Positions 1-43,776 of a stretch of DNA of 43,776 nucleotides are shown in pieces. Numbering within the stretch: position 1 is the first letter of the stretch; every line of letters starts with the position of its first letter. The stretch spans positions 1 through 43,776 of the forward strand of contig JAJYMO010000090.1 of assembly GCA_021786845.1 (NCBI GenBank), written 5' to 3'. This DNA is from Pseudomonadota bacterium. GTDB taxonomy: Bacteria; Pseudomonadota; Gammaproteobacteria; Burkholderiales; Sulfuriferulaceae. Position numbers and translations under genes: made by a program. Under the pieces are notes generated by a model. It ran no database searches. It was not told the DNA's origin and saw only the letters and a program-made list of their open reading frames with translations.

Positions 1-36
1 CAAGTTAAGCGCAAAGCGCGGCCGGAGCCAAAGTAG
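1..36 (+). CDS. 3' end of an unidentified gene
   Basis: Frame 1 is open from the window edge and stops with TAG at 34-36, giving a basic tail QVKRKARPEPK. A strong hairpin terminator follows at 61-88, as expected behind a gene read rightwards. Too little is visible to name the protein, and the reading could be chance. Confidence 0.35.
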   Translation, partial: QVKRKARPEPK

Positions 37-60
37 GTCATCGTCAGACTTCCAACAATT

Positions 61-88
61 AAAAGCCCCGGTTTATGCCGGGGCTTTT
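61..88. terminator. Bidirectional rho-independent terminator
   Basis: The arms AAAAGCCCCGG (61-71) and CCGGGGCTTTT (78-88) are perfectly complementary around a 6-base loop. The stem is GC-rich and flanked by A and T runs, so it can stop transcription in both directions. It sits between the gene entering from the left and the 3' end of the minus-strand MoeB/ThiF-like gene, so it probably serves both. Confidence 0.85.
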
Positions 89-94
89 TGCGTT

Positions 95-850
95 TCATCG
101 CAACGGGTCTTGGCAGACCTCGCAATGCGGGTCGCGTACCAATCGACTTTCGTGCCAGACCATATTTAAACCATCTAGCCTCAGTAAGCGGGCGTGGAGG
201 GATCTTCCTGCGCTGGTGATGAGTTTGATGGCTTCTGCGGCTTGACTGGCACCGATAATGCCTACCAATGGTGCGAACACGCCATTTTGGCTGCAGGTGT
301 TGTTTTCCGGCGCGCTGGTTTCCGGAAACAGACAGTGGTAACAAGGGCTGTCCCGGATCCTTCGGTCAAATGTAGTCAGCAAGCCATCAAACTGAATGGC
401 CGCACCAGACACCAAAGGTTTGGCGTGTCGAACACAGGCTCGGTTGATCGCATAGCGTGTGGTGAAATTATCGCAACAATCAACGATGACGTCGTGTTGT
501 GCGACGGCATCATCCAGTGCTTGTCCTTGTAGCATGATCGGGATGGCGAAAATTTGTGGGTGAGGGTTAAGAGCCTTTGCAGCTTGCGTGGCTGAAAGTG
601 CTTTATTTTGTCCAAGACTGGCCTGATTGTGGATGACCTGGCGTTGCAAATTACTCAGGTCAACAGTGTCGCCGTCAGCGATGCTGATGTGGCCGATGCC
701 GCTGCCAGCCAGATAAAGCGCTGCAGCAGATCCCAGACCGCCAGCACCGATTATTAGCACGCGGGCTTGTATCAGTGCTTGCTGACCAGTCACATCAATT
801 TCGTTGAGCAAAATATGCCGGCTGTAGCGGAGAAGTTCGCTGTCATTCAC
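95..850 (-). CDS. HesA/MoeB/ThiF-family adenylyltransferase
   Basis: This 251-residue protein is an E1-like enzyme that adenylates the C-terminal glycine of a small ubiquitin-fold sulfur carrier (MoaD or ThiS) for molybdopterin or thiazole synthesis in the cytoplasm. The nucleotide-binding loop GAGGLG lies at residues 35-40, the conserved DGDTVDLSNLQRQ stretch at 59-71, and the aspartate of CCDN at 127. Two zinc-type Cys pairs, C170xxC173 and C243xxC246, are present, and C186 in the NTCSQNGV segment sits where ThiF carries its acyl-disulfide cysteine. Full length for the family; no rhodanese extension. It is the last gene of a minus-strand series behind ctpA, 108 bases downstream of it. MoeB and ThiF cannot be told apart from the sequence alone, and no moaD or thiS lies nearby. 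Confidence 0.9.
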   Translation of the reverse strand: MNDSELLRYSRHILLNEIDVTGQQALIQARVLIIGAGGLGSAAALYLAGSGIGHISIADGDTVDLSNLQRQVIHNQASLGQNKALSATQAAKALNPHPQIFAIPIMLQGQALDDAVAQHDVIVDCCDNFTTRYAINRACVRHAKPLVSGAAIQFDGLLTTFDRRIRDSPCYHCLFPETSAPENNTCSQNGVFAPLVGIIGASQAAEAIKLITSAGRSLHARLLRLDGLNMVWHESRLVRDPHCEVCQDPLR

Positions 851-958
851 GGTTGGCCCGGAAACGGTAAGTAACTGTTTATTTGTTTAGTGTTGTGTAA
901 AATCCGGACATGAGCGGGCCGGACAATCAAGTACCTGAGCCCGCTCCAGTCAGATCGA

Positions 959-2368
959 TCACTTTGCTTTGAGTCCCGGATCCAGGATGTTGATGCCTTT
1001 TAGCAAGTCAATGGCTTGATTCAGCTGAAAGTCATTTTTATTTACCACTTGATCCGGTTTGGATTCACCATTTGTCGCATTGCCCTTGGGCGCTTCAATC
1101 TTGGGCGGTTGTTTCGCCGCATTTGCCGTGGCTGGGTTGGGATTGCTCAGGTGGTTCTCCAGATCGGCCTCGTGGACGTTCAGCATATTGCCGTCGACAT
1201 TGCTGTTGACCACTTTACCCTCCTCAACAATGATGTCAGGGGTAATGCCTTTGGCTTGAATTGAGCGGCCATTTGGGGTGAAATAACGCGCCGTGGTCAA
1301 TTTGATGCCTGTTCCGTTACCGAGTGGCAATACCGTTTGTACGGAACCTTTGCCAAAAGATTGGGTGCCCATCAACACTGCGCGTCGGTGGTCCTGCAAA
1401 GCGCCTGAAACGATTTCGGAGGCAGAAGCAGAGCCGGCATTAATCAGCACGACCATAGGAATGGTTTTAATCCAGGCGGGCAAGTTGCGCAGATAATCAG
1501 ATTCTGAACCTTGCAAATAATCATCAGGGGTGGCTGTCAAGCGCATTTTGGCGTCAGGCGTACGGCCTTCGGTGTAGACGATCAGGCTGTTCGCGGGTAA
1601 AAAAGCAGAGGAAACAGCTACTGCGCTGGTCAACAGACCACCAGGGTTATTACGCAGGTCGAGAATGAAGCCCTTGAGCGGGGCTTTGTTCTCTTTCGCT
1701 AATGCGGTGATTGCTTGAGCCAGGTTCTCGCCAGTGTGTTCCTGGAACTCCGTAATGCGGACGTAACCGTAATCAGGCTCCAACAAGGTTGATTTGACGC
1801 TTTTTACCTTAATGATGGCGCGCATCACTTTGACGGTGAAAGGTTTATCAACACCCTTGCGTACAATGGTCAACACAATGGGCGTATCAGGTGCACCGCG
1901 CATGCGTTTTACAGCATCGTTGATGGTCATTCCCTTGACTGGTGCATCATCAATTTTGATGATGAGGTCGCCACTTTTAATCCCGGCTTTTTGCGCCGGG
2001 GTGTCTTCGATGGGGGCGATCACCTTGACAAAACCATCTTCCATGCTGACTTCTATACCCAAGCCACCGAATTGACCTTGGGTTGTGTCTTGTAAATCCC
2101 TGAAATCAGCTTCATTAAGGTATTGTGAGTGTGGATCCAGGCCTGTCAACATGCCATTAATAGCATCATCAATGAGCTTTTTATCACTGACCGGTTCCAC
2201 ATAGTCGGTTTTAATTTTTCCGAATACTTCGCTGAACTCTTGTAAATCGCTGAGCGGTAATGCAGATGCCGTCTCCCGGTCAGCGATTGCCGGTAAATAG
2301 ACGGTGAGCGTGGCGCCCAACAATACTCCGGATAAAATCAAACCAAATTTTTGTATGCGACTACGCAT
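959..2368 (-). CDS. ctpA: C-terminal processing peptidase (S41 family)
   Basis: A 469-residue periplasmic serine protease that trims or degrades proteins from their C-termini, typically envelope proteins and peptidoglycan hydrolases. An N-terminal hydrophobic segment (about residues 8-28) looks like a signal peptide or anchor. A PDZ domain with the GGLG ligand loop covers about 95-185, and the S41 core about 195-385. The catalytic Ser-Lys pair is S315 in NAGSASASEIV and K340 in SFGKGS, 25 residues apart as in characterised CtpA enzymes. A Pro/Asn/Lys-rich linker (405-445) leads to a short tail. An AAGGAC-like ribosome site precedes the ATG. It follows the EnvC-like gene, an arrangement that is common and fits a shared role in cell-wall remodelling. 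Confidence 0.95.
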   Translation of the reverse strand: MRSRIQKFGLILSGVLLGATLTVYLPAIADRETASALPLSDLQEFSEVFGKIKTDYVEPVSDKKLIDDAINGMLTGLDPHSQYLNEADFRDLQDTTQGQFGGLGIEVSMEDGFVKVIAPIEDTPAQKAGIKSGDLIIKIDDAPVKGMTINDAVKRMRGAPDTPIVLTIVRKGVDKPFTVKVMRAIIKVKSVKSTLLEPDYGYVRITEFQEHTGENLAQAITALAKENKAPLKGFILDLRNNPGGLLTSAVAVSSAFLPANSLIVYTEGRTPDAKMRLTATPDDYLQGSESDYLRNLPAWIKTIPMVVLINAGSASASEIVSGALQDHRRAVLMGTQSFGKGSVQTVLPLGNGTGIKLTTARYFTPNGRSIQAKGITPDIIVEEGKVVNSNVDGNMLNVHEADLENHLSNPNPATANAAKQPPKIEAPKGNATNGESKPDQVVNKNDFQLNQAIDLLKGINILDPGLKAK

Positions 2369-2424
2369 TGCTGATGTCCTTAGTTTTTGATAAATTGAGA
2401 TCGTTTAGGATTCGTTAGCGGTTA

Positions 2425-2454
2425 ACTATAACATGGATTGCTGCCTGTTCGGAA
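2425..2454 (-). promoter_or_regulatory. Possible sigma-70 promoter for ctpA
   Basis: Read on the minus strand, TATAGT (2430-2425) is preceded by a TGT extension and, 18 bases upstream, by TTCCGA (2454-2449), a weak -35 match. It lies about 60 bases ahead of the ctpA start in the 181-base gap after envC. It was found by eye only. Confidence 0.3.
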
Positions 2455-2549
2455 TGGATGCAAGGCGTGAGGTGCAGCAAATGGCTACTCCTGTTGCAGG
2501 CCTTGCAACGCTGCCCCAGCGTATGTGACAGATATCCATTAACGGGCCC

Positions 2550-3752
2550 TTAGTGTCCAGCCAGCCAAGAGTCTGGATTAAATGCCTGACTCCGATATCG
2601 TAATTCAAAATATAAACCGGTTTCATTGCTGCCGCCGGTGTTGCCGACGCTGGCAATGACTTCATTGGCTTTTACAGCGTCACCAACACGTTTATACAGG
2701 GTTTCGTTGTCGCTGTACAGACTCATATAACCCCCACCGTGGTCAATAATAATCAGATTTCCAAATCCGCGCAACCAGTCAGAAAAAACAACTTGCCCTG
2801 CAGCAACACTGATGACCGGCTGTCCGGCTGGTGCCTCAATAAACACGCCTTTCCACAAAGTGCCTCCCGCTTCGCGTGGTGTGCCAAAACGATGGATAAG
2901 TTTGCCATGCGCCGGCATCGGCAAGTGCCCTCTCAGGAGAGCAAGTCCCTCATCCGGCAACTTGGGTTCGGTCAGGGCTGTTTGGTGCGTCCCGATGGTG
3001 TGGATGGCATGCGTAACATGGACACGCATTTTTTTGCGAGCCGCTGCCGCACGAGCCAGCCTTTGCAGTAACCGGTTGATGCGCTGTTCATCCTGTTCCA
3101 GGGTGCTGATTTGTTGTTGCTGATGTTCGATCTGTGTGCCCAACTGCTTTAGCGTGCGTTGTCGTGCAGTATGTTCTAACTGTAATTGTTGATATTGTTG
3201 TTCGCGGCGCGTGCGTTGTTGTGCCAGAACAGTTTGTAATTGTTGTTGCTGAAGGTTCAGGTTGTTGAGTACCTGCGCCGATTGCTGTAGCGCAGCGATG
3301 TCGTGGTCACGTTCGCGACCCAGATAACCCGCGTAGATGATGTTACGATTGATTTGTCCGGGATTGTCGCCGTTTAACCACAGTTGAAAGGGATTGGTAT
3401 TTCCGCTGAAATACAGTTGGCGTAACAGGGTTGCTAATTCCGATTGCTGGCGGGTGAGGTTATGTTGCGCTGTGCCAATTTGTTGATGCAGCTCGCTGAG
3501 CGCTGCTTCTGTTTGAGATTCTTGTTGTTGTAGTTCAGACAGTGCCCGGTTCGTATTGCTGATGGCTTGTTCTGATTGGCGAAGTGTATCCATGACATGG
3601 AGACGGTTTGTTTCTGTGGTTTGTTTCTGCTGGCGCAATGTATCCAGCTTATGATGGATAGTGGTCAAATCGGCTTTGCTGGGCGCAGCCTGTGCCCCGG
3701 CCAAATGAGCGGCGCAAGCCAGGGCAAGCAGATAGGTGCGGAAGTGGTTCAC
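2550..3752 (-). CDS. envC: EnvC-like murein hydrolase activator (degenerate LytM/M23)
   Basis: A 400-residue periplasmic protein with a signal peptide ending near AGAQA (residues 18-22). A long Gln/Leu-rich coiled coil covers about 28-240 and a C-terminal LytM (peptidase M23) domain about 285-398. The zinc ligands of active M23 enzymes are missing: the first His position reads LWKGVF and the HxH motif reads YFELRY, as in E. coli EnvC. That points to an activator of N-acetylmuramyl-L-alanine amidases during septum splitting rather than a hydrolase. Translation starts at GTG overlapping the gpmI stop (GTGA), which implies translational coupling. The pairing gpmI-envC-ctpA is a recurrent proteobacterial arrangement. 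The call is firm at family level; the amidase partner is not in the window. Confidence 0.9.
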   Translation of the reverse strand: MNHFRTYLLALACAAHLAGAQAAPSKADLTTIHHKLDTLRQQKQTTETNRLHVMDTLRQSEQAISNTNRALSELQQQESQTEAALSELHQQIGTAQHNLTRQQSELATLLRQLYFSGNTNPFQLWLNGDNPGQINRNIIYAGYLGRERDHDIAALQQSAQVLNNLNLQQQQLQTVLAQQRTRREQQYQQLQLEHTARQRTLKQLGTQIEHQQQQISTLEQDEQRINRLLQRLARAAAARKKMRVHVTHAIHTIGTHQTALTEPKLPDEGLALLRGHLPMPAHGKLIHRFGTPREAGGTLWKGVFIEAPAGQPVISVAAGQVVFSDWLRGFGNLIIIDHGGGYMSLYSDNETLYKRVGDAVKANEVIASVGNTGGSNETGLYFELRYRSQAFNPDSWLAGH

Positions 3753-5284
3753 TCAAATTGTATCAGTGATTTACCCGTCATTTCGGACGGTTGGGGAATG
3801 CCCATGATGGAGAGCAGGCTGGGACTGATGTCTTCCAGCGCGCCGGTTGCTGTCAGTTTTGCAGGACGCTTGCCAACATACATCAAAGGAACGAGGTTGG
3901 TGGTATGTGCCGTATAGGCTTGGTGTGAGACTTCATCCATCATCATTTCGGCATTGCCATGGTCCGCAGTAATTAAAATTTCACCACCAATTGCCTGCAT
4001 GGCGGGGATGACACGCCCCAAACAGTGATCCAGTGTCTCAATGGCCTCTATGGCCGCAGCCAGGTTGCCAGTATGGCCGACCATGTCCGCATTGGCGTAA
4101 TTACAAATGATGGCATCAAACCGCTGCTGTGCGATGGCATCCAGCAACCTGTCGGTGAGTTCATGCGCACTCATTTCCGGTTTTTGGTCATAGGTTGCCA
4201 CATCGGGTGAGGCAATAAGGATGCGTTCTTCGCCCTGGTAAACCGTTTCTTCACCTCCGTTAAAAAAGAAAGTGACGTGCGGGTATTTTTCAGTTTCGGC
4301 GATGCGTAATTGGGTCAGTCCCCATTGTGAGATGTATTCACCAAAGCCGTTGCGTATGCGTTCAGATGGGAAGGCCACGGAGACACTGAAGTCCTCACTG
4401 TAACCGGTTAATGTACAGAAATCAGCCAGTTTCGGAAAACAACCCCGGCCAAAATCAGAAAAACCCGGTTCAATGAACGCACGGGTGAGCTGGCGAGCAC
4501 GGTCGGACCGAAAATTCATGAATACAACGCTGTCGCCATCCTCTATCCGAATAGGTGTCTGGTCCGGATTGGCGATGCGCGTGGCTTTGACGAATTCGTC
4601 AGATTCGCCGCGTGCATAAGCTTGCTGCAGACCTGTCAAGGCATCTGGTGCGAGGTATTCAGCCATACCCTGAGCGATCAGATCGTAGGCTGCTTTCACT
4701 CGCAACCAGCGCTTATCACGGTCCATCGCATAATAGCGGCCAATGATAGAAACCACTTGTCCGACACCCAAAGCGTCCATCCTGGTTTGCAGTCGGGCCA
4801 AATAGGTTTCTGCACTGCGCGGCGCAGTATCGCGTCCATCCAGGAACAGGTGAAGGTAAACTTGACGGAGACCGGCTCGGGCGGCGGCTTCCAGCATGGC
4901 ATGGATGTGGGTTTCGTGGCTGTGTACGCCGCCATCTGAGAGCAAACCCATGATGTGTAGTGCATGACCTGTTTGTTTGGCGAGTGTAATGCTGCGCGTC
5001 AGCGCAGGATTGGTAAAAAAATCGCCTGTTTTGATCGACAGCTCAATGCGGGTGAACTCTTGATAAACCACGCGACCCGCGCCAAGGTTCAGATGTCCCA
5101 CTTCTGAGTTGCCCATTTGACCGGAAGGCAAGCCTACTGCGGATTCGGAGGCTTGAATGAGTGTATGCGGACAGGTTTGCCAGTAATGCGTCCAGTTGGG
5201 TTTGTTGGCCAGGGCGATGGCGTTGTCAGTGTGGCATTCACGGCAGCCAAAACCGTCAAGAATAATCAGCAATACAGGGGTCAA
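3749..5284 (-). CDS. gpmI: 2,3-bisphosphoglycerate-independent phosphoglycerate mutase (copy 1)
   Basis: A 511-residue cytoplasmic, Mn-dependent enzyme interconverting 3- and 2-phosphoglycerate in glycolysis and gluconeogenesis. The first metal aspartate is D10 in ILDGFG, and the phosphoryl-carrying serine is S60 in MGNSEVGH. The segments GRYYAMDRD, NFRSDRARQ and TADHGN follow in family order, and the length is typical. An in-frame TAA lies 9 bases upstream and an AAGGA ribosome site sits just ahead of TTG at 5284, so TTG is the supported start; the nearby ATG is out of frame. It heads the minus-strand gpmI-envC-ctpA series, next to the housekeeping genes, and is likely the constitutive copy. 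A second GpmI gene lies at 41688-43211. Confidence 0.95.
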   Translation of the reverse strand: MTPVLLIILDGFGCRECHTDNAIALANKPNWTHYWQTCPHTLIQASESAVGLPSGQMGNSEVGHLNLGAGRVVYQEFTRIELSIKTGDFFTNPALTRSITLAKQTGHALHIMGLLSDGGVHSHETHIHAMLEAAARAGLRQVYLHLFLDGRDTAPRSAETYLARLQTRMDALGVGQVVSIIGRYYAMDRDKRWLRVKAAYDLIAQGMAEYLAPDALTGLQQAYARGESDEFVKATRIANPDQTPIRIEDGDSVVFMNFRSDRARQLTRAFIEPGFSDFGRGCFPKLADFCTLTGYSEDFSVSVAFPSERIRNGFGEYISQWGLTQLRIAETEKYPHVTFFFNGGEETVYQGEERILIASPDVATYDQKPEMSAHELTDRLLDAIAQQRFDAIICNYANADMVGHTGNLAAAIEAIETLDHCLGRVIPAMQAIGGEILITADHGNAEMMMDEVSHQAYTAHTTNLVPLMYVGKRPAKLTATGALEDISPSLLSIMGIPQPSEMTGKSLIQFE

Positions 5285-5347
5285 TTTGCATCCTTAAGCG
5301 TCAGACAATCGGTGTTGCCGTCAATGGTAATCTCTTCAGGCACGATT

Positions 5348-5381
5348 TTATTATATTTCAGTCGCTGATGCATTATAATAA
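5348..5381 (+). promoter_or_regulatory. AT-rich inverted repeat with -10 box upstream of the ArsR-type gene
   Basis: TTATTATA (5348-5355) and TATAATAA (5374-5381) are perfect inverted repeats 18 bases apart. The right arm contains a consensus TATAAT (5374-5379) ahead of the regulator start. A dimeric ArsR-family repressor bound here would block its own promoter, so autoregulation is plausible. The site also lies between this gene and the divergent gpmI, which it could co-regulate. Confidence 0.45.
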
Positions 5382-5392
5382 TAACGTCATAA

Positions 5393-5743
5393 ATGATTTT
5401 GAACGGGTATTTGATGTCTGAGCTGATGCTGAATATTGATCAAACTGATTTGATCGACAAGGATGAGCACATTGAGCAAGCATCGCGTGCGATGAAGGCA
5501 ATGTCACATCCTTTGCGTCTGAAAATTTTGTGCGTGTTGAATGACCAGGAAGTCAGTGTGCAAGACATCGTGGGAAAGGTAGGTACCTCGCAAAGCAATA
5601 TCTCGCAGCATTTGGCGATATTGCGTGATAAGGGTGTGCTGCGAACACGAAAGGATGCCAATCGGGTGTATTACCGGGTGGCCGACACGCGTACACTCAA
5701 GCTGATCAGCCTGATGCGGGATGTGTTTTGTGGATTTGCCTGA
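5393..5743 (+). CDS. ArsR/SmtB-family repressor, possible persulfide sensor
   Basis: A 116-residue winged-helix DNA-binding protein. The HTH runs from about residue 54 to 80 (VSVQDIV, TSQSNISQHLAILRDKG), followed by the wing with RVYYRV at 91-96. The metal-site ELCVC motif of ArsR and SmtB is absent. The only two cysteines, C47 in LKILCVL and C113 in VFCGFA, are 66 residues apart, the spacing of the redox pairs known in SqrR, BigR and YgaV, which sense persulfide. Sulfide or thiol sensing is therefore inferred. The ATG at 5393 and one at 5414 are both possible; the shorter form begins MSELM. It is transcribed divergently from gpmI. No sulfide oxidoreductase or rhodanese gene is adjacent, so the target is unknown. 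Confidence 0.85.
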   Translation: MILNGYLMSELMLNIDQTDLIDKDEHIEQASRAMKAMSHPLRLKILCVLNDQEVSVQDIVGKVGTSQSNISQHLAILRDKGVLRTRKDANRVYYRVADTRTLKLISLMRDVFCGFA

Positions 5744-6151
5744 CTTTTGGTTAGCGCATTTTGCGGTTCTGCCACCATCGTATGGTAGAAAATAAATGTG
5801 TTAACGCTCACTTTCCTGGCTTTTTTGGTGTTGTGTCATTTGCGGTGGGTTGTGTTCATTACGGTATCACCCGAAATTCATGTTTTATGATCATCTCAAG
5901 AGGGTTCAGTGATCATACGTAAATCCCCCGTTTCTCTGTATTCAATATCATGCAATGACATGCAATTTCTCGTAAAATCAATTCGGCACGCATAAGCAGG
6001 TCGGGTTTCAACCCGACGCCAGCGCATCTTACACCACTGCGTCATGCTGAAGCACGGCCTTGCCCATGCAAGACATCCCCTACAAATCACTCAGAGCCCT
6101 TTTTTAAGCCAGTGAGGCGCTGAAAAAAAGGCAAAGACAGATGTGGGTGTG
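5744..6151. other. Intergenic region with inverted repeats and a dispersed repeat
   Basis: No convincing gene lies here. It holds a perfect inverted repeat, TATGATCA (5886-5893) and TGATCATA (5910-5917), a short tandem CATGCAAT pair near 5949-5966, and a dispersed two-hairpin repeat (5998-6059). A 28-codon frame starting at GTG 5909 after AGAGGG is possible but unsupported. Complementary A/T runs at about 6089-6133 could form a weak hairpin downstream of aspS. Confidence 0.5.
5998..6059. repeat. Dispersed two-hairpin repeat, copy A
   Basis: The first hairpin, GTCGGGTTTCAACCCGAC (6000-6017), has perfect 8-base arms. After 23 bases a second, decayed hairpin begins GTCATGCTGAAGCACG (6041-6056). 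The same order and similar sequence occur at 43242-43305, where both hairpins are intact. It resembles REP-type intergenic elements; it lies just beyond the 3' end of aspS. Confidence 0.7.
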
Positions 6152-7924
6152 CTAAGGCTTCGCCACTTCTGTCTGGCGCAGTCGGATGTGTAGTTCGCGC
6201 AATTGTTTCTCGTCCACATGGTTAGGGGCTTGCACCATCAGATCGTTGGCGCGCTGAGTTTTCGGAAAAGCAATCACATCGCGAATAGATTCTGAACCAC
6301 TCATTAATGCTACCAAACGATCCAATCCAAAAGCGAGTCCGCCATGTGGTGGCGCGCCAAATTGCAAGGCGTCCAGCAGAAAACCGAATTTTTCGCGGGC
6401 TTGGGTTTCGCTGATACCTAAAGCACGAAATACGATGTCCTGAATGGCTTGCTGGTGTATGCGCACGGAGCCACCGCCAACTTCCCAGCCATTTAACACC
6501 ATGTCGTAGGCGCGAGAAATTGCCCGGCCCGGATCGCTGCCGAGTAATGCTTCATGCCCAACTTTCGGTGCCGTAAAAGGGTGGTGCAATGCATCCCAGC
6601 GTTTTTCATCTTCATTGTATTCAAACATGGGAAAATCGACTACCCACAGCGGACGCCACGCGCCTTCCGGTTTGCCAACGCGCAAACGCAGCGCGCCCAT
6701 GGCGTCGTTGACGATTTTTTCTTTGTCCGCACCAAAAAAGATCAGGTCACCATTTCCGGCACCTGTTCTGCTCAGAATTTCTCCCAATACGGCTTCCGGC
6801 AGAAATTTGACGACAGGAGATTGCAAACCGCTCTCATTGAGTTGGTTGGCATCGTTGACTTTTATCCACGCCAAGCCTTTTGCGCCGTAAATTTTAACGA
6901 ATTCAGTCAGGTCGTCGATATCCTTGCGCGACTGCCCGGCACCGCCGGGCAGTTTGAGGGCGACGACACGCCCGCCGTTCATGTCTGCCGCACTGCGAAA
7001 CACTTTAAATTCAACTGTTTTCATTAAGTCGGTCAAATCGACTAATTCGAGTGAGATACGCAGGTCGGGTTTGTCTGAGCCATAACGATGCATCGCCTCA
7101 GCGTAAGACATGCGCGGGAAAGGCTGCGGCAATTCGACATTCATCACCTGGCTGAACAATTGTCGAATCATGGTTTCAGTTAAATCCATGATCTGATCTT
7201 CGTTCATGAATGAGGTCTCAATGTCAACCTGAGTGAATTCGGGTTGACGGTCGGCACGTAAATCTTCATCGCGGAAGCATTTGGTAATCTGGAAATAACG
7301 GTCGAACCCTGACACCATCAACAATTGTTTAAACAGTTGTGGCGATTGTGGCAAGGCGTAGAAATGCCCGGCATGAACGCGTGAAGGCACCAAATAATCC
7401 CGCGCGCCCTCAGGGGTGGAGCGAGTCAGCATGGGGGTTTCGATTTCCATAAAACCCTGACTGTCCAAAAAGTCGCGCAGTGATTTGCTGACGCGGTAGC
7501 GCAAGCGCATATTGGCTTGCATGACAGGGCGACGCAAATCGAGGTAACGGTAGGTCAACCGTATGTTTTCGGACAGGTTCTCATCATCGATTTGAAATGG
7601 CGGGGTTGCCGATGTGTTCAACACCTCAATCTCGTGCGCCAGCAATTCGATTTCGCCGGTAGCGAGTTGCGTGTTGTGAGTGCCTTCCGGGCGCAGACGA
7701 ATTTTCCCCGAAATTCGCAGTACAAATTCGCTGCGAACTTCTTCGGCAACGTGAAATGTTTCGGCACGATCCGGGTCGAAAACTACCTGCAACAGGCCTT
7801 CCCGGTCACGCAGGTCAATAAAAATAACGCCGCCGTGGTCGCGTCGGCGATGTGCCCAGCCGGTGACTGTAACAGTTTGATCCAGATGGGTGCGATTGAG
7901 CACGCCGCAGTAGTGAGTACGCAT
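6152..7924 (-). CDS. aspS: Aspartate-tRNA ligase
   Basis: A 590-residue class II aminoacyl-tRNA synthetase that charges tRNA with aspartate in the cytoplasm. The N-terminal OB-fold anticodon-binding domain covers about 1-110. The catalytic core contains the flipping-loop segment [10 protein letters not shown], motif 2 with [17 protein letters not shown], a GAD insertion domain at about 290-420, and motif 3 GLDRLVAL near the C-terminus. The length matches the bacterial-type enzyme. Many proteobacterial AspRS of this type also charge tRNA-Asn; whether this one does cannot be judged here. It follows the DUF502 gene by 26 bases and fmdB before that, an operon order common in betaproteobacteria. 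No strong ribosome site is visible ahead of the ATG. Confidence 0.97.
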
Positions 7925-7950
7925 AATAATGGTTGAATTAAGTAATGAGG

Positions 7951-8571
7951 TTAGTGGATTGCAGTAATGATCTGGGTCGGTTCTGGTGTGCCTGCGACCC
8001 CCATGGAAACAATATATTTGAAGGCATCATCAATACTCATGTTCAGTTCGACCGTATCGGCTTTCCTGACAAAAAAATAGAAACCGTTGACCGGGCTGGG
8101 TGTGGTGGGGATAAAAACGGCAATGTGCTCTTCTTCCAGATGAGGGAGAACTTCCATGGGCAGATTGGTTTGAAAAGCGATAGACCAGCTTTCCGGGTGA
8201 GGATAACGCACCAGCAGAACCTTACGAAACGCATTGCCATTGCCTGAAAGCAGCGAGTCTGAGACTTGCTTCACGCTGTGATAAATTGATTTCACGACTG
8301 GAATGCGCCCCAGCAATTTTTCCCAGGATAGCAGCAGACGTTGGCCCAGCACATTGGTGGTGATAATACCGCTGAGTAAAATGACCAGCAGGGTTAAAAT
8401 CACACCCAGGCCCGGAAGTTTGAAACCTAACCATGATTCAGGTCGCCAGGATACCGGCAATAACAACAAACTCTGATCCAGCGTGGAGATAATGAGGTTA
8501 AGCGCATAGAGGGTGATACCCAAAGGCACCCACAGCAGCAAGCCGGTAACAAAATAACGCTTGAATGGCAT
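7951..8571 (-). CDS. DUF502 family membrane protein
   Basis: A 206-residue inner-membrane protein of the DUF502 family, whose biochemical role is not established. Two long hydrophobic segments are visible, at about residues 7-30 and 53-78, followed by a soluble domain that includes [16 protein letters not shown], a typical family stretch. It is cotranscribed between fmdB (26 bases upstream) and aspS (26 bases downstream), the usual context in this lineage. The spacing points to a shared transcript, not to a role in tRNA charging. The C-terminal region after about residue 190 is low in recognisable features. Confidence 0.85.
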
Positions 8572-8597
8572 GATTTAAAGTGAGTTCAATTTTTCAG

Positions 8598-8861
8598 CTA
8601 CTGAACACAGGCCGGACACGCGCCGGTACCACAAACTGGCGCTGTAGACTCTGGGGGTGCGGTAGGGGCTGCAGGCGGATTTTTGAAATCAGTGGCGTAA
8701 TAGCCTTTGCCTTTGAGCTGAAATCCGGCCGCTGACAGTTGTTTGCTGAAACCGGGTTGCCCACATTGCGGACAAACGGTCAGGGGGGCGTCACTCATTT
8801 TTTGCATCATGTCTTGGGTATGTCCGCATTGCGTACATTTGTAAGCATAGATAGGCATCAT
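8598..8861 (-). CDS. FmdB-type zinc ribbon protein
   Basis: A small protein (87 residues from the first ATG, 86 from the second) with an N-terminal zinc ribbon: MPIYAYKCTQCGH and, about 20 residues later, VCPQCGQPG. These are two CxxC knuckles suited to one zinc ion. A Pro/Ala-rich stretch leads to a cysteine-containing tail, GTGACPACVQ, which may add further metal or redox sites. The second ATG (8858) is the likely start because the family begins MPIYAY and GGAG is then 7 bases away. Proteins of this family are annotated as putative regulatory proteins, but no general function is proven. First gene of the fmdB-DUF502-aspS group. Confidence 0.85.
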   Translation of the reverse strand: MMPIYAYKCTQCGHTQDMMQKMSDAPLTVCPQCGQPGFSKQLSAAGFQLKGKGYYATDFKNPPAAPTAPPESTAPVCGTGACPACVQ

Positions 8862-9379
8862 TTCGCTCCAAAATTAAGGTTGGGCTTGACTTGCAAGCGT
8901 TATCGGGTCCGCTGCCAGCAAGATGACGCACAGCAACGCATCGATAATCTGTCAGGTTCATATTGTACATGAACAATAGGATATTGTGTTTGCGGGGAGC
9001 TGTGAAGGCGGTATTGAACCCAAATAATTCATCAGGTGGCTCTGTGAACCTGCGCGAATGCCAGCGGTCACAAGCAACCGTTTTTCCGGCTTGTCTGGCA
9101 CCCATCGTTCATGGTGGGTTTCTCTCTGTTTCCAAAGCTGCCGCATAACTTGCTTCGTTATCATCTCGCGTCCCAAATGGATTGTTTGGGTTTGAACGGT
9201 TCAGACCCCACCTGGTTGAACCCGATTTCAACGGGATCGACGGATTGTGGGCGGGTCGGGCTGTAAAATCCGTGTGAAGTCAGGTGGATGTCAGTGATCA
9301 TCTGGCATGATGGTAAAGAGGCGGTAAGGCTGTTATGCTGTGCCGGTAATTATAAAATTTACATTGGGGTGAGTGTGTC
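8862..9379. other. Long intergenic region, little recognised
   Basis: About 520 bases separate fmdB (minus) from the cytochrome c' gene (plus), so promoters for both should lie here. One small hairpin is visible, GTTCAT/ATGAAC around 8955-8973. A TATAAA near 9351 could be a -10 box for the cytochrome gene but has no good -35. No RNA gene or convincing coding frame was recognised. Confidence 0.4.
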
Positions 9380-9841
9380 ATGTTCAGGTTAAACCGTTGG
9401 AGTTGGGTGGTACTGGTGGCTGTATTGGGTTTAAGTGCTTGTGGACATGAAGACACGCACCCCGGACAGCCGGTGACAAAAAGAAAACTGGTTTTTAAAC
9501 AGATGCTGCGCACCCTGGAACCCATGGGTTTAATTGTGCGCGGGAAGAATCCTTATGATTCGGCGCAGTTCCTTCAATTGGCAACCAAGTTGCAAAGCCT
9601 GAGTACCCAGCCCTGGCAATATTTCACACCTGACAGCAATTATCCCCCAACACGGGCTAAACCCGATGTGTGGAATAAGCCGGCAGAATTTAAACAGGCG
9701 CAACAAAAACTGATTGCGGCAACGGATCAGTTGGCTAATGTGGCAAAATCAGGCAACCTGGATACGATTCGCCCCGCGTTTGGCGCGGTGGAGAGCAGTT
9801 GCAAAGCATGCCATCAACAGTTCCGTGGTATTCCGCATTGA
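9380..9841 (+). CDS. Cytochrome c'-like lipoprotein
   Basis: A 153-residue predicted periplasmic lipoprotein of the cytochrome c'/c556 class. A hydrophobic leader ends in the lipobox LSAC (cleavage before C21). The single haem site C141KACH145 lies near the C-terminus, as in this four-helix-bundle class. M42 in KQMLRTL and M49 are candidates for the distal region of the haem; which residue coordinates the iron cannot be decided. Such proteins bind NO or CO, or carry electrons. A converging cytochrome b561 gene lies 267 bases downstream of its stop, with one small membrane protein gene between. The lipid anchor is less usual than the soluble periplasmic form. Confidence 0.85.
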   Translation: MFRLNRWSWVVLVAVLGLSACGHEDTHPGQPVTKRKLVFKQMLRTLEPMGLIVRGKNPYDSAQFLQLATKLQSLSTQPWQYFTPDSNYPPTRAKPDVWNKPAEFKQAQQKLIAATDQLANVAKSGNLDTIRPAFGAVESSCKACHQQFRGIPH

Positions 9842-9880
9842 TCGCTTGAAGGTGGAGTAGAAACGAAAAGGGGGAAAGCC

Positions 9881-10135
9881 GTGCTGCTGGATTTTATTTT
9901 TTCCACCCTCGTTTTTTTGTTTGTGGGGTTTGTTGCACGGCGTTACTTTGACCATCAGGGCATCCCGGCGGGCATCACACGCTCACTGCTGGTGCTGGTG
10001 TTGGCGACAGCGGCATCTTTCGTCGCTTCCGCGTTACTGTCGTGGGTAATGGGCGAACCAAGTGCAGACACGCAATTGTTGCAACAGGCACAAACTTTGC
10101 AGCAAAATTTATCGGGTGGCAATCCACCCCACTAA
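9881..10135 (+). CDS. Small two-helix membrane protein, unrecognised
   Basis: An 84-residue hydrophobic protein starting at GTG behind an AAGGGGGAAAG ribosome site. Two membrane segments are visible, at about residues 4-20 and 35-57, joined by a short charged loop (ARRYFDHQG), followed by a Gln-rich soluble tail. No family is recognised. It follows the cytochrome c' gene by 39 bases, so cotranscription is likely, and its last 27 bases overlap the 3' end of the convergent cytochrome b561 gene. A helper of the cytochrome pair is possible but unproven. Confidence 0.65.
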   Translation: MLLDFIFSTLVFLFVGFVARRYFDHQGIPAGITRSLLVLVLATAASFVASALLSWVMGEPSADTQLLQQAQTLQQNLSGGNPPH

Positions 10136-10771
10136 GCCTGTGGCAACCAAAAAGAGCGCCAGGGCACGTGTATTACTCACGAAATAAATGTCTTTTACGG
10201 ATTCGGGCAGTTGTTTTTTACCCGTCAACATGGGTGTGACCAAATCTTCACGCTTCACAATGCGGTAATACGCAATAGCCGTCAAGTGGACAACCACCAT
10301 GCCCACTAAAAAATTGAAGCTAACCTGGTGCAGGTCACTCAAATAATCGCTGGCGTTATCGCCGACCCAGTGAGCCAAAGGGCCTTTGCTGAGAACGGCG
10401 TCATTGGCAAACAGACCGCTCATGCTCACGGTTAAGGCGGATGCGATCAATGCCATGGCTGACCAGGTGCCGACAGGATTGTGGCCAGGGGTATGGCTGG
10501 GTTCTGTTTTGAACAGGGTGCGGCCATAATTGAATAAGTCTTGTCGGTTGGGTACAGAAAACAGGGCAGTACTGCTGCCCAATTTCCCCCAGAACAAACG
10601 GAATAACAGCAGGGCCAGGGTGACATAACCTGCATAAAAATGCCAGCGCATGGCGTCTTCAAATTGAGTGGCGGTTGCCCAGCACACGATGCAGCTCAGG
10701 ACCAGTGTCCAGTGAAACAAACGGATAGGCAGGTCCCAAATCTTGACAGAAACTGTGGGTATTGTGCGCAT
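10109..10771 (-). CDS. Cytochrome b561 family protein
   Basis: A 220-residue inner-membrane di-haem cytochrome b that passes electrons between the quinol pool and periplasmic partners such as c-type cytochromes. Four main hydrophobic segments are visible (about 20-36, 44-62, 102-122, 150-170), with a possible extra segment at the C-terminus (about 202-218). Candidate haem ligands are H20 (RLFHW), H44, H148 (LHQVSF) and H162. The facing cytochrome c'-like lipoprotein is a plausible partner. It sits 15 bases downstream of the exopolyphosphatase gene on the same strand, with an AAAGGA ribosome site, and its 3' end overlaps the opposite small membrane protein gene by 27 bases. Confidence 0.85.
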   Translation of the reverse strand: MRTIPTVSVKIWDLPIRLFHWTLVLSCIVCWATATQFEDAMRWHFYAGYVTLALLLFRLFWGKLGSSTALFSVPNRQDLFNYGRTLFKTEPSHTPGHNPVGTWSAMALIASALTVSMSGLFANDAVLSKGPLAHWVGDNASDYLSDLHQVSFNFLVGMVVVHLTAIAYYRIVKREDLVTPMLTGKKQLPESVKDIYFVSNTRALALFLVATGLVGWIATR

Positions 10772-10786
10772 TTCTGGTCCTTTCTG

Positions 10787-12310
10787 TTATTTATTCATGG
10801 GTGTTGAGGGGGTAACCTGGTGCAGGATGAACCTGTAGCCCACTTGTTTCCATATTTTGCTTTCTTCTGCCAGTGCGGCAGCGGTCAAGGGGTTTGCGTC
10901 CAGCCATGCGTCCGGAAACGACAGGGTACTACTTTGGTCAGAGAACCGGATTTGCAGCTCCGGGAGGTCGATGGGCACGCGATTGCGACACAGTAATACG
11001 GCCAATCGCAGCACAAAAACCATCACATGGGTGACGGATCCCAATACCATTGAACGCAATTTGTCTGCCCCACCACGTTGCATGCCGACCAGTGTGGCGA
11101 GTTGCATTTGATCTTTTTGGGAAAACCCCGGCATATCCGCATGAGCAAGCACATAGGCGCCATGTTTGTGATAGCCCGCATGTGCAATTGAAAACCCGAT
11201 CTCATGCAATTTGGCGGACCAATGGAGATAGTGCCAGCATTCTTCGCGCACCTCCTCTGTCAGCGGGATATGCTGGCTCGATAAGGTAAAAAGCATTTCG
11301 GCAATGTCGGCCACACGCAAGGCTTGTTTGTCATCGACATGGTAGCGGCGCATGAATTGATTCACTGTAGCCGTGCGCATGTCATGGTGCTGAAATCGTC
11401 CCAGCAAATCATAAAGCACCCCTTCACGCAAGGCTCCCTCTGCCACAGTCATGTGGGTGATACCCAATTCGGCAAAGAGGCCAATCATCACAGCCACACC
11501 ACCAGCAAATACAGGTTTTCTGTCGGCTTTCATGCCAAGAAAATCCAGGCGGTTCTGGTGACCGCAGGCCACCATGGCATCACGCAAAAGCGCCAGTCCC
11601 TCAGTGGTAATGTCTTGCTGGGACCAGCCGTTTTGCACCAGCACATCATTGATGACGCGTGCGCTGCCGCTTGACCCCACCACCTCTTGCCATTTTCCCG
11701 CATATTCGGCGGTAATCGATTGTGCCTGTGTTCGGGCTGCAATTTCAGCTTGCATGAGATTGTGTTGCGTGATGCGCCCATCCGGAAAAAAACGTTGTGT
11801 AAAATTGACGCAACCCAAATGCAAGCTTTCGGTCATGATTGGCGTCATGCCGACACCAATAATGCATTCGGTTGAACCGCCGCCAATGTCAATGACCAGG
11901 CGGGGGTGCTTGACAGCAGGCAGGCTGTGCACCACACCCAAATATACCAGGCGGGCTTCTTCGCGTCCGGCAATAATTTCAATTGGATAACCCAGGGTGG
12001 CTTCGGCCAGCGCCAGAAATTCTTGTGCATTTCCTGCGATCCGCAATGCGCTGGTACCCACGCAGCGGACGGCAGTCTGGGGCAAACCACGGAGCCGCTC
12101 GCTGAAACGGCTCAGGCAGGCCAACGCGCGTGTTTGTGAGGCAGCATCCAAACGCTTGTCCGCGTCCAGACCGGCGGCCAGTCGTACCGGTTCCTTTAAA
12201 GCATCCAGTGAGTAAATCTGTTCATCCACGACGCGTGCGATCTGCAGTTTGAAACTGTTTGAGCCCAGATCAACGGCAGCTAATAGTGAGTGTTCATTGC
12301 TTGTCGGCAT
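10787..12310 (-). CDS. ppx: Exopolyphosphatase (Ppx/GppA family)
   Basis: A 507-residue cytoplasmic enzyme of the ASKHA fold that removes terminal phosphate from polyphosphate, or pppGpp 5'-phosphate in the GppA branch. The first phosphate loop AVDLGSNSFKL lies at residues 12-22, GREEAR with the predicted catalytic glutamate at 115-120, and the second loop DIGGGSTECI at 141-150. A C-terminal HD-like helical domain covers about 310-480. Length fits Ppx. Cytochrome b561 follows after 15 bases. Ppx and GppA activities cannot be separated by eye. A phosphate-store enzyme next to the glycogen locus is suggestive only. Confidence 0.9.
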   Translation of the reverse strand: MPTSNEHSLLAAVDLGSNSFKLQIARVVDEQIYSLDALKEPVRLAAGLDADKRLDAASQTRALACLSRFSERLRGLPQTAVRCVGTSALRIAGNAQEFLALAEATLGYPIEIIAGREEARLVYLGVVHSLPAVKHPRLVIDIGGGSTECIIGVGMTPIMTESLHLGCVNFTQRFFPDGRITQHNLMQAEIAARTQAQSITAEYAGKWQEVVGSSGSARVINDVLVQNGWSQQDITTEGLALLRDAMVACGHQNRLDFLGMKADRKPVFAGGVAVMIGLFAELGITHMTVAEGALREGVLYDLLGRFQHHDMRTATVNQFMRRYHVDDKQALRVADIAEMLFTLSSQHIPLTEEVREECWHYLHWSAKLHEIGFSIAHAGYHKHGAYVLAHADMPGFSQKDQMQLATLVGMQRGGADKLRSMVLGSVTHVMVFVLRLAVLLCRNRVPIDLPELQIRFSDQSSTLSFPDAWLDANPLTAAALAEESKIWKQVGYRFILHQVTPSTPMNK

Positions 12311-12658
12311 GGTTGAAACGGTATGAGGTGGTCATTAATTTTTTCAATGCAGAGGGAGATAATTGCCCTGTATGCGAAGTCTACCATCCCAGCGCACGCG
12401 CTGTCTGATAAAAATTGACATCCACCTCCCTCAAGGTCAGGGTTTTAAACCAGCAAGTCTAAGGATGAAGCGCTTGGGTTATTGCAATGCAAGTGATCGC
12501 CGAACCGTAAATGGGATGGTACCCCATTGCACTGGTAAATTATTGCCATTGCACTGGTAGATTGTTGGCAGGCGCGGTGCTGTAAAGCAGCCTGTTTCAT
12601 GGTATTCTGAACCCGAGTAGTGTAATGTTTAACAATGGTGTCAGCATGGCGGTGAATC
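12311..12658. other. Intergenic region between ppx and the glycogen locus
   Basis: The 348 bases between divergent ppx and glk must hold promoters for both. The notable content is a 22-base tandem repeat at 12524-12567 and, just upstream, a small hairpin AATGGG/CCCATT around 12510-12528. No confident promoter or coding frame was seen. Confidence 0.5.
12524..12567 (+). repeat. Two tandem 22-base repeats upstream of glk
   Basis: CCATTGCACTGGTAAATTATTG (split as CCATTGCACTGGTA then AATTATTG) at 12524-12545 is followed directly by a copy at 12546-12567 with two changes (GATTGTTG end). The copies are two helical turns apart and lie about 90 bases before the glk start, a placement suited to a regulator binding the glycogen-locus promoter. 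A decayed third relative may start near 12479. Confidence 0.7.
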
Positions 12659-13675
12659 ATGATAGGCAAACAGTACATAAGCCAATGGCACGATGCTCAT
12701 AATGAGATGGGAACCCGTACCTTAAATGTGGTCGCGGGGGATATCGGTGGAACGAAAAGTTGGTTGGTCTGGTTCGTACAATCATGGCAGCAACCAAAAA
12801 AAATTCTCTTTGAACAACAGTACGACAGCGGGCAATTCACTTCCGCACAGGCACTGTTAACCCGTTTTTTTTCAGATGCGGACCGTGAATCACCGCCAGA
12901 CAGTCTGTTTTTGGCGTTGCCGGGTCCTGTGGACGCACGTCAAGTGCGTTTGACTAATCTGAATTGGTTGGTGGATGCTGCGGTGTTGAGCCATGAGTTG
13001 GGTATCGGCGATGTGCGCTTTGTCAATGATTTTCAGGCGGCGGCCAGAGGTGTTGAAACACTGAATAAATCCGATGTGTATGTGCTGAATGCCGGGATAC
13101 CCAAATTAGGTGGCACCCGGGTCATTACCGGTGCAGGGACTGGGTTGGGCGTTGCCTGGATGCAGGCAGACAGCGAAGGACGGTATGCGGTCTATGCCAG
13201 TGAAGGGGGGCACATGGATTTTGCGCCGGCCAACACTGAGCAATGCCGGATGCTGGCATGGTTTGAGCAGCGTTATGGGCATGTTTCCTGGGAAAGATTA
13301 CTGTCCGGCGGCGGTTTGTCTGCGCTGTACGAGTACCTTTGTTTGCAGGCAGGCCAGTCCATGCTGTCTGGTGTGGACGCCGCCCAGGTTCATGCGCTTG
13401 CCTTGCAAAACGAACCGGTAGCACAAGCGGCCATACAGCTGTTTGCAGACATCTATGCGGCGTGGGCAGGTAATTTGGCCATGTTGTACCAGCCGCGTGG
13501 CGGCCTGTATTTGGCGGGAGGGGTCAGTATCCATTTGCAGGACTGGCTGAAGCGGGACCGCTTTATGCTGGTGGCGTCAGAAAAAGGTCGTATGGCTGAA
13601 TTGGTGTTGCAGATGCCTATCTATTTGATCACTAATTTTCGTCTTGGATTACAGGGAGCAATGTGTTTGATGTAA
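12659..13675 (+). CDS. glk: Glucokinase
   Basis: A cytoplasmic enzyme phosphorylating glucose to glucose-6-phosphate with ATP. Glk-family marks are the phosphate loop AGDIGGTKSW (residues 23-32), NDFQAAARG with the catalytic aspartate, TGAGTGLGVAW (ATP site) and EGGHMDFAP, in the usual order. From the ATG at 12659 it is 338 residues; the ATG at 12704 would give 323, nearer the usual length, but has no ribosome site, while GGTG lies at a reasonable distance from 12659. It opens the plus-strand glycogen series, 38 bases ahead of glgC, and probably recycles free glucose released by the GH57 and MalQ enzymes. Confidence 0.92.
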   Translation: MIGKQYISQWHDAHNEMGTRTLNVVAGDIGGTKSWLVWFVQSWQQPKKILFEQQYDSGQFTSAQALLTRFFSDADRESPPDSLFLALPGPVDARQVRLTNLNWLVDAAVLSHELGIGDVRFVNDFQAAARGVETLNKSDVYVLNAGIPKLGGTRVITGAGTGLGVAWMQADSEGRYAVYASEGGHMDFAPANTEQCRMLAWFEQRYGHVSWERLLSGGGLSALYEYLCLQAGQSMLSGVDAAQVHALALQNEPVAQAAIQLFADIYAAWAGNLAMLYQPRGGLYLAGGVSIHLQDWLKRDRFMLVASEKGRMAELVLQMPIYLITNFRLGLQGAMCLM

Positions 13676-13713
13676 AAAAATAAGAGGTATTCATTTTTGA
13701 TGGAGACAACGAT

Positions 13714-15018
13714 ATGGCGATTACAGTAGAACAGGAAATGCAGCAAAAAAAATTATACCGTTACTGCACGGAACCTTTGGCTGTGACGGAGTTGATGCGG
13801 AAGACGCTCGTGCTGGTGTTGGCAGGTGGCGAAGGTTCACGTCTGAAAAATTTAACCAAGTGGCGGGCAAAACCGGCCGTGCCTTTTGGTGGGAAATACC
13901 GCATTATTGATTTTGCTCTGTCGAATTGCGTGAACTCGGGTCTGCGTCGGATTGGTGTGTTAACCCAATATAAATCACACTCGTTAATTCGCCATTTGCA
14001 GCGTGCCTGGAGTTTTATGCGCGCGGAAATCGATGAATTTGTCGAAATTCTTCCCGCCCAGCAACGCACAGAAAAAAAAGAATGGTACAAAGGCACCGCT
14101 GATGCCTTGTATCAAAATTTGGATATTTTACGGCGGCATGATCCGGAATATGTGATTGTGCTCGGTGGCGATCACATTTATACCATGGATTATTCGGCCA
14201 TGTTGTTGCACCACATGCAGATGCAGGCCGATTTTACCGTGGGGTGCATTGAAGTGCCCTGTGAGGAAGCCAGCGAGTTCGGCGTGATGTCTATTGATGA
14301 CCAGATGCGCATCACCCAATTCACTGAAAAACCCAAACACCCGGAAGCCATGCCGGGCAAACCGGATACCGCCCTGGCTTCTATGGGCATCTATGTGTTT
14401 TCTACGCAATTTCTGTACAGCATTCTGATTGCCGATGCGGAGATAGCCGGCTCGACACATGATTTTGGCCGGGACATTATTCCCGCATACATTAATAAAT
14501 CACGCGCCATTGCCTATCCTTTCCGTGATGCCAGCGGTGCACCAGGTTATTGGCGCGATGTGGGGACGGTGTATTCTTACTGGCAGGCCAATATGGAGTT
14601 GTGTGGGATAGATCCTCCTTTGAATCTGTACAACACAGACTGGCCGATTTGGACCTACCAACCCCAGTCACCCCCGGCCAAATTCATCTTTGATGATGAG
14701 AATCGGCGAGGACAAGCGATTGATTCGCTGGTGTCGGCGGGTTGTATTATTTCCGGGGCGAAACTCAAACGTTCCATGGTGTTTTTCGGTTGCACCTTGC
14801 ACGAAGGCAGTATCGTCAAAGACAGTGTGATTTTGCCCAAGGTGCGTATCGGTCGCAATTGTCGAATTTCGCGCGCTATTATCGATAAGGCCACCGTCAT
14901 TCCTGATAACACGGTGATTGGCGAAGATTTGGAAGAAGATACCAAACGTTTTTATGTGACCAAAGAAGGGATCGTGTTGGTGACGCCTGAGATGATGGGG
15001 CAAAACCTGTATCGTTAA
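13714..15018 (+). CDS. glgC: Glucose-1-phosphate adenylyltransferase
   Basis: A 434-residue enzyme making ADP-glucose from ATP and glucose-1-phosphate, the committed and usually allosterically controlled step of bacterial glycogen synthesis. The N-terminal nucleotidyltransferase domain carries AGGEGSRL and KPAVPFGGKYRIIDF, then YKGTADALYQN, GGDHIYTMDY, and FTEKPKHP at the sugar-phosphate site. A left-handed beta-helix of hexapeptide repeats forms the C-terminal part (about 330-425). TGGAGA serves as the ribosome site before ATG. It lies between glk and the GH57 gene. Confidence 0.97.
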   Translation: MAITVEQEMQQKKLYRYCTEPLAVTELMRKTLVLVLAGGEGSRLKNLTKWRAKPAVPFGGKYRIIDFALSNCVNSGLRRIGVLTQYKSHSLIRHLQRAWSFMRAEIDEFVEILPAQQRTEKKEWYKGTADALYQNLDILRRHDPEYVIVLGGDHIYTMDYSAMLLHHMQMQADFTVGCIEVPCEEASEFGVMSIDDQMRITQFTEKPKHPEAMPGKPDTALASMGIYVFSTQFLYSILIADAEIAGSTHDFGRDIIPAYINKSRAIAYPFRDASGAPGYWRDVGTVYSYWQANMELCGIDPPLNLYNTDWPIWTYQPQSPPAKFIFDDENRRGQAIDSLVSAGCIISGAKLKRSMVFFGCTLHEGSIVKDSVILPKVRIGRNCRISRAIIDKATVIPDNTVIGEDLEEDTKRFYVTKEGIVLVTPEMMGQNLYR

Positions 15019-15043
15019 ATGTGGGTTTGGCCGACCGGGAATA

Positions 15044-16771
15044 ATGATGGATAACAAATTAAATGTAACCTTATGCTGGCACATGCACCAACCCTATTAC
15101 CGGGATGGTTTGGAAGGCGTCTACCGCTTGCCCTGGGTCTATTTGCACGGCATGAAAGATTACAGCGACATGGCTGCCCACCTGGAGCAACATCCGATGA
15201 TGCGGACAGTGGTGAATTTTACCCCTGTGTTGTTGGAGCAGGTGGATGATTATGCACAGCAAATTGCGCGTTTTATTGACACGGGCGAAGCCACACAGGA
15301 TCGTTTGTTGAACTTGTTGGCCGGGGTGGAATCCATTCCCAATGATGTGAGCGAACGCCGGCAATTGTTGCGTGATTGTCAACGGTGCCATGCGCCGAAG
15401 ATGATCCATCCTTACCCGGCCTTCAGCCGCCTGTTGCGTTTGGCTGGGGTGACAGACGCGGCAGGCACCGGTTCTGATGCGCCCCCGTACCTGCTTCGAT
15501 ATTTGAGTGATCAATATTTTCTCGACGTGCTGACCTGGTACCATTTGGCCTGGCTGGGCCACAGCTTGCGCGACATGCCGGAAGTCAAAGCCTTGTTTGA
15601 CCGGCAGGAGTGTTTTCAAGCCGAACACCGTATGAGTTTGCTCCACATCATGCAAACCTGTCTGGCTGGTTTGATTCCGCGTTATCGGGCTTTGTCCGGG
15701 CGTGGGCAAGTTGAGCTGTCCATGACGCCGTACGGCCATCCCATTATTCCTCTCATGCACAGCTTTGACAACATGGATTGCGCCATGCCAGACAGTCCCC
15801 ATCCCAGTTCAGGCGTTTATCCGGGCGGCGATGAACGTAGCCGTTGGCATATCACCCATGGTATTGAAGTGTTTGAACATTATTTTGGCCATCAACCACA
15901 AGGGGTGTGGTTGGCAGAAGGTGGTATCAGTGAGGATGCCATCGCATTGCTGGGCGAACAGGGTATTCGCTGGACGGCTACCGGAGAGGCGGTGTGGCGA
16001 AACAGCGCACGGTTGTCTGCCATGGCGGAAAGCGATATTCAAAGCAAACGACTGATGTTCGGCGCCAGTATGAATCCAGCGGCACAAGTGAAACTGTTTT
16101 TCCGCGATGATGGTTTGTCGGATTTGATTGGGTTTCGGTACAGCGATTGGCATGCGGATGATGCGGTCGCGGATTTTATGCAGCATTTGAACAACATGGC
16201 CGAATTTTTAGGGGATCAGGCACACCAGCATGTGGTCAGCATTGTGCTGGATGGCGAGAATGCCTGGGAATATTACCCAGACAATGGACATTATTTCCTG
16301 GATGGTTTGTATGCCGCACTGGAATCTGCACCCAATTTGCGCATGACGACTTTTTCTGAAGCAGCGCAGCGATTACCCTCTACGCCTTTGCCCCGTTTGT
16401 GTGCGGGCAGTTGGGTGTATGGTTCGTTTTCCACATGGATAGGTTCGGCAGATAAAAACCGGGGATGGGATTATTTGGTGATGGCCAAGCAGGCGTTTGA
16501 TGACGTTTTGGCAGCTGGTAAGTTGAACGCCGAACAACAACGCAAGGCAACACAACAGCTGGCCATCTGTGAAGGATCGGATTGGTTCTGGTGGTTTGGC
16601 GATTACAATCCGGCCAATAGCGTCAGTGATTTTGAGCAGTTGTATCGCAAACAGTTGCGCGAGCTGTATAGCTTGATTGGCGTCACACCACCAGACCAAC
16701 TGGATGTCCCGCTTTCGCAAGGTGGCGGACAAGCTGAAAATGCTGGCACGATGATAAGGAATGTGGAATGA
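15044..16771 (+). CDS. GH57 family alpha-glucan hydrolase/transferase
   Basis: A 575-residue glycoside hydrolase family 57 protein acting on alpha-1,4-glucans (amylase, amylopullulanase or glucanotransferase activity). The family's first motif HMHQP lies at residues 13-17; GQVELSMTPYGHPIIPLM forms the second; the likely nucleophile is E292 in VWLAEGG and the acid/base candidate D368 in FRYSDWHADD. No signal peptide is seen, so it probably acts in the cytoplasm on glycogen. No glgX debranching gene is present, so this enzyme may fill that role. Its TGA overlaps the malQ ATG (ATGA), implying coupling. Exact bond specificity cannot be read from sequence. Confidence 0.9.
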   Translation: MMDNKLNVTLCWHMHQPYYRDGLEGVYRLPWVYLHGMKDYSDMAAHLEQHPMMRTVVNFTPVLLEQVDDYAQQIARFIDTGEATQDRLLNLLAGVESIPNDVSERRQLLRDCQRCHAPKMIHPYPAFSRLLRLAGVTDAAGTGSDAPPYLLRYLSDQYFLDVLTWYHLAWLGHSLRDMPEVKALFDRQECFQAEHRMSLLHIMQTCLAGLIPRYRALSGRGQVELSMTPYGHPIIPLMHSFDNMDCAMPDSPHPSSGVYPGGDERSRWHITHGIEVFEHYFGHQPQGVWLAEGGISEDAIALLGEQGIRWTATGEAVWRNSARLSAMAESDIQSKRLMFGASMNPAAQVKLFFRDDGLSDLIGFRYSDWHADDAVADFMQHLNNMAEFLGDQAHQHVVSIVLDGENAWEYYPDNGHYFLDGLYAALESAPNLRMTTFSEAAQRLPSTPLPRLCAGSWVYGSFSTWIGSADKNRGWDYLVMAKQAFDDVLAAGKLNAEQQRKATQQLAICEGSDWFWWFGDYNPANSVSDFEQLYRKQLRELYSLIGVTPPDQLDVPLSQGGGQAENAGTMIRNVE

Positions 16772-18132
16772 ATCAACCTCCAGGCTCGCTTCGAGCCGGC
16801 GTACTGCTGCATGTCAGCTCTTTGCCTTCTGGACGATTGGACGCGGACAGCTGGCGTTATATTGACTGGATGGTCGAGGCAGGTTTTTCCGTCTGGCAGA
16901 TGTTGCCTTTGGGGGTTCCGCTTGCCGGCGTGTCGCCGTATCAGTGCGCTTCGGCGTTTGCATTGAACCCGGCTTTATTTCCGGAAAAATTGCCGGAGGT
17001 GCTGGTTGATAGCCCCGCGTTCAAGGATTGGTATGCCGGGCAGCATGCCTGGGTGGAAGATTATGCGTTGTTTATGGCCATCAAACACGAATATGAGGGC
17101 GCTGCATGGGTGAATTGGCCAACACCTTTACGCTTGCGGGAGGCCAATGCTTTAATGCAATTTAAATTGACGCATGAAGCGGCCCTCAATGCAATCATTC
17201 ACCAGCAATACCAGTTGTTTATGTATTGGCAGAGCCTGCGCACCTACGCGTTTGAACGGGGAGTAGACTTATTTGGTGATATGCCCCTGTTTGTGGCGCA
17301 TGACAGCGCAGATGTGTGGGCGCATCCCAAGTGTTTTCTGCTTGATGAGGCGGGGCAGCCGACTTTTGTGGCGGGTGTGCCCCCCGATTATTTTTCATCT
17401 ACCGGCCAGCGTTGGGGCAATCCCCAATACAACTGGGTGCATTTGGGGAGCAATGGTTTTGCCTGGTGGCAGGATCGTTTGCATTACCACTTTGAGTGTT
17501 TCGATCTGGTGCGCCTGGATCATTTTCGCGGTCTGGCGGCATCATGGATGATCCCGGCGGCGAGTGAAACGGCGATGGACGGGTATTGGCAGAATGTGCC
17601 GGGGGCTGTTTTGCTGCAATACATTCAGGAACGCATGGGGACTTTGCCTTTGGTTGCGGAGGATTTGGGCGTGATTACCCCAGATGTGGAGGCGCTGCGC
17701 CACCAGTTTGGTCTGCCCGGCATGAGTGTATTGCAGTTTTCTTTTGACGATTTTGCAGACAATCCCCATAAACCGCAGAATGTGACTGAAGATCGGGTGT
17801 ATTACACCGGTACGCATGACAATGACACCACGCTGGGCTGGTTTGATTCACTTGAACCAAGGGTGCAAGACCGCGTATTGAGCGCATTGGAGATTACACA
17901 GCGCTCGCAAGTCGTAGATAAAATGATTGCCGTGATATTGGGCAGCCATGCCCGATTGGCGATCATTCCCATGCAAGATTTGCTGAAGCTGGACAGCGCT
18001 GCACGCATGAACATGCCGGGTACGGTAGATCATAATTGGCAATGGCGTTTTGATTGGGCACAGATTCCTTCCAATCTGGCTACTGAATTGCATCATCAAA
18101 TTGAACAGACAGGGCGGCGTAATCATGCTTGA
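16768..18132 (+). CDS. malQ: 4-alpha-glucanotransferase (amylomaltase, GH77)
   Basis: A 454-residue GH77 enzyme that transfers alpha-1,4-glucan segments between maltodextrins and releases glucose. The catalytic residues appear as D251 in RLDHFRGL (nucleophile), E298 in VAEDLGVI (acid/base) and D351 in THDNDTT. It is of the short type without the long N-terminal extension of E. coli MalQ, and the N-terminus GVLLHVSSLPSG is typical. It overlaps the upstream GH57 gene by ATGA and the downstream glgB by 8 bases, so translation of the three is probably coupled. It likely processes the short dextrins left by GlgP and the GH57 enzyme. Confidence 0.95.
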   Translation: MNQPPGSLRAGVLLHVSSLPSGRLDADSWRYIDWMVEAGFSVWQMLPLGVPLAGVSPYQCASAFALNPALFPEKLPEVLVDSPAFKDWYAGQHAWVEDYALFMAIKHEYEGAAWVNWPTPLRLREANALMQFKLTHEAALNAIIHQQYQLFMYWQSLRTYAFERGVDLFGDMPLFVAHDSADVWAHPKCFLLDEAGQPTFVAGVPPDYFSSTGQRWGNPQYNWVHLGSNGFAWWQDRLHYHFECFDLVRLDHFRGLAASWMIPAASETAMDGYWQNVPGAVLLQYIQERMGTLPLVAEDLGVITPDVEALRHQFGLPGMSVLQFSFDDFADNPHKPQNVTEDRVYYTGTHDNDTTLGWFDSLEPRVQDRVLSALEITQRSQVVDKMIAVILGSHARLAIIPMQDLLKLDSAARMNMPGTVDHNWQWRFDWAQIPSNLATELHHQIEQTGRRNHA

Positions 18133-20284
18133 AACCATCGATAAATTGAAACATGGGCGTTTGCATGACCCTTTTTCTGTACTGGGTTGGCATGCGCTCG
18201 CTACGGGGGGATGGGTATTCCGTGTCTGGATGCCAGGGGTAAAAACAGTCAGGTGGACAGATGGCCAAGTATTTTCCCGTCATAGGGAAGGCGACTTGTT
18301 TGAATCGGTTTGTGTACAGAAAACTTCGTCGCATCCCGGTTTGCAATGGCAAGATGGCGGTCTGGATATTTGGCACACGGTCATCAGCCCTTATACCTTT
18401 GCCCCGCAAATTGGCGAGGTGGATTTATATTTGTTTGGCGAAGGGCGCCATCAGCATGTGTGGAAAATATTGGGTAGCCGTGAACATGAGATTGATGCAA
18501 TCAAAGGTGTGCAGTTTGCAGTCTGGGCGCCAGGGGCTCAACGCGTCAGCGTGGTGGGGGATTTTAATTTCTGGCATGGACTTGCGCACCCCATGCGGGT
18601 GCGTGGGCAGAGTGGGGTATGGGAGCTGTTTGTGCCCGGCTTGTGTGCCGGACAGGCGTACAAATTTGAAATTATTGGCCCCCACGGGCAATTGGCGGTC
18701 AAGGCAGACCCCTATGCGCAGCAGAGTTTTTTACGTCCTCAAACCACCTCGTGCATTCCTTCGCTATCACGTCATGTCTGGCAGGATGCAGCCTGGATCA
18801 CGGCGCGCGCTCATTTTGACTGGCAACACAAAGCCATCAGTATTTACGAGTTGCATCTGGGGTCATGGCGTCGTCATGGGGATGGCAGTTTTTATGATTG
18901 GACTGAGCTCACCCATACGTTGATTCCTTATGTGAAGGGTTTGGCTTATACCCACATTGAATTATTGCCGATCTCCGAACACCCTCTGGATGCGTCCTGG
19001 GGTTATCAGGTGTCGGGGTATTATGCGCCGACAGCGCGTTACGGCAGTCCGGACGGTTTGCGTGCATTCATTGATGCCTGTCACGCGGCGAATTTGGGCG
19101 TGCTTCTGGATTGGGTGCCGGCCCATTTTCCGCGCGATGACTTTGCTTTGGCACGTTTTGTGGGCGAAACCGTGTATGAACATGCCGATCCACGTCGGGG
19201 AGAACACAAAGATTGGGGTACGTTGATCTTTGATTATGGGCGGAATGAGGTGCGTAATTTTCTGATTGCCAATGCTGTGTACTGGATGCAGGAATTCCAC
19301 TTTGACGGATTGCGCGTGGATGCAGTGGCCGCGATGATTTATCTGGATTATTCACGTAAGGCGGGTGAATGGACGCCCAATCAGTACGGCGGACGGGAAA
19401 ACCTTGAAGCCATTGCCTTTTTGCGTGAATTGAACACAGTGGTGCATGGCCTGTTTCCCGGTGTGATGACCATTGCTGAGGAGTCCACGGCATGGCCTAT
19501 GGTGTCGCGACCGGTAGAATTAGGTGGCCTGGGTTTTACCATGAAATGGAACATGGGCTGGATGAATGACAATCTGGCCTATATTGCACAAAACCCGGTA
19601 CACAGAAAGTACTATCATAATCAACTGACTTTTAGCCAAATTTATACTTACACGGAGAATTTTGTATTGCCGCTGTCGCATGATGAAGTCGTGCATATGA
19701 AAGGCAGCTTGATTGATCGTATGCCCGGGGACTACGGGCAAAAATTTGCCAATTTGCGCCTGTTTTTTGCCTGGCAGTATGCGCATCCCGGTAAAAAACT
19801 CTTGTTCATGGGGGGGGAATTTGCGCAGTGGAACGAATGGAATGAGCGCGGTGAGCTGGATTGGTCACTGTGCGACTTTCCTGTTCACGCGGGCATGTTG
19901 CAATTGGTGCGCGATTTGAATCGCTTGTACGCGGGGCAAACGGCTTTGCATCAGCATGATTTTGATGCGCAGGGTTTTCGGTGGATTGATTGTCATGACA
20001 GTGATCAATCCGTGCTCAGCCTGATTCGTCAGGGAGAAAATGAAGAAATCGTGGTGGTGTTGAACTTCACCCCTGTATTGCGTGAGGGGTACCGCATTGG
20101 CGTGTCGCGTGCAGGTATTTATATGGAACTGTTGAATACGGATTCCGAATTTTACGGTGGCAGTAATGCCGGTAACGCGGGGCAATTACACACTGAGGCC
20201 ATGCCATGGATGGGCTTTGAGCAATCGTTGGTGTTGAGATTACCTCCTCTGGCCGGGATTTATTTGAAACGGAGTGAGGCATGA
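18125..20284 (+). CDS. glgB: 1,4-alpha-glucan branching enzyme
   Basis: A 719-residue GH13 enzyme that makes the alpha-1,6 branches of glycogen. The N-terminal CBM48 module (about 105-210, FAVWAPGAQRVSVVGDFN) precedes the (beta/alpha)8 barrel. D399 in GLRVDAVAAM is the nucleophile, E452 in TIAEEST the acid/base, and LSHDEVVH holds the transition-state aspartate; the spacing matches E. coli GlgB. The frame is open further upstream, but ATG 18125 begins MLETIDKLKHGRLHDPF, the expected N-terminus, and overlaps the malQ stop. The stop overlaps the glgA start by ATGA. Confidence 0.97.
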   Translation: MLETIDKLKHGRLHDPFSVLGWHALATGGWVFRVWMPGVKTVRWTDGQVFSRHREGDLFESVCVQKTSSHPGLQWQDGGLDIWHTVISPYTFAPQIGEVDLYLFGEGRHQHVWKILGSREHEIDAIKGVQFAVWAPGAQRVSVVGDFNFWHGLAHPMRVRGQSGVWELFVPGLCAGQAYKFEIIGPHGQLAVKADPYAQQSFLRPQTTSCIPSLSRHVWQDAAWITARAHFDWQHKAISIYELHLGSWRRHGDGSFYDWTELTHTLIPYVKGLAYTHIELLPISEHPLDASWGYQVSGYYAPTARYGSPDGLRAFIDACHAANLGVLLDWVPAHFPRDDFALARFVGETVYEHADPRRGEHKDWGTLIFDYGRNEVRNFLIANAVYWMQEFHFDGLRVDAVAAMIYLDYSRKAGEWTPNQYGGRENLEAIAFLRELNTVVHGLFPGVMTIAEESTAWPMVSRPVELGGLGFTMKWNMGWMNDNLAYIAQNPVHRKYYHNQLTFSQIYTYTENFVLPLSHDEVVHMKGSLIDRMPGDYGQKFANLRLFFAWQYAHPGKKLLFMGGEFAQWNEWNERGELDWSLCDFPVHAGMLQLVRDLNRLYAGQTALHQHDFDAQGFRWIDCHDSDQSVLSLIRQGENEEIVVVLNFTPVLREGYRIGVSRAGIYMELLNTDSEFYGGSNAGNAGQLHTEAMPWMGFEQSLVLRLPPLAGIYLKRSEA

Positions 20285-21795
20285 TCATGAGCGAGCATGC
20301 TGACATGAAGGTGCTGTTTGCCATCAGTGAAGTTTATCCCTTAATTAAAACCGGTGGTTTGGCTGATGTGGGATACAGTTTGCCGCATGCAATGCACCAA
20401 AATGGTGTGGATGTGCGTTTGGTGTTACCCGCTTACCGTGCAGTGCTGGCACAGTTGTCAACCATACGTATTTTGGGTTGGCTGGCATTGCAAGGGGAAG
20501 ACAGGGTACATCAAGTGAGGATCATTGAGGTACATCCTGACGGTTTTGCTTTCCCCGTTTGGCTGGTCGACTGCCCTGAGTTGTATGACAGACCCGGTAA
20601 TCCTTATGCGTCAGACGATGATCAGGATTGGCCGGACAACGCAGAACGTTTTGCCGTGCTGGCACATGCCGTGGTGGCCATGGCGCAAGACGTGCTGGGC
20701 ATCGGTTGGCGCCCTGATGTGGTGCATGCCAATGATTGGCAGACTGGTTTGGTGCCTGCTTTATTGGCGGACATCCCGAAACATCCCAAGCTGGTATTCA
20801 CCATCCATAACCTGTCCTACGGCGGAAATTTCAGTTTGACCGCATTTCAGCGACTGGGATTGCCGCATCGTTGGTGGACCGTCGAAGGGGTAGAGTTTTA
20901 CGGCGGGTTTTCCATGCTGAAAGCAGGTATCATTTACGCTGATGAAGTCACCACGGTCAGCCCAACTTACGCACGCGAGATTTGTACGGCTGAATTCGGG
21001 TGTGGCCTGGAAGGGGTGTTGCAAGCGTCGCGCCATAAGCTGCACGGCATTTTGAACGGGATTGATGAGACGGTGTGGGATCCTCAAACCGATCCCTATC
21101 TGTCGGCGCATTATTCGGCAGAACGCAGACATCCCGGTAAAGTGCTCAACAAGCAAGCCTTGTTGCATCATTTCAATATGGATCATTCCGAGGGCGTGTT
21201 GCATGTGCCTTTGCTGGGTTTGGTGGGGCGGTTGGTGGCGCAGAAAGGCATTGATTTGGTGTTGTCCGTCCTGCCGCATTGTCTGGAGCAGCTCAATGCA
21301 CGATTTGTGGTGGTGGGCAGTGGGCAAGCAGAATACGAGGATGAACTGCTTGAATTGGCGCGTCGCTATCCCCAGCGTTTGGGGGTGTTTATCGGTTACG
21401 ATGAACAGTTGGCCCATTTGCTGGAGGCGGGACTGGATATCTTTCTCATGCCTTCGCGATTTGAGCCCTGCGGACTGAATCAGATGTACAGCCTGCGCTA
21501 TGGCACGCCGCCTGTGGTCTATCGTACAGGGGGCTTGGCAGACACCGTGTTTGATGCGACGGACGGTAACGTGTCCGATGGGATTGCAAACGGGTTTGTG
21601 TTCGATGAGTTAACCCCTCAAGGCATGATTACTGCGATTGAGCGTGCAGTGGTGCTCTACACGCAACCCAGGAAATGGCAGGCATTGCAGCGCACCGGCA
21701 TGAAACAATGTTTGGGATGGCGTCATAGCGCGATGACCTATCTGGCGCTGTATCGTGGACAAGCGGGCGCCCTAAAAACGGCAGTTGACCACTAA
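20281..21795 (+). CDS. glgA: Glycogen synthase (ADP-glucose)
   Basis: A 504-residue GT5 glycosyltransferase adding glucose from ADP-glucose to the growing alpha-1,4 chain. The ADP-glucose loop KTGGLADV begins at K23; the second GT-B half contains GLVGRLVAQKGIDL, and RFEPCGLNQMYSLRYGTPPVV holds the retaining-mechanism glutamate region, followed by TGGLADTV. Starts at ATG overlapping the glgB stop; an internal ATG at 20287 (MSEHADM) is equally plausible. It is the final synthetic gene of the series; glgP follows after about 150 bases. Confidence 0.97.
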   Translation: MIMSEHADMKVLFAISEVYPLIKTGGLADVGYSLPHAMHQNGVDVRLVLPAYRAVLAQLSTIRILGWLALQGEDRVHQVRIIEVHPDGFAFPVWLVDCPELYDRPGNPYASDDDQDWPDNAERFAVLAHAVVAMAQDVLGIGWRPDVVHANDWQTGLVPALLADIPKHPKLVFTIHNLSYGGNFSLTAFQRLGLPHRWWTVEGVEFYGGFSMLKAGIIYADEVTTVSPTYAREICTAEFGCGLEGVLQASRHKLHGILNGIDETVWDPQTDPYLSAHYSAERRHPGKVLNKQALLHHFNMDHSEGVLHVPLLGLVGRLVAQKGIDLVLSVLPHCLEQLNARFVVVGSGQAEYEDELLELARRYPQRLGVFIGYDEQLAHLLEAGLDIFLMPSRFEPCGLNQMYSLRYGTPPVVYRTGGLADTVFDATDGNVSDGIANGFVFDELTPQGMITAIERAVVLYTQPRKWQALQRTGMKQCLGWRHSAMTYLALYRGQAGALKTAVDH

Positions 21796-21946
21796 TTTGT
21801 AAAGATAATGGTATTCAACGAAAGCATGTTTTTACTGTTTTATCTTTCACCTGACAGGTGCGTATGTGACGAGTTCAACTGCCGTTTCCAGAGTAAAGCA
21901 ACATAAACGAGCCCCAATTATTGAGTCATCAAGAAAGATAAACACC

Positions 21947-24436
21947 ATGCAAAATGGAAAACGTGAGCCTTTTAATTATCAACCCGTCGACCTGGCACCC
22001 CTGGGTTGTGATGCGGCGGCAATAGGCAGCGATTTTAAACGTTACTTGTCTTATCGGTTAGGTCGCTCCAGGGGTTGCGCACCGATTTATATTTATGAGG
22101 CGCTGGCGAGTGTCGTGCGTGATCGGCTGACAAGCGATTGGCGCCACACCTGGGCTTTGCATTGGCATCCTGGCGTGCGGCGCGTCCAATATATGTCGCT
22201 GGAATTCCTGATTGGGCGCGCACTGGGTAATCATTTGCTCAATATGGGTATCGAAGGCGAGACCGCACAGGCGATGCTGAATTTCAGTTACAAACTGGAA
22301 GAAGTTGTTCAGGATGAAGTGGACGCGGGTCTGGGTAATGGCGGCCTGGGTCGTTTGGCGGCCTGTTTCATGGACAGTTGTGCGACCCTGGCACTGCCTG
22401 TGATGGGTTATGGTTTGCGCTATGAGTATGGCATGTTTCGACAGTTTATCGAAGATGGGTTTCAAAAAGAAGCGGCAGATTTGTGGCTGAAGAACGGTAA
22501 CCCCTGGGAAGTCGAGCGAATTGAATACAGTCAGGTGGTTCAATTTGGCGGGTACACCGAGCAATATCGGGATGAACATGGACAAAAGCGCACCCGTTGG
22601 GTGAGCAGTAATGACGTGGTGGCCATCCCTTTTGATATGCCGATATCGGGTTATCGCAACCACATCGTCAACACGTTGCGGCTGTGGAAAGCAACGGCAT
22701 CCGATGAATTCAACCTTGAAGAATTCAACGCGGGCAGCTATACCGATGCAGTGCAGGCTAAAAACGAAGCGGAAGACATCACCATGGTGCTCTATCCTAA
22801 CGATAGCAGTGAAAATGGCAAGGAATTGCGTCTGCGCCAACAGTATTTCCTGGTTTCGGCCAGTTTGAAAGACTCATTGCGTATTTCAGCACGGCACAGC
22901 GATTTTAATCTGGAACAGTTTTCCCATGAAAATTTGTTTCAAATGAACGACACCCATCCAGCCATCGCGGTGGCTGAACTGATGCGCCTTTTGGTGGATG
23001 AGTACCATGTGCTTTGGGACGATGCCTGGGATGTGACTATCCGTTGTATGGCCTATACCAATCATACTTTATTGCCTGAGGCGCTGGAAAAGTGGTCGGT
23101 CAGTCTGTTTGAACGTTTGTTGCCGCGTCTGCTGGAAATTATCTACGAAATTAATTCGCACTTTTTGAATAAAGTGTTGATGAAATGGCCGGGCGATATG
23201 GAACGTGTGAAACGCATGTCCATTATTGAAGAAGGGCCTGAGCGCTATGTGCGCATGGCTTCGCTGGCGATCGTGGGGAGTTGTTCAGTGAATGGTGTGG
23301 CGGCCTTGCATTCGCGTTTATTGCGTGAAGGTCTGTTCCATGACTTTTATCAATTGTGGCCGGAAAAATTTAACAACAAGACCAATGGGGTCACGCCCAG
23401 GCGTTGGGTGGCCCATGCTAATCCAGCGATGTCAGCACTGATCTCCGAACATATTGGCGATGGCTGGGTGGCGGATTTGAGCCAGATTAGCCAACTCAAA
23501 CCATTTGCCGACGGGCAGCACACCCAGTTTCATGCACGTTGGCGCGCCGTCAAGCTGGCGAATAAACAGCGCCTGGCTGCGTTGGTCAAAATGGAATGTC
23601 ATGTGGATTTTGATCCGGAAGCCTTGTTCGATGTGCAGGTCAAGCGTTTACATGAATACAAACGCCAATTGCTCAATGTTCTTCATGTTGTGGCCTTGTA
23701 TTTGCGTATCAAACGCGGCCATCTGGATCACCACGTGAATCGTTGCGTGCTGATTGGCGGTAAGGCCGCACCCGGTTATTACATGGCGAAACGGATTATA
23801 AAATTCATCAATAATGTAGCGGGTGTGGTGAACAATGACCCTGATATCGGCGGTCGGTTAAAAGTGGCCTTTTTGCCCAATTACCGAGTTTCCAGTATGG
23901 AAATTATTGCACCCGCGACAGATTTGTCGGAACAAATTTCGACAGCAGGGAAAGAGGCTTCGGGTACTGGCAACATGAAATTTATGATGAATGGCGCTAT
24001 CACGATTGGTACTTATGACGGTGCCAACATTGAGATTTTTGAAGCCGTGGGGCGTGATAACTTCTTCCTGTTTGGCTTGCATGCAGAACAAGTGGATGCG
24101 CTGCGTTGTGAATACCGGCCTGGCGAGTATGTGGAGCAGGATGCTGAGTTGCGTGATGTGCTGGATTTAATTCGCAACGGACATTTTAGTTTGAATGAAC
24201 CGGGGATCTTTGAACCCGTGTTGGACGCCGTATTGAGTCCCCATGATCCATGGATGGTGCTGGCGGATTTCCGCAGCTATGTTGATGCGCAGCAGCAGGT
24301 GGCGCAAGCTTGGGCGGATCAGGAACGATGGACGGAAATGAGTATCCTCAATACAGCATGCAGCGGGTTTTTCTCCAGTGATCGCACCATACAGGAATAT
24401 AACCGTGACATATGGAAATTGACGCCGGTGGCATGA
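21947..24436 (+). CDS. glgP: Glycogen phosphorylase
   Basis: A GT35 enzyme releasing glucose-1-phosphate from the non-reducing ends of glycogen. From ATG 21947 the protein is 829 residues, the usual size; an in-frame GTG at 21866 would add a basic, low-complexity 27-residue leader and is less likely. Family marks are the N-terminal LEFLIGRALGNHL and DAGLGNGGLGRLAACFMDS, QMNDTHPAIAVAEL in the middle, and EASGTGNMKFMMNG with the pyridoxal-phosphate lysine at about residue 678. It follows glgA with about 150 non-coding bases between, so it may have its own promoter. A weak hairpin terminator follows. Confidence 0.97.
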   Translation: MQNGKREPFNYQPVDLAPLGCDAAAIGSDFKRYLSYRLGRSRGCAPIYIYEALASVVRDRLTSDWRHTWALHWHPGVRRVQYMSLEFLIGRALGNHLLNMGIEGETAQAMLNFSYKLEEVVQDEVDAGLGNGGLGRLAACFMDSCATLALPVMGYGLRYEYGMFRQFIEDGFQKEAADLWLKNGNPWEVERIEYSQVVQFGGYTEQYRDEHGQKRTRWVSSNDVVAIPFDMPISGYRNHIVNTLRLWKATASDEFNLEEFNAGSYTDAVQAKNEAEDITMVLYPNDSSENGKELRLRQQYFLVSASLKDSLRISARHSDFNLEQFSHENLFQMNDTHPAIAVAELMRLLVDEYHVLWDDAWDVTIRCMAYTNHTLLPEALEKWSVSLFERLLPRLLEIIYEINSHFLNKVLMKWPGDMERVKRMSIIEEGPERYVRMASLAIVGSCSVNGVAALHSRLLREGLFHDFYQLWPEKFNNKTNGVTPRRWVAHANPAMSALISEHIGDGWVADLSQISQLKPFADGQHTQFHARWRAVKLANKQRLAALVKMECHVDFDPEALFDVQVKRLHEYKRQLLNVLHVVALYLRIKRGHLDHHVNRCVLIGGKAAPGYYMAKRIIKFINNVAGVVNNDPDIGGRLKVAFLPNYRVSSMEIIAPATDLSEQISTAGKEASGTGNMKFMMNGAITIGTYDGANIEIFEAVGRDNFFLFGLHAEQVDALRCEYRPGEYVEQDAELRDVLDLIRNGHFSLNEPGIFEPVLDAVLSPHDPWMVLADFRSYVDAQQQVAQAWADQERWTEMSILNTACSGFFSSDRTIQEYNRDIWKLTPVA

Positions 24437-24440
24437 TCAA

Positions 24441-24464
24441 CCAACCCGGTTGGCCGGTTTTTGT
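24441..24464. terminator. Weak hairpin terminator between convergent glgP and pfkB
   Basis: CCAAC/GTTGG arms (24441-24445, 24449-24453) with a 3-base loop are followed by CCGG and a T run (24458-24462). The stem is short, but the position between two convergent stops supports it. Confidence 0.5.
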
Positions 24465-25429
24465 TAAATATCCAGCTGTCGTATCACGATGCTGTCAAAA
24501 TAGCGATCGATATCCGTGGGGAAGAAAAGTTCGGTGCCTGGCTGAGTCACCGTTCCGGTGGCACAAGCCACCCCCAGTCTTAACGCTTCCTGAGGCGTCG
24601 CCCCCCGCGCAAAAGCCGCCACCAGTGCAGCAGCCATGGAATCTCCCGCGCCAACACTGGAACGAATGGGCACTGTGGGCGCGGACGCATAACAGGTGTT
24701 GTCCGGGCCTGTCAATAATGCGCCTTCTGCGCCGAGCGAAACACAAATATATTCAACACCTCGCCGTTGTAACGCGCGGGCTTCGGTGGACACCATTTCA
24801 ATGTGCTCAAGTGGTCGTCCGAGGAGTGTCTCAAATTCATAACGATTGGGTTTAATCAGGAAGGGTTGGGCATCGATGGCATGACGCAAGGCTTCGCCAT
24901 GGGTATCGACCACGGCCCGCCCACCCCCTTCGGTGATACGTCGAGCCAGATCGGCATAAAGTGTTAGCGGTAAATTTTGTTGCAGCGAACCCGTCAGTAC
25001 ACCAAAGCCCTTCACGCTATGATCAATAAACCGTTCCAGCAGTGTATTGAGTTGCAAGGAGGGAATTTCCGGTCCGATGCCGCTGATCTCATACTGTGCT
25101 GGCGGCGATTGCTCAATGAAGGTGCCGTTGATGCGGGTTTCGCCGATCACTTCTTCGTAGTGCACACCATCCAGTTCTTTGGCCAGCAAACGTTTCAAAA
25201 ACAGTCCGATTTCGCCAGCAACCATGCAATGGTTTTGCGCCGCCGTTTCCAGTCGCTTCAGCGCTCTCCCCACGTTGATGCCATTTCCGCCGGGATCGAA
25301 ACGGGTGGCTGTCGCATGAACTTTCTGATCTTTTAGCAGATTTGGAATTTCATAGGTCATATCAACCGATGGATTAAGAGAAAGGGTTCCGATGGGCTGT
25401 GACGCCTTCTTGAGCAATTGAATGGTCAA
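24464..25429 (-). CDS. pfkB: 6-phosphofructokinase, PfkB family
   Basis: A 321-residue ribokinase-fold sugar kinase that most likely phosphorylates fructose-6-phosphate (or fructose-1-phosphate) with ATP. The substrate-site segment PGGNGINVGRAL (47-58) resembles E. coli PfkB, and GAGDSM at 260-265 holds the catalytic base D263. TTG at 25429 overlaps the aldolase stop (TTGA), supporting both the start and translational coupling. With the aldolase next door it supplies the irreversible upper glycolytic step that glycogen breakdown needs. FruK-type specificity cannot be excluded, though no fructose phosphotransferase gene is near. Confidence 0.88.
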   Translation of the reverse strand: MTIQLLKKASQPIGTLSLNPSVDMTYEIPNLLKDQKVHATATRFDPGGNGINVGRALKRLETAAQNHCMVAGEIGLFLKRLLAKELDGVHYEEVIGETRINGTFIEQSPPAQYEISGIGPEIPSLQLNTLLERFIDHSVKGFGVLTGSLQQNLPLTLYADLARRITEGGGRAVVDTHGEALRHAIDAQPFLIKPNRYEFETLLGRPLEHIEMVSTEARALQRRGVEYICVSLGAEGALLTGPDNTCYASAPTVPIRSSVGAGDSMAAALVAAFARGATPQEALRLGVACATGTVTQPGTELFFPTDIDRYFDSIVIRQLDI

Positions 25430-26451
25430 TCCGATGACTCCATCGAGGGTAAGTATTTACCCCGCTGCGCAGCACCATTCAACCTCGCCCGCTTCAGCAG
25501 AGCCTGCTGTGCGAGGGCCACATTTTCCGGTTTTCCACTCCAGGCTTGTAATACAGGTTGTTGCAAGGCGCGACCATAAGAAAAAGAGAGTTGCCATGGC
25601 ACATGCGGAAAATTGGTATTCATGGCGTTGAGGTTGGCCGTCGCATCCTCAGGGCTCAAGCCACCAGAGAGAAAGTTGATGCCTGGCACTGCGGCGGGTA
25701 CGGTACGCTTGAGCACCCGTAAAGTGACTGCGGCAATTTCTTCTGCCCTGACCTTCACAGTATGCGCACTTCCGGGCAACACCATATTTGGCTTTAAAAT
25801 CATGTGCTCCAGCACCACATGATGGCGGTGCAGCGCATAAAAAATTTCTTTCTGTACGGTTTCAGTGATCTCGGCACAACGGGCCAGACTGTGGTCACCG
25901 TCCATCAATACTTCCGGCTCGACAATGGGTACAATGCCGTGCGCTTGACAGATCGCAGCATAGCGCGCCAGCATTTCGGCGCTGGCAGAAATGCCATGAG
26001 CTGTGGGGCTGTGTTTGCTGATTGCATACACCTCACGCCACTTGGCGAAACGTGTGCCCCTCGTTTTATATTGCTGCAAGCGCTCCGCCAACCCATCCAG
26101 GCCATAGGTAATGAAATCACCCGGCGATAGCGCCAGCGGTCCCTTGCCCCGGTCCACTTTGATACCCGGGACGATGCCGCGCCGCGCCAGAGCTTCGGAC
26201 AGTGGCGTACCTTCATCGGTGGTTTGTGCGAGGGTCTCCTCGAATTCGATTACACCGCTGATGTAGTCTTCAATGCCGGGGGCGGTAAACAGCAGGGTCC
26301 GGTAGGCGCGACGGTTTTCCCCGGTTGATTCAGTATGGATTGGCGCAAAACGCCTGGCGATAGTGGGCAGGCTCTCATCTGCAGCGAGAATACCTTTGCC
26401 CGGTTGCACCATCTGCACAATGGTGGACTGAAGTTCGTCTGCAATAGTCAT
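25426..26451 (-). CDS. fba: Fructose-bisphosphate aldolase, class I
   Basis: A 341-residue Schiff-base aldolase splitting fructose-1,6-bisphosphate into triose phosphates. It resembles the animal/plant class I type: GKGILAADES (18-27), the phosphate-binding GIKVDRG, K137 in RFAKWR, E178/E180 in VEPEV and the Schiff-base lysine K220 in MILKPNM. A good AGGAG ribosome site lies 8 bases ahead of the ATG. It is the promoter-proximal gene of a two-gene operon with pfkB. Class I enzymes need no metal, which could matter when metals are short; that is inference. Confidence 0.95.
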   Translation of the reverse strand: MTIADELQSTIVQMVQPGKGILAADESLPTIARRFAPIHTESTGENRRAYRTLLFTAPGIEDYISGVIEFEETLAQTTDEGTPLSEALARRGIVPGIKVDRGKGPLALSPGDFITYGLDGLAERLQQYKTRGTRFAKWREVYAISKHSPTAHGISASAEMLARYAAICQAHGIVPIVEPEVLMDGDHSLARCAEITETVQKEIFYALHRHHVVLEHMILKPNMVLPGSAHTVKVRAEEIAAVTLRVLKRTVPAAVPGINFLSGGLSPEDATANLNAMNTNFPHVPWQLSFSYGRALQQPVLQAWSGKPENVALAQQALLKRARLNGAAQRGKYLPSMESSD

Positions 26452-26531
26452 CGTTCATCTCCTGTGATGGGTTGGGGAAACGCTCATAGATTGTCGTCAC
26501 AACCGCAATCTCATTGTTTTGAATCGGACGC

Positions 26532-27155
26532 TTATTTCATCAGCTTTTCAAAAAAAACCTGAATTTGACGTGTGCTTATTTGTTCTTTTGGTTCAAGATG
26601 GTGAATGTTGTCGTCGGCAATGTCGTCAATATACAATAGCGCCACGCACAACAGCTTGTAATTGATACCATTTACCACCTCTTTTGCAACGGCAAACATT
26701 TGTCGTAAGCTCATTTCATGTGCTAAAAAATAAAGGTCGTAATAATCCCGGTATTTGGCGCGCACAAAAAGCACATTCACTTTCATCGCGGCAATGGCAT
26801 TGAGGCTGGCAAGGTTAAAGGTTTCTATGACTTCTGGACGCAGAAAGTGCCATGCGGCATCAAAAAATGTTATTTTGACGCCATTGATGAGTAAGTCGAT
26901 TTGCGTATCGCTTTCATTGAGTATTTCTTTGTGCTCAAATTGCTTGATTACGAGATGAATTTCATTTTTATTGAATTTTCCCTGTTCGTACGTGAAAAAA
27001 TCTAAATCCTCACTTTTGCGATGGCATAAATGCAATGCCAGCGCCGATCCGCCGACGAAAGTATAATGTCGCAAAAAAGGGGCGGTTTCAATCAGGTTTT
27101 CAAGCAGCGTGCGCGTCTCAGGAAGCAAGCAGTCGAAGTTTCTTTTCGCGGTCAC
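26532..27155 (-). CDS. AbiEii-type nucleotidyltransferase toxin
   Basis: A nucleotidyltransferase-like protein of the AbiEii/DUF1814 toxin family, 207 residues from the preferred start. The core motif FVGGSALALHLCHRKSEDLDFF places G35-S37, R46, S48, D50 and D52 in the expected pattern, and AKYRDYYDL follows later. Such toxins attach nucleotides to tRNA or other targets and pair with an HTH antitoxin. The frame is open to 27197, but GTG 27155 has AGGGGGG just upstream and gives a sensible N-terminus (MTAKRNF). The gene overlaps the antitoxin's 3' end by 38 bases, implying coupling. Local sequence is more AT-rich than the flanking aldolase and acetate kinase genes, suggesting acquisition by transfer. 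Confidence 0.8.
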   Translation of the reverse strand: MTAKRNFDCLLPETRTLLENLIETAPFLRHYTFVGGSALALHLCHRKSEDLDFFTYEQGKFNKNEIHLVIKQFEHKEILNESDTQIDLLINGVKITFFDAAWHFLRPEVIETFNLASLNAIAAMKVNVLFVRAKYRDYYDLYFLAHEMSLRQMFAVAKEVVNGINYKLLCVALLYIDDIADDNIHHLEPKEQISTRQIQVFFEKLMK

Positions 27156-27654
27156 TTGCGCCCCCCTGAAAATAATCCGCCTCAACATCCATTCCAAAAA
27201 ACACCCTCGCCAAGAAAAGATTTAATTTCTTGAATCGAAGATCATTTTTAAGTTCTGAAACCCATTCTTTATAAAGTTTTCGTGAGCCATACAGCTTGAA
27301 GGCTTCAACAATATCATCAAAATCGGCATACTTGAACAAGTGTTCAATGAAAATTTTATCACCGACATCGTTCAATGTGACAAGCTTGTCATAGCTCCAA
27401 AATAGGCCTTTGTTTTTTAATTTTTCAAACAGAGCTGTTTTTTCTTTTTCTATCTGAATGATTCTGGATATGGTCGCATGCGTCAATGACAAATAGGCAG
27501 CGATTTCCGCCCGCCGGTAACCCGCGTGGGCAGCAATCATAATCGCCTGATTACGCGAATTTTGCAAAAAATGATCCGCCAACGGCATTGCTTTGCGTCC
27601 AGAGACGGCGCCATTTTGTTTGTTAACTGTGATCGGTTTTACTTTACCGGGCAT
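27118..27654 (-). CDS. HTH antitoxin-like partner of AbiEii-type toxin
   Basis: A protein of about 178 residues from ATG 27654 (a TTG at 27723 would add 23 residues). An HTH is visible at about residues 40-68 (AGYRRAEIAAYLSLTHATISRII). The C-terminal part, with FWSYDKL, LNDVGDKIFIEHLFKYAD and ELKNDLRFKKLNLFLARVFF, is the stretch commonly encoded next to AbiEii nucleotidyltransferases (remembered as DUF6922-like; the exact name is unverified). It likely binds its own promoter and neutralises the toxin. A 16-base palindrome lies about 30 bases upstream. Confidence 0.72.
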   Translation of the reverse strand: MPGKVKPITVNKQNGAVSGRKAMPLADHFLQNSRNQAIMIAAHAGYRRAEIAAYLSLTHATISRIIQIEKEKTALFEKLKNKGLFWSYDKLVTLNDVGDKIFIEHLFKYADFDDIVEAFKLYGSRKLYKEWVSELKNDLRFKKLNLFLARVFFGMDVEADYFQGGASDREKKLRLLAS

Positions 27655-27683
27655 CGTATTTCTATTCCTGGATGTTGTGGAGC

Positions 27684-27699
27684 GCGCATACTTATGCGC
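27684..27699. promoter_or_regulatory. Palindromic operator candidate of the toxin-antitoxin operon
   Basis: GCGCATA-CT-TATGCGC has perfect 7-base arms with a 2-base centre. It lies 30-45 bases upstream of the antitoxin ATG (27654, minus strand), with a second palindrome TACGCGTA at 27706-27713. This is where a dimeric HTH antitoxin would be expected to bind for autoregulation. Confidence 0.5.
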
Positions 27700-27788
27700 C
27701 GAGTTTACGCGTACACAGGCCAATCCTCAATACGGGTATGCGATGATGCTGGGCGCAGTGGTGCTTCCATCCCAACCTGTTCAAAAAA

Positions 27789-28907
27789 TTAATCATTTGT
27801 CAGCAACCCGCGCATGAGTGCAGCAATCATCGCTTCTTCATCAGCAGGAATGACCCATATGGGTTTGGAGTCGGGTGTTGAAATACGTGTTCCCAGTGGT
27901 TGAACTGGTGCAAGGGCTTGATTTGCCGTGGCATCAAGGTGCAACTGCAGAAAACCCAATCCTGCACAGATCATCTCACGGACACGGGTGGCGTGTTCGC
28001 CTATCCCACCGGTGAATACCAGTGCATCAATGCCGCCTGTTTTGGCGGCCAGCGCCCCAATGGCGCCGCGCACCTGACGACAAAAATAATCCACCGCGAA
28101 TTGCGCCGGGTCAGTCGTGCTTTGGAGCAAGTCGTGCATATCGTCACTTTCATTGTCGGATAAGGCCAGCAAGCCCATTTCGTGGTACACCAGATGGGTA
28201 AGTTCAGGCCCGGAAACCAAACCGGCCAAGGCCAGCATAACGCCGGGATCGAGATCGCCGGGGCGCGTGCCCATGGGAATGCCGCCTGCCGGGGTATAAC
28301 CCATGGTGGTGTCCACGGAATGTAAATTTTCCAGTTGGCACAGGCTGGCACCATTGCCCAAGTGTGCGATGATGATTTTCCCCTGTGCGGCATCGCCCAA
28401 TAACGCAGGTAACCGCTGAGAAATGTACTGGTAATTGATACCATGAAATCCGTAACGACGCAGGCCAAAGTGACTGGGCAATGGCAAGCGCCACGCCAAC
28501 TCCGGCATGCTGGTGTGAAATGCGGTATCAAAACAGGCCACTTGCGGTACCTTAAAGTGTTCGCGAGACAAATCCACCCCCAATAAATTGCCGGGCAGGT
28601 GCAAAGGGGCAAGGGGAATGAGATCATTTAAACGCGCACGCTCGGCATCATCAATCAAACGTGCAGAGTCGGTCGTTGACCCGCCATGCACCACGCGATG
28701 TCCCACCGCGTTGGGTCGCTTGTCGCCCAAATCGTTCATCAGTGCTGCAAACGCTTCGCGGTGGTCATGTGGAAAGCCATGCCCAATGTGTTCATAACGA
28801 AAGTTTTGTCGCTGTCCATCGGGCAGAAACAGGCTGGCCTTGAGCGAGGATGAACCGCTGTTCAGTACCAGCATAGATTCGTTTAACGGCTTATTAAGCA
28901 AGATCAT
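27789..28907 (-). CDS. ackA: Acetate kinase
   Basis: A 372-residue ASKHA-fold kinase interconverting acetate plus ATP and acetyl phosphate plus ADP. LVLNSGSSSLKASLF holds the phosphate-binding residues, CFDTAFH the catalytic aspartate, IAHLGNGASL the transition-state histidine, and GTRPGDLDPG and FTGGIGEH follow in family order. The ATG at 28907 has GGATGGA close upstream; a second ATG at 28874 has none. It is slightly shorter than the typical 400 residues. Transcribed divergently from pta, with which it forms the acetyl-CoA to acetate route. Confidence 0.95.
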   Translation of the reverse strand: MILLNKPLNESMLVLNSGSSSLKASLFLPDGQRQNFRYEHIGHGFPHDHREAFAALMNDLGDKRPNAVGHRVVHGGSTTDSARLIDDAERARLNDLIPLAPLHLPGNLLGVDLSREHFKVPQVACFDTAFHTSMPELAWRLPLPSHFGLRRYGFHGINYQYISQRLPALLGDAAQGKIIIAHLGNGASLCQLENLHSVDTTMGYTPAGGIPMGTRPGDLDPGVMLALAGLVSGPELTHLVYHEMGLLALSDNESDDMHDLLQSTTDPAQFAVDYFCRQVRGAIGALAAKTGGIDALVFTGGIGEHATRVREMICAGLGFLQLHLDATANQALAPVQPLGTRISTPDSKPIWVIPADEEAMIAALMRGLLTND

Positions 28908-29054
28908 TCCATCCGGTTGACAGTGGCAGGATTCAGGGCATGCCGATATAGCTATGCTAGCATGATGCGCTGGCTTACAATGACCTTGTTGCGGATAATT
29001 TTACCAACGGATGAGTGGTGTGGATCCAACACCGCCTGACAGGAGCGCCGTGTC

Positions 29055-29099
29055 ATGAGTAAATTAACTGAAATATATTCATTTGGTTGTGTAAAGTGA
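29055..29099 (+). CDS. Possible 14-residue leader peptide ahead of pta
   Basis: ATG 29055 follows AGGAG at 9 bases and opens a 14-codon frame (MSKLTEIYSFGCVK) ending in TGA at 29097-29099. The stop overlaps the pta ATG as TGATG. The ribosome site belongs to this frame; pta itself has none, so translation of pta would depend on termination here. It is not a recognised leader. Confidence 0.45.
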   Translation: MSKLTEIYSFGCVK

Positions 29100-30022
29100 T
29101 GTGGGCGCCCATTTCCAGTCTCGATGAGGTGCTGCGCGAGGCGCGCGACTTGGGGAGTGCGGTGACGGCGGCGGTGGTGGCGACGGATTCGCATGTGCTG
29201 GACGTGGCGCTGTTGGCCGCACGACAAGGTTTGATTGCACCCATATTGATTGGACGGCTCGATGAGGTGAAGTCTGCCTGTGCCATACATGCGTGTCAGT
29301 ACCCTGTTTTGGCAGCGCAAACCGCTGAACAGGCGGCAATGCTGGGTGTGCAGGAAGTCAAGCAGGGGCGCGCCCACATGCTGATTAAGGGGCATATCCA
29401 TACGTCTGAATTTTTGCATCCGATTCTGGCGGAATTGCGTCATGCAGACCGTTTGTCGCATGTGTTTGTGGGACAGATTTCTGGTCACACCAAATTACTG
29501 TATATCACCGATGCCGCAATTAACATTGCCCCGGACCTGGTCACCAAAGTCGGGATTGTCAACAATGCGGTGAAATTGGCGTGGGCAATGGGAATTGAGC
29601 GTCCCAAAGTAGCTGCCATCTCAGCCATAGAAACCATCAACACCGCGATCCCCTCTACACTGGATGCCGCCTGCCTGGCAAAAATGGCTGAGCGGGGACA
29701 AATTAAGCATGCCATACTGGACGGCCCATTGGCTCTGGATGATGCCGTTTCAGCTGAGGCTTCGCGAATCAAGGGGATTAACAGTTCGGTGGCCGGTGAT
29801 GTCGATATTTTGCTCATGCCAGATTTGGTCAGCGGCAATGCGCTGTATAAAGCCATGACCTATTTTGCCGGTGCGCGCTTTGCCGGCATCGTGTTGGGTG
29901 CCAGCGTGCCGGTGGTATTGGCTTCTCGCGCAGACACGATGGAAACCCATCTTGCATCTATTGCGCTGGCGCGCGTTGCGCATGAGCGTATGCACCAATC
30001 ATCGGGAAAGGATTTTAGATGA
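29099..30022 (+). CDS. pta: Phosphate acetyltransferase (PTA/PTB family)
   Basis: A 307-residue short-type phosphotransacetylase converting acetyl-CoA plus phosphate to acetyl phosphate (the family also includes phosphate butyryltransferases). Marks include LIKGHIHTSEFLHPIL, LSHVFV, ITDAAINIAPDL, AISAIETIN and GPLALDDAVS, in the expected order. The ATG at 29099 is preferred over TTG 29087 because it couples to the stop of a small upstream frame (TGATG). The stop overlaps the ppsA ATG (ATGA). With divergent ackA it yields ATP and acetate, or activates acetate in reverse. Confidence 0.92.
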   Translation: MWAPISSLDEVLREARDLGSAVTAAVVATDSHVLDVALLAARQGLIAPILIGRLDEVKSACAIHACQYPVLAAQTAEQAAMLGVQEVKQGRAHMLIKGHIHTSEFLHPILAELRHADRLSHVFVGQISGHTKLLYITDAAINIAPDLVTKVGIVNNAVKLAWAMGIERPKVAAISAIETINTAIPSTLDAACLAKMAERGQIKHAILDGPLALDDAVSAEASRIKGINSSVAGDVDILLMPDLVSGNALYKAMTYFAGARFAGIVLGASVPVVLASRADTMETHLASIALARVAHERMHQSSGKDFR

Positions 30023-32442
30023 GTTCAAAGACTTATATTCGCTGGTTTAAAGAGCTTGGTATTGACGATGTGCCATTGGTCGGCGGTAAAAATGCTTCGC
30101 TGGGAGAGATGTACCAAAACCTGACGGCGGAAGGGGTACGGGTTCCGAATGGGTTCGCGGTCACGGCAGAGGCCTACAATGAGGTGCTGAAACACAATAA
30201 GGCTTGGCCGTTATTGCACGCAGCACTGGACGGGCTTGACCCCAATAACATGAAGGCTTTGCAAACCGGCGGCGCAAAAGCAAGGAAGATCGTATTGGCT
30301 TGCGAACTGCCGGAGGATTTAAAGGCAGAGATTTTACAGGCCTATTCCCAACTCAAACAGGAATATGGCGAAACCATTTCATTGGCGGTGCGCTCTTCCG
30401 CCACGGCTGAGGATTCTCCTGAAGCCTCTTTTGCCGGACAAAACGATACCTATTTGAACATCAGCAGTGCAGAGGCGCTGTTGAGCGCTTACAAACGCTG
30501 CCTGGCATCTAATTTCACCGACCGCTCTATCCATTACAAATATGATAATAAGTTTGATTATTATAAGGTTTATCTCTCGGTTGTGGTCATGAAAATGGTG
30601 CGTAGCGATATTGGTGCCAGTGGAGTGATGTTTTCGCTGGATACGGAAACGGGTTTCAGGGATGTTGTTTTTATCAACGCAGCCTTGGGGTTGGGTGAAA
30701 ATGTGGTTCAGGGCACCATTGATCCGGACAGCTTCTATGTGCACAAACCCAGTTTCAACAAGGGTTACCGTGCGGTGTTGAAACGCAGTCTGGGCAATAA
30801 AGAAAAAAAGATGATTTTTACCGATACGCTCAGTACGGGCAATATTGCGGTGGAATACACCAAAAATATTGACACCAGCAGCGAAGAAAGAAATCGCTTT
30901 TGCATCACTGATGCCGAGGTGATGGTGCTGGCTGACTATGCCATCAAGGTTGAAAATCACTATTCAAAAAAAGCTGGTTTTTATAAACCCATGGACATGG
31001 AGTGGGCCAAAGACGGCGTGGACGGACAGCTTTATATGGTACAGGCGCGACCTGAGACCGTCGCTTCGCAAAAGAAAGGCAGCATCCTTGAGATTTATCA
31101 GCTCAAGGAAAAATCCAGGTTGCTGCTCCTGGGCAATGCGGTCGGAACCAAGATTGGCACTGGAAAAGTGCACGTGATTCATGATGCAAAAAACCTCGGC
31201 GATTTTAAAGCAGGGGAAGTGTTGGTGGCCGATACCACAACGCCAGACTGGGAACCGGTCATGAAAATAGCCGCTGCGATTGTCACAAATCGGGGAGGGC
31301 GTACGTGTCATGCCGCCATCGTTTCACGTGAACTGGGTATTCCCGCACTGGTGGGGGCTGACAACGCGACGGAAATACTCAAAAATGGTCAGGCGGTGAC
31401 CATCAGTTGCGCCGAAGGCGAGACGGGGAATGTCTATGAAGGTATTCTGAATTTTGATATTCAGCACACGGATCTGAGCCAGTTGGGGCGACCCAAAACG
31501 GCCATCATGATGAACCTGGGCAATCCGGATCAGGCATTCAGCCTCGCAGCGCTGCCGGTGGATGGCATTGGACTGGCGCGTATGGAATTCATTATCAGTG
31601 AATACATCAAGGTGCATCCCATGGCACTGAAACAGCCTGAAAAACTGGATGATGCTACCCGCGAGAAGATTGCCGCCCTCAGTATCGCTTATGATAATCC
31701 GATAGATTTCTTTGTTAAAACACTTGCTGAAGGGGTTGCCACGATTGCCGCAGCGGTTTATCCCAAACCCTGTGTCGTGCGCATGAGCGATTTCAAAACC
31801 AATGAATACGCTACATTGTTGGGTGGTACATTTTTTGAACCAGTAGAAGGCAATCCGATGCTCGGTTTTCGCGGCGCCTCGCGTTACACCCATCCCGCCT
31901 ATGCGGAAGGCTTTGCATTGGAATGTGCGGCGATGAAGCGGGTCCGCGATGAGATGGGCCTGACAAACGTGATATTGATGATTCCGTTTTGCCGCCGTGT
32001 GCAGGAAGGTGAAAAAGTGTTGGCCGCCATGGCTGGACAGGGGCTTACGCGCGGTGAAAATGGCCTGGAGATCTATGTCATGTGCGAGATCCCGAATAAT
32101 GTCATTCAGATTGACGCTTTTGCCAAGCTGTTCGACGGGTTCTCGATAGGTTCCAATGACCTGACCCAGCTCACCCTGGGCGTAGACCGCGACTCGGAAA
32201 TTGTGGCCTTCGATTTTGATGAGCGCGACCCGGGTGTGAAAGAAATGATTCGTCTGGCGGTAGAAGGCGCAAAGCGTAATGGCCGCCATTCCGGTATCTG
32301 TGGACAGGCACCTTCTGACTATCCGGAGATGGCTGAATATCTGGTCGAAATCGGGATTGACACCATGAGCCTTAATCCGGACACCGTGCTCAGTACCATC
32401 CGGCATGTGCTGGAGGTTGAAAAGCGTTTGTCGAAAAAGTAA
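30019..32442 (+). CDS. ppsA: Phosphoenolpyruvate synthase
   Basis: An 807-residue enzyme converting pyruvate, ATP and water to phosphoenolpyruvate, AMP and phosphate. The N-terminal ATP-grasp domain starts VGGKNASLGEM and includes SSATAEDSPEASFAGQ; the swivelling phosphohistidine is H431 in GGRTCHAAIVSREL; the C-terminal TIM barrel ends with the catalytic cysteine C761 in GICGQAPSDYPEMA. Length and the C-terminal form match PpsA rather than pyruvate, phosphate dikinase. It overlaps pta by ATGA, so the two are coupled. Its role next to pta/ackA is probably to return pyruvate to sugar phosphates and glycogen. Confidence 0.95.
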   Translation: MSSKTYIRWFKELGIDDVPLVGGKNASLGEMYQNLTAEGVRVPNGFAVTAEAYNEVLKHNKAWPLLHAALDGLDPNNMKALQTGGAKARKIVLACELPEDLKAEILQAYSQLKQEYGETISLAVRSSATAEDSPEASFAGQNDTYLNISSAEALLSAYKRCLASNFTDRSIHYKYDNKFDYYKVYLSVVVMKMVRSDIGASGVMFSLDTETGFRDVVFINAALGLGENVVQGTIDPDSFYVHKPSFNKGYRAVLKRSLGNKEKKMIFTDTLSTGNIAVEYTKNIDTSSEERNRFCITDAEVMVLADYAIKVENHYSKKAGFYKPMDMEWAKDGVDGQLYMVQARPETVASQKKGSILEIYQLKEKSRLLLLGNAVGTKIGTGKVHVIHDAKNLGDFKAGEVLVADTTTPDWEPVMKIAAAIVTNRGGRTCHAAIVSRELGIPALVGADNATEILKNGQAVTISCAEGETGNVYEGILNFDIQHTDLSQLGRPKTAIMMNLGNPDQAFSLAALPVDGIGLARMEFIISEYIKVHPMALKQPEKLDDATREKIAALSIAYDNPIDFFVKTLAEGVATIAAAVYPKPCVVRMSDFKTNEYATLLGGTFFEPVEGNPMLGFRGASRYTHPAYAEGFALECAAMKRVRDEMGLTNVILMIPFCRRVQEGEKVLAAMAGQGLTRGENGLEIYVMCEIPNNVIQIDAFAKLFDGFSIGSNDLTQLTLGVDRDSEIVAFDFDERDPGVKEMIRLAVEGAKRNGRHSGICGQAPSDYPEMAEYLVEIGIDTMSLNPDTVLSTIRHVLEVEKRLSKK

Positions 32443-32453
32443 AAAACGTAAAG

Positions 32454-32485
32454 CGATTGTTGAATAAACCGATTATTGAATAAAA
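32454..32485 (+). repeat. Tandem 16-base repeat
   Basis: CGATTGTTGAATAAAC (32454-32469) is followed directly by CGATTATTGAATAAAA (32470-32485), two differences. It lies in the 97-base gap between ppsA and the HdeD-like gene; it may be a regulator site or only a local duplication. Confidence 0.6.
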
Positions 32486-32539
32486 AGACATTTTTAATAC
32501 AAATTAACCCCATCCGAATTTGGAATCCAGGAGAAAATA

Positions 32540-33073
32540 ATGAATATGTTGCCTGTCAATGAAAAAATGCTGGGGAAATTTGGTCCTTACACGCTGGTGA
32601 CGGGTATCTTGCTGGTTATTCTGGGGACGGTTGGCATCATATTCCCGATCATCATGTCCTGGGTAACCACGGTTTTTGTCGGCTGGTTATTGTTCATCGG
32701 CGGGATTTTCTGGGGTGTTCACACTTACAATTACAGCCCAAAGAATGTGATTGACTGGCTCAAACCTGCCTTGTTGCTGATTACGGGGAGTCTGGTGCTG
32801 TTCTATCCTGCCCCCGGCGTGGCCGTAGTGGGTTTGTTGCTGGCTTTCTATCTGTTGCTGGATGCCTTGGGCAGTTTTGCCCTGGCTCAGTCGATTCACC
32901 CAGCCAGAGGTTGGGGGTGGATGGTTTTTAATGGCGTGATTTCGGCACTGTTGGCCATCTTGTTTCTGGTTGGATGGCCAACCACTTCCCTGTGGCTGGT
33001 GGGTCTGTATGTAGGCATTAGTCTGGTGTTCGATGGCTGGGCGCTGATCACTATTGGCTGGTTGTCGCGTTGA
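32540..33073 (+). CDS. HdeD/DUF308 family membrane protein
   Basis: A 177-residue inner-membrane protein with about six hydrophobic segments (roughly 17-38, 42-62, 72-92, 94-116, 126-146, 150-172), matching the HdeD-like DUF308 fold. In E. coli HdeD helps survival at high cell density under acid; the mechanism is unknown and transfer of that role here is inference. A strong AGGAG ribosome site precedes the ATG. It is on the same strand 97 bases after ppsA and immediately before the long non-coding region of the retron-type reverse transcriptase. Confidence 0.8.
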   Translation: MNMLPVNEKMLGKFGPYTLVTGILLVILGTVGIIFPIIMSWVTTVFVGWLLFIGGIFWGVHTYNYSPKNVIDWLKPALLLITGSLVLFYPAPGVAVVGLLLAFYLLLDALGSFALAQSIHPARGWGWMVFNGVISALLAILFLVGWPTTSLWLVGLYVGISLVFDGWALITIGWLSR

Positions 33074-33254
33074 CATCAGGTCATCCAGGTCGTCTGCCGA
33101 CGCTGGCACGAGGGATTTGTGATCAGGCTGTGGTAGCGGGTGAAGGTGTTTATGGCACAGCGGCCCGTAACTTGCGGGCTGAATTGTGATCGCCGGTTCG
33201 CAATGGCATTCCTGGAGCATGTCCAAAGAAAGGGTTTTTTCTCCGGGCATCATC
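33074..33254 (+). other. Non-coding region before the retron, 5' part
   Basis: No gene is visible. Two small hairpins can form: GCCCG/CGGGC (33163-33167, 33175-33179) and TGGA/TCCA (33213-33216, 33222-33225). The latter precedes a T run at 33235-33240, so it may end the ppsA-hdeD transcript, but the T run is not directly behind the stem. A promoter for the retron RNA could lie here; none was identified with confidence. Confidence 0.35.
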
Positions 33255-33339
33255 GTCTGACTCAATTTGATGTTGTGCGATGTCTGTGCACACGGGATAA
33301 AATCCTGTATATTCCAAATTGATGGTGTGCCAGTCAGAC
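33255..33339 (+). ncRNA. Candidate structured RNA, branched inverted repeat (possible retron RNA part)
   Basis: GTCTGAC-TCAATTTG (33255-33269) pairs perfectly with CAAATTGA (33315-33322) and GTCAGAC (33333-33339), interrupted only by a side hairpin TGG-TGTG-CCA (33323-33332). Inside the long stem two more hairpins can form: TGTGC/GCACA (33274-33278, 33288-33292) and CGGGAT-AAA-ATCCTG (33293-33307). The result is a compact branched fold of 85 bases. Its place upstream of a retron-type RT makes it a candidate for part of the msr/msd RNA, but the boundaries and the branching G are not identified. Confidence 0.45.
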
Positions 33340-33565
33340 AACTATTCAGCCGCCTGTTTCGGGGGAGCTTGCTCCTTCGGGGTGGGCAGATTCTGTTGAA
33401 GAAATTGCTTTGGCAGATGGGGAAGTCGGACAGACTTCTCTGGAAAGAGCTGACGCCAAGGCGGCTCCGCCGCCCCGCCGCGTTGTGCTCCATCAGCTGC
33501 TGTACCCTTTGGTGTCTTGCGCGAATCATGGCACCGATGGCCCTCTGGGCCCAAAGGAGAGGTGA
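33340..33565 (+). ncRNA. Candidate retron RNA region, hairpin chain before the RT
   Basis: A series of hairpins fills the bases just ahead of the RT: GGAGC-TT-GCTCC (33364-33375), GAAGTC-GGACA-GACTTC (33422-33438), GGCGG-CT-CCGCC (about 33460-33472), and a closing stem CCTTTGG (33506-33512) with CCAAAGG (33551-33557) that encloses GGCCC-TCT-GGGCC. CTCCTTCGGG (33373-33382) can also pair, with one mismatch, with CCCAAAGGAG near the RT start, a possible a1/a2-like pairing. The RT ribosome site AGGAGAGGTGA (33555-33565) begins inside the last stem. Retron RNAs normally lie here, but the msr/msd boundaries are not assigned. Confidence 0.4.
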
Positions 33566-34699
33566 ATGGAAACCTGGTCGGCACACCACCTTTTGAAACA
33601 GACTGAAGCAACGCCAGGTGCTGAAAAGGCACGGCTGTTGCGGCAATACGCGCAGAAGTTGATGCACGCGAATTTGCCCGTGATTTTTTCACTTCGGCAT
33701 CTTTCCAGGATCGCCGGCATTGACTATCCTGTTCTCCGTGCCACAGTGGAGCGTCGACGCGAATCAGAAAATTACCATATATTTACGATTAAAAAACGTT
33801 CGGGTGGCCAACGGTTTATTCATGCCGTTTCAGAGCAACTGTTTGCCACACAGCAATTTATCAATGCCGGGATATTGCAGAAGCTCGAACCTCACTCAGC
33901 TTCGTTCGCATTTCATCCGCAGGGCGGCATCCAGAAATGCGCGGCCATGCACTGCGGCGCACGCTGGATGTTTCAGTATGACCTGCAAAATTTCTTTTAT
34001 GACATCAATGAAGTAGACGTCTTCCGCATTTTTCGGGATATCGGTTATCGTCCGTTGCTGGCGTTTGAGTTGGCGCGCATCTGTACCACCACACGATTGC
34101 CTGAACACTTCAAGGAGCTTCTGCAGCCGGCAGGCAAAGATTTTCGTAAGGCTTACGCCTTTTATGTCGATCACACCGGCTTAACGGGCGTGCTCCCTCA
34201 AGGTGCGCCGACCAGTCCCATGCTCAGCAATCTTGCGGCAAGAGCGCTGGATGAGAAGTTGACCGAATATGCCGGTCAACACGGCTTTGTCTACACGCGT
34301 TACGCAGACGACATCACCTTGTCGGCAGGATGTTTGCCCGAAGCCGTCTCTGCAGGACAGATCAATCGCGCCGTGATTGGCATCATCAGACGTTGCAAGT
34401 TTGTTGAGAACGGGAAAAAGACACGGCTTGCCGGTCCAGGGGCAAAAAAAATAGTGCTGGGCCTTCTCGTGGACGGTGAACATCCCAGAATTTCAAAAGA
34501 GACTTACAAACGAATTGACCGGCATCTCCACGCAACGCTGAAATACGGACTGGCCGAAGTGGCCAGTCATGAGCAATTCGATTCGCCGTTTGGTTTTTAC
34601 CACCATCTCGCTGGTCTGATTTCCTTCGTTAAAGACGTGGATCAAACGCGATGGTCAGAATTTAGTGCGCGGTTTTCAAACATAAAAAAACCGGTTTGA
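33566..34699 (+). CDS. Retron-type reverse transcriptase
   Basis: A 377-residue reverse transcriptase, slightly longer than most retron RTs. D139 in FQYDLQNFF is the first catalytic aspartate; LPQGAPTSPMLSN (210-222) is the retron/group II form of motif 4; RYADDIT carries the YADD box with D248 and D249. The retron X motif NAxxH appears as CAAMH (125-129), and the Y-domain VTG as VLG (297-299) in KIVLGLLVDG. No maturase, HNH, protease or Cas1 domain is present. In retrons the RT uses an upstream RNA to make RNA-linked single-stranded DNA and pairs with an effector for phage defence. The 490 non-coding bases upstream fit such an RNA. No clear effector gene adjoins: an HdeD-like gene lies upstream and a cation ATPase 129 bases downstream. 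Strong AGGAGAGGTGA ribosome site. Confidence 0.88.
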   Translation: METWSAHHLLKQTEATPGAEKARLLRQYAQKLMHANLPVIFSLRHLSRIAGIDYPVLRATVERRRESENYHIFTIKKRSGGQRFIHAVSEQLFATQQFINAGILQKLEPHSASFAFHPQGGIQKCAAMHCGARWMFQYDLQNFFYDINEVDVFRIFRDIGYRPLLAFELARICTTTRLPEHFKELLQPAGKDFRKAYAFYVDHTGLTGVLPQGAPTSPMLSNLAARALDEKLTEYAGQHGFVYTRYADDITLSAGCLPEAVSAGQINRAVIGIIRRCKFVENGKKTRLAGPGAKKIVLGLLVDGEHPRISKETYKRIDRHLHATLKYGLAEVASHEQFDSPFGFYHHLAGLISFVKDVDQTRWSEFSARFSNIKKPV

Positions 34700-34828
34700 A
34701 GCAAGCTGGCGAAAACGCCCCGGCTTTGGCAGCGACGTTCCGAGCGTCAGTTCAGGCGCAAATCAAAGGTTGGTACCGGGCAAAAAACGGTCCGTCAGAT
34801 TTTCCGAAAGCGATCATTTACGCAGGCT

Positions 34829-37540
34829 ATGAAAATTCATCAACTGCCCCCTCTCGATGCTGTCGCAAGCCTGAAGAGCAGTGCGGCGGGACTGAGCGAT
34901 GCCGAAGTTGCACGCCGTTTGCACGAATACGGCCGCAACAACGTGGAAAAAGTGGCCCGCAGGCCTGTGTGGCTGCGCCTTATTAAAGAGTTCACCTCTT
35001 TCTTCTCGCTGATTTTATGGGTTGCCGCAGGCCTGGCCTTTTTTACCGAATGGGCGTCGCCCGGACAGAGCATGGCGAAAGTGGGCGAGGCCATCGTGAT
35101 TGTCATCCTGATCAGCGGATTGTTCTCTTTCTGGCAAGAGTATCGCATTGAGCGGACGCTTGTGGCGTTGCGCAAGCTGTTGCCCCAGCAGGCCCAGGTA
35201 TTGCGTGGGGGCGAAATTGCTCGAGTGTCTGTAGAGCAATTGGTGCCGGGAGACATTATTTATTTGGAGCAGGGTGACAAGGTTCCTGCGGACTGCCGGC
35301 TGATTGAGGCATTTGGCGCGCGAGTCAATAACGCGGTCATCACGGGTGAATCGGTACCTGTCGTGCTGGAAGCCGGCCCCTCCGAAGTGGATAACCCAAA
35401 CAACAGCAAGAACATCGTGCTTGCGGGCACCTTGATGATCTCCGGGCAGGCCAGAGCCGTTGTCTTCGCCACGGGGATGCGGACTGAATTTGGCAAAATT
35501 GCGCACCTCACTGATACGAGTGTGGAGGCGGTTTCGCCGTTGCGCAAGGAGATCGCACACTTAAGTCGTCTGACCGCAATCATTGCGACTGGCATGGCGC
35601 TTCTGTTTCTCTCATTCGGCTGGATGATTGGCATCCCCTTCTGGAAGGCTTTTATTTTCGCAATTGGCATCATCGTCGCCATGGTGCCGGAAGGGCTGCT
35701 TCCCACGTTGACCCTGGCACTCGTACTGGCCACCCAGCGCATGGCAAAGCGCAATGTGCTCATTCGTTACTTGCCTTCCGTCGAGACGCTCGGGTCTACG
35801 AATGTGGTTTGCACTGACAAGACAGGCACGTTGACGCAAAACCGCATGGTGGTACGACAGCTCTATCTCGGGGAAAGTTTTGATTCGCCTGCAGGGTTAA
35901 AACAAAAACCCGGTCTCGCAAAGCATTATAACCCTTTTTTTCTGATCGCCTGGATGTGCCACGATCTGAATGAGCGTGAGGGCCGGGGGAAACCCGGCTT
36001 TCTGGGGGATCCTACGGAAGTTGCATTGGTGGACATGGCGTTGCAATTCATACCCGGCATGCCGGTTTATCCCCGGCTGGATGAGATCCCGTTCGACGCA
36101 GAGCGCATGCGACTGTCCACCCTGCACCAGACACCTGAAGGACCTGCCATATACTGCAAGGGCGCCCCTGAGTCCGTGCTGCCGCTTTGCCAGCAGACGC
36201 TTGTTGATGGCGAGATTCAGTCTCTTGGCGCCGAATTCAGGACCCGTGTCGTACAAGCGCAAAATACAATGGCAAATCAAGGGCTGCGGGTATTGGCCCT
36301 GGCTTACAGGAAACTGGATGCGGGGGATGACTGGAAAAGTCTGGAGCAGGACATGGTTTTTGCCGGGCTGGCAGGGCTGGAGGACCCACCCAGACCCGAA
36401 GTGCCAGAGGCCATTCGCAAATGCCAGGAAGCAGGAATCAAAGTGATCATGGTGACGGGCGATCACCCGCGTACCGCCACAGCCATTGCACGCGAAATCG
36501 GGCTGGTGAAGTCCGATACCCCGACCGTTATTACCGGTGAACAACTCAGACATTTCTCAACCACCCAGCTCCAGCTTGTTTTGGATGCCCAGGAGATCAT
36601 TTTTGCACGGGTGGTCGCCGATCAAAAAATGCACATCGTGGAGGCGCTAAAAAGCAAGGGGCAGATCGTGGCGGTCACTGGCGATGGCGTCAATGATGCG
36701 CCTGCACTGAAAGCCGCGCATATTGGCATTGCCATGGGGATTAACGGTACAGATGTCGCCAGGGAGGCGGCCGACATGGTACTGCTGGATGACAATTTTG
36801 CCAGTATTGTGAACGCAATCGAAGAGGGACGCGCGATATTTGAAAATATTCGCAAATTTCTCACTTACGTCCTTGTTCATAATGTTGCCGAGCTGGTCCC
36901 TTACCTTGGTTTCTTGCTGTTCAATATTCCCCTGGCGTTGACGCCGATTCAGGCACTGTCCATCGACATGGGGTCTGATACGCTGACTGCGCTCGGTCTT
37001 GGTGTTGAACGACCCGATCCACAGCACATGCGGCGGCCCCCCAGACCGTCAGGTGAAAGACTGATGAACTGGCCTTTGGCGTTACGGGCTTATCTTTTCC
37101 TGGGCCTCATTGAGGCAAGCGCCGCCATGGCTGCTTTTTTCTTTGTGCTCCATGGTGCCGGATGGCAATATGGGCAGAGTCTGGCGGTCAGGAACCCCGT
37201 GTACATGCAAGCCACGACGGCCTGTTTAAGCACGATCATTCTGATGCAGATCGTGAACGTGTTCCTGTGCAGAAGCTCCACCAGATCAGTTTTTTCAACT
37301 GGGCTTCTCGGCAATAAGTTGATTCTTTCCGGTGTGATACTGGAAATGGTTATCCTCGTGTTAATCAATGACACATCTTGGGGGAATCATCTTTTGGGCA
37401 CCGCTCCGGTTGGAGAACGGGTTTGGCGTTATGTGCTTCCCTTTATGGCAGGACTGCTTGTTTTGGAAGAACTCCGCAAGTGGTTGGCACGTAAAAGGCT
37501 GTTCAAGTCAATTTCCGGTAATGGGAAAAAATTGACCTGA
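34829..37540 (+). CDS. P-type cation-transporting ATPase (P2 type), first copy
   Basis: A 903-residue ion pump with an N-terminal cation ATPase domain (about 5-70), the actuator loop TGES at 172-175, the membrane motif MVPEGLLPTLTLALV (M4, PEGLLP at 287-292), the phosphorylated aspartate D330 in CTDKTGTLT, the nucleotide-binding KGAPE, and the hinge TGDGVNDAPALKAA. Six C-terminal membrane segments follow. This matches P2-type pumps for Ca, Na/K or related ions; PEGLLP resembles Na/K-ATPase-like M4 sequences more than the PEGLPA of SERCA. Substrate is not assigned. The ribosome site is weak. It lies 129 bases after the RT; the gap holds only a small GACG/CGTC hairpin. Confidence 0.9.
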   Translation: MKIHQLPPLDAVASLKSSAAGLSDAEVARRLHEYGRNNVEKVARRPVWLRLIKEFTSFFSLILWVAAGLAFFTEWASPGQSMAKVGEAIVIVILISGLFSFWQEYRIERTLVALRKLLPQQAQVLRGGEIARVSVEQLVPGDIIYLEQGDKVPADCRLIEAFGARVNNAVITGESVPVVLEAGPSEVDNPNNSKNIVLAGTLMISGQARAVVFATGMRTEFGKIAHLTDTSVEAVSPLRKEIAHLSRLTAIIATGMALLFLSFGWMIGIPFWKAFIFAIGIIVAMVPEGLLPTLTLALVLATQRMAKRNVLIRYLPSVETLGSTNVVCTDKTGTLTQNRMVVRQLYLGESFDSPAGLKQKPGLAKHYNPFFLIAWMCHDLNEREGRGKPGFLGDPTEVALVDMALQFIPGMPVYPRLDEIPFDAERMRLSTLHQTPEGPAIYCKGAPESVLPLCQQTLVDGEIQSLGAEFRTRVVQAQNTMANQGLRVLALAYRKLDAGDDWKSLEQDMVFAGLAGLEDPPRPEVPEAIRKCQEAGIKVIMVTGDHPRTATAIAREIGLVKSDTPTVITGEQLRHFSTTQLQLVLDAQEIIFARVVADQKMHIVEALKSKGQIVAVTGDGVNDAPALKAAHIGIAMGINGTDVAREAADMVLLDDNFASIVNAIEEGRAIFENIRKFLTYVLVHNVAELVPYLGFLLFNIPLALTPIQALSIDMGSDTLTALGLGVERPDPQHMRRPPRPSGERLMNWPLALRAYLFLGLIEASAAMAAFFFVLHGAGWQYGQSLAVRNPVYMQATTACLSTIILMQIVNVFLCRSSTRSVFSTGLLGNKLILSGVILEMVILVLINDTSWGNHLLGTAPVGERVWRYVLPFMAGLLVLEELRKWLARKRLFKSISGNGKKLT

Positions 37541-37842
37541 ACATTTGTTTGCATATTTCGTTTTCTGGATAAGTACCTTACGCGTTGCCATGCACGCACC
37601 TCGCGGCGCATGGCGCCGTTGATCCGTCCCTGAATGGAACGGCCATTCAGGGTTCGCGCCTTGCCCTGCACCACGATGAACGCACACCCCGACTCATCCG
37701 GTTGCCGTTTCCAGGCAAATCGGACAGTTTAATTTTTAACAAACCATATTCTGTGCGATCATCCTGCGAATTCATGTAATATCCGGATTAAGCGGCGTTC
37801 CTTCAGCAACATCCTGTTTCAGCCTTTACCGGGAATAATCCT
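37541..37842. other. Intergenic region with a perfect hairpin
   Basis: About 300 bases between the first ATPase and the Nramp-like gene. The only clear structure is the hairpin at 37628-37652. An AT-rich stretch (37729-37780) with TAATAT near 37777 could hold the transporter promoter. No gene is recognised. Confidence 0.4.
37628..37652. repeat. Perfect 10-base hairpin
   Basis: CCCTGAATGG (37628-37637) and CCATTCAGGG (37643-37652) pair without mismatch around AACGG. No T run follows, so it is not a standard terminator; it could be a regulator site, an RNA element or a remnant of a mobile element. Confidence 0.6.
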
Positions 37843-39135
37843 ATGCCGCAGACAGATGAAGTGATTGTAGATCGTGATGCATCGCCGGAATCCTGGTTAA
37901 AAAAGCTTGGGCCGGGTTGGGTAACCGGCGCTGCCGATGATGATCCCAGTGGCATCGCCACCTATTCACAGGCTGGCGCACAGTTCGGTTTCAATATGCT
38001 GTGGACGATGTTGTTGACCTATCCCTTGATGGTCGGCATCCAGATGGTCAGTGCAAACATTGGGCGGGTGAGTGGTCATGGCCTGGCCACCAATATTCGC
38101 CAACATTATCCCGCATGGTTGCTCTATCTGCTAGTCGGGTTGCTGATTGTGGCGAATACGATCAATATCGCCGCTGATATCGCTGCCATGGCAGATGTCC
38201 TGAAATTATTGGTGGGTGGCCCCGCTGAATGGTATGCTTTGGGGTTTGGTATGGCCTCGCTGTTATTGCAATTATTTATCCCATATCAGCCTTATGCACG
38301 TATTTTAAAATGGATTACCCTGACATTGCTTGCATATGTGGCCACCGTTTTTGTTGTGCATATTTCATGGATTCAGGTGATCGCCCATACTTTATTGCCG
38401 CATTTGTCATGGACTGCCCAATATATCACCACCGTGGTTGCCGTATTCGGAACCACGATCAGTCCTTACCTGTTCTTCTGGCAGGCCTCTCAAGAGGTCG
38501 AGGAACAGCAGGCGCATCCACCGGAAAAGGCATTGAAGGATGCACCAGAACAGGCCAGTGCCAATTTCCATCGCATCAAAATTGATACCTGGTTGGGCAT
38601 GGCATTTTCTAATTTGATTGCGTTTTTTATCATCTTAACCACGGCTGTCACCCTTCACGCGAACGGTGTGACTGAGATTCTTACCTCGACTCAAGCGGCT
38701 TCCGCGTTACGCCCGATTGCCGGTGAATTCGCCTTTTGGCTGTTTAGTGCGGGGATTATCGGTACCGGCTTTCTCGCTATTCCGGTATTGGCCGGTTCGG
38801 CAGCCTATGCCGTGTCCGAAGCATTTCAGTGGCGCGGTAGCCTGGAATTAAAACCCAATCAGGCCAGAGGATTCTATGGCATGATCACTGCATCGACGTT
38901 GATTGGCGTTGGGATCTGTTTTACTCATATTGATCCCATCAAAGCGTTGTACTGGAGTGCGGTGATCAATGGGGTGATTTCTGTGCCGATGATGGTGGTG
39001 ATGATGTTAATGGCCGCACGCACAGACATCATGGGCCAATTCGTTATTTCGCGCAGACTGAAATGCTTGGGTTGGACAGGTACAGGTATCATGGCGATCG
39101 CAGTGGCCGTCATGTTTTGGTCGATGGGAAAGTAA
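37843..39135 (+). CDS. Nramp-family divalent metal transporter, divergent
   Basis: A 430-residue inner-membrane protein with about eleven hydrophobic segments and the Nramp fold signature. The first substrate-site motif, DPGN in canonical Mn/Fe transporters, reads D34-P-S-G37 (ADDDPSGIATYSQAG). The second, MPH, reads S207-P-Y209 (TTISPYLFFWQASQEVEE). Without the methionine and histidine, preference for soft metals such as Mn or Fe is doubtful; Mg or another ion is possible, by analogy with Nramp-related Mg transporters. A GGGA ribosome site precedes ATG. It stands between two P-type cation ATPases on one strand, with the second starting 18 bases later. Confidence 0.82.
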   Translation: MPQTDEVIVDRDASPESWLKKLGPGWVTGAADDDPSGIATYSQAGAQFGFNMLWTMLLTYPLMVGIQMVSANIGRVSGHGLATNIRQHYPAWLLYLLVGLLIVANTINIAADIAAMADVLKLLVGGPAEWYALGFGMASLLLQLFIPYQPYARILKWITLTLLAYVATVFVVHISWIQVIAHTLLPHLSWTAQYITTVVAVFGTTISPYLFFWQASQEVEEQQAHPPEKALKDAPEQASANFHRIKIDTWLGMAFSNLIAFFIILTTAVTLHANGVTEILTSTQAASALRPIAGEFAFWLFSAGIIGTGFLAIPVLAGSAAYAVSEAFQWRGSLELKPNQARGFYGMITASTLIGVGICFTHIDPIKALYWSAVINGVISVPMMVVMMLMAARTDIMGQFVISRRLKCLGWTGTGIMAIAVAVMFWSMGK

Positions 39136-39153
39136 AGCAGGTATTTGGATTGA

Positions 39154-41691
39154 ATGAACACAGATCCGGTTTCCATAGATAAAGGGTTGTCCAGCCAGGA
39201 GGCTGCCCAACTGCTACAGCAGTATGGCCCCAATACTTTACCCAGTGGACAGCGTCGCACCGGGTTGTCCATCATATTGGAAACAGTGCGGGAGCCGATG
39301 TTTTTGCTGTTGCTCGCTGCGGGCACACTGTATCTGATTTTCGGTGAATTGCAGGAAGGGTTGATTCTGTTTGGCTTTGTGCTGGTCACGATCGGTCTCA
39401 CCCTTTATCAGGAAGGTAAGACCGAGCGGGCGATTGAGGCGCTGCGCGATCTCACCAGTCCCCGTGCACTGGTGATTCGGAATGGCGAGAGGGTACGCGT
39501 GGCGGGGCGCGAGGTGGTGCCTGGTGATTGGGTGGTGTTGGCGGAAGGTGACCGAGTGCCTGCCGATGGTGTACTGGTTGCAAGCGGTAATTTGCAGGTG
39601 GATGAATCGTTGCTGACCGGCGAGGCAGTCCCCGTGCACAAGCGTGTGGCAAAAGGCAATGCAGTACCCGCACGTCCTGGCGGCGATGACACGCCGTACC
39701 TTTATTCCGGCACACTGGTGGTGGGAGGGCAGGGGACAGTACGGATCACAGCCACCGGCGCGCACAGCGAAATCGGACGCATCGGCACGTCGCTGGGCAC
39801 ACTGAACACAGAACGCTCGCCATTACAAAAGCAGACGGCACGCCTTATTCGCACCCTTGCATTTCTGGGCCTTGGTTTGAGCCTGTTTCTGTTTGTGACG
39901 TATGGATTGATGCGCGGTGACTGGTTACAAGCATTGCTTGCCAGTATCGCGCTGGCCATGGCCATGCTGCCGGAGGAATACCCGGTGGTACTCACGGTTT
40001 TTCCTGCGATAGGTGCCTGGCGGCTGTCGAAAGAAAACGTGCTGACCCGGCGGGTAGCCGCTATTGAAACGCTGGGCGCCACTTCTGTGCTGTGTGTGGA
40101 CAAGACCGGCACACTCACCGAAAACCGCATGACGGTGGCGCAGTTATATGCCGGTGGCGCAAGCTTTCTGGTCAACGATGAAACACCGGCTGATCTGCCA
40201 GAAATATTTCATGCGCTGGTTGAGTTTTCTATTTTATCCAGTGAGATCAATCCATTCGACCCCATGGAACAGGCTTTTCAGCGTCTCGGCGAACATTTCC
40301 TCGCCCATACCGAACACCTGCATCATGACTGGACGCTGGTTCACCAATATGCACTGACTTCGCAATTGCGTGCGAAATCGCATGTATGGAAGGCTGCGGA
40401 TGGTGGCAGTTATGTGGTCGCCGCTAAAGGCGCACCGGAGGCCATTATTGATTTGTGTCATCTGGATGCCGTCGCACAAGCCCATGTCGCCGAAGCGGTA
40501 GAGGCCATGGCTGCTGGCGGTCTGCGCGTTCTGGCTGTGGCGCGGGCGCGGTTCGATGGCATGAACTTCCCCACGATAGAACATGATTTCGATTTTGAAT
40601 TTGTTGGCCTGTTAGGGCTTTCCGATCCTTTGCGGAGTGAAATCCCTGAAGCCATACATCAGTGCCATGCTGCGGGCATCAGGGTGGTGATGATCACCGG
40701 TGATTATCTGGCTACTGCGCGAGCGATTGCCCGCCAGGCCGGGCTGGATGCGGATGAAGTACTGTCGGGCGACGTGCTGGACGGAATGAGTGCTGCTGAA
40801 TTGCAAACTCACATGAAAACAGTGAATGTGTGCGCCCGCATCGCGCCGGAACAAAAGTTGCGCATTGTTCAGGCACTCAAGGCCAACGGTGAGATTGCGG
40901 CCATGACGGGCGACGGTGTGAACGATGCGCCTGCGCTCAAGGCTGCGCATGTCGGCATTGCCATGGGCGGGCGTGGTACAGATGTCGCGCGTGAAGCGGC
41001 GGCACTGGTGCTGCTGGATGACAACTTCACCTCTATCGTGCGTGCCATACGCCTCGGCCGACGTATTTTCGACAACATGCAGAAGTCAATGTCCTATATT
41101 TTGGCGGTGCATATCCCCATTGCCGGCATGGCGCTGCTGCCGGTGTTGTTTGGCTGGCCCGCCGTGCTCTATCCGATGCATATCGCTTTTCTCGAACTGA
41201 TTATTGATCCCGCTTGCTCACTGAGTTTTGAGAACGAGGCAGCGGAAGCGGACATCATGCAGCGCCCGCCGCGCGATGCGAATGCGCAGTTGTTCGGCGG
41301 CACGACACTCTGGCTGGCATTGCTGCAGGGCGTCGGCGTGCTGGCGGTGGTAATGGGTACCTACGCTTGGGCGGATCACCATTTGAATGTGCCTGAAGCC
41401 CGTGCCTTTACTTTTACCACGCTGGTGGTTGCCAATCTGGCGCTGATTTATGCTAACCGTGCACGTACGCTGTTGGCCGCGCTTCGCACACCCAACCGCA
41501 TCTTGTGGATGGTTACCGGCTTGACCCTGGGCTTGCTCGCGCTCGCGCTTTACCTGCCGTTTCTTGCGAACGTGTTCCGTTTCGCACCCTTGCCGCTGGA
41601 TGAATTAGTGACCGCCTTTGCGCTGGGATTAGCCAGTGTGGTATGGTTCCAGTTACTCAAATTTTTTCGCCTTGTAAAAATACAACCATGA
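39154..41691 (+). CDS. P-type cation-transporting ATPase, second copy
   Basis: An 845-residue P-type pump, distinct from the one upstream. The N-terminal cation ATPase domain covers about 8-60; the actuator loop is TGEA at 155-158, with Ala replacing the usual Ser; the M4 motif is MLPEEYPVVLTVF (PEEYP at 273-277); D316 in CVDKTGTLT is phosphorylated; KGAPE and TGDGVNDAPALKAA follow. The PEEYP motif differs from the PEGLLP of the upstream pump, so a different ion is likely; the substrate is unknown. It starts 18 bases after the Nramp-like gene, and its TGA overlaps the second gpmI ATG (ATGA), implying cotranscription and coupling. Confidence 0.9.
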   Translation: MNTDPVSIDKGLSSQEAAQLLQQYGPNTLPSGQRRTGLSIILETVREPMFLLLLAAGTLYLIFGELQEGLILFGFVLVTIGLTLYQEGKTERAIEALRDLTSPRALVIRNGERVRVAGREVVPGDWVVLAEGDRVPADGVLVASGNLQVDESLLTGEAVPVHKRVAKGNAVPARPGGDDTPYLYSGTLVVGGQGTVRITATGAHSEIGRIGTSLGTLNTERSPLQKQTARLIRTLAFLGLGLSLFLFVTYGLMRGDWLQALLASIALAMAMLPEEYPVVLTVFPAIGAWRLSKENVLTRRVAAIETLGATSVLCVDKTGTLTENRMTVAQLYAGGASFLVNDETPADLPEIFHALVEFSILSSEINPFDPMEQAFQRLGEHFLAHTEHLHHDWTLVHQYALTSQLRAKSHVWKAADGGSYVVAAKGAPEAIIDLCHLDAVAQAHVAEAVEAMAAGGLRVLAVARARFDGMNFPTIEHDFDFEFVGLLGLSDPLRSEIPEAIHQCHAAGIRVVMITGDYLATARAIARQAGLDADEVLSGDVLDGMSAAELQTHMKTVNVCARIAPEQKLRIVQALKANGEIAAMTGDGVNDAPALKAAHVGIAMGGRGTDVAREAAALVLLDDNFTSIVRAIRLGRRIFDNMQKSMSYILAVHIPIAGMALLPVLFGWPAVLYPMHIAFLELIIDPACSLSFENEAAEADIMQRPPRDANAQLFGGTTLWLALLQGVGVLAVVMGTYAWADHHLNVPEARAFTFTTLVVANLALIYANRARTLLAALRTPNRILWMVTGLTLGLLALALYLPFLANVFRFAPLPLDELVTAFALGLASVVWFQLLKFFRLVKIQP

Positions 41692-43211
41692 TGGCAAAAC
41701 AACCCGTACTTCTGGTCATTTTTGACGGTTTCGGTCTGAATCCCAGTCGCGCTTATAATGGCTGGGCGCAGGCTGACACCCCGCATCTGGATCATTATTT
41801 CGCCAGCTATCCGCATACCGCACTGCAAGCCTCAGGGCTTGCTGTCGGTTTGCCCGACGGGCAGTTCGGCAATTCGGAAGTGGGGCATTTGACGCTCGGT
41901 GCCGGCCGGGTACTCAAACAGGACTTGGTGCGTATTTCCGATGCGATTGCCGACGGCAGTCTGGCAAAGCTGCCTGTCTGGCAACATCTTCTGCAGGGCA
42001 CGCGTCGCTTGCACCTGATCGGACTGGTTTCGGATGGTGGCGTACATTCCCATATCGCTCATCTGCTCGGTTTGCTGTCATTGATTGTGCAGGCGGGCGT
42101 TGAGCCGATCATTCATATGGTGACGGATGGCCGCGATACCGCACCCGGTTGCGCCGAGCGCTTTGTCACACAGGTGGAAACATGGCTAAAAACCTTGGGA
42201 CACGGCCGCATTGCGACAGTCAGCGGACGCTATTATGCCATGGATCGCGCAGGATTCTGGGCGCGCACAGCGCGTGCCTGGCGTGTCATGCTCCATGCGG
42301 AGGGTGAGACGGCGAGTTCGGCCATTGAAGCGATCCACAAGGCAAGGCAACGAGGCGAAAGCGATGAGTTTATCGCACCCACGGTGATTGGCGATGCATC
42401 GACCAGTCGCATCGCAGTCGATGAGCCGGTGCTGTTTTTTAACTTCCGCTCTGACCGCATGCGCCAAATTGCAGCTGCCATCGGATTGCCTGATTTTAAT
42501 GACTTTGATCGTGAGGGAGAAAGTACGCGACGCATAGTCACCATGACCGAATACGATGCACGCTTTCCATTCCCGGTGTTGTTCGAGGACGACATACCGG
42601 CCAAAGTGCTGGCGGAAGTGTTGGCCGATGTCGGATTAAGGCAATTTCATTGCGCAGAAACTGAAAAATATGCCCATGTGACGTATTTTTTTAACGGTGG
42701 TCGTGAGACCCCTTTCCCGGGCGAGGACCGCGAAATTGTCCCTTCTCCGCAGGTGGCGACTTACGACCTGAAACCGGAGATGAGTGCAGCACAGGTGGCA
42801 GATCGCATCATCGCCGCCATCCACAGTGCACAATATGATTTTATTCTGGTGAACTTCGCCAATGGCGACATGGTGGGTCATACAGCTGTGATTCCGGCGA
42901 TTATTCGTGCGGTGGAAACGCTGGACCTGCAGTTCCATCGTGTGGTGCAAGCGGCACTGGCACACGGGTTTTGTATCCTGCTCACCGCCGATCATGGCAA
43001 CTGTGACGAAATGGTGGACCCGGTGAGCGGTGAGCCCCATACTCAACACACGGTTTATCCCGTGCCTTTTTTGCTGCTGGGCACAGCGACAACCGCACTG
43101 AGTATTGGGCGCGGGCTGGCCGATGTCGCGCCGACGGTATTAGACCTGCTGGGTATTGACCAGCCGAAAGAAATGACGGGGAGCAGTATTGCGTTGAAAC
43201 CGGGAATTTGA
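41688..43211 (+). CDS. gpmI: 2,3-bisphosphoglycerate-independent phosphoglycerate mutase (copy 2)
   Basis: A 507-residue paralogue of the copy at 3749-5284, with the same landmarks: IFDGFG, FGNSEVGHLTLGAGR with the catalytic serine, GRYYAMDR, NFRSDRMRQ and TADHGN. The frame is open further upstream, but ATG 41688, overlapping the ATPase stop, begins MMAKQPVLLVIFDGFG, the normal N-terminus. The two copies differ along most of their length, so this is not a recent duplication. Its position behind metal pumps and near the glycogen, pta and ppsA genes suggests a conditional isozyme; GpmI needs Mn, and metal transport genes precede it. Confidence 0.95.
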   Translation: MMAKQPVLLVIFDGFGLNPSRAYNGWAQADTPHLDHYFASYPHTALQASGLAVGLPDGQFGNSEVGHLTLGAGRVLKQDLVRISDAIADGSLAKLPVWQHLLQGTRRLHLIGLVSDGGVHSHIAHLLGLLSLIVQAGVEPIIHMVTDGRDTAPGCAERFVTQVETWLKTLGHGRIATVSGRYYAMDRAGFWARTARAWRVMLHAEGETASSAIEAIHKARQRGESDEFIAPTVIGDASTSRIAVDEPVLFFNFRSDRMRQIAAAIGLPDFNDFDREGESTRRIVTMTEYDARFPFPVLFEDDIPAKVLAEVLADVGLRQFHCAETEKYAHVTYFFNGGRETPFPGEDREIVPSPQVATYDLKPEMSAAQVADRIIAAIHSAQYDFILVNFANGDMVGHTAVIPAIIRAVETLDLQFHRVVQAALAHGFCILLTADHGNCDEMVDPVSGEPHTQHTVYPVPFLLLGTATTALSIGRGLADVAPTVLDLLGIDQPKEMTGSSIALKPGI

Positions 43212-43241
43212 TAGCCAAAAATTCATCACTTTCCCTGCTGT

Positions 43242-43305
43242 AGGTCGGGTTTTAACCCGACAAACCACTGTGTTTTTTACCTCTGCGTCAGGCTGAAGCC
43301 TGACC
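43242..43305. repeat. Dispersed two-hairpin repeat, copy B
   Basis: Hairpin one, GTCGGGTTTTAACCCGAC (43244-43261), and hairpin two, GTCAGGCTGAAGCCTGAC (43287-43304), both have perfect 8-base arms, 25 bases apart. The same pair, with the second hairpin decayed, lies at 5998-6059. It follows the gpmI stop and may act as a transcription or mRNA boundary. Confidence 0.75.
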
Positions 43306-43331
43306 ACGCTGACAAAAAATAAAGGCGATTC

Positions 43332-43776
43332 ATGCGCTTACTGTTGGTAGAAGACGATCCCATGATTGGTGAGAGCATGCATGAGGCGCTCACTGGTGAA
43401 AATTATGCTGTGGACTGGGTCCGCGATGGGCGCAGTGCCGAATTGGCATTGGGTAATGGCGTCTATGATTTGCTGCTGCTGGATTTGGGCTTGCCGAAAA
43501 AGCAGGGTTTGCAGGTGTTAAGTGAATACCGGCAACGTGGCGGCATGTTGCCGGTATTGATTATCACAGCACGCGATGCAACGGCAGACAGGGTAGGGGG
43601 GCTGGACACCGGGGCGGATGATTATCTGGTCAAACCATTCGATCTCGATGAACTTTTCGCTCGCGTGCGTGCGCTGTTGCGCCGTCATGCCGGGCGCGCT
43701 CAACCCGTGATTGTGCAGGGTGAGTTAACGCTCAACCCCGCCAGCCATGAGGTATTTTTGGGTGGGAAATTGTTAA
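43332..43776 (+). CDS. OmpR-family response regulator (partial, cut by window end)
   Basis: The first 148 residues of a two-component response regulator. The receiver domain begins MRLLLVEDDP (acidic pair D8, D9), has the phosphorylated aspartate D51 in LLLLDLGLP, T79 in IITARD, and K101 in YLVKPF. The linker and the start of a winged-helix DNA-binding domain (about 126 on) lead to the window edge, so the protein is truncated by sampling. It resembles the QseB/PmrA/TctD branch. The partner histidine kinase gene would be expected just downstream, outside the window. AAAGG precedes ATG 43332. Confidence 0.9.
   Translation, partial: MRLLLVEDDPMIGESMHEALTGENYAVDWVRDGRSAELALGNGVYDLLLLDLGLPKKQGLQVLSEYRQRGGMLPVLIITARDATADRVGGLDTGADDYLVKPFDLDELFARVRALLRRHAGRAQPVIVQGELTLNPASHEVFLGGKLL

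Follow-up and report, generated by a model that had tools for sequence, protein, structure and literature searches.

A probable type III-A retron without its effector, and a predicted RNA whose closing stem runs into the reverse transcriptase gene

What is the function, if any, of an elaborately self-complementary stretch of DNA that lies immediately upstream of a reverse transcriptase (RT) gene? The question is raised by a contig of a bacterium of the family Sulfuriferulaceae (JAJYMO010000090.1; the 43,776 nucleotides analysed are called the window here), in which an earlier note, made from the letters alone, pointed to a branched inverted repeat of 85 bases and took it for selected RNA structure, possibly the msr or msd stem of a retron. 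The arms and the side hairpin are present in the letters as described: the left arm, GTCTGACTCAATTTG, occupies 33255-33269, and the right arm is made up of CAAATTGA and GTCAGAC, separated by a small side hairpin, so that the repeat ends at 33339. A selected RNA structure does lie just upstream of the RT, very probably the RNA of a retron, but its shape and limits are not those of the repeat. We consider it quite probable that the locus is an effector-less type III-A retron with an overlapping RNA of 266 nt, whose two closing strands, a1 and a2, are kept complementary by compensatory change, and in which RT messenger and msDNA precursor would be alternative fates of one transcript. The features on which this reading draws are as follows.

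33137..33322, + strand: probable decayed C-terminal end of an effector gene (C-terminal profile score)
33255..33269, + strand: left arm of the inverted repeat, outside the retron RNA (absent from the sister locus; codons RLTQFD in the probable effector-remnant frame)
33323..33588, + strand: predicted ncRNA of the retron (msr-msd), 266 nt long with a1 and a2 at its ends (fold, conservation, closing-stem covariation)
33323..33331, + strand: a1, TGGTGTGCC, the 5' side of the closing stem (fully complementary to 33580-33588; corresponding position in relatives)
33342..33348, + strand: second part of the closing stem, CTATTCA (MFE and centroid folds, trio consensus)
33349..33349, + strand: putative priming guanosine, the first unpaired base past the stem (position and motif)
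33352..33387, + strand: first msr hairpin of the trio consensus (trio alignment; also terminator-like by pattern)
33553..33559, + strand: Shine-Dalgarno-like AAAGGAG of the RT (seen in the sequence; its place in the 3' end of the msd template is predicted)
33566..34699, + strand: retron RT of 377 aa, type III-A, YADD intact (PADLOC, Pfam RVT_1, translation)
33580..33588, + strand: a2, GGCACACCA, the 3' side of the closing stem, within RT codons 5-8 (complementarity, cross-relative tests)

The identity of the RT is the firmest part of the assignment. Among 54 PADLOC families its best match is RT_III-A (PDLC02944, 513.8 bits), which is the RT of type III-A retrons; it also matches Pfam RVT_1, retains YADD, and has retron RTs as its nearest solved chains by sequence, the RT of Ec86 first. 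The RT thus belongs to the III-A clade. Its two closest relatives in this work are that of a sister locus, L002 (MAG FK4.bin111), with 93% identity, and that of L003, from a MAG labelled Deltaproteobacteria, with 52%; these two and the window form the trio referred to below. The other RT_III-A relatives were gathered from four genome sets that overlap in part (16 of 398, 7 of 297, 3 of 48 and 5 of 248 genomes at the chosen cut-offs, the PADLOC profile search giving 16 of 398 at 1e-40), from the search that yielded L002, and from five plasmid records. A search of 369 genomes of the class with the window RT at 1e-40 found only the window's own genome, phage records gave no match at 1e-30, and two stretches of viral contigs matched a pattern, with no relative among them.

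Elsewhere in the window, two ORFs near its ends (3749-5284 on the - strand and 41643-43211 on the + strand) both resemble, by eye, cofactor-independent phosphoglycerate mutase. An AbiEii-like nucleotidyltransferase gene (Pfam PF08843; PADLOC) lies at 26532-27197 (-), and the ORF upstream of it, 27118-27723 (-), is without a Pfam or PADLOC match and perhaps encodes an antitoxin. In L002, about 107 nt between the RT gene and a P-type ATPase gene (about 4185-4292) are not alignable to the window.

The general layout of retrons, as outlined in one account (PMC6868368), is an msr-msd region with complementary flanks in front of the RT gene. In the window, 33323-33588 folds as one closed, multi-branched RNA (MFE -122.4 kcal/mol, z -4.0, equalled by 0 of 200 shuffles), and its sequence is conserved in L002 and L003, so that a structured RNA does stand beside the RT, closed by complementary a1 and a2 strands that are supported by permutation and by covariation across relatives. 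Pairing of a1 with a2 goes on through 33333-33337 with 33574-33578, and in the second part of the stem CTATTCA pairs with TGAATGG (33563-33569), which holds the RT start codon. G33349 then stands in what we take to be the position at which retrons place the priming guanosine of their 2'-5' linked RT-DNA; TCTAG is found at this spot in six of the 16 RNAs compared, with the window's guanosine sitting at its G, and around the RT start AAAGTAGATG or a close variant is found in 10 of the 16. The first msr hairpin shows one compensatory pair in the trio, together with several one-sided changes and several pairs broken in L003, and only its inner part, 33360-33379, is kept in the window's own MFE fold. 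By eye, relatives are often without a clear ribosome site. A promoter scan gave no sigma-70-like promoter, and Rfam had no match for the window, nor for 32950-34900 with E up to 5. PADLOC, according to its description (PMC9252829), includes RNA models.

The closing stem was examined across the relatives by locating the a2 strand through alignment of the RT proteins (codons of METWSAHH / WxSQHY) and scoring how well it pairs with the 120-330 nt upstream, both at the same locus and at each of the others. For 14 non-redundant loci the sum of own-upstream pairing is 406, against a permuted mean of 271.3 and a maximum of 362 (0 of 20,000 permutations); this set, which kept the three misfits L022, L025 and L028, replaces one of "18 less redundant" loci in which L026, L058 and L060 were identical in this region and L059 and L061 shared a1. 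In 10 of the 14 loci no other upstream pairs as well as the own one, and in the rest other upstreams, out of 13, match it once for L012, twice for L025, 10 times for L022 and 12 times for L028. With 24 loci (L027, a copy of L026, being left out, and L026, L058 and L060 being identical here) the own sum is 721, the permuted mean 479.5 and the maximum 602, again with 0 of 20,000. When an 18-nt a2 segment was slid along the RT gene, pairing gave a single peak with a mean of 29.0, falling to 22.0 and 23.8 one step to either side and to 16.1-18.0 at the other places. The five plasmid loci were fetched after the pairing rule had been set: L059, L061 and L062 obey it, with a1 strands of 15, 16 and 9 bases lying 197, 197 and 213 nt away, and one, three and none, respectively, of 23 other upstreams do as well; L058 and L060 carry no information beyond that of L026, which they repeat.

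Counting pairs column by column leads to the same stem. In 22 distinct loci (L027, L058 and L060 left out as copies), with a register that was picked for best pairing, a choice for which the permutations control, 89.5% of cells are paired against 64.6% after shuffling, 66 cells are compensatory against 20.1, and covariation is 0.624 against 0.179, values that none of 500 shuffles reached; doubly changed pairs, 10 against 7.8, are a weaker signal (26 of 500). Fourteen loci have a glutamine codon in a2, and in 13 of these a1 has the pairing base, C or T, opposite the third position of that codon (CAG or CAA), with a G-U wobble in L062, a synonymous change that is answered in the RNA.

For any single locus the signal is weak to modest. 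With 100 shuffled upstreams each and a wider search, six of 20 loci were never equalled and 12 were equalled two to 10 times (the window seven times), as against 35 times for L022 and 88 for L028. In a comparison of 20 loci the own upstream was strictly the best partner in only nine, partly because the set included close relatives. Fit is poor or lacking in three of 22 loci, namely L022 (8 bp), L025 and L028. In the trio itself the changes in the a1:a2 stem are all one-sided and one pair is broken; of the 89 pairs that make up the whole trio structure, just four have double changes. RNAalifold predicted 0 pairs on a MAFFT alignment of 16 whole RNAs, an alignment too poor for this purpose, and consequently no full consensus structure is claimed beyond the trio. 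The six weakest relatives (L015-L020, 30-34% identity) have no stem at the equivalent place; their matches start at residue 31 or later, with N-termini that are not alignable, and they were excluded from later counts. Across the clade as a whole, the closing stem a1:a2 is kept by compensatory change.

Two observations on the misfits may be added. L022 and L025 have an upstream protein with the usual end motif and the usual RT N-terminus, yet their a1:a2 pairing is weak or shifted. At L045, the same site as L028, the upstream ORF of 437 aa is by eye unlike a PRTase effector and no a1:a2 stem was found; this RT_III-A relative maybe represents another subtype.

In relatives, the strands of this stem are embedded in genes on both sides. 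In 21 of 25 loci, a count that includes two with a weak a1 (L022 and L025) and four copies (L026, L027, L058 and L060), a1 begins within an open frame of 249-440 codons whose stop lies 10-28 nt past the first base of a1 (72 in L011), close enough for the last bases of a1 to reach the stop codon in some loci. The four exceptions are the window, L002, L003, whose contig starts 366 nt upstream of the RT, and L028. All nine upstream proteins scanned are PRTase_III-A, and six of six match PRTase-CE and wHTH-PRTase_assc; a1 is encoded at the last residues of this effector, YYPxQLRxP (consensus of 14). On the other side, seven of 22 loci (one of them L025, with its poor stem) lack any other in-frame start codon from a2 up to the first RT motif, and a2 is therefore coding there if RT is made, while the window and 14 other loci have later in-frame starts. 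Thus, in this clade, both neighbouring genes share sequence with the retron RNA, the effector gene at its end and the RT gene at its beginning. In the literature surveyed, outside which the founding classification of types falls, we met no description of a stem with a1 in the one gene and a2 in the other; the double overlap is unusual, and may already be known in that classification. Type III-A retrons themselves are already known, Mestre 2020 having reportedly defined the retron types.

One potential consequence of this arrangement is a choice imposed on each transcript. Transcription in the window would start just before a1, and the RT would bind its own folded leader RNA, prime from G33349 and copy upward from about 33562. 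With the RT start codon (33566) in the predicted closing stem and the ribosome site in what would be the first template bases, one RNA molecule could be either RT messenger or msDNA precursor, and by binding or copying its own leader the RT would switch off its own translation. In complete systems such a switch would couple RT output to free RNA and hold the effector's complex in balance, and at the window locus it would regulate a solo RT. We infer both this either/or switch and the priming guanosine. The fuller proposal, in which a doubly coded stem (a1 at the effector's end, a2 at the RT start) would bring with it the messenger-or-precursor choice, a built-in feedback linking the amounts of effector, RNA and RT, and the keeping of an old C-terminus by replaced effectors, with RNA and RT persisting in the window's genus in the absence of any effector, is tentative, and we hold it with slightly less belief than doubt.

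Alternatively, the overlap of a2 with RT codons might be a by-product of compact packing and carry no regulatory meaning, a possibility that we regard as real, if more doubtful than credible. Compact gene overlaps are common in general; on the other hand, the start codon itself lies in the stem in the window fold, and the arrangement recurs across the clade.

What the window has in front of its retron is a DUF308 gene. No match to the PRTase_III-A effector was found at E 0.01 in the window's genome (98.6% complete, 100 contigs) or in that of the sister, and the same search gave a match in both control genomes, so that neither genome yields the PRTase/winged-helix effector gene of a type III-A retron. 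The locus is accordingly a type III-A RT with its RNA, an incomplete system from which the effector is missing. Just before a1, and in frame with it, stands a frame of 61 codons and a stop that ends in ...HRLTQF...ILYIPN* and scores 6.5 bits against a profile of effector C-termini, a score reached by one of 2000 shuffles and exceeded by two of 596 other open segments of the window; against the full-length effector profile it scores just 2.0 bits, with four of 2000 shuffles as high. Judged from its sequence, 33137-33322 is probably the decayed C-terminal end of a lost PRTase/winged-helix effector gene. The sister locus aligns closely from about 33285 on, after a gap of 165 nt (33120-33284), and among 19 genomes searched 33126-33278 has a match only in the window's genome; perhaps 33120-33284 is a remnant of the effector gene that was deleted further in the sister. 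No empty site was found through the flanking genes in genomes of the same genus, where at the cut-offs used the two flanks occur together only in the window's genome and the sister's, each of which has the retron. In a common ancestor of the window species and its sister the effector gene was probably lost by deletion, which left the probable stub in the window.

Loss of the effector invites the view that the whole locus is a decaying relic, with RNA and RT slowly eroding and without present function. The missing effector and its probable stub fit such a view, as does the presence of the RT in just two of 18 genomes of the family. Against it, the RT is open in two species, with differences that are mostly silent (dN 0.033, dS 0.260, dN/dS 0.127), and the catalytic YADD and the RNA fold are kept; the RT is thus under constraint between the two species, although part of that divergence may predate the loss of the effector. 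On balance we find a relic rather unlikely, and return to a retron that has lost its effector and kept its RNA and RT.

Where does this leave the inverted repeat? Folded alone, the 85 bases do form a branched structure of -26.4 kcal/mol (shuffle mean -17.95, z -2.72, five of 200 shuffles as good), and only nine of 1240 stretches matched for G+C fold at least as well. Over the window as a whole, 1375 of 8740 stretches of 85 bases, taken on both strands in steps of 10 and overlapping their neighbours, fold at least as well; the fold is unusual locally, yet not exceptional for a scan of such size. In a fold of 33240-33620 the stem dissolves: the left arm is no longer paired with the right arm, whose partner there is the beginning of the RT gene, within the a1:a2 stem. 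Nor does the left arm occur anywhere in the sister locus, whose gap takes out its place, and similarity to L003 starts only near 33305, from where it runs into the RT. Compensatory change in homologous loci, which had been proposed as a check, is found for the stem that pairs into the RT coding sequence and fails for the branched repeat. Of the segment suggested as msr or msd, 33323-33339 does fall in the 5' part of the RNA, mostly in its closing stem, and the left arm lies outside. That the branched repeat itself serves as an msr or msd stem, or as a regulatory fold in RNA, is already largely refuted and highly improbable. It is incidental and mostly accidental, not the conserved structure: codons of the probable stub happen to complement the flanks of a1, which gives the inverted repeat that was first seen.

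It is just as improbable that 33323-33565 is no RNA at all and instead a coding C-terminal extension of a lost upstream protein, as an open frame (WCASQTTIQP...GPKER*) directly before the RT ATG and a similar frame in L003 might suggest, since substitutions between the window and L003 fall evenly over codon positions (26, 25, 26), a 1-nt indel in L002 shifts the frame, in 20 of 25 loci the upstream frame stops no more than 28 nt from where a1 begins, and the RNA fold is strong; with no coding signature between the genes, this candidate was rejected.

These observations have several implications. Where retron RNAs are sought only in the noncoding stretch before the RT, RNAs that end inside annotated genes would be cut short. 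The overlap also predicts that translation of the RT and synthesis of RT-DNA compete for one RNA, and a coding a1 offers a reason why the replacement of a type III-A effector kept a C-terminus. Finally, a pair of effector-less species raises the question of what role a retron RNA and RT play without a toxin.

Among known systems, retron Ec86 (Eco1) resembles the window in having, by sequence, the solved RT closest to the window RT, and presumably belongs to another retron type. Type III-A retrons, composed of a PRTase and winged-helix effector, an ncRNA and an RT, share with the window the RT family, and relatives of the window have the PRTase-CE/wHTH effector directly upstream; unlike them, the window and the sister genomes have no effector that could be found, and their clade has a2 within the RT gene and a1 within the final codons of the effector. 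Retron-Bth1, according to a recent description (PMC12548924), likewise has no apparent effector gene and still makes RT-DNA; features of its own, as given there, are an RT split by a group II intron, an extrachromosomal location and no assigned known type. The same source describes Retron-Sda1 as a III-A1 RNA and RT without a PRTase effector, dispensable for the defence tested, with a HipA/DUF3037 defence pair in the effector's place (PMC12548924). Retron-Sda1 is like the window in combining a III-A1-like RT and RNA without the PRTase effector, and differs in having the HipA/DUF3037 pair upstream, where the window retron has the DUF308 gene. The C-terminus of the replacing DUF3037 protein is reported there to resemble that of the usual effector (PMC12548924), and a coding a1, such as that seen across the present clade, could account for its retention.
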